Shown piece by piece: positions 1 through 39,083 of a DNA stretch of 39,083 nt; the first letter of the stretch is position 1; each line of letters opens with the position of its first letter. Position numbers and translations under genes: made by a program. The notes below the pieces were generated by a model, which worked only from the letters and a program-made list of their open reading frames with translations, was not told the origin of the DNA and searched no databases. The stretch comes from a filamentous cyanobacterium Phorm 6 (GTDB taxonomy: Bacteria; Cyanobacteriota; Cyanobacteriia; Cyanobacteriales; Microcoleaceae). The stretch spans positions 1-39,083 of the forward strand of contig PVWI01000018.1 of assembly GCA_003003725.1 (NCBI GenBank), written 5' to 3'.

Positions 1-2
1 AG

Positions 3-179
3 GCATGGCTGCTACTGGATAATGCTTTTACGGTCACGCTACCACAAGACCGTAAAAGATGTCAAATGGGTTCTATACTGCCTCTAGCCGTGCTGACGGG
101 CGAAAAAGTTAGCCTCCGCGCTGTTTTGGGTGTAATTGGTGCGATCGGCGGAATCGCGCTATTATTGGGTTTGAAGTGA
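3..179 (+). CDS. 3' end of a possible EamA/DMT-type transporter (5'-truncated)
   Basis: An open frame runs in from the window edge and stops with TGA at 177-179. The last 35 or so residues (ILPLAVLTGEKVSLRAVLG followed by a hydrophobic helix and a final GLK) resemble the last two helices of EamA-family drug/metabolite transporters, where a conserved GE(K/R)xS/T turn precedes the last helix. The first 20 codons look unlike that family and carry an 11-bp inverted repeat (25-35 and 48-58), so the extreme left edge may be divergent or a contig-end artefact. The substrate cannot be inferred. Family assignment from so short a tail is tentative. Confidence 0.45.
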   Translation, partial: AWLLLDNAFTVTLPQDRKRCQMGSILPLAVLTGEKVSLRAVLGVIGAIGGIALLLGLK

Positions 180-213
180 TTAGATATGAGACTTGAGAAT
201 TTATATTTGAGAA

Positions 214-1140
214 ATGAATGACTATAAAGGCGATCGGCTTCCTAGCAATTTAGCAGCTATCCACCAACAAATTAATTGGCTTCAGCAACAGCCAGACGGC
301 ATCATATTCCAACAAAATTCCGGTGACAACTGCATAGCAGTCAAAAAAATAAAATCATTCCTATTATTGCTTTTAGCAGACCGAGAAAGTTTAAGCACAA
401 ACGTAGCTCAATCAATCCTAGACCTCGACAATCCACTAAATTTAATTTTCCCCTATGCCAGAGCAATGTTGCTAGCATTAGTTTGGAAAAATCAACCCAA
501 AAAAATCTATATAATCGGTTTTGGCGGCGGCAGCCTTCCCCGATTTTTCCACCACTATTTCGCTGATGCAATAGTCGAATGTGCAGACATTGACCAAACA
601 GTAGTAGAAGTTTCTCACAAATTTTTTGGCATTCAATTCGACGACAGACTAAAAGTAGCAATTCAAGACGGGCGCGAATATCTAGCCCAACAAAATCCCA
701 CAGTAAAGAACGATCTAATTATTGTCGATGCAGGTTTTGGTAGTGGCTATATGCCCTATAGATTGGTGACACAAGAATTTTACCAACTGTGCAAAACTCG
801 CTTGTCAACCGCAGGTGTTTTAGTTGTCCACCTGTTCCACAAACAAGAGTTTAATGCGGCATCTGTGAAAACCATTCAAACTGTATTTGCACAAGTTTAT
901 ATATGCAATTTAGAAACTGGCAATAGCATTGTGATTGCGACTAATGCTCTCGATTTAGCTCAAAATGAAATTTTCTTAAAAGCCGAACTTATTCAAGATT
1001 TCCACAATTTAGGATTTTCTTTAACAGAAATGTCTCTTCAGCTAAAAAAAGTAGCCCAATTGCCGGAATGGGTAAAGAATTGGGAAACGCTGCCAGTTTT
1101 TACAGATGCTGAAATACCCGCAGGATATGGAGACTGCTAA
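214..1140 (+). CDS. Spermidine synthase-like (Rossmann methyltransferase fold) protein
   Basis: The 308-residue protein has the fold of the spermidine synthase/putrescine aminopropyltransferase superfamily. A glycine-rich nucleotide loop (IIGFGGGSLPRFF, about residues 100-112) is followed by an acidic residue ending the next strand (ECADID) and a later strand with DGREYL (about 152-157), as in SpeE. The usual catalytic loop D-S-x-D-P is replaced by VDAGFGSGYMPY (about 171-182), so aminopropyl transfer is doubtful. It more likely represents one of the SpeE-like methyltransferase-fold proteins of unknown substrate. There is no membrane segment. The ATG at 214 is the first in frame; no strong ribosome site is visible. 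It stands alone, 35 bp after the preceding stop. speA lies 4 kb downstream, but nothing in the sequence links the two. Confidence 0.8.
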   Translation: MNDYKGDRLPSNLAAIHQQINWLQQQPDGIIFQQNSGDNCIAVKKIKSFLLLLLADRESLSTNVAQSILDLDNPLNLIFPYARAMLLALVWKNQPKKIYIIGFGGGSLPRFFHHYFADAIVECADIDQTVVEVSHKFFGIQFDDRLKVAIQDGREYLAQQNPTVKNDLIIVDAGFGSGYMPYRLVTQEFYQLCKTRLSTAGVLVVHLFHKQEFNAASVKTIQTVFAQVYICNLETGNSIVIATNALDLAQNEIFLKAELIQDFHNLGFSLTEMSLQLKKVAQLPEWVKNWETLPVFTDAEIPAGYGDC

Positions 1141-1390
1141 ATACACACATTGACGGTTTTTGAGGAAACGATACAAAAAACTTCCTGTGATACGCCATAA
1201 GTTTGGTAGGGTGCGTCGCTGCGATATCTTTGATAAAACTTACAGATTATAGATGGCGACGCACCTTACACGGGATCTCGCAACATTGTGTGTACCACAT
1301 ATACATAGAATGTGCTGTAAGCTCGATCGGGCTGTAGCAAATCTAAATCAGTCAACGGTTGATATTAGCGAATATCTGTCTCAAAAATAC
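1141..1390. other. Intergenic stretch with a 10-bp inverted repeat
   Basis: No gene is seen. A perfect inverted repeat, GGTGCGTCGC at 1210-1219 and GCGACGCACC at 1256-1265, could form a hairpin with a 36-nt loop. This GGGTGCGTCGC-type word is a common intergenic repeat in filamentous cyanobacteria. The remainder is AT-rich and featureless up to the promoter at 1391. Confidence 0.5.
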
Positions 1391-1419
1391 TTGACAATCT
1401 GATTGCGTAGGCGTAGTAT
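1391..1419 (+). promoter_or_regulatory. Sigma70-type promoter
   Basis: A consensus -35 box TTGACA (1391-1396) is followed after 17 bp by TAGTAT (1414-1419) as -10 box. An alternative TATAAA overlaps at 1417-1422. Transcription would start near 1427. It faces the short unit that ends at the hairpin terminator at 1614-1650. This is the clearest consensus promoter I noticed in the window. Confidence 0.65.
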
Positions 1420-1444
1420 AAAAGTAGTACAAGTCAGTAAAAAT

Positions 1445-1771
1445 ATGAGACTAAAAAGTTGGGAGTCTCCCCGCAGCGAGGGCAGAAACTTCAAAGGCAA
1501 AGGCGGCTCAGCCAGAGCTCGACAGCTCAAAAAGCGACAGCAAACTCTCAGAAAAGTATTAAAAGCTGGACACGATCGACAAAACCAGCAACTAAACCAC
1601 CAACCAAACAATCAAGGGAAGGAAACCAATAATTCCTTCCCTTATTTTTTATCTGTCTGTAGCTCGATCGCGCTGAATGTTCGGACAAATCCTGCGAGTA
1701 ATGCTCGCCTGCGATGGTTGCTCTTGCCAGCCGTTGAGAATGCACTGCAACTCCCGCTTCAAAGTTTCTAA
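1445..1771 (+). CDS. Possible small basic protein, 3' end doubtful
   Basis: An ATG at 1445 lies about 18 nt after the predicted start of transcription from the TTGACA/TAGTAT promoter. The first 57 codons or so encode a strongly basic, Lys/Arg/Gln-rich peptide (for example ARARQLKKRQQTLRKVLKAG). The frame has no stop before the terminator hairpin at 1614-1650. It runs on to 1771 only by reading antisense through the decayed merR gene, and that distal half (rich in Leu/Ala/Ser) looks like chance translation. Either a short protein has lost its stop, or the promoter-terminator unit makes a non-coding RNA of about 220 nt and the frame is accidental. I do not recognise the peptide. Confidence 0.3.
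   Translation: MRLKSWESPRSEGRNFKGKGGSARARQLKKRQQTLRKVLKAGHDRQNQQLNHQPNNQGKETNNSFPYFLSVCSSIALNVRTNPASNARLRWLLLPAVENALQLPLQSF
1614..1650 (+). terminator. Rho-independent terminator, probably bidirectional
   Basis: AAGGGAAGGAA (1614-1624) and TTCCTTCCCTT (1633-1643) form a perfect 11-bp stem with an 8-nt loop, followed by ATTTTTT. On the opposite strand the same stem lies just after the stop codon of the merR remnant (1649-1651), so it may serve both converging units. Confidence 0.75.
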
Positions 1772-1863
1772 TGCTGCAATTGGCGAACAGTTTTCACCGA
1801 CAAACCGCTACAGGCAGCTACGGAGCCAATTTTGTACAGTTTCTCGCCAACAGAAATATTCAT
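1649..1863 (-). pseudogene. Remnant of a MerR-family (heavy-metal type) regulator
   Basis: Two pieces of a MerR regulator lie on the minus strand in different frames. From the ATG at 1863 the frame reads MNISVGEKLYKIGSVAACSG then LSVKTVR, matching the N-terminal winged-helix start of MerR proteins (LYKIGEVAKLSGLSVKTIR-like), and then hits a stop at 1768-1770. From about 1781 the shifted frame reads IAALETLKRELQCILNGWQ and ends ...ICPNIQRDRATDR with TAA at 1649-1651, the characteristic C-terminal dimer helix and ICPNIQ tail of cyanobacterial heavy-metal MerR proteins. The central region (YYEExGLL..., about 70-80 residues by family length) is missing. An internal deletion that also broke the frame explains this. 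The product should be non-functional. The identification rests on motif recognition of both ends. Confidence 0.75.
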
Positions 1864-1972
1864 CAACCAAGCATCAAAGATCGAGGATGGAAAGACTTTT
1901 CTTGCCATATCTTTTACTGCTTCAGATGCAGGGAGTCGATCGCACCTCCCGGGGTACTGTTTCTCAGTAATC

Positions 1973-2269
1973 TTAATAAGGAGGATTTTTTTTAGATACG
2001 TTGTTGAGGGAGGGCAACTGAGGTCTAGAAGACTGAGGAGGAAGATAGTATTCGGGAGCAGGTGCAGGCTGTTCGGCTTCAGAGCGGTAAATCTGCCACC
2101 AGCGGAGAGCGATCGCCACCCCAGCAGTACCCAGCCCAAAAGCCAATAAAGAGCCGCTGGCACCGATGCTGCCGATCGCTGCATCGACAACGCCCACTGT
2201 CACAACAAAGCTGGTAATTGGCTCTCTACGGTAAGCTGACCTCAAAAGTCGCGTCCACGAAGCATTCAT
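1973..2269 (-). CDS. Conserved cyanobacterial two-helix membrane protein
   Basis: A 98-residue protein starting MNASWTRLLRSAYRREPITS. Two hydrophobic segments (about residues 18-35 and 38-56, VVTVGVVDAAIGSIGASGSL and the following AFGLGTAGVAIALRWW) predict a hairpin in the membrane, followed by a short Pro/Ser-rich hydrophilic tail. The pattern S-x-YRREPI-x-SF...DAxIG is familiar from small uncharacterised cyanobacterial proteins. Function is unknown. It is transcribed towards the merR remnant, whose predicted start lies 110 bp beyond its stop. Confidence 0.7.
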   Translation of the reverse strand: MNASWTRLLRSAYRREPITSFVVTVGVVDAAIGSIGASGSLLAFGLGTAGVAIALRWWQIYRSEAEQPAPAPEYYLPPQSSRPQLPSLNNVSKKNPPY

Positions 2270-2627
2270 GTGGTTTTACTCTGTTCTATATGTATTTACG
2301 AGCTCTAAAACTTAGAGTGGGCCGGGCGATCGGCATTTCTAGCTCAGACATTAGCTTCAGCTAAATTAATCTTCTCGCCTGTGGGGAATTGTACGGGAGC
2401 GAGGCAAAATTGCCAAGCTTGTCCAATTAATATTTCACCCGAGATACACCTTCAGAAGCCAGCCCTTGTATTCGGTGAACCGATCTCTCAGGGCCCAGAA
2501 GTCGCTGGGCTGGTTTCTAACTACATATTCTAATCAATTCCCGAATTTGTCGCGGTCATCAGACGTAACACCCGCTGCGGGAAGAGTCAAAACAAAGTAT
2601 GAGGCTGACCGCAGCAAACAGCTAAAA
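2270..2627. other. Intergenic region between two minus-strand genes with an imperfect hairpin
   Basis: No coding potential is evident. An imperfect 12-bp inverted repeat (AGAAGCCAGCCC at 2454-2465 and GGGCTGGTTTCT at 2507-2518, 11 of 12 paired) encloses a GC-rich 41-nt loop. It is not followed by a T-run, so it is more likely a palindromic repeat or structured leader than a terminator. Confidence 0.4.
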
Positions 2628-2798
2628 TTAGTTGAGACCTAACCAGGCCAGCAACCCCTGCCCTGTGACATACTCGATAATTAAAGTTATGGAAAAACCG
2701 ATCATCGCAGCTCGACCGTTCAGGCGTTCTGCGTAGCTGTTGAAGCCAAATCTTGGCTGTTCCAATTTGGGAGTGATGGTGGGTTGTGGTTGTGTCAT
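2628..2798 (-). CDS. High-light-inducible protein (HLIP/Scp), single-helix chlorophyll-binding
   Basis: Starting at the ATG at 2798 the protein has 56 residues, a normal HLIP size. Residues 24-35 read ERLNGRAAMIGF, the chlorophyll-binding motif ExxNGRxAMIGF shared with LHC proteins, within a single thylakoid membrane helix that continues to about residue 48. HLIPs bind chlorophyll and carotenoid and protect photosystem II assembly intermediates and chlorophyll synthesis under light stress. An in-frame ATG 33 bp upstream (2831) would add 11 residues; the shorter form is preferred because an AAGGT lies upstream of 2798 and it fits the family length. Regulation by light is known for the family but not visible here. 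Confidence 0.9.
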   Translation of the reverse strand: MTQPQPTITPKLEQPRFGFNSYAERLNGRAAMIGFSITLIIEYVTGQGLLAWLGLN

Positions 2799-2965
2799 TG
2801 CTTTGGATACCTTGCGATCTACGCTATTCAAATGTGAAATCGAATGTTAGTTACAATTCTTAAACATTTCTCCTTCTATTGTAAAGAGGGTTAACCGCCG
2901 TCAACCGTCCCCGAAGATAAAAAACTGCTGCCAACTAAAGCTACTCAATAATACCTGCTCAAAAT

Positions 2966-3556
2966 ATGACTAATCAGTTAGATACCGATAAGCTTCCCGC
3001 AGCCGTACAGCGAGTTGCCTTTGCCCTTCGTACAGTAGGCTGGGTTAGCTTCTGGGTGCAGTTAGTGCTAGCGGTGGTAGCGGCGATCATTTTGCTCTTT
3101 GCCATCCCCTTCGCCATCCCAAGCGCTACTGCCGCTGCGAATTCAACCAGTGCCGGCACCGGCGGTGGCGTATTTTTTGCCATTTGCGGGCTGCTCGTGC
3201 TCGGTTACAGCGTATTTCGGGCTTTCCGCTTCACCCGTTTGTCGAAACAACTTCGATCGCCCGCCAACGCTGTCCGCCCTAAAAAAGCAGATACCATCAA
3301 ACAGGTGCAGTTAACACTCGTCAGCAACTTGGTAGGAATGCTGTTGACGCTCGTCGGCGCAGAAGCTATTAGCGGAACGCTTTTAGCAAAATCTCTAGCT
3401 CAGCCGCAAGCCTTGTTTGGTGCCGCAGTCGATGTCGGCCGATTTATTCAGCCTTTAGACATATTTGTGGTACTCGCCAATACTCACGCCACTGTTGCTC
3501 ACTTTGTCGGGATTGTCGGGACTCTTTGGTTGCTCGATCGCATACACAAACAATAA
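2966..3556 (+). CDS. DUF3611 family membrane protein
   Basis: A 196-residue integral membrane protein. Hydrophobic helices lie at about 23-53, 68-88, 112-135 and 168-192. The order (N-terminal AVQRVAFALRTVGWVSFWVQ, a conserved RFTRLSKQLR turn near 88-97, and the C-terminal HATVAHFVGIVGTLWLLDRI) matches the DUF3611 family found in cyanobacteria and chloroplasts. The function of this family is unknown. The ATG at 2966 starts the conserved N-terminus. The gene stands alone, divergent from the HLIP gene; the shared 167-bp spacer is AT-rich. Confidence 0.8.
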   Translation: MTNQLDTDKLPAAVQRVAFALRTVGWVSFWVQLVLAVVAAIILLFAIPFAIPSATAAANSTSAGTGGGVFFAICGLLVLGYSVFRAFRFTRLSKQLRSPANAVRPKKADTIKQVQLTLVSNLVGMLLTLVGAEAISGTLLAKSLAQPQALFGAAVDVGRFIQPLDIFVVLANTHATVAHFVGIVGTLWLLDRIHKQ

Positions 3557-3861
3557 TTGGGAATGGGGCATTGGGAATGGGGCATTGGGCATTGGTTATT
3601 AGTTAAGCTATCGCGCATTTAAATTGTATATTTAGAGCTGGCTCTCCCGCCCACCCCACTCATTGTTTGATTGTTTTTAAACCAATTTAAGTGCCCAATA
3701 ACTTATTGGTGATGGCCTACTAATGCCCGATGCCCTGTTTGCCCTGTTTGCCCGATGCCCGATGCGCTGTTTGCCCTGTTTGCCCCAACCCACATCCGGA
3801 ATCATGGCCAAGCTGTCGAAGAACGTACTCAGATACCTTCTAGCAAGACAACATAAACATC
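3557..3861. other. Repeat-filled spacer before the rodZ-like gene
   Basis: Contains a GGGAATGGGGCATT-type slippage repeat (about 3559-3595), the TA-flanked element at 3606-3703 and a run of CCCGATGC/CCCTGTTTG words (about 3724-3785). The open frames through this run encode repetitive Cys/Pro/Leu peptides and are not considered genes. Confidence 0.55.
3606..3703. mobile_element. Miniature inverted-repeat element with TA flanks (IS630/Tc1-mariner-like ends)
   Basis: The left end reads AAGCTATCGCGCATTTAAAT and the right end, on the opposite strand, AAGTTATTGGGCACTTAAAT. These are long imperfect terminal inverted repeats (about 16 of 20 matching). The 98-bp element is bordered by TA dinucleotides at 3604-3605 and 3704-3705, the target duplication typical of the IS630/Tc1-mariner superfamily. 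It has no coding capacity. The end pattern AAGCT...CATTTAAA is shared with the element at 16950-17036, although the cores differ. No undisturbed allele is available here, so the exact insertion is inferred. Confidence 0.6.
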
Positions 3862-5004
3862 ATGGCACTGAAACCCGAGGCTTATTTTGGGGTGACAGAT
3901 CACGCAACTATTGAAGTTTCTCAAGAAAGTTTTCGTTCTGTCCTCGGTCAAATAGAAGTTGAACTTCTCTGTAGCGAAACCTATAGCCAAGCTCTAGCTA
4001 GCTTACAAACCATGTTAGGTTCCGCAGCTTCTGCCGCCGAAATTTTAATTAGAGCAGTTAGCAGAGAAGCAGTCAAGCTCGCATTTGATCGGTTTCCCAA
4101 GCCAAACAAAACGGAAATTCAAGTCGTTCAAGAGAGTGTTGCTACTGCAATTGTCGCCACACCCTTTGTTAAAGAATTAGAGCCACCAGTCCCTGCTCCT
4201 GTCTTCTATTGGCGCAGCACTATTTTGGAAGCTCCTCCCAAAACCGAGCCCGAAACTGAAAATCTCGATCGAGATAACAAAACTTCAGAAGAAAGCACAG
4301 AAACATCCAAAGACGAAAGTCAAGCCGAGTCTCCTTCACCTGTAACTGTCATCACCCCCGCAAAATCCTTTGCAGGGTTCGGTTTGCCCAAGAAGCCGAA
4401 AAAACTCACCGACGAAGAAGAAGCAGCAATAGCAGTTCAACAGCGAGAAGAGTGCCTGCGGGAGTTGGGTAGAGAATTGCGCAAGGGACGGCAAATTCGA
4501 TCGCTATCCATCCAGCAACTTCACAGTCAAACTCTCGTGCCGCTGCACCACATCGATTCGATCGAAAATGGGGAAATCGATAAACTGCCCCAAGATATTT
4601 ACGTGAGAGGTTTTATCCTTCGTCTCGGCGACGCTTTGGGACTAGACGGTAGTGCGATGGCAAATGCTTTGCCCAAACCCGCTCCGAGCCCAATTCCCGG
4701 CGCGTATTTGTCTATTTCCGACTCGGATTCAGCCGCAGGCTTTCAAATGCGTCCGGTGCATTTGTACCTCGGCTACACAGCTTTGATGGCTGGGGCTATA
4801 GGGGGTGTGGGTTGGCTGTCGCAGCAACCCGTGGTTCCCGGAGCAAATGCAGTACCTCCAACGCAGGTGACACCGCCCGCGTCTGTTGCAACAGCTCAGA
4901 AAAGTCCAGAAAAAGCGCCTCAACCAGGTGTGAAGAAGTCTAATAGTCACGGGGGGATGATTATGGGGGCTGACATGGCGCCGCCGGAGGTGATTTTTGG
5001 TTAG
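3862..5004 (+). CDS. RodZ-like membrane-anchored helix-turn-helix protein
   Basis: A 380-residue protein in three parts. Residues 1-175 are a poorly conserved N-terminal region ending in an acidic Glu/Ser/Thr-rich linker. Residues about 190-260 are a helix-turn-helix of the Xre/RodZ type (LGRELRKGRQIRSLSIQQL, then IENGEIDKLPQDIYVRGFI), which in RodZ binds MreB rather than DNA. Residues about 295-318 are one hydrophobic helix, followed by a Pro/Ala-rich outside tail of about 60 residues. Classical RodZ has the HTH at its N-terminus and a DUF4115 domain after the membrane helix. Here a long N-terminal extension is present and the DUF4115 domain is absent. mreBCD lies 15 kb away on the same strand. 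A role in cell shape is a family-based inference. The ATG at 3862 is the first in a good context. Confidence 0.75.
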   Translation: MALKPEAYFGVTDHATIEVSQESFRSVLGQIEVELLCSETYSQALASLQTMLGSAASAAEILIRAVSREAVKLAFDRFPKPNKTEIQVVQESVATAIVATPFVKELEPPVPAPVFYWRSTILEAPPKTEPETENLDRDNKTSEESTETSKDESQAESPSPVTVITPAKSFAGFGLPKKPKKLTDEEEAAIAVQQREECLRELGRELRKGRQIRSLSIQQLHSQTLVPLHHIDSIENGEIDKLPQDIYVRGFILRLGDALGLDGSAMANALPKPAPSPIPGAYLSISDSDSAAGFQMRPVHLYLGYTALMAGAIGGVGWLSQQPVVPGANAVPPTQVTPPASVATAQKSPEKAPQPGVKKSNSHGGMIMGADMAPPEVIFG

Positions 5005-5047
5005 AGTGTGTCGGGCGGGCGATCGCCTGACAGCGCTCGTGGCGCAC

Positions 5048-5078
5048 GTAAACTCGGAAACCGGATTTGCGAGTTTAC
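5048..5078. terminator. Hairpin after the rodZ-like gene
   Basis: GTAAACTCG (5048-5056) pairs with CGAGTTTAC (5070-5078) across a 13-nt loop. There is no long T-run after it, so it is a weak or factor-dependent terminator candidate, or simply a repeat. Confidence 0.35.
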
Positions 5079-5299
5079 ATTCATGGGTACATACAGCTTG
5101 AATACATGAGTCGCAAAGATTGATCGCCTTTGAGATTTTAGTTGAATTACCCACCTTGATTTATCTGTAGAGTAAAATCTCAATCTCCAATCTCCAATCG
5201 CCTGGCCTTGCACCCAGAGTGAATTTTCCACTGCATCAGGAAACCCGATATCTGCGATAGACTATCTATTTGACCACTTATTTCGAGGTTTCCGATAAG

Positions 5300-7309
5300 A
5301 TGAGCTCCCCAGCTACCGTTGCTTCCTCCGAGGTCGATCCGCTATCGACTCAGCCGCCAACTGTCACGAGTTTAGTTCCTTCACAAGGTGCTTTGGTAGC
5401 CGCTTCTCAACTACCACAAAAATCTTGGACGATCGAAGATAGCGAGAAACTGTACCGCATTCAAGGCTGGGGCGAACCCTATTTTTCGATCAACGCCGCC
5501 GGTCACGTTACAGTGTCTCCCAAGGGCGATCGCGGCGGTTCCCTCGACTTGTGCGAACTGGTAGAATCTCTCAAACAGCGAAATTTGGCTTTGCCTTTGC
5601 TGATTCGATTTTCGGATATTTTGGAAGATCGGATCGATCGCCTAAATTCCTGTTTTGCCAGAGCGATCGCCCGCTACAATTACAAAAACGTCTATCGCGG
5701 TGTATTTCCAGTCAAATGCAACCAGCACCGACAATTAATTCAAGATTTGGTACGTTTTGGTCAACCCCATCACTTCGGGCTGGAAGCCGGCTCTAAACCA
5801 GAATTAATGATCGCTTTGGCGACCTTAAAAACCCCAGGCGCTTTGTTGATTTGCAACGGTTACAAAGACCGCGAATACATAGAAACCGCAATTTTGGCGC
5901 AGCGGTTAGGGCAAACTTCTGTAATTGTGCTGGAGCAAATTGAGGAAGTAGAACTTGCCATCGCAGCCAGCAAAGCATTAGGAATTAAACCAATTTTGGG
6001 AGTGCGAGCCAAGCTTACTACCAAAGGCGTTGGCCGTTGGGGAGGTTCCACGGGCGATCGGGCAAAATTTGGTTTAACAATTCCTGAAATTATCCGCGCC
6101 GTCGGCGAACTAGAAAAAGCTGGAATGCTCGACTGTTTGCAGTTACTACACTTCCACATTGGCTCTCAAATTTCCTCAATTAGCGTCATCAAAGACGCCA
6201 TCCGAGAAGCCAGCCACATCTATGTAGAATTAGCTAAATTGGGAGCTAATATGAACTACTTGGACGTAGGCGGCGGCCTCGGCGTTGACTACGACGGCTC
6301 TAAAACCAACTTCCACGCTTCCAAAAACTACAATATGCAAAACTACGCAAACGACGTAGTAGCCGGGATTAAAGATGCCTGCGACGAGCGGAAGCTGCCG
6401 GTGCCAATTATCATTAGTGAAAGCGGGCGGGCGATCGCATCTCACCAATCAGTCTTAGTTTTTGACGTACTTGGTACTAGCGATGTCCCCAGAGAAGTAC
6501 CAGAACCAGTAGACGAAACAGCACACCAAATTCCGCGAAACCTCTACGAAATTTACCAATCAATCACTCCCGAAAATTACCAAGAAGTCTATCACGATGC
6601 TATCCAATTCAAGGAAGAAGCAGTCAGTTTATTTAACTTAGGCTATTTGGGAATTGCGGAACGGGCAAAAACCGAACAGTTGTACTGGGCTTGCTGCGAT
6701 AAAATACAGGCGATCGCGCGGCAAAAAGACTACGTATCGGACGATTTGGAAGACCTAGAAAAGGTGATGGCATCCATTTATTACATCAACTTATCTGTTT
6801 TCCAGTCAGTACCCGACAGTTGGGCAATTAACCAATTGTTCCCAATTATGCCAATTAACCGACTCGACGAAGAACCGACTGAGCGCGGTATTTTAGCCGA
6901 TCTTACCTGCGACAGCGACGGCAAAATAGACCAATTTATCGATTTGCGAGATGTCAAATCGGTTTTGGAGCTGCATACTCTCAAACCCGGAGAACCTTAC
7001 TATTTGGCGCTATTTTTGGGAGGTGCTTATCAAGAAATTATGGGCAACCTTCACAACTTATTCGGCGATGCAAATACAGTTCACATTCAGCTAACCCCTA
7101 CTGGCTATCATATCGAACACGTTGTCAAAGGTGACACCATGAAAGAAGTTCTCAGCTACGTACAATACGATGCAGAAAGCTTGGTTGAAAGCATCCGCCG
7201 TCAGACTGAATCAGCTTTGCAGCAAAAGAAAATCACTCTTTCTGAAGCCCAACTTTTGATGCAAAATTACGAGCAGAGTCTGGGCCAATATACTTATCTT
7301 CAGTCCTAA
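5300..7309 (+). CDS. speA: Biosynthetic arginine decarboxylase
   Basis: SpeA converts L-arginine to agmatine with pyridoxal phosphate, the first step of polyamine synthesis and an arginine breakdown route in cyanobacteria. From the ATG at 5300 the protein has 669 residues, close to the family size. Residues 131-144 (YRGVFPVKCNQHRQ) hold the PLP lysine (K139). The glycine-rich phosphate-binding segment (YLDVGGGLGVDYDGS) and HFHIGSQ motif of the alanine-racemase-fold barrel follow, and the C-terminal Greek-key and SpeA-specific segments are intact. An in-frame TTG at 5270 would add 10 residues; the ATG is preferred, with GAGG 13 bases upstream. The gene is monocistronic and is followed by a 199-bp tandem repeat. 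Confidence 0.95.
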   Translation: MSSPATVASSEVDPLSTQPPTVTSLVPSQGALVAASQLPQKSWTIEDSEKLYRIQGWGEPYFSINAAGHVTVSPKGDRGGSLDLCELVESLKQRNLALPLLIRFSDILEDRIDRLNSCFARAIARYNYKNVYRGVFPVKCNQHRQLIQDLVRFGQPHHFGLEAGSKPELMIALATLKTPGALLICNGYKDREYIETAILAQRLGQTSVIVLEQIEEVELAIAASKALGIKPILGVRAKLTTKGVGRWGGSTGDRAKFGLTIPEIIRAVGELEKAGMLDCLQLLHFHIGSQISSISVIKDAIREASHIYVELAKLGANMNYLDVGGGLGVDYDGSKTNFHASKNYNMQNYANDVVAGIKDACDERKLPVPIIISESGRAIASHQSVLVFDVLGTSDVPREVPEPVDETAHQIPRNLYEIYQSITPENYQEVYHDAIQFKEEAVSLFNLGYLGIAERAKTEQLYWACCDKIQAIARQKDYVSDDLEDLEKVMASIYYINLSVFQSVPDSWAINQLFPIMPINRLDEEPTERGILADLTCDSDGKIDQFIDLRDVKSVLELHTLKPGEPYYLALFLGGAYQEIMGNLHNLFGDANTVHIQLTPTGYHIEHVVKGDTMKEVLSYVQYDAESLVESIRRQTESALQQKKITLSEAQLLMQNYEQSLGQYTYLQS

Positions 7310-7344
7310 TTAGTCATATCCTGTCCGATCGATTAACCGCACGC

Positions 7345-7808
7345 GCACGCAGGTTCGTAGTGCGGACTTTAGTCGGCATTTTACGGACTAAAGTCCGCAC
7401 TACAAACCATTTTTAGATCAAATCCGGTAGCATCGGAATTATATGTGCGAGCGTCCCCGAAGAGCGATCGACTTCGCGAGTTATTACAGCACGATCAATG
7501 ATTAAAATATATAATTCAAATGCTATCGGAAGTATATATAACCGCACGCAGGTTCGTAGTGCGGACTTTAGTCGGCATTTTACGGACTAAAGTCCGCACT
7601 ACAAACCATTTTTAGATCAAATCCGGTAGCATCGGAATTATATGTGCGAGCGTCCCCGAAGAGCGATCGACTTCGCGAGTTATTACAGCACGATCAATGA
7701 TTAAAATATATAATTCAGATGCTATCGGAAGTATATATAACCGCACGCAGGTTCGTAGTGCGGACTTTAGTCGGCATTTTACGGACTAAAGTCCGCACTA
7801 CAAACCAT
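7345..7808. repeat. 199-bp tandem repeat, two full copies and one partial
   Basis: The marker word AGGTTCGTAG recurs at 7351, 7550 and 7749, giving a period of exactly 199 bp. Copies one and two are almost identical; one visible difference is TTCAAATGC versus TTCAGATGC. The third ends at the ACAAACC near 7807. Each copy begins with a perfect hairpin (GTGCGGACTTTAGTC against GACTAAAGTCCGCAC) of the dispersed family seen elsewhere in the window and continues with a HIP1-like GAGCGATCGACTTCGCG stretch. The near-identity suggests recent duplication. The whole 7310-7858 spacer holds no gene. Confidence 0.9.
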
Positions 7809-7858
7809 TTTTACTCGTTACCAGCACCTTACCTTTAGAAATTACCCACTACCAATTA

Positions 7859-9019
7859 TTAAGAATGACCGAGAATTTCTGCGATCGCCCGTCGCTCTTC
7901 TCCCTGTACAGTTGGTAAAACTTGTCGAGCATCAGTAATCAGCCAATCGAGAGCCGCCGCTTGCAAATCGATCGATGCCCCGGTTTTATCAACGCAGTAG
8001 CGCCCGAACACCAGTTTGTCAACCAACCGCACCTCTGGCCCCAAACGGGAATACTCAAAAATCACGCTGTTTTCCACAGTCGCGCCGCTGCAAACCCAAC
8101 AATTCGGGCCGATCATTGTCGGGCCGATAATTTTTGCTCCATCCTCAATGATGGTCATTCCACCAATGTAAACAGGCCCAGTAATATCAACTTTGTCCCA
8201 GTTGACAGCTACATTCAAACCAGCGTAAATGCCGGGACGAACTTCAATTCCCGGAATCGAAACATTTTTAATTTCTCCCAAAAGCACGCTCTGAATTGCC
8301 CGCCAATAGTCAGGAACTTTGCCGATATCCACCCACTCAAAGTCCATGCTAATCCCGTAAAAAGGCGCATTTGCTGCTACTAGCGCCGGGAATAACTGCG
8401 AACCGATATCGTATTCCGTATCAGAAGGAATATAATCGAATATTTCAGGTTCAAAAATATAAATACCAGTGTTGATGTCGGTACTCAGAGCTTCATCTAC
8501 AGAAGGTTTTTCTTGGAAAGCTTGAATTTTGCCAGAATCGTCTGTTACCACTACTCCGTAACTGGGAACCTCCTCGCGGGAAACAGATTTCATCACAATA
8601 GTAGCGATCGCCCCTTTTTCCCGATGCCACTTCACAGCAGCAGTCAAGTCCAAGTCAATCAAAGCGTCGCCGCACAGCACCACAAAAGTATCATCAAAAA
8701 ACGGCGAAAAGTCCTGAATCCGTTTCATACCACCAGCCGAACCGACGGCTTCTCCAATCATTTCTCCGTCCTCAATTCGCCCTTCAAAAGAATAGGCAAT
8801 TTGTACCCCAAACTTTTGACCGTCGCGGAAATAGTTCTCAATCACGTCGGCCAAATGGGAAACATTGACCATAATCTGGTCAAATCCATGCTGACGGAGC
8901 AATTCAACCAAAAATTCCATCACAGGCTTTTGCAGGATGGGAATCATCGGTTTGGGTATTGTATGAGTAATGGGACGGATGCGAGTGCCTTTACCAGCCG
9001 CCAGAATCATCGCTTTCAT
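7859..9019 (-). CDS. Sugar-nucleotide pyrophosphorylase (mannose-1-phosphate guanylyltransferase-like) with hexapeptide tail
   Basis: A 386-residue enzyme that should join a sugar 1-phosphate to a nucleoside triphosphate, supplying activated sugars for polysaccharides. The N-terminus MKAMILAAGKGTRIRPIT is the nucleotide-binding signature (GxGTRxxP) of the family. VLCGDALIDLDL (about 110-121) supplies the metal-binding aspartate. After about residue 250 comes a left-handed beta-helix with hexapeptide repeats (PVYIGGMTIIEDGAKIIGPT). The substrate (mannose or glucose) cannot be fixed from sequence. The start at 9019 is chosen over an upstream ATG at 9055 because the family begins at MKAMILAAG and GAGGAAG precedes it. 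Confidence 0.88.
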   Translation of the reverse strand: MKAMILAAGKGTRIRPITHTIPKPMIPILQKPVMEFLVELLRQHGFDQIMVNVSHLADVIENYFRDGQKFGVQIAYSFEGRIEDGEMIGEAVGSAGGMKRIQDFSPFFDDTFVVLCGDALIDLDLTAAVKWHREKGAIATIVMKSVSREEVPSYGVVVTDDSGKIQAFQEKPSVDEALSTDINTGIYIFEPEIFDYIPSDTEYDIGSQLFPALVAANAPFYGISMDFEWVDIGKVPDYWRAIQSVLLGEIKNVSIPGIEVRPGIYAGLNVAVNWDKVDITGPVYIGGMTIIEDGAKIIGPTMIGPNCWVCSGATVENSVIFEYSRLGPEVRLVDKLVFGRYCVDKTGASIDLQAAALDWLITDARQVLPTVQGEERRAIAEILGHS

Positions 9020-9236
9020 TCTTAACTTCCTCAACCCTCTGTTAATTGATATCAACTCAACAATTAGATGCTAGCGGTTGCGACCTTGATCGATCGCAGC
9101 AAAATCCTGACCTGTTTATAGGCGACATCGTACCAGGCTATCAATCATTTAGCCCAATTTGCCTGGATTTAAGCAACCAGGAATCAGAAATCATAAATCA
9201 TCTCAAGTCTGGGTGAATGCACCTACAATTACCCTA

Positions 9237-9292
9237 GGGGCGGGTTAGCCCGGATATCTGTCAAGAGTTCGAGAGACTGGTAAACCCGCCCC
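9237..9292. repeat. Inverted repeat between the pyrophosphorylase and scpA
   Basis: GGGGCGGGTT (9237-9246) and AACCCGCCCC (9283-9292) are perfectly complementary around a 36-nt loop, 28 bp after the scpA stop. It may act as a transcript-end structure for scpA or be a dispersed cyanobacterial repeat. There is no T-run. The rest of the 300-bp spacer shows nothing recognisable. Confidence 0.5.
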
Positions 9293-9319
9293 GGAACCGA
9301 ATCTGATGCCCCTCCAAGT

Positions 9320-10132
9320 TCAAAGCGCCCGGATTTTGAGGTCTTGATAGAACTCCTCTTGAAGCAACTCTACTTTAGACTGAGCCGATAGCAGCAATAA
9401 CGCCCAAAAAACACCCACCCGGTCATGATTTGGCAAGTGAACTTCCCCAGTCGATACCGGGATTTCTGGGTCAACAGAGGAGTCTAAATGCTTATGATGC
9501 CAAAGTTCCAGCAGTTGTTCCAAGTCGAGCCAACCCTCGTCAATTTCCGAGCCCCGTTCTGCCAGAAGTCGATCGAGTTCACTAGCAGTTTCCACCAAAT
9601 TCTCTTGGTGAGCTAGCTCAAAGATAGCCTGAGCCGCTTGCGATCGCATTTTTGAGTTCGGGCGTCGCCGGGGAGCAACTGTCTGCTCCATTGCTGCTTT
9701 CATGAGCTGCAACTGCTCGATCAGCTCTGGGAGAGTCACCGGGCGTTTTTGGGGCAGTTGAGCTACACCGCGACGGCGCAGTTGTCGCTCCAAATGCTGC
9801 GGCAAATGTCGCCCTCCTGAGTGTTCTCCGTCTTCGAGGGCGGCTTCGTCCAATTCGGGATTCACGGGGGGTTCACAGAGGACAATACTTTCTGCTTTGA
9901 GCAAAACCAGCATGGAAGCGTACAGAAACGCTTGGCCGGAGTGGGACAAATCGGAGAAATCCGAACTCTGATCGGCATCGCAGGCGTTAGTCAGCTTGCT
10001 CAAACATCGATCGAACACTTCAACAACTTTAACGTCCCAAGGATTGATTTCTCCCCGTTCTGCTAAGTCAATTAAAATTGCGATCCCCTCAGAAATCGTT
10101 TCTAAACCATCTTGATCTCTGGAAACAGCCAT
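9320..10132 (-). CDS. scpA: Segregation and condensation protein A (kleisin)
   Basis: ScpA is the kleisin that bridges SMC heads with ScpB and helps separate replicated chromosomes. The 270-residue protein has the typical start (about 8-45: DGLETISEGIAILIDLAERG then INPWDVKVVEVFDRCLSKL), a helical N-domain ending FLYASMLVLLKAESI, an acidic/Arg-rich middle linker, and a C-terminal winged-helix end (DRVGVFWALLLLSAQSKVEL then EFYQDLKIRAL). The ATG at 10132 abuts a heptamer tandem repeat (10135-10196) and no ribosome-binding sequence is visible, which is unusual. It stands alone; scpB and smc are not in the window. Confidence 0.9.
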   Translation of the reverse strand: MAVSRDQDGLETISEGIAILIDLAERGEINPWDVKVVEVFDRCLSKLTNACDADQSSDFSDLSHSGQAFLYASMLVLLKAESIVLCEPPVNPELDEAALEDGEHSGGRHLPQHLERQLRRRGVAQLPQKRPVTLPELIEQLQLMKAAMEQTVAPRRRPNSKMRSQAAQAIFELAHQENLVETASELDRLLAERGSEIDEGWLDLEQLLELWHHKHLDSSVDPEIPVSTGEVHLPNHDRVGVFWALLLLSAQSKVELLQEEFYQDLKIRAL

Positions 10133-10134
10133 TC

Positions 10135-10196
10135 GATTTTAGATTTTAGATTTTAGATTTTAGATTTTAGATTTTAGATTTTAGATTTTAGATTTT
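10135..10196. repeat. Heptamer tandem repeat (AGATTTT)n upstream of scpA
   Basis: Eight exact copies of AGATTTT (10141-10196) plus a leading GATTTT run up to two bases from the scpA start codon. This matches the short tandem repeats of 7 bp known from filamentous cyanobacteria. On the scpA strand the leader is a (AAAATCT)n tract with no Shine-Dalgarno sequence. Confidence 0.9.
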
Positions 10197-10433
10197 ATAG
10201 CAACTGCCAAAGTAATTCGGACGTTTGTAACTGCTAAAACCATTTATTTTATTGCATTTTCCCTCTTTGTACCCGCTCGCGGAGCGTCGCCCGCGAGCGT
10301 AGTCGAAGGGTCGAAGGGTTCAAAGGTTTAGTCAATTTATGTAAGTTGGGTTGCCCTTCGACTACGCTCAGGAACCGGAACGAAACCCAACCTACTTCAT
10401 CTCTTTGATAAACACTGTAACTCGGCAACGGCT
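10197..10433. repeat. Spacer with nested inverted repeats
   Basis: No gene is seen. CGCTCGCGG (10274-10282) pairs with CCGCGAGCG (10291-10299). A 15-bp arm AGCGTAGTCGAAGGG (10296-10310) is exactly complementary to CCCTTCGACTACGCT (10354-10368). The CCCTTCGACTACGCTC word is a widespread cyanobacterial intergenic repeat. Confidence 0.6.
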
Positions 10434-11255
10434 TTAGGTTTGCGGAATTTTCTGAGTTTTTTTCCCAATCCCCATTGCTGGCAAAAGTTGATATTTCAAA
10501 GCACTGCCCGCCGCCACAAATAAGGCAATAATTAGCGCACCAATTCCTACCGGACTAGGAATCCAGAATACAGCCTCCAAATAATTAATTTCCCCGGGTT
10601 TCAGCTTCCAAACTAACTGCTTTCCCTCTGCATAGCTTGCGGGAACCAGCGCACCAGCCACAGTTTTAATACTTTCGGCACCCCAAGGCGTGTTCAAGCT
10701 AAAGTCTAGCTCCAAAAGTCCTCCGGGACTCAGCAGCGGACTGCCGTTTGAGGAAAGCAGAGAAAGAGAGCGCAAATCCAATTCCAAGCTCAACCGATTA
10801 CGCAGCAGCAATAACAAGTTATTTTGCTTGACACTCAGGTGAGATTCAAACTTCGGCAAATCGGTTTCTAGGCGACTTGCGACGCGAGATTTGTTGGTTT
10901 GTGCGATCGGATTATAAAATTGGTTAAACTTGTCTTCTAACTCGGCGCCATTATTGAAAGGAATGCTGACTAAAACTTCTCTATCGGAGAGCCGTTTAGT
11001 TTTTCCGTCCAGCAACTTCACCCGCTGTTCTACACTTTTGAGCCAATCTCCAACAGTCTCGCTGCTGAAGCTCGTCAACTTTTCCCCTAGTTTAATGTGC
11101 TGGACAATTTCGCCACGAGTTTGGCTGTCAAAGTTGACTCCGACATCATACTGAACGCATCCAGTCAAAGTTAAAAGGCAAAGAACAAAAGGTAAAAGAA
11201 AGAAAAACTGCTTTTTCTTCTTCCCAGTTCCATCCTTGATATTTTGCTCTTTCAT
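10434..11255 (-). CDS. DUF3153 family lipoprotein
   Basis: From the ATG at 11255 the product has 273 residues. A lysine-rich n-region and a hydrophobic core (about 17-30) lead to LTGC with the lipid-accepting cysteine at 33, a clear lipobox. The mature part (YDVGVNFDSQTRGEIVQHIKL, about 35-55) matches the cyanobacterial DUF3153 family, predicted to sit outside the cytoplasmic or thylakoid membrane. A second hydrophobic helix lies near the C-terminus (about 234-254, VGIGALIIALFVAAGSAL), so it may be anchored at both ends. Function is unknown. A longer frame reaches 11375 but crosses a hairpin repeat; AAAAGG just upstream of 11255 supports the shorter start. Confidence 0.8.
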   Translation of the reverse strand: MKEQNIKDGTGKKKKQFFFLLPFVLCLLTLTGCVQYDVGVNFDSQTRGEIVQHIKLGEKLTSFSSETVGDWLKSVEQRVKLLDGKTKRLSDREVLVSIPFNNGAELEDKFNQFYNPIAQTNKSRVASRLETDLPKFESHLSVKQNNLLLLLRNRLSLELDLRSLSLLSSNGSPLLSPGGLLELDFSLNTPWGAESIKTVAGALVPASYAEGKQLVWKLKPGEINYLEAVFWIPSPVGIGALIIALFVAAGSALKYQLLPAMGIGKKTQKIPQT

Positions 11256-11302
11256 TGTACCTTTTCCCTGTTTTTTCCTATTTGCATGAATTAGCAAAGC
11301 CA

Positions 11303-11373
11303 GGTTTGTAGTGAGGACTTCAGTCCTTCTTGACTCAACTAGGATAAGAGGACTAAAGTCCTCACTACAAACC
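11303..11373. repeat. Dispersed hairpin repeat copy
   Basis: GGTTTGTAGTGAGGACT (from 11303) is matched in inverse by AGTCCTCACTACAAACC (to 11373), with inner CTTCAGTCCT/AGGACTAAAG arms. It belongs to the family also found at 7352, 28151, 32321 and 35721. It lies between the start of the lipoprotein gene and the end of the next gene. Confidence 0.8.
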
Positions 11374-11439
11374 AAGACGTGAGTGTTAACATTTTGATAG
11401 CAGCAGTGTCGGAGTCACCTGGAATTAACAGCACTGGAC

Positions 11440-12744
11440 TTATTGCCTCGAAGCTACACCCAACTGTTGAAATAGGATACTGGGCAAATATGCCCCACCA
11501 CCTACCCATTCGCATTCGCTACTCAAATCTACCAAATTTTTAAAGGCTTCAAAAATACTGCCTGCGACCATTGTATTCTTGACGCGGCCAACAATTTTGC
11601 CTTTTTCTACTTTATAGCCCAAAGCCAAATTGACCGAAAATTCGCCCGCTAATTGATTGGATTGACCTGCACCTAAAACCTGCTCTACTATTAAGCCTTC
11701 GTCCATGCTAGCAATCAATTCTTGAATAGAAGTGCTTCCTGGGGAAATGCAAAAGTTAGTCAAATTAGGGCCAGGGCGAGACAATCCGCCGCGAAAACCG
11801 TTGCCTGTAGATTCTACTCCTCCACGAGCGGCCCACCTGCGATCCCAATAAAATCCGGTGACAGTTCCTTTGTCAATTAAGGTTTTGCGAGTTGTGGGAG
11901 TTCCTTCGTCGTCAAAGGGACAGGCGGAAGGGCCCAAAGTTGGGTCTTCAAAAAAGGTGAAGCGTTCGTCAAATAAGGTTTCGCCGATTTTGTCGGCTAG
12001 GGGAGATGATTTTTGAACGACGGCTTGGCCTGACAGGATGGTATCAAATAGACCGCCGAGGGTGCTGGCGGCGGCATTGGGGGTGAATAATACTGGGTAG
12101 GAACCGCTGCTGATGCTGGCTGAATTTTCGGCGCTGCGGTATTTTTCGAGGAGTTTTTGGAGGATGCTGTCGGTGTCGATCGCCCGATCGCGCGCAACAT
12201 CGTAACTGTATGCTTGCATAAAGTCTTCTCCTTTGACCAAATTTCCGGCGATCGTCCCGCTGACTATTTGGCTGCTTCTTTCGGCATACACATCTCGCGT
12301 CGTGGCAATTTTGACGCGGCCGCTGCGGACGTGGAAGCCTACATCTACCATAATATCGGGATTGTAGGCGTGAACTTGCTCGATGAGGTTTTTGCCGTTT
12401 TCGACTAATTCGGCAGTTGTGGGCGGAGTGTAGGTGGTTTCCGGGCCTTTTAGATGGAAGTTGGAGGCAAGTTCAAATTCTGCGGGGTCGCCGATTTCGG
12501 CTGTTTGAATCGCTGCATCTACTAAGTCGTCTATCCGGGTTAAGTCTGTGGAACTAGCAAAGCCGATTTTGCCTTGGTAAATCAGCCGGAGTGCTACGCC
12601 TTGCAGTGCTTTGGTTTGCAGGGATTTGAGGCGATTGTTTTCAAATTCGATCGGCGTGTCTTGACTCGACAGGTAGTATACTTCAGCGGCCGAGGCTCGC
12701 TGACTTGCCAATTTCAAAATCTGTTCTATGGTGGAATCGCTCAC
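11440..12744 (-). CDS. TldD/PmbA family metalloprotease-like protein
   Basis: Family members TldD and TldE/PmbA form a heterodimeric metalloprotease that degrades unfolded peptides. This protein (434 residues from GTG 12744) shows the N-terminal pattern AEVYYLSSQDTPIEFENNRL and KALQGVALRLIYQGKIGFAS, and the C-terminal NLTNFCISPGSTS and LALGYKVEKGKIVGRVKNT segments typical of the family. No clear HExxH-like site is visible, so it is more like the PmbA (TldE) partner than the catalytic TldD. The GTG at 12744, with AAAGG about 10 bases upstream, is preferred over an ATG at 12825 whose added residues look like intergenic repeat translation. Confidence 0.82.
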   Translation of the reverse strand: MSDSTIEQILKLASQRASAAEVYYLSSQDTPIEFENNRLKSLQTKALQGVALRLIYQGKIGFASSTDLTRIDDLVDAAIQTAEIGDPAEFELASNFHLKGPETTYTPPTTAELVENGKNLIEQVHAYNPDIMVDVGFHVRSGRVKIATTRDVYAERSSQIVSGTIAGNLVKGEDFMQAYSYDVARDRAIDTDSILQKLLEKYRSAENSASISSGSYPVLFTPNAAASTLGGLFDTILSGQAVVQKSSPLADKIGETLFDERFTFFEDPTLGPSACPFDDEGTPTTRKTLIDKGTVTGFYWDRRWAARGGVESTGNGFRGGLSRPGPNLTNFCISPGSTSIQELIASMDEGLIVEQVLGAGQSNQLAGEFSVNLALGYKVEKGKIVGRVKNTMVAGSIFEAFKNLVDLSSECEWVGGGAYLPSILFQQLGVASRQ

Positions 12745-12783
12745 AATAATCGCCTTTGAGGTTGGTCTTTGTTTTATTTTAGC

Positions 12784-12885
12784 GATTTTGGGTGTGGCCA
12801 GAAACCGGGTTTTTTCCAAAAACATCGATACACCGCCGAAAAACTGCGAAAAACCCGCTTGCTTTGATTTTGGGTGTGGCCAGAA
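12784..12885. repeat. 20-bp direct repeat in the 12.75-13.0 kb spacer
   Basis: GATTTTGGGTGTGGCCAGAA occurs at 12784-12803 and again at 12866-12885, 82 bp apart. Between them is an AAACCGGGTTTTTTCC-type repeat with a partly complementary AAAAACCCG. The spacer carries no gene and separates the divergent pmbA-like and ATPase genes. Confidence 0.75.
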
Positions 12886-12999
12886 CTCGCAAAGAAAATC
12901 TGAGAGAGGTTCCGCCTGAAAAACCCTCCCAAAGACACTTTTAAATTATCCCTAACAGAGGTTAATATAAGGCGGTTAAATTCATTCAAGCATCTGAGC

Positions 13000-15723
13000 A
13001 TGACATCTTCTACTATTGACAATCTCACTCAACAGCACTGGCATAAGCAATCTGCGGCCGATGCTGCGAAATATCTGAGGACAGATTTAGAAGCGGGATT
13101 GTCAGAAGCAGAGGTGTCTGAACGTCAGAAACTTTATGGTTTCAATGAAATCAAAGGGAAAGCAGGGAAAAGCCCGATCATCCGTTTCCTGATGGAATTC
13201 AACCAACCCTTGATTTATATTTTGTTAGTTGCTGGCATCGTCACCCTGCTGCTAAAGGACTGGGTGGATGCGGGGGTGATTCTGGGCGTGATGTTGATTA
13301 ACGCCGTGATTGGCTTTATCCAAGAATCGAAAGCCGAAAATGCGATCGCCGCCCTAGCCAAATCTGTCACCACCGAAGCCACCATGATTCGAGATGGGCA
13401 AAAGGTTCGGCTCAACTCCCGCGAACTGGTTCCTGGCGATCTGGTATTACTGACATCCGGTGACAAAGTGCCTGCTGACGTGCGGTTAGTTAATGTGCGT
13501 GACTTGCAGGTGAGTGAATCGGCATTGACAGGGGAATCCGTTCCCGTCCAAAAAGCCACCGAACCCCTAGCCGCTGAAACGGTTTTAGCCGATCGCACCA
13601 ACATGGCCTATGCCGGAAGCTTGGTGACATTTGGGCAGGCAAAAGGAATTGTGGTAGCGATCGCCAACCAGACGGAAACTGGGCGAATTTCCCAACTGAT
13701 GGATGAAAGCACTGCGCTGGAAACACCACTTACTCGTAAGATTGAGCAATTTAGTAAGAGTCTGCTGTACGTCATTCTAGGGTTGTCAGCATTCATGTTT
13801 GCTGTGGTGATGGGCAAAGGAGGAACCTGGACAGACGGGTTTAAGACCGCAGTTGCCCTAGCCGTGAGTGCCATTCCCGAAGGACTTCCAGCCGTGGTGA
13901 CAGTGACGCTAGCGCTGGGGGTGGAGCGGATGGCCAAGCAACACGCGATTATCCGCAAACTGCCCGCCGTCGAAACCCTCGGTAGTACGACGGTAATCTG
14001 TTCGGATAAAACAGGCACTCTCACCGAAAATCAGATGACTGTCCAAGCTATCTATGCTGGGGGGAGTTCCTACACTGTTAGTGGGGTGGGCTACCTAGAG
14101 TCAGGCTCGATTTTACAAAACGATCGCCCCGTAGAGGTAAGTCAATTCCCCATATTGCAGGAATGCTTGCAGTGTGGCTTATTGTGCAACGACTCTCACC
14201 TCCAAGAACAAGATGGGCAGTTATCTGTAGCAGGCGATCCCACCGAAGGGGCACTGATTGTCTCGGCGCAAAAGGCAGGGTTGACACTGCAAGAATTAGA
14301 GCAGGAACAACCGCGACTAGATACAATTCCTTTTGAGTCGCAGTTTCAATATATGGCAACCTTGCATCAGCAAAGAGAACTAGCCGATCGCCACAGGATT
14401 TATGTTAAAGGTTCGGCAGAGTCTATTCTCAAGCAATCCCATCACCAAATTGATGCAGATGGTCAAAACATCGACTTAAATCGAGAGGAAATTGAGCAAG
14501 TTGTTGATCGGATGGCATCCCAAGGTTTACGGGTACTGGCATTTGCTAAGAAAGAAATCTCTGCCCAAAAGCAGGGGATCGATCGCGAAGATATTGACGA
14601 CGATCTAGTCTTTCTCGGACTCCAAGGCATGATAGACCCACCCAGAGCCGAAGCGATCGCCGCCGTGCGAGTCTGTCAGTCGGTGGGAATTCAAGTCAAG
14701 ATGATCACGGGCGATCATGCCCTAACTGCCGCCGCGATCGCCCGTAAAATGGGACTGAGCCAAGAAGAAGATGCCCTAGTGTTCACTGGGAAGCAACTGG
14801 CAGAAATGGACGATCAAGAACTGGCGAATGCCGTTGAAGCTAGTAATGTGTTTGCGCGGGTTGCTCCTGAACAGAAACTGCGACTGGTGGAAGCTTTGCA
14901 GTCCAAGGGCGAAATTGTTGCCATGACCGGAGATGGGGTCAATGATGCCCCAGCACTGAAGCAGGCAGATATTGGCATAGCAATGGGTATTACAGGTACG
15001 GAAGTTGCCAAAGAAGCAGCAGATATGGTATTGACCGATGATAACTTTGCCTCCATTGAAGCCGCCGTAGAACAAGGACGCACCGTTTATGGCAACCTAT
15101 TGAAAACCATTGGGTTTATCCTACCCGTCAACGGTGGAGAGGCGATGACCATAGTGGTGGGAATCTTGGCTGGTACCACCTTGCCAATTTTGCCCGTGCA
15201 GATTCTCTGGGTGAATATGGTGAGTTCTGTCGCCCTTAGTGCCACTCTAGCGTTTGAGCCAAAATCGGCTGACACCATGCAGCGAGCGCCCCGCCGTCCC
15301 AATGAACCCCTATTAACGAAAAAATTGCTGTGGCGCATCCTGATTATTTCAATCTTCAATCTCATTGCTGTACTTGGAATTTTTGAATGGGCTTCGCAAG
15401 CCACAGGTAATATCAATTTGGCTCGTACAATGGCAGTCCATACCCTCGTTTCCGCAGAAACCTTTTACTTATTGAGTATTAGCCAATGTATTCCATCTCT
15501 GTTTGCGTATTTAAAAGATCGCACTCAAGAAATTGCTTATATTCCTGCGCTCGGTGTGGTTTCCGTCTTTATATTTCAAGTTTTCTTTAGCCAGTTGACT
15601 TTCATAAACCCGCTATTTGCTACCCAACCCCTCAGTTTTATCCAAGCTCTCATTTGTATCGGTGCAGGGATTCCAGTCATTGTGCCTGCTCTGTTTTTAA
15701 AGCGGTTTGCTCCTCTTGCATAA
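13000..15723 (+). CDS. P2-type cation-transporting ATPase
   Basis: A 907-residue P-type ATPase. It has a cation ATPase N-terminal domain (about 10-75), actuator domain with LTGESVPV (about 176-183), phosphorylation motif SDKTGTLTE with D336, nucleotide domain, hinge [11 protein letters not shown], and about ten membrane helices. M4 has AIPEGLPAV and M5 keeps N and E (LPVNGGEAM), as in the Ca2+ pumps of type IIA. M6 reads [13 protein letters not shown] where SERCA has LWVNLVTDGLPA, so the acidic ligand is replaced by Ser. The transported ion is therefore uncertain: Ca2+, Na+ or another cation. Start ATG 13000. It stands alone, convergent with the cyclase gene. Confidence 0.9.
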
Positions 15724-15799
15724 TGTGATAGCGATCGCGTAGCACTCTCCTTACCTTAGTAGGAGCCGCAATGATGTTAGATATATCGAGTGCTAGTGG

Positions 15800-16960
15800 C
15801 TAACATTCCTCCCGCCGACCCAAAAGCCAATAGGTCATCATTTCTCCTCTTCCCTTGACCTGGATCGTCCCCCTTGGTTCTAGTAAGTATTTATTCTGTA
15901 ATTTGAGATAAGTCGCATCGGAGACTTGAATGTATCCCGGTTTACCGTGGGATTCCATCCTTGAGGCGATATTCACCGCATCACCCCAGAGGTCATAGAT
16001 AAATTTCTTAATCCCAATGACTCCGGCAATTACAGGACCCGTATTAATCCCGATCCGAATTTGTAGAGATTCCCCAAAAATATACTCCACCTCTTGCATA
16101 TAGGCGCGCATATCCAACGCCATGTTGGCGATCGCTTCGCAATGATCCGGTCGAGAAACGGGTAAACCACCCACTACCATGTAGGCATCCCCAATGGTTT
16201 TAATTTTCTCTAAGCCATACTTTTCAGTGAGTTGATCGAAGGCCGAGAAAATTTGGTTCAAACCTGCTACCAATTGCATCGGCTCTATCCGTGTTGAAAT
16301 AATAGTAAAACCTACGATATCCGCAAACAAAATCGTGGCTTCTTCAAAATGTTCAGCAGGGGATTCATTAGTCCGCATGAGGCGATCGGCAATTTCTGCA
16401 GGTAAGATATTTAAAAGTAATTGTTCTGACCTTTCTTTTTCTTGGCGCAGTTCTCCAGTTCTTTGCTCAACTCTAACTTCCAACTCTTCATTTGCCAAAT
16501 GGATGGCATCTAGAGAATCCTTTAGTTGTCTGGTCATGCCATTAAAAACGTTGGCTAATTTGCCAAGTTCAACGATGGAACTAACCTCCACTTGTTGGTT
16601 GAGATTGCCCTTTGCGATCGCTTCCGAAGCCGTGGTGATCCGCTCCACAGGATGGATAATCCAGCGAGCGGTCAGGATACCCAACAAAATTGCCAAAATC
16701 AAAGTTGCTAAACAGAGCAGGATTGTAGTCTGAGTATTGGCATTAATCCGATCCATAAAGTCTGCTTCTGGAATAGTCACTACCACCAGCCAGTCAATAC
16801 CTTTACTATCTCGAAAAGGATCGACTTGGACGAAATAATTTTTACCATTGACGGCAAATTTCAATTGATGAGATGTTTGGATATTTTGAAAATTCTGAAA
16901 CTGCTCTAGCAAAGCTTTACTTGCTTTTTGGGTAATGGCATTGCTACTAAGCTGTTCCAC
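15800..16960 (-). pseudogene. C-terminal half of a split adenylate cyclase (sensor end, HAMP, class III cyclase)
   Basis: This 386-codon frame holds the end of the Cache-type sensor (to about residue 72), a membrane helix (79-103), HAMP domain (about 100-153), a coiled coil (155-180) and a complete class III cyclase domain (about 205-340). Metal aspartates D214 (LFADIVGFT) and D258, adenine-selecting K254 and D323 (YDLWGDAVN), and N330/R334 are all present, predicting cAMP synthesis. The frame opens with a GTG that lies inside the inserted element at 16950-17036. Without the insertion it would continue directly from the N-terminal half. The half might still be translated alone, but no ribosome site is visible and most of the sensor would be missing. 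Confidence 0.9.
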
Positions 16961-17036
16961 ATTTAAACTGCATTATTTGTGGTCTATACCCCATACTGTA
17001 AGGGGTTCAGGCAAGAAATTTAAATGACTAACAGCT
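16950..17036. mobile_element. 87-bp miniature inverted-repeat element (TA target duplication) inserted in the cyclase gene
   Basis: The left end reads AGCTGTTCCACATTTAAA and the right end, read on the other strand, AGCTGTTAGTCATTTAAA: terminal inverted repeats matching at 15 of 18 positions. It is bordered by TA at 16948-16949 and 17037-17038. Deleting the 87 bp and one TA (89 bp) fuses the two cyclase frames as N-V-V-N-S-S-N-A-I-T with no stop, which proves the insertion boundaries. The ends and TA duplication fit non-autonomous IS630/Tc1-mariner elements. No transposase for it lies in the window. The core has a small CCCC...GGGG fold. Confidence 0.9.
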
Positions 17037-17880
17037 TATTGACAACATTGAGTCGTTCAATTCGTTGTTCTGGCAGTTGGACAACCTTGTCTGGGTAATA
17101 TTGAAAGGGCTTTTCCCCTGTAGAGGTGGCAATCATTTCTCCAGAACGTTCCAGAATAAAACTTTGCCCAGTTTTACCGATTTTGAGTTGGCTTAAAAAA
17201 TCCCCAAACATTACCAGATTTAAGCTGGTCATCCACACACCTTGGATATCTCCAGTCTGGGTATATATGGGTTTGCTCGCCGCAATGTATAGGTATTTAC
17301 CTGTAATGTGAGGATACAGTTTTGCCCAAACAGCTTGCTTTTGCTGGACTGGAATTTTATAGTAGGGGCGGTTGCGGGGGTCAAAGTTAGGGTTCCCGGC
17401 GTTGATAATTTCTCGGCGTTCCCCTGAAGGACTGGTGGTATAGGTCGTCAAAGTGTGGTTATTTTCTACCTCCGAAGTACGGATGACGATCTCGCCATCA
17501 TCCTGCCGCTCACCAGCAAAAAACTCCTGATTGGGGGTAACAAAAGCTGCGGCAGCAATCAGGGGAAAGGCAGGGAGTTGTCCCCATAGAAACTTCTCTA
17601 CGTCTCTCCCATTATTAAGATTGATGCGGTTTTGGAGCAGGGCTGCATCATAGGTTTCAAAGGATTGAAAGGGAATAGCAACCAGATAAGTTAGATTTTG
17701 CTTGATGCGATCGCTAGTATCATTCCGCAACTGAGTAGCTACATCATTTACTGCTTTTTGACCGTTTCTATAGGAAAGATAACCAACAACAGCCACTGCT
17801 CCAACTGTTTGGACAACAAATGGAACAATTAGCAGTATTTGTAGGGGAATTTTTTTGAAAAGTCCAGGTGATAATGGCAT
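17020..17880 (-). pseudogene. N-terminal half of the split adenylate cyclase (Cache sensor)
   Basis: From ATG 17880 the frame encodes a cytoplasmic start, a membrane helix (LQILLIVPFVVQTVGAVAVV) and an extracytoplasmic double-Cache sensor with typical segments (PNFDPRNRPYYKIPVQQKQ, then AASKPIYTQTGDIQGVWM and GKTGQSFILERSGEMIATS). It ends RLNVVN followed by five codons from the inserted element and a stop. The sensor would have detected an outside signal and controlled the cyclase across the membrane. A TTG at 17922 would add 14 residues and has AGGG upstream, so the start is uncertain. The restored gene would encode 663 residues from ATG 17880. Confidence 0.88.
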
Positions 17881-18169
17881 CCTTAAGAAGCTTTGGCAAG
17901 TAATGTTGCCATTACGGGACAAAAAATAACCCTGAGCGATAGATCGAACTGTTGCTGCCTATTTTGTCATAGACGATCGGAAATGCTGAATTTTGATACA
18001 ATTTTTTACACTCAGCAAGAGCAACCCTTTGCTAAGGGTTGGAAATTAATATTTTTTCACCGTATAAGTAGATAGGCAGTGTAAAAAGCAACTATGTAAA
18101 CGATCGTCAAGTATTGAAATGCGCTAAGCGCGGCTGGGTTAGGATTGTTTGCATTAAGTAGAAATTAGC

Positions 18170-18691
18170 CTAACTTAGCCATACTAAAGAGCAAAAAATT
18201 ATAATTGTTGCAATTAATGCCACCCAAATAAACTGATTATCTTTCGTGTTAACCTGGCTCAAATCAACAGGTTCCGGTGCAACTAATTTGGGTTTGGCGT
18301 ACTTGATATCAGCCTTGGGATTGGCTTGAAAACTGATTGATTGATTTTCATCCAAAGCTGCTAAATCTGGGATTTTCACCATCCATTCGGGAGGGATGGT
18401 GAGTTTGGGGGCTTCGAGTATGAATAGCAAGCGCTTGGCTTGCTGGCGGGTTTCTTGGCGGGGATGGCGGGTGAGTTTGCGGCAAAGCTCGATCGCCCTT
18501 TCTGTATCGCCAGAGGCTTCGTAGGCCGTCACCAGCCACATCTGCACGTCGGCGCCCAACCGGGAATTGCGATCGACCAAACCGGTAGCTGTTTCCAAAC
18601 TCTGCACAGCTTGAGCATACAGCCCGCTCTCAAAAGCTACTCGGCCAGCTTGATACTCAGTCTGCACAATTTCTAACTTTTCTGAACTCAC
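18170..18691 (-). CDS. TPR-like protein with C-terminal membrane anchor
   Basis: About 173 residues from GTG 18691. Residues about 10-85 form two to three tetratricopeptide-like helix pairs (YQAGRVAFESGLYAQAVQSL, then ADVQMWLVTAYEASGDTERA). A linker with Pro residues follows, then a C-terminal hydrophobic helix (about 150-170, FIWVALIATIIIFCSLVWLS), so it is a tail-anchored protein with the TPR part in the cytoplasm. Similar uncharacterised proteins occur in cyanobacteria. A TTG at 18712 would add seven residues. It follows ssb on the same strand with about 47 bp between, so the two may be co-transcribed. Function unknown. Confidence 0.72.
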   Translation of the reverse strand: MSSEKLEIVQTEYQAGRVAFESGLYAQAVQSLETATGLVDRNSRLGADVQMWLVTAYEASGDTERAIELCRKLTRHPRQETRQQAKRLLFILEAPKLTIPPEWMVKIPDLAALDENQSISFQANPKADIKYAKPKLVAPEPVDLSQVNTKDNQFIWVALIATIIIFCSLVWLS

Positions 18692-18738
18692 CAGCCGCCA
18701 CCCACTTGACAAATATTACTTCCCAAATTCCCCAAACA

Positions 18739-19098
18739 CTAGAATTCGCTGTTGTGTTGCGACATACCAGACTCATTATCGCGTTTGGAACCCAGCAGGT
18801 CTAACTGGTCTACTCTAATTACAGGCATTGAGCGATTAGCTCCTGTACTACGGTCTTGCCAGCGATCGAACTTCAAAGATCCTGTTACCCCAATTTGAGC
18901 GCCTTTGCGAACGTAATCAGCAGCGATCTGTGCTGTTTTGCCCCAGATTTCCAGAGTAAACCAGTCTGGTTCGTCGTTATTTCGCGATCGCCTTCTCACT
19001 GCCAGCGTCAACTTGCACTTAACTGTACCCGACTCAAAATATTTTACGTCCGGGTCGCCGCCGACGCGGCCTACTAAAGTCACAACATTAAGACTCAT
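18739..19098 (-). CDS. ssb: Single-stranded DNA-binding protein
   Basis: A 119-residue SSB. One OB-fold fills residues 1-105: MSLNVVTLVGRVGGDPDVKY, then a TVKCKLTLAVRR strand, DWFTLEIWGKTAQIAADYV and KGAQIGVTGSLKFDRWQDRS. It protects single-stranded DNA in replication and repair. The C-terminus is short (NESGMSQHNSEF) and lacks the acidic tail with terminal PF that recruits partners in most bacterial SSBs. This short form is common in cyanobacteria. Start ATG 19098. It is divergent from mreB. Confidence 0.92.
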   Translation of the reverse strand: MSLNVVTLVGRVGGDPDVKYFESGTVKCKLTLAVRRRSRNNDEPDWFTLEIWGKTAQIAADYVRKGAQIGVTGSLKFDRWQDRSTGANRSMPVIRVDQLDLLGSKRDNESGMSQHNSEF

Positions 19099-19329
19099 AA
19101 ACTTTTTCGGGAATGTGCTCGATTGGTGGTGTAGTTAAACTCTCCTAGACCCGCGATCGTCTCCAAACTTAACTTGGAACAGCGCGAATCAGGGCTTCAT
19201 CCTGATTTTACACCCACTTACCAGAACATATTGATTGTGGATGATTGGCGAGTCTTCACTCAACTCGCGATCGACAATGTTACATTTCTGACTAGACTCA
19301 GGATGAAAAACGTAATAGAATCCACCTCG

Positions 19330-19345
19330 GTTACACTTTTGTAAC
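19330..19345. promoter_or_regulatory. Short palindrome upstream of mreB
   Basis: GTTACACTTTTGTAAC has 6-bp arms (GTTACA/TGTAAC) around four bases, 49 bp before the mreB start. It could be an operator, but no known regulator is matched. Weak evidence. Confidence 0.25.
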
Positions 19346-19393
19346 AACATTATTGCACACATTCGTATTTTAGTTTGGGGGGGGTACAAATCA

Positions 19394-20437
19394 GTGGGTC
19401 TTCTCAATCGATTTTCCTTATCTAGAGATATGGGTATCGACCTCGGTACTGCTAACACTCTCGTTTATGTATCTGGCAAAGGCATTGTTCTCCAAGAACC
19501 TTCTGTAGTGGCGATCGACCAAGACTTAAAAATACCGCTGGCTGTTGGAGAAGATGCTAAAAAAATGCTCGGGCGCACGCCTGGGAACGTCATAGCACTG
19601 CGCCCGCTTCGCGACGGGGTAATCGCAGACTTCGACACAGCCGAATTGATGCTCAAGACTTTTATCCGCAGAGTTCACGAAGGCCGAACCTTAGTTTCGC
19701 CGCGGATCATTATTGGCATCCCCAGCGGTGTCACTGGAGTGGAGAGGCGTGCTGTCATTGAAGCCGCTACTCAGGCCGGTGCTAGGGAAGTGCGGTTAAT
19801 TGATGAACCGATCGCTGCGGCGATCGGGGCTGGATTGCCTGTTGCTGAGGCGACTGGCAATATGATTATAGATATCGGCGGGGGTACGACGGAAGTTGCG
19901 GTTTTGAGTTTGCAAGGTACGGTGATCAGCGAGTCTGTGCGGGTGGCCGGCGACGAACTCAATGAGGCGATCGTCCTATACATGAAAAAAGTTCACAATT
20001 TGGTCATCGGCGAACGCACTGCTGAAGAAATTAAAATTCAGGTGGGTTCAGCATATCCAACTCTAGAGGATGACGACGCGATCATGGAAGTGCGGGGCTT
20101 GCACTTACTCTCCGGTCTGCCACGAACTGTTACGATCAAAGGCCCAGAAATTCGCGAAAGTATGTCGGAACCGCTTTCAGTAATTGTGGAAGCTGTCAAG
20201 CGTACTTTGGAACGCACACCCCCGGAATTAGCAGCAGATATTATTGACAGGGGAATTATGCTCGCCGGCGGCGGGGCGCTGATGAAAGGTTTAGATACTC
20301 TGATCAGTCACGAAACCGGAATTGTCACTCATGTAGCAGCCGATCCACTGTGTTGCGTGGTTTTGGGAACTGGTAGAGTATTGGAAAACAAACAGTTGGA
20401 ACGGGTTTTCAGCGGGCAGTCGTCGCGCAATATGTAG
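19394..20437 (+). CDS. mreB: Rod shape-determining protein MreB (bacterial actin)
   Basis: MreB polymerises on the inner membrane face and guides wall synthesis along the cell. The 347-residue protein begins at GTG 19394 after a GGGGGGGT ribosome site: [20 protein letters not shown], with the phosphate-1 actin motif ([14 protein letters not shown]), phosphate-2 ([15 protein letters not shown], about 155-169) and adenosine loop ([14 protein letters not shown]). The N-terminal amphipathic helix for membrane binding is present. It is the first gene of mreB-mreC-mreD. Confidence 0.96.
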
Positions 20438-20524
20438 TTAACAAACTTAGGATTTTGGATTTAGAAATAGGTCTGCCATCTAAAATCTAAAATCCTGAAA
20501 TAACAATTTTAGATAACTGGAATT

Positions 20525-21331
20525 ATGCTAAAGAATACACTCCGCAGGTGGTGGGATCTGCGTCTGCCAATTGCTCTTTTAGGTTTAGCTGTAACTGCTG
20601 CTTGGGGAGTTCGACAAACACAAGGTGCTCCACTGTTTGAAGTTTACAATTGGGTGACTCGTCCATTTCAAACTAACGGCTCTGGGCAAGAACAGCTAAT
20701 CTCGGCTCGCACTCAAGAATTGCAAGCACAGTTATTAGAATCAGAAACTCAAAATCAAAAGTTAAAAGAGCTTTTAGGTTATGTTTCGGCGAAGAAACCT
20801 AAAGGGATTGTCGCTCCGATTGTTGGCCGCAGTGCCGACCATTGGTGGCAGCAAGTAACTTTGGGGCGCGGTAGTAATGATGGCATCAAAGCAGATTTTA
20901 CTGTGATGGGTCCAGGCGGTTTGGTAGGTCGAGTTGTCAGTGTTACTCCTAATACTAGCTTGGTGCTGTTGGCCAGCGATCCGACGAGTAAATTGGGTGT
21001 GGGAATTACTCGCAGTCGCAACATGGGTTTTATGCGCGGTAAAGGCGGAAATCAGGCTGTGATGGAGTTTTTTGATAATGTTCCTAATGTCAAGCCTGGG
21101 GATGTAGTCTCAACTTCTACTTTTAGTCAGTTGTTCCCTGCTGGTTTGCCGGTGGGAAAAGTGGTTTCGGTGGATATGAATAAAACTCCGGCTCCGGAAG
21201 CTCTTATTGAGTTCTCTGCACCGATGAGTTCTCTGGAGTGGGCGGTGGTTTATCCTCACTCTAAGGAATCTGAACAAAAGGCTTCCCAGGGTCAATCTTC
21301 TGCACCGGAAGGAGAGGCAAAGCAGCCATGA
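20525..21331 (+). CDS. mreC: Rod shape-determining protein MreC
   Basis: MreC links the MreB filaments inside with penicillin-binding proteins outside. The 268-residue protein has a short cytoplasmic end, a membrane helix (about 15-30), a coiled coil (about 58-85, ISARTQELQAQLLESETQNQ) and the paired beta-barrel core with typical ADHWWQQVTLGRGSNDGIKA and GPGGLVGRVVSV segments. The C-terminus is a short hydrophilic tail. It follows mreB by 87 bp; that spacer has an AGGATTTTGGATTTAGA / TCTAAAATCTAAAATCCT hairpin (20449-20497). It overlaps mreD by four bases (ATGA). Confidence 0.94.
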   Translation: MLKNTLRRWWDLRLPIALLGLAVTAAWGVRQTQGAPLFEVYNWVTRPFQTNGSGQEQLISARTQELQAQLLESETQNQKLKELLGYVSAKKPKGIVAPIVGRSADHWWQQVTLGRGSNDGIKADFTVMGPGGLVGRVVSVTPNTSLVLLASDPTSKLGVGITRSRNMGFMRGKGGNQAVMEFFDNVPNVKPGDVVSTSTFSQLFPAGLPVGKVVSVDMNKTPAPEALIEFSAPMSSLEWAVVYPHSKESEQKASQGQSSAPEGEAKQP

Positions 21332-21894
21332 AGTCTTTACCTCGGATGTCTTCGCGATCGCGCCAATTTCTCAACTTCGCCGTTACATTTGTTTCTGTGA
21401 TGCTGTGCGTACTGATATTACCCACTCGGTTCCCGGGAATGGAATTGCTGGGAATTAGCCCTAACTGGCTGTTAATTTGGGTGGTAGCTTGGAGCATTAA
21501 GCGGAAACGTACAGTTTGGGGAGCCGCTAGCATGGGCCTGGTTTTGGGGTTTCTTCAAGATGCGATGACTGCTCCTCATCCTACCCACGCTGTGAGTCTA
21601 GTTACTGTAGGAGTTTTAACGGTTGTTTTGCTCAAAAGCTGGTCGATTCCGGCGGATATTGTTGAGAGAGATCCGATTCCGATCGCCTTAATTGTGTTTG
21701 GGATGGCGGTGGTAGCGGAAACAGTGATGGGGCTGCAATTTTTGGCTATGGGCGATCGGGCTTTACTAGAAATTTGGAGCGATCACCAGCGTGTGGCTTT
21801 GTGTTCTGCTATTCTCAGTAGTCTTTGGGCTCCGGTGATTTATTTTCCCCTGAATCGCTTGTGGGAAATGACCAGGAAATTAGAAAAATCTTAG
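21328..21894 (+). CDS. mreD: Rod shape-determining protein MreD
   Basis: A 188-residue integral membrane protein of the elongasome. About five hydrophobic helices are seen (about 16-30, 38-54, 62-75, 84-98, 116-130, with a further one near 150-175). Conserved segments SPNWLLIWVVAWSIKRKRTV and GAASMGLVLGFLQDAM fit cyanobacterial MreD. Its ATG overlaps the mreC stop, giving translational coupling. It is followed by a heptamer repeat rather than another gene. Confidence 0.9.
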   Translation: MKSLPRMSSRSRQFLNFAVTFVSVMLCVLILPTRFPGMELLGISPNWLLIWVVAWSIKRKRTVWGAASMGLVLGFLQDAMTAPHPTHAVSLVTVGVLTVVLLKSWSIPADIVERDPIPIALIVFGMAVVAETVMGLQFLAMGDRALLEIWSDHQRVALCSAILSSLWAPVIYFPLNRLWEMTRKLEKS

Positions 21895-22018
21895 TCATTA
21901 GCTATTAGTCATTAGTCATTGGTCATTGGTCATTGGTCATTGGTCATTGGTCATTGGTGATTAGTCATTGGTCAACAGTTAACAGTTAACAGTTAACAGT
22001 CAACAGTCAACTGTAGTC
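21895..22018. repeat. Heptamer tandem repeats after mreD
   Basis: Two runs of 7-bp units sit side by side: TCATTAG/TCATTGG units (about 21896-21972) and AACAGTT/AACAGTC units (about 21974-22012). They fill the space between the convergent mreD and HAD genes. Confidence 0.85.
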
Positions 22019-22019
22019 A

Positions 22020-22808
22020 TTACAATATTACTTGTTGCCCCAAACCTAGTAAGTGATGAACGGCAATAATTAAGTCGCTGAGAATGAAATTAGGCTGATG
22101 CTTTTGCAGTTGATGGCGACTGCGAATGCCGCAGGTAACGGCAATTGTGGGTATCCCTAATGCTTGTCCGGCGAGGATATCTGCTTCGGTATCTCCGATC
22201 ATCCAAGCCGAACCCAGAGATGACTCAAATTCTTCTGCAACTTCAGCCAACAATTCCGTTTTTAAGGCTGTGTAGTTGTGATACGCAGCATCCGGCATCT
22301 GAGTGCCGCGAATGCTGGTAAACAGTCTGGCTAAACCGTAATTTTGCAACAGTTGAACGGCTTGATTTCTAGGCCGTAGGGTGACTAAAATCAGCCGCAC
22401 ACCGCGAGAATGCAGAAGTCCGATCGCCCACTGCACTCCCGGCTGGATGCGATCTAAGTGCAACAAGTCTGGCTGATTGACAATCCGACTCACGCATCCG
22501 AGAAAAACGTGAATTTCTTCTCCCGACAAGCCGGAACTTTTGGCTATTTCAGTATCGGGCACTCGGTTTTGTTTCATTTGCCAAAACTGCTGTTTGCTGA
22601 GTATTTGGAGGTTGAGGTTGATTCCCCTGGTACGAAAAGCTGCTTGAGTGTCGGCTAATCCCTGTTGATATGTGGCGTAGTAGCGATCGGACACATCGAC
22701 GATCGGCCCGTCTAAATCGCAAAATACGGTCATCCGGGGGGACGAGTCAGCCTCTGATGGTAGCTGGTACTGAAGGTTTTCGGAATCCGGGGCGACAGCA
22801 GTTAACAT
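22020..22808 (-). CDS. HAD-family hydrolase (phosphoglycolate phosphatase-like)
   Basis: A 262-residue HAD phosphatase. Motif I is FCDLDGPIVD with nucleophile D31 and acid D33. An alpha-helical cap (about 45-115) follows, then motif II (ILVTLRPR), motif III lysine in NYTALKTELL, and motif IV GDTEADILAG (about 206-215). The order and cap resemble Gph-type phosphatases acting on small phosphorylated metabolites; the substrate is unknown. The first 25 residues are not conserved, so the true start may be the ATG at 22733. The gene stands alone, divergent from argB. Confidence 0.85.
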   Translation of the reverse strand: MLTAVAPDSENLQYQLPSEADSSPRMTVFCDLDGPIVDVSDRYYATYQQGLADTQAAFRTRGINLNLQILSKQQFWQMKQNRVPDTEIAKSSGLSGEEIHVFLGCVSRIVNQPDLLHLDRIQPGVQWAIGLLHSRGVRLILVTLRPRNQAVQLLQNYGLARLFTSIRGTQMPDAAYHNYTALKTELLAEVAEEFESSLGSAWMIGDTEADILAGQALGIPTIAVTCGIRSRHQLQKHQPNFILSDLIIAVHHLLGLGQQVIL

Positions 22809-23061
22809 AAAACGTTAGTAAATTAAGGATAATGATACATTTCTTGATTTTAGCAAAGAATGTATAAGTTAGAATAGAAAAGTTAAACTAAAATTATTAA
22901 TAAAACCTATTAAAACTCGGGCATGGGCGATCGAGCCTGGTGCATGGACATCAATCTGTGTGGTGAGTGCTGAGTAATGACTTCTTAATTCTTTTTGTGT
23001 TTGTGGATGATAGCTGGAGACATTAAACTTTAGACTTAAGTTTTTAGCCATTTATCCTTAT

Positions 23062-23961
23062 ATGCTCAAACACAGCGATTTTCCCAGGAATGTAGAGACC
23101 AATCGGGTTCAGGTGCTTTCAGAAGCACTGCCTTACATTCAACAGTTTGCCGGCCGCACGATTGTCGTCAAATACGGCGGTGCGGCGATGAAAGATAGCA
23201 CTCTCAAGGAAAAGGTAATCCGGGACATTGTGCTGCTATCCTGCGTCGGGATGCGCCCGGTTGTGGTTCACGGTGGCGGCCCGGAAATTAATATTTGGCT
23301 GGAAAAATTGGGAATCGAGCCGCAATTTAAGGATGGTTTGAGGGTGACTGATGCCGCGACGATGGAAGTCGTGGAGATGGTTTTGGTGGGGAAGGTAAAT
23401 AAGGAAATTGTTTCGTTAATTAACCAAGCTGGCGGGAAGGCAGTAGGGTTGTGTGGCATAGATGGTAATCTGATTCAAGCTCGTCCAGATGGTCGGGAGG
23501 GAATTGGGTTTGTTGGCGAAGTTAGTGGCGTCAAAGTCCAGATTTTGGAGTCTTTGGTGAATAGCGGATATATTCCGGTGGTGTCGAGTGTGGCGGCGGA
23601 TGAAACTGGTCAATCTTACAATATTAATGCTGACACGGTGGCTGGAGAGATTGCGGCTGCTTTGGGTGCAGAAAAGTTGATTTTGATGACTGATACTGCT
23701 GGAATTTTGGAGGATTATCACCAGCCAGACAGTTTGATTGTGAAGTTAGATATTCAAGAAGCTCGACAGTTAATTGAGTCTGGGATTGTTTCTGGGGGGA
23801 TGATTCCAAAGGTTAATTGTTGTGTGCGGAGTTTAGCTCAGGGTGTGAAGGCTGCTCATATTATTGATGGTCGCCTGGAACACGCTTTGCTGCAAGAGAT
23901 ATTCAGCGATTCGGGTATTGGGTCGATGATTGTTGCTTCGGGATATGGTGGGACGAAGTAA
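23062..23961 (+). CDS. argB: Acetylglutamate kinase
   Basis: ArgB phosphorylates N-acetyl-L-glutamate, the controlled step of arginine synthesis in cyanobacteria, where it is regulated by arginine and PII. The 299-residue protein carries VVKYGGAAM (about 35-43), [10 protein letters not shown] (about 69-78), [20 protein letters not shown], the substrate segment [20 protein letters not shown] and [10 protein letters not shown]. The N-terminal helix and the SGGMIPK end expected in arginine-sensitive hexameric enzymes are present. The ATG at 23062 starts the conserved region. It stands alone. Confidence 0.96.
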
Positions 23962-23974
23962 AATGTATTGAGGG

Positions 23975-24007
23975 GCGATCGCCCTTTTGGACAATAAGGG
24001 CGATCGC
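23975..24007. repeat. HIP1-containing hairpin after argB
   Basis: GCGATCGCCCTT (23975-23986) and AAGGGCGATCGC (23996-24007) form a perfect 12-bp stem with a 9-nt loop just after argB. Two HIP1 octamers make the stem ends. Without a T-run it is only a possible transcript-end structure. Confidence 0.6.
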
Positions 24008-24211
24008 ATGATATTAAGACTCCGCTAAAAATCCCCTCAACTTCAGAAACTCCAAAAATAGAAGACTTGCATCAAAAAGATTAGATGTGCGATCGCCCCT
24101 CAACAGCAAATCTTACAGAAAAGCTTTGCGATCTAATCATACCCTCAACCAAAGAGCATAAATGCTATAATCTTAATCGAGAGCGAGCGCTTCAAATTGG
24201 AGGTTTAAAAA

Positions 24212-25072
24212 ATGAGATTTATCAATCCCAAAACAGATTTTGCCTTTAAAAAAATATTCGGCGACGAACAAAACAAAGACATCCTCATCAGTTTTCTCAA
24301 CGCCATCCTGTACCAAGGAAATTCTGCGATCGAATCCTTAGAAATCCTCAATCCGTATCAACCCCCCAAAATTAGAGGAGTTAAAGACACTTACTTAGAT
24401 ATTCGAGCCAAGCTGAATAACGAGCAAACAGTCATTATCGAAATGCAGGTATTGAATGTAGAAGGCTTTGAAAAGCGGATTTTGTACAATGCTGCGAAAG
24501 CTTATTCGATTCAACTCGATACGGGAGCAGATTACACGCTACTAAATCCGGTAATTGCCTTGACGATTACTGATTTTGAAATGTTTCCCAATCTCGACAA
24601 AGTAATTTCCAATTTTATCCTCAAAGAAAAAGATTTTCTGGTGGATTATCTAATTTACGATATCGAGTTAGTGTTTGTGGAGTTACCTAAATTCGGGAAA
24701 AAACTAGAGGAATTAGAAACGCTAACCGATAAGTGGATCTATTTTCTGAAAAATGCCAAAAGTTTAGAAGTTGTACCGGAAGAAATGGGAGAAATTCCGG
24801 CTATTCAGAAAGCTTTTGAAGTTGCGAATCGCGTCGGTTTAACCCGCGAAGAATTGGAAGATTTAGAACATCAGGAAATTTACATACAAGACCAGCGGAA
24901 TGCTATTACTAAAGCTGTTAAGCAGGCTGTTTCACAGGCTGTTTCACAGGCTACGAAAGAAAAAGCAATTGAAATAGCGAAAGGACTTCTGGATGTATTA
25001 GATGAAGCAACGATCGCCCAAACAACCGGATTGAGTATTGAGGAAATTCAAAAGTTGAAACAATCAAGCTAA
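24212..25072 (+). CDS. Rpn-family recombination-promoting nuclease / PD-(D/E)XK transposase-like protein
   Basis: A 286-residue protein beginning MRFINPKTDFAFKKIFGDEQ, the usual start of the Rpn (PD-(D/E)XK transposase-like) family. The nuclease core is intact: D63 in YLDIRAK and E77-x-Q79 in VIIEMQV. The C-terminal third is a helical, Gln/Ala-rich region (AVKQAVSQAVSQATKEKAIE) ending in TGLSIEEIQKLKQ, a degenerate helix-turn-helix often seen at the end of these proteins. Members promote RecA-independent recombination in E. coli, and cyanobacterial genomes carry many copies. GGAGG before ATG 24212 gives a good ribosome site. Probably laterally mobile, but no terminal repeats are seen around it. 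Confidence 0.88.
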   Translation: MRFINPKTDFAFKKIFGDEQNKDILISFLNAILYQGNSAIESLEILNPYQPPKIRGVKDTYLDIRAKLNNEQTVIIEMQVLNVEGFEKRILYNAAKAYSIQLDTGADYTLLNPVIALTITDFEMFPNLDKVISNFILKEKDFLVDYLIYDIELVFVELPKFGKKLEELETLTDKWIYFLKNAKSLEVVPEEMGEIPAIQKAFEVANRVGLTREELEDLEHQEIYIQDQRNAITKAVKQAVSQAVSQATKEKAIEIAKGLLDVLDEATIAQTTGLSIEEIQKLKQSS

Positions 25073-25086
25073 AAAACGATCGACAA

Positions 25087-25665
25087 TCAAGAATCCTTCG
25101 ATCGCACTTCCTCAAAATCTCCCGCATCCGCCGGTAAACCAGAACCCTCGCCATTCCTCAACCGTGGCGATTCCCCATTACCCGCACCCGCACCGTAAAC
25201 CCCAGAATGCCTGTCATCCAAACCCGAATCCCTCAGCGAAATCGCACTTCTTTGACTAGGCGACAATCGATCGCCCCCTCTCCCCCTCCCAGACATCGGC
25301 GGCTTCCGAGTTAAAGTTTTCCAAGCAGCCTTAATCCCCGTCACCAGGCTGCGAGTTGTTACCTGTACGTTTTGCGCCTGCTTTTTCGCGCTACCAATAC
25401 TTCGATCGACCTGTTTGACAACCTCTCCCGCACTTTGCACCCCATCGCTAACATCATCCGTCAACTCGCTAATTTCTAGCCCCGTCAACCGAATCGCCTC
25501 CAAAGTAGGCGGAAACTCGCGAGAAAGCGTGTCCGCGAGCTTTTCCACGCTGCGGGCAGCCCGGGCCAGCGCTTGCACCGCAGGTATCAGAGTCACTAAA
25601 ACAGCAGTCAGGCTAACTGCTACTAGCACAATCGAAAGTCCTAGCCAGAATATGGGATCGCTCAC
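25087..25665 (-). CDS. DUF948 domain-containing membrane protein
   Basis: From GTG 25665 the protein has 192 residues. An N-terminal membrane helix (about 4-28, IFWLGLSIVLVAVSLTAVLV) leads into a heptad-rich DUF948 region (about 30-110, ARAARSVEKLADTLSREFPP, then ISELTDDVSDGVQSAGEVV). The C-terminal 80 residues are Gly/Ser/Arg-rich and probably disordered. An upstream ATG at 25779 adds residues that look like non-coding sequence. It is the last of three same-strand genes with the YtxH gene and a small membrane protein, convergent with the Rpn gene. The function of DUF948 is unknown. Confidence 0.8.
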   Translation of the reverse strand: MSDPIFWLGLSIVLVAVSLTAVLVTLIPAVQALARAARSVEKLADTLSREFPPTLEAIRLTGLEISELTDDVSDGVQSAGEVVKQVDRSIGSAKKQAQNVQVTTRSLVTGIKAAWKTLTRKPPMSGRGRGGDRLSPSQRSAISLRDSGLDDRHSGVYGAGAGNGESPRLRNGEGSGLPADAGDFEEVRSKDS

Positions 25666-25804
25666 TTGAATCTCGGATTTGGGGTTTGGGAATTCATAGG
25701 CTGCTGTGGATCTAATTTTACAGTTAATGCGTGATGAAATTCTTGTGGGATGGGCCGAAGAGCCCGTCCCGAAGAGCAATAAGCGATGGCTGACAGTGAA
25801 TGAG

Positions 25805-26143
25805 TTAGCGGACGGGAGGGCGCAACGGGGGACTTACTTCGACTTCAGTTTCCGACATTTGACGTTCCCGCTGAGTCGCTTCTAAGCCCGCTGCGATCGC
25901 CTCCTTCAATCTAACCAAAGTTTCGTCCCAATTTCGGATTGCAGTTTCAGAAAGTCGATCGGCCTGTAATTGGACGCTACTCGATAAATCCTCCGCCAAC
26001 GCAGGCATTGCCTCAGCCGATTTTTTCAATATCTGCCGCGTCTCCTTGCCCGTTCTCGGTGCCATCAGCAACCCAGTCACGGCCCCGATCGCAGAACCCA
26101 CCAACAAACCGCCAATGAACAATCCTGAACGTTTAGTTGACAT
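25805..26143 (-). CDS. YtxH domain-containing protein
   Basis: A 112-residue protein with the YtxH signature at residues 6-35 (GLFIGGLLVGSAIGAVTGLL then MAPRTGKETR): a glycine-rich membrane helix followed directly by APxxGxETR. The remainder is an amphipathic, probably helical cytoplasmic domain ending in a Pro-rich tail. YtxH proteins are small envelope or stress proteins of unclear function. It follows the 109-residue gene by 35 bp and precedes DUF948 by 139 bp, so the three probably form an operon. Confidence 0.85.
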   Translation of the reverse strand: MSTKRSGLFIGGLLVGSAIGAVTGLLMAPRTGKETRQILKKSAEAMPALAEDLSSSVQLQADRLSETAIRNWDETLVRLKEAIAAGLEATQRERQMSETEVEVSPPLRPPVR

Positions 26144-26178
26144 TTTTATAACTTCTCTCCATACAATTTTAGAATAGC

Positions 26179-26508
26179 TTACCTCAAAGGTCGTGAAGCG
26201 AAGCTATCCCGTAGGGAATCGCGCTTGGGCCAAAGCATCCGCCCCAAACCCAGCAATCCCAACAGTTGCTGAACCTGTTGCAGTTGCGATTCCAGTTGTT
26301 GATAATTCCGCCGTAATTGGTGAGCACTTTGCTGCCTTTTAGCAAGGAAATTCGGCGATTTGCCGAGGACATTGCTGCTGCGGCGCTCGATTGCTGCGAT
26401 CCGCATTTCAAAACGTGCGATCGTCCGTCTGATTTTCCACACTCTTGCAGCGATATAAAAACACACCAGAGATATTAATAGATTGATAATTACAACACCC
26501 GTCAGCAT
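26179..26508 (-). CDS. Small membrane protein with coiled coil, conserved in cyanobacteria
   Basis: A 109-residue protein. It has an N-terminal membrane helix (about 3-22, TGVVIINLLISLVCFYIAAR), then a basic helical region and a strong coiled coil (about 70-92, NYQQLESQLQQVQQLLGLLG). It is the first gene of the group with YtxH and DUF948 proteins, all three being single-helix membrane proteins with helical cytoplasmic parts. I know of no defined function. The ATG at 26508 is the first codon before the helix. Confidence 0.7.
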   Translation of the reverse strand: MLTGVVIINLLISLVCFYIAARVWKIRRTIARFEMRIAAIERRSSNVLGKSPNFLAKRQQSAHQLRRNYQQLESQLQQVQQLLGLLGLGRMLWPKRDSLRDSFASRPLR

Positions 26509-26920
26509 TTCTCACCTATTTTCAACTACTAACACATTCCGCTATTTGTGGCGAAATTCTAGCCCTATGTTGTAGGGACACAGCAGTGTTCATTAGTGTC
26601 AAATAAAGTCTGAAGCCTGAGAAATCTCGCTTTTATCTGAGGCCCGATCCCCCTAAATCCCCCTTAAGAAGGGGGACTTTGATCGCTTCCTGTCCCCTGT
26701 CCTGGTGCATCTCACATTTGCAAATTCCTACGAGATAATAAAGTTTTGGGCCGTTAATCTCGGTATTTCTGCAAAAATGAGATGCACCCTCATGTCCCCC
26801 CTTCTTAAGGGGGGTTAGGGGGGATCTGGTCTTAGTCACCCGACAGAAGTCTGGGAATACATTTGACCTTAAATTAACACCAACGAACATTATTGTGTCC
26901 CCATCAAGCGGGATCGAATA
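26509..26920. other. 412-bp spacer containing a nested palindromic element
   Basis: No gene is supported. An open frame across 26633-26890 translates repeat words (PLTPLKKGGHEG, PLLKGDLGGSG) and is rejected. The main content is the repeat at 26646-26826. Confidence 0.6.
26646..26826. repeat. 181-bp nested inverted-repeat element
   Basis: The outer arms are GATCCCCCTAAATCCCCC... (from 26646) and ...GGGGGGTTAGGGGGGATC (to 26826). Each arm is itself a CCCCCTTAAGAAGGGGG-type palindrome. The inner arms GGTGCATCTCA (26704-26714) and TGAGATGCACC (26778-26788) are also inverted and extend, with mismatches, towards TTTGCA/TGCAAA. The whole can fold as one large cruciform. The CCCCCTTAAGAAGGGGG word is a very common cyanobacterial repeat, but the nested pair suggests a miniature non-coding mobile element. 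Confidence 0.75.
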
Positions 26921-27574
26921 TCAAGCCTCAGACATAGCCGGCAAACAAACCTTAGTACCGCCCAAACCGCAATAACCGTTCGGATTTTTAGCAAGATACT
27001 GCTGATGATAGCTTTCTGCGTAATAAAACTCAGGAGCCTCAATAATTTCAGTAGTAATCTTGCCGTAACCGGCCGGTGTCAAAGCTTGCTGGTAAGCATC
27101 ACGCGAAGCTTCAGCTAGCTGCATCTGGCTGGCTGAATACGTGTAAATGCCCGATCGATATTGAGTACCCGAATCATTACCCTGACGCATTCCTTGAGTC
27201 GGATTATGGCTTTCCCAAAAAACCTTTAGCAGCGTTTCGTAACTCACTTTTTTCGGATCGAACACAACCAGAACTACTTCATTGTGTCCCGTCATCCCAC
27301 TGCAAACTTCGTTGTAATTAGGGTTTGGAGTGCTCCCCGCCGCGTAGCCAACAGCAGTCGAAAAAACTCCATCTTGCTGCCAAAATTTGCGTTCCGAACC
27401 CCAAAAACAGCCCAAGCCAAACATCGCAGTCTCCATACCCGCTGGAAAGGGAGCTTTGAGCGGATTGCCGTTAACAAAGTGAGTTGCCGGTACCGACATC
27501 GACTCTGCTCGTCCCGGCAATGCGTCTTGAGAAGAGGGCAGGCTCGACTTTTTGCCAAATCCAAATAGCACCAT
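26921..27574 (-). CDS. msrA: Peptide-methionine (S)-S-oxide reductase
   Basis: MsrA repairs oxidised methionine using thioredoxin-supplied electrons. From ATG 27574 the protein has 217 residues. It starts [20 protein letters not shown], a leader typical of cyanobacterial MsrA, and has the active-site GCFWGSE with catalytic C56. The expected [25 protein letters not shown], and C-terminal [18 protein letters not shown] with a resolving cysteine follow. A frame reaching 27721 is longer, but its extra 49 residues are not conserved. It stands alone. Confidence 0.95.
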
Positions 27575-27893
27575 AAGTTTGTGAGAGCGATCTCTGATAA
27601 ACGTCTTTACCTTAATTAATAATATCAGATATACACTAAAAATAGTAGCCCTGTTGAAGGTAGACAGTAAATGGTACAAGGTATAATTTTTTTGCGGATG
27701 CTTTTTGGTGATACTGCTCACTGCATTTGCAGTTTTAAATCACATTAGGCAGTGCTGTCTGTCACCAAGAAACACCTAAAATATCACCTATTGTTGAGGT
27801 ATAAATCACGGGAATCGCAGGCAAAACATCCGATTATTAAAGGTGTGGTGTTGTAGCAGTTATTCAAGACAAGTTACTTGGGAGTTTGTAGAA

Positions 27894-28028
27894 ATGGCGG
27901 TTAAAGCTTGCAGCGAACCTTTAAAATCTAATCCGTTTATTACTTACCGCGATCCGATTACAGGTAAGTGGATGGTTGCGAGTCAGAATTTGCCGACAGC
28001 GGCGGAACAACCACAGCTAGCAGCGTGA
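27894..28028 (+). CDS. Small conserved cyanobacterial protein (44 residues)
   Basis: Reads MAVKACSEPLKSNPFITYRD then PITGKWMVASQNL and a short Ala/Gln tail. The core SNPF-x-TYRDPxTGKW looks like a small soluble protein family found widely in cyanobacteria, with no function known to me. The ATG at 27894 is preferred because GGGAG lies 12 bases upstream; the longer frame from 27843 adds 17 unlikely residues. It is flanked by divergent msrA and a convergent gene. Confidence 0.65.
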   Translation: MAVKACSEPLKSNPFITYRDPITGKWMVASQNLPTAAEQPQLAA

Positions 28029-28150
28029 TATTTTTTCTTGATTTTATATTTAAATTAAGAATGTTTTGCAACTGGTAGGGTGGATCGACTTAGAGGTTTT
28101 CGATGATTAAGCAAATCAAATTATTTCACTCAATTATCCTTAATAAAAGT

Positions 28151-28210
28151 GTTTGTAGTTAGGAATTTAGTTCTCTTGAAATTATGCGGACTGAAGTCCT
28201 CACTACAAAC
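28151..28210. repeat. Dispersed hairpin repeat copy
   Basis: GTTTGTAGTTAGGAATTTAG (28151 on) and CTGAAGTCCTCACTACAAAC (to 28210) are imperfect inverted arms of the window's hairpin family. This copy is the most diverged. It lies just beyond the stop of the 308-residue gene. Confidence 0.7.
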
Positions 28211-28245
28211 CTCTTTGATTGTTTTTATTTGAGGATTGACGCACC

Positions 28246-29172
28246 CTAATTTTCAGTGATGCTCATCTCTTTTTGTAGTTCCAAATATCGATAGAGATAT
28301 TCCGAAATTATCCCGTGCAAAAACAAGTCGCGCGCCGCATTAAATGGACTGTTTGGCGCTAGCGGATGGCGGTTCACAATTACATGATTCCAGTCGCAAT
28401 TTCCGGTAATCTCGCTGACGTAGACTCCGAAGTTTTCATCTAACTGAAGCGACATCACTGCTCGCGCAAATTCGTCGCTAGTCAGACACAGAGAATAGAA
28501 TACTTTAAAAAGCTCGATCGCAGATTCCAGATCCAAAATCCTCAGCCACCTCAGTCTTTCAAAATCAATTTCAACTTCCACAGGTTGAATGCTATCATAA
28601 TTAATTCCCCGTTTTTTGACAACCTGCAACCAGTTGGGATTTGTCAGCATGGCCTGGTTGTAATCCCAGACAAAGTTATACAGAATTAAGTCGTGTTCGA
28701 GAAAGGCATTGTCAGCTAAATCGCTAACAGTCCGCGGATAAAGTTTTGACTTTTCAATCTGCGTGTCCGGGCCGTTATCAATCAAGAAGTTGATAATGTT
28801 CGAGCCCGCGTTTATGTGCCGCACAATTAAATAACAAGCTTCTGGCGAGACAAAGTTATTTAGAAAAAATGCTGCGGATTTGTGCATTAAAGTGTAAGCG
28901 CGAAATTGAAATGGCAACAGGCGCTTTGTTGTCATAATTACCGCCAGCAACAAGTTAGCAATTACTTTGATCGGGATGAGCAAATAACTGCGAGTCCAGT
29001 TTTGCAAATCCCGCATCATGTATGCTTTTGCAACTAAATCGACGGGAATTGACCGATCGCAAAACAGGACATCCCAAACATTCGGATCTCGGCGGTTGTA
29101 GGGTTTCGTCGCATAAGGGATTTTCCGCTCATCCGGGAGATTTTCCGTATCTTGTTTTTGCAGCTCTTGCAT
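28246..29172 (-). CDS. Unrecognised cyanobacterial protein coupled to the KAS III-oxidase fusion
   Basis: A 308-residue protein I do not recognise. Its start ATG overlaps the stop of the upstream gene by one base (TAATG), implying translational coupling and a shared job. It is rich in Tyr, Phe, Trp and Asn. A hydrophobic stretch at about 63-85 (YLLIPIKVIANLLLAVIM) could be membrane-associated, and a second (about 98-118) is weaker. Histidines and acidic residues are spread through the middle (IVRHINAGSNIINFL, NAFLEHDLILYNFVWDY), which would suit a mostly helical, possibly metal- or lipid-binding protein. That is speculation. No signal peptide is evident. Confidence 0.8.
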   Translation of the reverse strand: MQELQKQDTENLPDERKIPYATKPYNRRDPNVWDVLFCDRSIPVDLVAKAYMMRDLQNWTRSYLLIPIKVIANLLLAVIMTTKRLLPFQFRAYTLMHKSAAFFLNNFVSPEACYLIVRHINAGSNIINFLIDNGPDTQIEKSKLYPRTVSDLADNAFLEHDLILYNFVWDYNQAMLTNPNWLQVVKKRGINYDSIQPVEVEIDFERLRWLRILDLESAIELFKVFYSLCLTSDEFARAVMSLQLDENFGVYVSEITGNCDWNHVIVNRHPLAPNSPFNAARDLFLHGIISEYLYRYLELQKEMSITEN

Positions 29173-31040
29173 TAGCGAATTTCCTCCAATTGCAGCAAAT
29201 ATAAACGAGCAGTAACGCTGGCAGTTTTGACAATGCGGCGGGCGATATCATCCGTCATCCATTCGGCATTAATTAAATTTTCTAGTTTCGCTAAATGCGA
29301 CTCATCATTAACTCCATGATAAGCTAAAAACGATACTTGTTCGTCTTGCAAACCGAGAGTTTCCTTAATTTCTTTTGCCCACTTTAGGGCTAACCGGTTT
29401 CCCAATCCTTCGATAATAAACATACTACCAATTAAATCGACCGGATTTTCCCGCGATGCTTGCTGGAAGATAAAAGCTGATAGCGCTTCGCTGCCAATAT
29501 TCTTATCATATTCCACAATTTTTGACAACTCACCGCCGACAGAAACATAATTCCGTTCTAGCATTTGATAGTCGCGGTGTTCGTCTTGGGCGTGCCCGAT
29601 AAAAGTCGATCGCAAACGGAAGTCAGTCATGTTAGAAGCAGCACGCGCAATCCAGCGAGCACCCTCGACAACTTGCGGGCGGAGATTGCACAGCAATGCT
29701 TGATAGTCTTCTATTGTAAACTCTCCCCGGTACAATTTGCGGACAATGGGCACGGAACGAATTTCGCGATCGAACTTTAGCCAAATCCAGGCTAACTCCC
29801 GCAACAAATAAGCTTGTGGAGAGTAAGGCATTTCCGGTTTAACACTTTCGAGAGGAGAAGCTTCGGGAACATCCACGGATTTGGATATTTGATAAATCAT
29901 AGGTTTATTGGTGTTTTCCACAACAGTTAACATCATGTATGCCGTTGTAAAGCGGCCGCTTTCCGGTACGAAACAAAAGATTTTTTGTCCTGGCTGCAAT
30001 TTGCCTGAATTGAACAATTCCTCTAACATTAAATAAATCGCAGCGCAGCCTGTATTTCCCCTGGTGTACAAGTTGGTAAACCATTTTTCTTCAGGAATCA
30101 TGCAGCCTGCTTGTTCCAGAAGTTCCACAATTTGTCCCCGGAAAAAATGAGAGGAATAGTGGCACAGCAGCCAGTCGATTTCCTGCGGACAAACTCTCCC
30201 GCTTTTAATCAAACTCAGCCAACCTTCTACGCCTAATTTCATTACATTGTCGAGCAAGCGAATATTTTGCCGCAAGTCAAAAGCTCCGGCTGCGGCTGCA
30301 TCGAGGTAGGAGGAATAATCTAACCAGCTTTTTGTTGCTGTTTCGTTTGCTAATCCTGAATACATACAAACTGGATAAGCGTTGGCGTGGGAAATCAGCT
30401 CAATCCATTCTATTTTTAAGCTAATTCCTATCGCGTTGGGATGGTTTTGGAGCAAAAATGCTCCGGCACCGTCGGAGAGCATCCAGCGCAGAAATTCTGT
30501 ATCGAAAGGTAGGGGTTTTCCGGCTTTGACTGATGTTTCTGCTTCAAATTTGGTGTTTTTGAACAGGCGCGAGGGAAATTCGGAGGCGACGGCGATTGCT
30601 GTTTGTTTTTTGCCGAGTTCGAGTTGAGATGCGGCGTAATTTAAGGCGGTAATTCCGGCACAGCAAACTCCTTGAGTGGAAACTATTTCTAGGGGAGAGA
30701 ATTCGGAAAGTTCGCCGTGTACTGTGCTGGCAAATCCCGGTACTAATAAGTCTGGTAAAGTGGTGGCGCAGGCTAGTAAGTCGATCGCCCCTGGTTCCAA
30801 ATTTGCCTGGGCGATCGCATCCCGGACGGCAAACGCTGCCATTTGGCTGTTAGAATAAAGTGTTTGCTGCTGTTTGTCGATCGCGTAATAGCGCTGTTTA
30901 ATCCCGTTGCTGTTGAGAATGCGCTGTCTGACTCGCGAAGGGCGATCGGCAATTTTGCCAAGATACTCTTCCATCTCATCATTATTAATCGCTTCCCCCG
31001 GCAAAAACTTCCCAATCCGATTGATATAAGCGCTGTGCAT
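29172..31040 (-). CDS. Beta-ketoacyl-ACP synthase III-like domain fused to a heme-oxygenase-like diiron oxidase domain
   Basis: A 622-residue two-domain enzyme. Residues 1-375 form a KAS III/thiolase fold with nucleophile C127 (GVCCAGITALNYA), likely H294 (LLCHYSSH) and N329 (GNTGCAA), so the Cys-His-Asn set is complete for condensing acyl chains. After a linker (380-410), residues about 415-622 resemble iron-containing heme-oxygenase-like proteins: E459, H483/E487/H488, E544 and H575-x3-D579-x2-H582. The last matches the diiron ligand spacing of CADD/UndA-type oxidases. The chain could be elongated and then oxidised or cleaved on one polypeptide. The reaction and substrate are inferred. ATG 31040 follows AGAGGT at ideal spacing and is preferred over TTG 31073. 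Confidence 0.88.
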   Translation of the reverse strand: MHSAYINRIGKFLPGEAINNDEMEEYLGKIADRPSRVRQRILNSNGIKQRYYAIDKQQQTLYSNSQMAAFAVRDAIAQANLEPGAIDLLACATTLPDLLVPGFASTVHGELSEFSPLEIVSTQGVCCAGITALNYAASQLELGKKQTAIAVASEFPSRLFKNTKFEAETSVKAGKPLPFDTEFLRWMLSDGAGAFLLQNHPNAIGISLKIEWIELISHANAYPVCMYSGLANETATKSWLDYSSYLDAAAAGAFDLRQNIRLLDNVMKLGVEGWLSLIKSGRVCPQEIDWLLCHYSSHFFRGQIVELLEQAGCMIPEEKWFTNLYTRGNTGCAAIYLMLEELFNSGKLQPGQKIFCFVPESGRFTTAYMMLTVVENTNKPMIYQISKSVDVPEASPLESVKPEMPYSPQAYLLRELAWIWLKFDREIRSVPIVRKLYRGEFTIEDYQALLCNLRPQVVEGARWIARAASNMTDFRLRSTFIGHAQDEHRDYQMLERNYVSVGGELSKIVEYDKNIGSEALSAFIFQQASRENPVDLIGSMFIIEGLGNRLALKWAKEIKETLGLQDEQVSFLAYHGVNDESHLAKLENLINAEWMTDDIARRIVKTASVTARLYLLQLEEIR

Positions 31041-31288
31041 ACCGTCAACCTCTAAAATTGCTAATTTAGTCAAGTTTGTTGTTTTATTAAATCAAGCCAG
31101 AAAACATCTCAAATTGATTGTGCTTTGCCCAGCAGTGAACTTGCAAGGAGCATTCAGCTATATTGTAGAGTCGGGGGAAATTAGACAAGTTGAGCAACAG
31201 TAGCAACAAGTAATGTGAAGCGGGGTGAAGTTTTTTGTTAAATTGAGCCAATATGTAACTAAAGTTCCTTCGCTGCTTCCCGACTCAA

Positions 31289-32305
31289 ATGGATATTGCT
31301 TCACTAGATGCTTGGTATTCTCAATCACAGCGCCGCGCGGCTGTTTCGCTGTTGATGAAACGAGTAGGCGTAACTCGCACTAGGGCTGAATGCTTTATAC
31401 GGCTTTGGGTTTACTTATCGGTGAAACAGCTTCAGGAAAATCAGCCCCGAATTAAACCGCCACTGGCGAAACTGGAATTGCCAGCAACAGAAGTGCAGTG
31501 CACTCACCGAGAAGCAGCAGAACTATTTTACTCCGATTCCGATCGCGGGAGCGATCGCGCCGCCGGAATGATGTTAGATAAATTAGCCGCACTCGGATTA
31601 ATCGCAAAACACTTTGACGGTAACGCCACAGCAATTGAAATTCAACCAGTTTCCGAAATTTTAGATGTTGCGCCGCCCGAAAATCCGGTAAAACTCAAAT
31701 TAGATGATTTTAACCCTCGATGCGACGCAATTCCCGTAGCAAATTTACTAGCAAGCTATTATAACTGGATGAACCGCAGCACGAACGCAGTTCCCCAAAA
31801 AATTGCTAAAGTTATTCGACTTTCGGCTGCTCAATATTCAAAAGGAATACGAGTTTTGCGTCGCTGCGACAATCTCAATCCAGTCGGATTTTACTTACTT
31901 TATCCCACCGCTAGCGAATCGGACGTTAATTTTTTTAGTGCTCCCAGCAAAAGCCTACATTTAAGTTCTGTTTCTGAGATCGATCCTTTCAACATGGCGC
32001 TACCAGGGGATGAGAATTGCCAGTCAATATTTGTTCGCTGTTGGGTTATCGATCCTAAATACTTAGAAGAATACCGGATTACTTTGATTGAAGATGCACA
32101 AAAGATTCTAGTTGAAATGCAAACAGATTTTCCCAATATTTGCGACTTGTACACGCTAATTCTTCATCCCAGTTATGAAAAAATGTCTTATGCTGTGGGT
32201 TTCCAAAAGACTAATAGTGATGCTCAGTTATCTGTTTATTGGATGTATTTAGCGTTGGATAGATTTTTGGCGCTGGATGTCAAGGAAGCGCTAAAAAATT
32301 TGTAA
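31289..32305 (+). CDS. Winged-helix-like and GNAT-like two-part protein, divergent to the fusion enzyme
   Basis: A 338-residue protein. The N-terminal part (about 1-125) is helical with RRAAVSLLMKRVGVTRTRAE and a later basic winged-helix-like segment (REAAELFYSDSDRGSDRAAG, LAALGLIAKHF). The C-terminal part (about 170-335) looks like a GNAT acyltransferase: GFYLLYP strand, SIFVRCWVIDPKYLEEYRIT, a helix LIEDAQKILVEM, then TLILHPSYEKMSYAVGFQK, where HPxYEKxxxxxGF is the usual GNAT end. The acetyl-CoA loop is weak, so catalysis is uncertain. It starts with ATG 31289 and is separated from the fusion gene by a 248-bp divergent spacer, which suggests a regulatory or pathway link. Confidence 0.75.
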   Translation: MDIASLDAWYSQSQRRAAVSLLMKRVGVTRTRAECFIRLWVYLSVKQLQENQPRIKPPLAKLELPATEVQCTHREAAELFYSDSDRGSDRAAGMMLDKLAALGLIAKHFDGNATAIEIQPVSEILDVAPPENPVKLKLDDFNPRCDAIPVANLLASYYNWMNRSTNAVPQKIAKVIRLSAAQYSKGIRVLRRCDNLNPVGFYLLYPTASESDVNFFSAPSKSLHLSSVSEIDPFNMALPGDENCQSIFVRCWVIDPKYLEEYRITLIEDAQKILVEMQTDFPNICDLYTLILHPSYEKMSYAVGFQKTNSDAQLSVYWMYLALDRFLALDVKEALKNL

Positions 32306-32320
32306 TTAATATTAAATGCT

Positions 32321-32487
32321 GGTTTGTAGTAAGGACTTTAGTCCTGATTCTTTCTAAGATGCGGACTAAAGTCCTCACTACGAACCTGGTTTGTAGTAAG
32401 GACTTTAGTCCTGATTCTTTCTAAGATGCGGACTTTAGTCCTAATTCTTTCTAAGATGCGGACTAAAGTCCTCACTACGAACCTGGT
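32321..32487. repeat. Tandem array of the dispersed hairpin repeat
   Basis: GGTTTGTAGTAAGGACTTTA recurs at 32321 and 32388 (67-bp period). The second copy carries an internal partial duplication (GATGCGGACTTTAGTCCTAA then TTCTTTCTAAGATGCGGACT). Arms GGACTTTAGTCC/GGACTAAAGTCC give hairpins. It fills the space between the GNAT-like gene and serS, which converge. Confidence 0.85.
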
Positions 32488-33768
32488 TTACAAAATTTCG
32501 CGATTGAGATAAGGTTGCAGCACTTCCGGCACTTTTACTGTCCCATCAGCCTGCTGATAATTCTCCAAAATAGCAGCCATTGTCCGGCCCACAGCTAAAC
32601 CAGAACCATTCAGCGCGTGCACGAATTGAGTGCCTTTTTTCCCCGCTTCTTTAAAGCGAATGTTAGCCCGCCGCGACTGAAAATCTCCGACATTGGAACA
32701 ACTCGAAATCTCGCGGTATTTGCCCGCAGATGGCAGCCACACCTCTAAATCGTAGGTTTTTGCTGCGGCGAAACCTAAGTCTCCTGTGCAAAGCTCGATC
32801 GTCCGATAAGGCAATTTTAGCGCCTGCAAAACTCCCTCGGCATCCTGCACAAGCTTTTCGTGTTCCTCCTGGGATGTACTCGGATGCACCAGTTTCACCA
32901 ATTCTACCTTATTAAATTGGTGCAATCGAATTAATCCCCGCGTATCTTTACCGTAACTGCCAGCTTCTCTGCGAAAACAAGGAGTAAAAGAACAGTGATA
33001 AATTGGCAACTGTTCGGCTGTCAATATTTCACCTCGATACAGATTGACAACCGGAACTTCGGAAGTAGGAATTAGCCACAAATCGTCATGCTCGCATTTA
33101 AAACTTTCTTCGGCAAATTTTGGCAATTGACCTGTTGCTGTAAGAGATTCAGTATTGACTAAAAGTGGGGGAATTACTTCTACATAACCTGCTTTTATAT
33201 GGCGGTCGAGCATGAATTGAATAATTGCTCTTTCCAGGGCTGCACCTGCGCCAACTAATGTGACAAACCGAGCTTTAGAGATTTTAACAGCACGTTCAAA
33301 GTTGAGAATTCCTAATTTTTCGCCGATTTCCCAGTGCGGCAAAATATCGGGATTTTGGGGAATGTATTCGTCTCCCCATTGCCTGATTAGGATGTTTTCG
33401 TCTTCATTTTTGCCGATCGGGATTGACTTATCTGGTAAATTAGGCAGTGGCAATAATAGGGCTTCTATTTGAGCTTTTAACTCTTTTTCTTGTGCTTGTA
33501 ATTCGTTTGATTCGGTGCCGACTGCGTTGCCTTCTGCTTGCAATTGGTGAACTTCGGGAGATTCGAGGGGTAAACCCGCTTTCCTTTTTTGCCCGATGAG
33601 TTTGGCTATTTCGTTGCTGCGGGCTTGTAGTTGCGATCGCTTTCCTTCCAACTCCCGCTGCTGTTTGTCTAGTTGCAGAATTGGCTCGATTTCATAGTTT
33701 CCTCCGCGCAGGTTGAGGCTTTCCTGTACGGCTTGCGGGTTTTCTCGGATTAATTTGAGGTCTAGCAC
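32488..33768 (-). CDS. serS: Seryl-tRNA synthetase
   Basis: SerS charges tRNA-Ser with serine. The 426-residue protein has the N-terminal coiled-coil arm (about 30-100, [20 protein letters not shown]) and then a class II catalytic core: motif 1 near [19 protein letters not shown], motif 2 [20 protein letters not shown], the [14 protein letters not shown] serine-binding stretch and motif 3 [19 protein letters not shown]. The end, VPEVLQPYL, is typical. ATG 33768 starts the usual [11 protein letters not shown] 27-bp hairpin-like palindrome (33882-33908) lies upstream. Confidence 0.97.
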
Positions 33769-33881
33769 AGATTTATTCTAAATTTTACATTTTAAGTGAT
33801 TAGGGGCAAAAAATTAGATATAAAAGATTTTTTAATCATTAATATGCTCAATCATAAGTTATTTGGATTAAAATATCCGTT

Positions 33882-33908
33882 GGGTGTCACCCATGAAGGG
33901 TGACACCC
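33882..33908. repeat. Perfect 11-bp hairpin between serS and the glycosyltransferase
   Basis: GGGTGTCACCC (33882-33892) and GGGTGACACCC (33898-33908) pair across five bases. It is likely a palindromic repeat; no T-run follows on either side. Confidence 0.6.
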
Positions 33909-33918
33909 CATAAAATCG

Positions 33919-33990
33919 TGCTATACTGCAAACATTAGTAGATGCACCCTGATAATTTTTTACCCCAGCCAGCAATGGCCGGGTTTTTTG
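33919..33990 (+). ncRNA. Candidate small RNA unit: extended -10 promoter and terminator
   Basis: TG-C-TATACT (33919-33927) fits an extended -10 promoter. A stem-loop CCCAGCC (33964-33970) / GGCCGGG (33977-33983) with one mismatch is followed by TTTTTT (33984-33989), a rho-independent terminator shape. The transcript would be about 55 nt and carries no open frame. It lacks the Yfr1 core ACTCCTCACAC. A terminator or attenuator for some other transcript is the alternative. Confidence 0.3.
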
Positions 33991-34007
33991 TGTCTGTGGA
34001 CAGATGT

Positions 34008-34041
34008 CAGTTGACAGTTGACAGTTGACAGTTGACAGTTG
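34008..34041. repeat. Heptamer tandem repeat (CAGTTGA)n
   Basis: Four copies of CAGTTGA plus a partial fifth (CAGTTG) occur 18 to 51 bp before the glycosyltransferase start, bordered by GTGGACA and TGTCCAC inverted words. They resemble the heptamers near scpA and mreD. Confidence 0.85.
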
Positions 34042-34058
34042 TCCACTGATAATATAAG

Positions 34059-35198
34059 ATGCGATCGCCAAATTATTTATTCTGCTTCCTAGAAATATTC
34101 TCCAGCGAAGGTGGGATTCAATCCTACGTTAAAGACATCCTGAAAGCTTACCTGTCTGTTACCGCAGAGACAAACTCGCCGCCACAAGCAGAAGTTTTGC
34201 TATTGCGAGATTCCCCAGACTGTCAAAATCCCTTCGAGTCCAAAAATCTCAGATTTCATTACCTCAAAACTGATCCGGTTTGGTTTGGCCGTCTGAATTT
34301 TGCAGCGAGAATACTCATTAACTTAGTCCAAAAACGACCTAAACGAGTTTTTTGCGGTCACATTAACCTCGCACCGCTGATTCAAACTTTGTGCGAACCT
34401 TTAGGTATTCCCTACACGATTTTAACTTATGGCAAGGAAGTTTGGGAAACACTTGGGCCCAAATATCAAATAGCGATGAGCCAAGCTGACAGTATTTGGA
34501 CTATTAGCAGGTATACGCGCGATCACACTTGCTGCAATAATCAATTAAATCCGGCAAAATTCCAGATAGTGCCTTGTGTAGTCGATGAAAATATATTTAC
34601 TATCGGTCTTAAGCCACAAGATTTATTAGCACAATACAATCTGACTGCTGCTAAGATATTGATGACTGTCGCCAGATTGCGATCGACTGATATTTACAAA
34701 GGCGTCGATGTCACAATTAAAGCTTTGCCACAAATAGCCAAAACTTTCCCGAATGTGAAATACTTAGTTATTGGCAGAGGAGACGATCGCCCTAGATTAG
34801 CAAAAATCGCCCAAGATTTGGGAGTTGCCGAAAAAGTAATATTTGCGGGTTTTGTACCGACAGCAGATTTAGCAGCACATTACCAGTTAGCCGATGCTTA
34901 TGTAATGCCCTCCCAGGAAGGCTTCGGTATCGTGTATTTGGAAGCGCTGGCTTGTGGATTACCGGTACTTGCTGGAGACTCGGACGGATCGGCAGATCCG
35001 CTGCAAGATGGTAAACTAGGATGGCGAGTTCCCTACCGAAACTCCGAAGCAGTAGCGGTTGCTTGTGTGGAAATGCTTCGAGGAAAGGATATAAGGTGCG
35101 ATCGCGCTTGGTTGAGGGAACAAACCCTGGCAAGATTCAGTTTTCAATCCCTTTGTCAATCCTTAGAAAGCATTTTTGAATCCTCTGACTCAGATTAA
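34059..35198 (+). CDS. Group 1 (GT4) glycosyltransferase
   Basis: A 379-residue GT-B enzyme that should transfer a sugar from a nucleotide donor. The N-terminal domain has the acceptor-side GGIQSYVKDIL loop (about 18-28). The C-terminal domain shows ILMTVARL (about 200), KYLVIGRGDDRPRL, and EGFGIVYLEALACGLPVL (about 287-304), the E-x7-E donor-phosphate motif of GT4. No signal peptide is present, so it acts on the cytoplasmic face, probably in exopolysaccharide or glycolipid synthesis. Acceptor and donor are not determinable. The ATG at 34059 opens within a HIP1-like GCGATCGCC. Confidence 0.9.
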   Translation: MRSPNYLFCFLEIFSSEGGIQSYVKDILKAYLSVTAETNSPPQAEVLLLRDSPDCQNPFESKNLRFHYLKTDPVWFGRLNFAARILINLVQKRPKRVFCGHINLAPLIQTLCEPLGIPYTILTYGKEVWETLGPKYQIAMSQADSIWTISRYTRDHTCCNNQLNPAKFQIVPCVVDENIFTIGLKPQDLLAQYNLTAAKILMTVARLRSTDIYKGVDVTIKALPQIAKTFPNVKYLVIGRGDDRPRLAKIAQDLGVAEKVIFAGFVPTADLAAHYQLADAYVMPSQEGFGIVYLEALACGLPVLAGDSDGSADPLQDGKLGWRVPYRNSEAVAVACVEMLRGKDIRCDRAWLREQTLARFSFQSLCQSLESIFESSDSD

Positions 35199-35316
35199 CT
35201 TGTAACGTAGAGAGCGGTTTCTGCGTGTACAATGGGAGGGTTAACTCGATCGACCGCCGGAATTTCTGAGTAGGATAGAGTTACGCCTACCTGCAAAGAC
35301 ACCCAAGGAGACTACC

Positions 35317-35697
35317 GTGAACCAAGGCACCCCCAAAATATCTTTAAAGTTACCCCGTATTAGCAATTGGCTGATACTGCTGGGCATCGCCTGTTTGTTG
35401 GTGTCTATTGGTTTGAGTTGGGTAGTTAAATCATTTTTAATTGTAGTAGGTTTGTTGCTGCTGACACCTGTGGTGGCATTTTTCGCCCTTCAGTGGTGGC
35501 TGAAACGCAATTTAATTGAGGACAAATGTCCAGTTTGTCAATACGAATTTACAGCTTTAAATCAAACTCAGTTTCAGTGTGCTAACTGTGGCGAACCTCT
35601 GAAAATAGAACAAGGTCATTTTAGCCGTTTGACACCGCCCGGTACGATCGATGTTACCGCAGTTGAAGTATCATCGGTTCAGCAGTTAGAAGATTAG
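35317..35697 (+). CDS. Membrane protein with C-terminal zinc-ribbon-like motif
   Basis: A 126-residue protein from GTG 35317 with AAGGAG upstream. Two hydrophobic helices (about 18-34, WLILLGIACLLVSIGLSWV, and 38-61) place it in the membrane. A cytoplasmic part with CPVC (70s) and CANC (about 91-94) follows, the four cysteines of a small zinc ribbon. Conserved small cyanobacterial proteins of this shape are of unknown function. It follows the glycosyltransferase by 118 bp, possibly with its own promoter. Confidence 0.72.
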   Translation: MNQGTPKISLKLPRISNWLILLGIACLLVSIGLSWVVKSFLIVVGLLLLTPVVAFFALQWWLKRNLIEDKCPVCQYEFTALNQTQFQCANCGEPLKIEQGHFSRLTPPGTIDVTAVEVSSVQQLED

Positions 35698-35720
35698 TCA
35701 TCAGTCCATCAGTTATAGGT

Positions 35721-35958
35721 TCGATCGTTCGGACTTCAGTCCTTCATGAATGCGGACTAAAGTCCTCACTACAAACCAGGCTCGATCGTTCGGACTTCAG
35801 TCCTTCATGAATGCGGACTAAAGTCCTCACTACAAACCAGGCTCGATCGTTCGGACTTCAGTCCTTCATGAATGCGGACTAAAGTCCTCACTACAAACCA
35901 GGCTCGATCGTTCGGACTTCAGTCCTTCATGAATGCGGACTAAAGTCCTCACTACAAA
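35721..35958. repeat. Four tandem 61-bp hairpin repeats
   Basis: TCGATCGTTCGGACTTCAGT recurs at 35721, 35782, 35843 and 35904, an exact 61-bp period. Each unit holds GGACTTCAGTCC...GGACTAAAGTCC inverted arms and ends CTCACTACAAACCAGG. The copies look identical over their shared length. They fill the space between two convergent genes. Confidence 0.93.
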
Positions 35959-35988
35959 CGAATTTGATGGAGGCGATTGGAGATAATA

Positions 35989-36237
35989 TTACTTTTCCAG
36001 ACGCACTGCGTACCACTGCAAAAACTTTCCAGGCCCGACATCTAATTCACAATAAGTATCAATTAAATACTTAGCTTGAGCTTCCACGCCAACTATTTTA
36101 TCCACATCTTGCGGCAAATCTTCGTGTTCGTCAGCTAAGACTGCTTGCAGCTTTTCTAAGAGTTCCGCCGCAGTCACAAACTGCTCTGGCTGGTTTGTTT
36201 CTAACACTACAAATGTGTCTTCGTCATACAGTGACAT
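35989..36237 (-). CDS. Chlororespiratory reduction protein 7 (CRR7) family
   Basis: An 82-residue soluble protein: MSLYDEDTFVVLETNQPEQF, then AELLEKLQAVL, and the C-terminal CELDVGPGKFLQWYAVRLEK, which is the most conserved part of the CRR7/DUF3571 family. In plants CRR7 is needed for assembly of the chloroplast NDH complex; the cyanobacterial role is less clear. Start ATG 36237. It is divergent from sir, with a 288-bp spacer between them in which I see no clear promoter. Confidence 0.85.
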   Translation of the reverse strand: MSLYDEDTFVVLETNQPEQFVTAAELLEKLQAVLADEHEDLPQDVDKIVGVEAQAKYLIDTYCELDVGPGKFLQWYAVRLEK

Positions 36238-36525
36238 AGTTTCAGATGTTGAGATTAAGTATTTCTAAAGTTTCGTGCAATTAGCCGATCGAACTATACA
36301 GTCTTATTTAGGGCTCGAAGTCCCCAGAGCGATCGTGTTACAATTAAACACCGTCAGAATTCCTATCGGATTACCGTTATTAACTTAGTTGTTAACCGAG
36401 TTGTCAACAAATCCAACAGAGCACTTCTGAGGAAACTTGTCAAGTCTAAAATTTGTCAACTGTAAAACTGTCAAGAAATATCAGACCGATCCTTAATCTA
36501 ATTATAACGGACACTGCACATTCCC

Positions 36526-38517
36526 ATGACTACATCTTCCATTTCAACGCCTGTTGCGCGCAAGCCATCTAAATCAGAAGGCCTCAAAGAACGCAGCAAC
36601 TATTTACGAGAACCCGTTGCGACTGAACTGTTACAAGACACAACCCACTTCACCGAAGACGGGATTCAGATTCTCAAATTTCACGGCTCGTACCAGCAAG
36701 ACAACCGCGACAACCGAGTTAAAGGACAAGAAAAAGATTATCAGTTCATGCTGCGTACCCGCAATCCCGGCGGTTTCGTTCCCCCGCAATTATACCTAGC
36801 CTTAGACAAGCTATCGGAAGAATACGGCAACCACACCCTCCGCGTCACAACGCGCCAAGGTTTCCAAATTCACGGCGTGCTGAAGAAAAATCTTAAAGCA
36901 GTGTTTTCCTCAATTATTAAAAATATGGGGTCAACCTTGGGAGCTTGCGGCGACTTGAACCGCAACGTCATGGCACCGCCAGCACCGTACAAAAATCGTC
37001 CAGAATACGAGTATGCGCTGAAATACGCCAATAATGTCGCCGATTTGCTGACACCGCAAACCGGTGCTTATTACGAGATTTGGCTCGATGGCGAAAAGGC
37101 TGTTTCGGCAGAGGAAGATCCCGCTGTCAAGGCTGCAAGACAGTCAAATGGTAACGGCACAATCTTTAGCGACGACAAGGAAGAACCGATTTACGGCGAG
37201 CATTATATGCCGCGCAAGTTCAAGTGTTCCGTGACAGTGCCGGGAGACAATTCGGTTGATTTGTACTCTCAGGATTTGAGCTTGGTGGTATTTACCAACG
37301 AAGCTGGGGAATTGGAAGGTTTTAATGTGTTTGCTGGCGGGGGTTTGGGCCGCACTCACAATAAGGAAGAGACTTTTGCGCGGCTTGCTGATGAGATTTG
37401 CTATGTTGCCAAGGATGATGTTTACAATTTGGTCAAGGCAATTGTAGCAACCCAAAGAGATTTTGGCGATCGCACAGACAGACGGCACGCGCGGCTGAAG
37501 TACCTGATTAATGACAAAGGTGTACAGTGGTTCCGCGAAAAAGTAGCAGAATATTTTGGCAAGCCCCTAGAAGCGTTTAAACCGCTGCCTGAGTGGAAGT
37601 ATTTGGACTTTTTGGGCTGGCACGAACAAGGCGACGGCCAACTGTTTGTCGGCATTTCTGTCGAAAACGGCCGGATTAAGGATGAAGGCTCGTTTCAGCT
37701 AAAAACGGCTTTGCGGGAAATCGTGCAGAAGTACAATGTGCCGATGCTGGTGACTCCGCACCAAAACGTGATGATTTACGATATTTCACCGGATATCAAA
37801 TCAGAAATTCAGGGCATACTCGATCGATGCGGCATTCAGCGGGAAACGGCGATCGACCCCTTAGTGCGTTATTCTATGGCTTGTCCGGCATTCCCGACTT
37901 GCGGGCTGGCGATTACCGAGTCCGAGCGCGTGATTCCGGCAATTTTAGAGCGGATTCGGGCGAGTTTGACCAAAGTTGGCTTAGAAGACGAGCATTTTGT
38001 GGTGCGGATGACTGGTTGCCCCAATGGGTGCGCCCGCCCTTATATGGCAGAATTGGGGTTTGTCGGGAGTTCGCCGGAATCCTACCAGATTTGGCTGGGC
38101 GGTTCTCCATCGCAAACGCGGCTGGCCAAACCTATTGAAGAAAAGCTGCACGTCAATCATTTTGAAGCTTTTCTAGAGCCAATTTTTGTTTATTTTAAGC
38201 AAAAACGAGAAAAGAGTGAGAGTTTTGGCGATTTTTGCGATCGCGTTGGGTTAGAATCTATCCGTCAATTTGTAACCAATCACCAATCTGCTGACTCGAT
38301 GACAACTGAGATTAATGAATTAGAAGTTACGTCTAGTAACGACGATGAAAACGAGACTGCCACTGCTGGCGGTGGAAAAGTCCGCCGTCGAATCAGCGTC
38401 CGCGACGAAATCTACAACGAGCTCAAAGAAGAAGCCGCCCGTCAAGGCAAGCCAATCACACAGCTAGCTACAGAGGCAATTTCCACTTATTTGAACAAAA
38501 TTAAGGAGGAAGCATAA
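36526..38517 (+). CDS. sir: Ferredoxin-dependent sulfite reductase with C-terminal ribbon-helix-helix-like tail
   Basis: Sir reduces sulfite to sulfide with six electrons from ferredoxin for cysteine synthesis. The 663-residue protein has repeated ferredoxin-like halves with [20 protein letters not shown] and [20 protein letters not shown] (about 90-160). Siroheme/4Fe-4S cysteines lie in [16 protein letters not shown] and [17 protein letters not shown] (about 450-510). After a Glu/Asn/Ser-rich linker, the last 40 or so residues ([20 protein letters not shown], then [20 protein letters not shown]) look like a CopG/Arc ribbon-helix-helix. Start ATG 36526. Confidence 0.95.
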
Positions 38518-38569
38518 ACCGATTCTCGATTTTTTGTTCGCATCAAATAGACCTCACACAAAATTAATA

Positions 38570-38638
38570 TAAAGGCAAAGCATTTACAGAAAAAATTAGA
38601 TTTTCAACATAAATCTGGTTGTAAATGCTTTGCCTTTA
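38570..38638 (+). terminator. 18-bp perfect hairpin after sir
   Basis: TAAAGGCAAAGCATTTAC (38570-38587) and GTAAATGCTTTGCCTTTA (38621-38638) are exactly complementary around a 33-nt loop, 53 bp after the sir stop. It could end the sir transcript. The AAGGCAAAGCATT word is also a common cyanobacterial repeat and no T-run follows, so the terminator role is tentative. Confidence 0.5.
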
Positions 38639-38750
38639 AACTTGCCAACAAAAAACCGATCCCCTCTCCTCCTCTCTTCCTCTGCGTTCTCTGCGCTCTC
38701 TGCGGTTAAAGAAAAAAAAGCTAATAGAAAAACGAATAATCCAAAATTTA

Positions 38751-39064
38751 ATGCCCCAACTACAAAGATTAGCAGTTAATGCAGATCAAATTTGCAACAA
38801 TTCAATCAACTTAACCCCCGAACAACAGCATTATTTACATCGCGTGTTGCGACTGAATCAGGGCGATAAATTTATTGCAATGGATGGCCGAGGACATTGG
38901 TGGTCAGCAGTCCTAGAAGCCCAGGAAACAGGCTTAATTGCATCGATAACAGCAGAAATTGCCGTTAACAGGGAGCTGACCGTCGCAGTAACTTTGATGG
39001 CTGCTTTGCCCAAGGGAAACGCCTTTGACGAGGTTGTCAGACAGGCGACGGAGTTGGGAGTGGC
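38751..39064 (+). CDS. rsmE: 16S rRNA (uracil1498-N3)-methyltransferase, 3'-truncated
   Basis: The start of RsmE, which methylates U1498 of 16S rRNA. From ATG 38751 the frame reads MPQLQRLAVNADQICNNSIN, then HYLHRVLRLNQGDKFIAMDG (the PUA-like N-terminal domain, about 28-47) and VAVTLMAALPKGNAFDEVVR then QATELGV, the conserved LPKGxxxDxVVRxATELGV entering the SPOUT domain. About 104 codons are present before the adapter at 39065; the SPOUT knot and SAM site are lost to the contig end. Confidence 0.92.
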
Positions 39065-39083
39065 CTGTCTCTTATACACATCT
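39065..39083. other. Nextera/Tn5 mosaic-end adapter remnant
   Basis: The last 19 bases, CTGTCTCTTATACACATCT, are exactly the Tn5 transposase mosaic end used in Nextera libraries, in the orientation expected at a read's 3' end. They are not genomic and interrupt rsmE. Confidence 0.97.

Follow-up and report, generated by a model that had tools for sequence, protein, structure and literature searches.

In the stretch of filamentous cyanobacterial DNA that we analyzed (the window, 39,083 nucleotides), two neighboring open frames on the minus strand encode a sensor and a nucleotide cyclase, and a short sequence with inverted repeats at its ends lies between them. The question is whether these frames are two genes or a single gene that a mobile element has split. 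We conclude that the 87-bp sequence is almost certainly a young, non-autonomous MITE of the IS630 type, which was inserted at a TA, probably by a transposase acting in trans, and thereby split a cyclase gene. The features involved are as follows.

15800..16960, minus strand: downstream half of the split gene, with the end of the sensor part, a transmembrane stretch, HAMP and a class III nucleotide cyclase (frame and domain match)
16948..16949, no strand: left TA of the target-site duplication (sequence; TA on both sides in 10/10 complete copies; single TA in four relatives)
16950..17036, plus strand: 87-bp non-autonomous element (MITE), identical to nine other complete copies in its own genome
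16950..16967, plus strand: left terminal inverted repeat, AGCTGTTCCACATTTAAA (sequence; IS630-type ends in congeners are similar)
17019..17036, minus strand: right terminal inverted repeat, AGCTGTTAGTCATTTAAA, matching the left repeat at 15/18 bases
17037..17038, no strand: right TA of the target-site duplication (sequence; complete copies; single TA of the relatives)
17020..17922, minus strand: upstream half of the split gene, with the dCache_1 sensor part (frame and domain match)

The coordinates, the 87-bp length, the TA on both sides and the 15/18 match between the ends are read directly from the sequence and are as given in an initial annotation of this DNA. That annotation had also suggested looking for an uninterrupted allele in related strains, and such an allele was found in four relatives. 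We searched 39 genomes, including the one containing the window. Matches of some sort were obtained in 35 of them, many involving cyclase genes other than this one or the element itself. Both flanks of the site were matched, with 90-97% identity, in four genomes of the same genus (G021, G019, G002 and G005). In each of the four, the flanks overlap by exactly two bases, i.e., one TA, as was confirmed base by base. One continuous frame runs across the site in all of these genomes (671, 674, 674 and 661 codons in the four relatives, counted from a common ATG), and the two halves in the window align with it without internal gaps.

Viewed without its relatives, the region does look like two open frames a short distance apart, and could be taken for separate sensor and cyclase genes of one operon, divided by normal intergenic DNA. 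The continuous frame and the single TA in the four relatives contradict this reading, as do diverged paralogs in G019 and G016 (72-76% identical), in which just 14 bases separate the aligned pieces that flank the site, as judged by alignment only. We rejected it because the orthologs are continuous, and its probability is close to nil. Removal of 89 bp (87 bp and one TA) had been predicted to fuse the two frames, and it yields the reading frame of the four relatives, each of which has a single open frame. The junction proposed for the fused protein, N-V-V-N-S-S-N-A-I-T, was recovered in part; ...VVNSSNAIT... is present in G019 and G002, and a motif search did not match it in G021 or G005.

The products of the two halves are in agreement with the earlier assignment of a sensor half and a HAMP-cyclase half. 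A dCache_1 domain was detected upstream, and HAMP and Guanylate_cyc (PF00211, E = 8.4e-66) domains downstream; the transmembrane stretch of the downstream half was assigned by eye, and most of the solved structures matched by this half are cyclases of the adenylate or guanylate type. Three cyclase motifs, which we take to hold the catalytic residues, are identical in the window and in 4/4 relatives, so that on this assumption the catalytic residues are intact, as had been claimed. With its Guanylate_cyc domain and intact motifs, the interrupted gene is a predicted class III membrane adenylate cyclase.

The upstream half has an in-frame ATG at 17880, common to the relatives; its frame enters the element by 17 bp and meets a stop there. 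No stop was seen outside the element in either half. The 89 added bases shift the frame and introduce a stop, so that the dCache sensor half ends early as a truncated product and the transmembrane-HAMP-cyclase half is left without a start. The normal sensor-cyclase function of the gene has probably been lost. Codon differences from G005 (15 non-synonymous and 11 synonymous among 280 codons in the sensor half; 30 and 32, respectively, among 381 in the cyclase half) do not show decay, as is also expected for a young insertion.

It is conceivable that the function was altered and not lost. After the stop, the earliest codon in frame that could serve as a start is a GTG within the element, near its edge, and an in-frame ATG is located just ahead of the transmembrane-HAMP-cyclase part; restart at either codon might give a sensor-less membrane cyclase, for which the unchanged cyclase motifs would be suitable. 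However, by eye no Shine-Dalgarno-like sequence precedes the GTG, and a promoter-like site at 17045-17017 (minus strand), which straddles the element edge, is no more than expected by chance (one found, versus a mean of 0.7 in shuffles). We therefore consider a sensor-less cyclase unlikely. A promoter or terminator inside the element was rejected, as the candidates are at chance level.

The properties of the 87-bp sequence are those of a MITE. It is short, has no transposase gene, and carries terminal inverted repeats that match at 15/18 bases and are well conserved among 17 distinct copies. It is also dispersed. The initial annotation had pointed to the rest of the genome as a place to look for further copies, and the assembly (6.64 Mb in 526 contigs) contains ten complete copies, which are identical at 87/87 bases and are each located between TAs, as well as two copies that run into contig ends (77/91 and 58/91 bases matched, 100% identical). 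With 0 differences among the ten complete copies in 870 bases, the divergence of these copies from their common source is probably below about 0.3% by our own arithmetic. The insertion event itself appears to be recent.

Empty sites revealed the TA duplication not only at the window site, in four relatives, but also at 5/9 other sites examined. For these nine sites, flanks were searched in G005, G021, G019, G002 and G020; C26 and C502 were left out because they lie inside tnpB-like repeats, and C216 was searched with one flank only. Including the window site, precise empty counterparts were found for 6/10 examined sites. An empty site with one TA was present for C446 in G021 and G002, for C101 in G021, for C377 in G005, for C194 in G020, G019, G005 and G002 (and, by match coordinates, in G021), and for C81 in G005, G019, G020 and G002; in G021, the two flanks of C81 are separated by 187 bp. 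In three of these five (C446, C101 and C377), the site is inside a frame that is open in the relative. A PIN domain is encoded by the C101 gene. The C446 gene appears PIN-like and the C377 gene filamentous haemagglutinin-like, both by eye only, and a family search with pieces of these two genes gave no match. No empty site was found in the searched genomes for the other four of the ten sites: C504 and C412 had a clear counterpart for the left flank alone; C131 has repeat-rich flanks, and its sole pairing, in G020, overlapped by 133 bases and not by 2; and for C216 only one flank exists.

The element is not confined to this genome. Among 29 genomes of the genus, including that of the window, 18 had a match, and in 14 the match extended over at least 83/91 bases; in G005, G014, G021 and G041 only an end was matched (26-28 bases). 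G020 has six copies with 97-100% identity, one of them identical to the 87-bp element. This genome is evidently Lyngbya sp. CCAP 1446/10, since the element and the 30 bases to each side of it agree between loci L172 and L082. Full-length copies in G008, G012, G043, G001 and G017 are 82-90% identical, and the 90% copy of G012 (evidently Oscillatoria nigro-viridis PCC 7112, in which the match has identical coordinates) is on the conjugative plasmid pOSC7112.02. No full copy was found in G021, G019, G002 or G005, i.e., in the carriers of the uninterrupted cyclase gene, and a phage collection gave no match. From part of the loci we recovered 18 distinct copies. The 17 copies of 87 bp could be aligned without gaps, with conservation highest at the two ends; the remaining copy, L170 of Lyngbya sp. 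CCAP 1446/10, was omitted. It is a single case of 85 bp; the two arms of the small inner stem are each one base shorter, which preserves the stem.

A TA target is a mark of the IS630 (Tc1/mariner-like) group, and TA is the target of the 87-bp element. The second link to this group is in the ends. Counted from the TA, the left end of the element matches the best IS630-type ends in congeners at 24-26 of the first 28 bases. In G020, locus L113 is an insertion sequence of 1192 bp, counting both TAs, with a transposase of 370 aa, and in G012 locus L112 is one of 1189 bp; both are bounded by element-type ends and TAs, and their transposases match NF033545 and PF13358. The IS ends nearest to the left end of the element agree at 24/28 bases in G020 and at 24-25/28 in G012, where copies L141 and L163 reach 25/28 and other IS ends fewer; G012 also contains L119, with the same ends, and L126, with similar ends and internal stops. 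In G021, transposases that are about 60% identical have ends that match only at 19-20/28. The first 28 bases are matched at 93% in 29 places of G014, many of them adjoining contig ends, and these places also encode the transposase C-terminus. A high-copy IS630-type element is seen in G014 (e.g., L095 and L107), and it seems to fragment that assembly, as its ends often adjoin contig ends.

The insertion sequences of G012 and G020 thus share with the 87-bp element the ends (TAAGCTGTT...CATNTAAA, with few mismatches), the TA flanks and the genus, but they are about 1190 bp long, encode a 370-aa transposase and have an interior in which no resemblance was seen by eye. Since, in addition, the right end of the element matches the IS ends at no more than 19/28 bases, the element cannot simply be one of these insertion sequences that has lost its interior.

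Matches to the transposase occurred in 23/29 genus genomes, many of them weak. In the own genome there was one match (E = 1.7e-4), and a closely related transposase was not found in the assembly. Seven DDE_3 loci of this genome were considered as the partner and rejected, as none has a pair of element-type ends; a single poor end match (6/20 mismatched) was seen at each of L077 and L079, and L080 and L081 are on the same contig, whose end could hide an element end. As the assembly is fragmented, the absence of a transposase is not proven. Ends in common with an IS630-family transposase gene (NF033545 proteins) were thus found in congeners only, and the family that is the likely partner was recognized there. 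The initial annotation had suggested a search for an IS630 transposase that shares these ends; one is accordingly present in congeners and was not found in the own genome. The disruption by a recent IS630-type MITE that it proposed is supported by the empty alleles, the sister copies and the congener transposases taken together.

In the proposed mechanism, an IS630-family transposase would act in trans on the ends of the 87-bp MITE, which would insert into the cyclase gene at a TA with duplication of this TA. Judged by the similarity of the ends, a transposase of the IS630 subgroup described above may have made the insertion. The initial annotation had also considered a reversible switch. In such a switch, precise excision in part of the population would restore the cyclase. 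Both halves have stayed open, with unchanged cyclase motifs, and the genus does contain IS630 transposases bounded by ends of this type. However, a young insertion would leave the halves just as intact, and the required transposase was not found in this genome; the switch is thus unsupported, and we regard it as very improbable.

The insertion could have been part of a hit-and-run burst, in which the element came in with, or was mobilized by, a transposase that was present briefly, e.g., on a conjugative plasmid, and reached at least 12 sites before this transposase was lost. Such a burst would fit the twelve sites without a base difference in the parts read, the failure to find a matching transposase in the assembly, the identical copy in G020 together with the lack of a full copy in the four genomes with uninterrupted orthologs, and the 90% copy on the conjugative plasmid of Oscillatoria nigro-viridis PCC 7112. 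We offer it as a tentative scenario, with more doubt than confidence.

We also considered whether a function of its own maintains the element, as a structured RNA or as a regulatory repeat. Compared with shuffled sequences, the two strands fold more stably (z = -2.8 and -2.6), but inverted ends tend to give this result. In the 17 distinct copies, pairing was 91.8% versus 91.4% in column shuffles, the inner stem was paired in 84.7% of cells, and no stem pair was altered on both sides, i.e., there were no compensatory changes. Rfam gave no match in window positions 16800-17200 up to E = 1. Lacking an Rfam match and covariation support, a retained RNA or regulatory repeat was rejected as exceedingly improbable. 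With up to three mismatches, the end pattern has four matches in the window (the two ends of the element, with 0 mismatches, and two weak ones elsewhere), whereas the shuffled window gave a mean of 0.26 and a maximum of 2.

MITEs that split genes in cyanobacteria are already published, and the present case is of that kind. The report on Anabaena sp. strain 90 describes 147 complete or partial MITEs, 15 of the 147 in disrupted ORFs, with no obvious similarity to the IS ends of that genome (PMC3542288). They are likewise short, multi-copy and bounded by terminal inverted repeats, and the host is also a filamentous cyanobacterium; the genus is different, however, and the likeness is one of general description (PMC3542288). 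In contrast to strain 90, IS630 elements with matching ends were found here, in congeners. The 87-bp element was not named in the literature searched, as judged by titles and the beginnings of abstracts.

The underlying biology is ordinary, and the locus illustrates cleanly a type of mobile DNA that is already known. It is nevertheless an unusually complete natural case, in that the element, its exact target, the empty allele, identical sister copies and a likely autonomous family could all be obtained from sequence. The copies are identical, yet a matching transposase was not found in the same genome, which raises the question of how a MITE multiplies where its own transposase is not seen. 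For annotation, the locus is a warning that two neighboring genes here are one broken gene.

Several additional observations were made. In the sensor half (17020-17922), non-synonymous codons exceed synonymous ones in comparison with G019 (51 vs 14) and G002 (52 vs 16), among 280 codons; the corresponding counts for the cyclase half are 32 vs 26 and 36 vs 26, among 383. The sensing part is perhaps evolving fast. In the own genome, the C412 copy (L010) lies 11 bp past the end of a 474-codon frame that is glutamine synthetase-like by eye, and could affect the 3' end of this message. The copies at L016 (C26) and L017 (C502) are within tnpB-like genes, i.e., a MITE inside another mobile element; this assignment is based on a TNB domain for C26 and was made by eye for C502, which is cut by a contig end.

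The own genome also contains a large group of longer MITEs, e.g., L028, L030, L038, L040 and L054, which among the pairs listed are 99-130 bp long including both TAs. They resemble the 87-bp element in their ends and TA flanks and have different interiors, often with GC-rich inner palindromes, and those listed differ among themselves. The end pattern, with up to three mismatches, has 175 matches in this genome, a count that includes the 87-bp copies, versus 11 for the reversed control. In the window, a second, degraded element with ends of this kind (2 and 3 mismatches to the pattern) is located at 3604-3705, spans 102 bp including both ends, and probably represents an old member of this group of longer MITEs.
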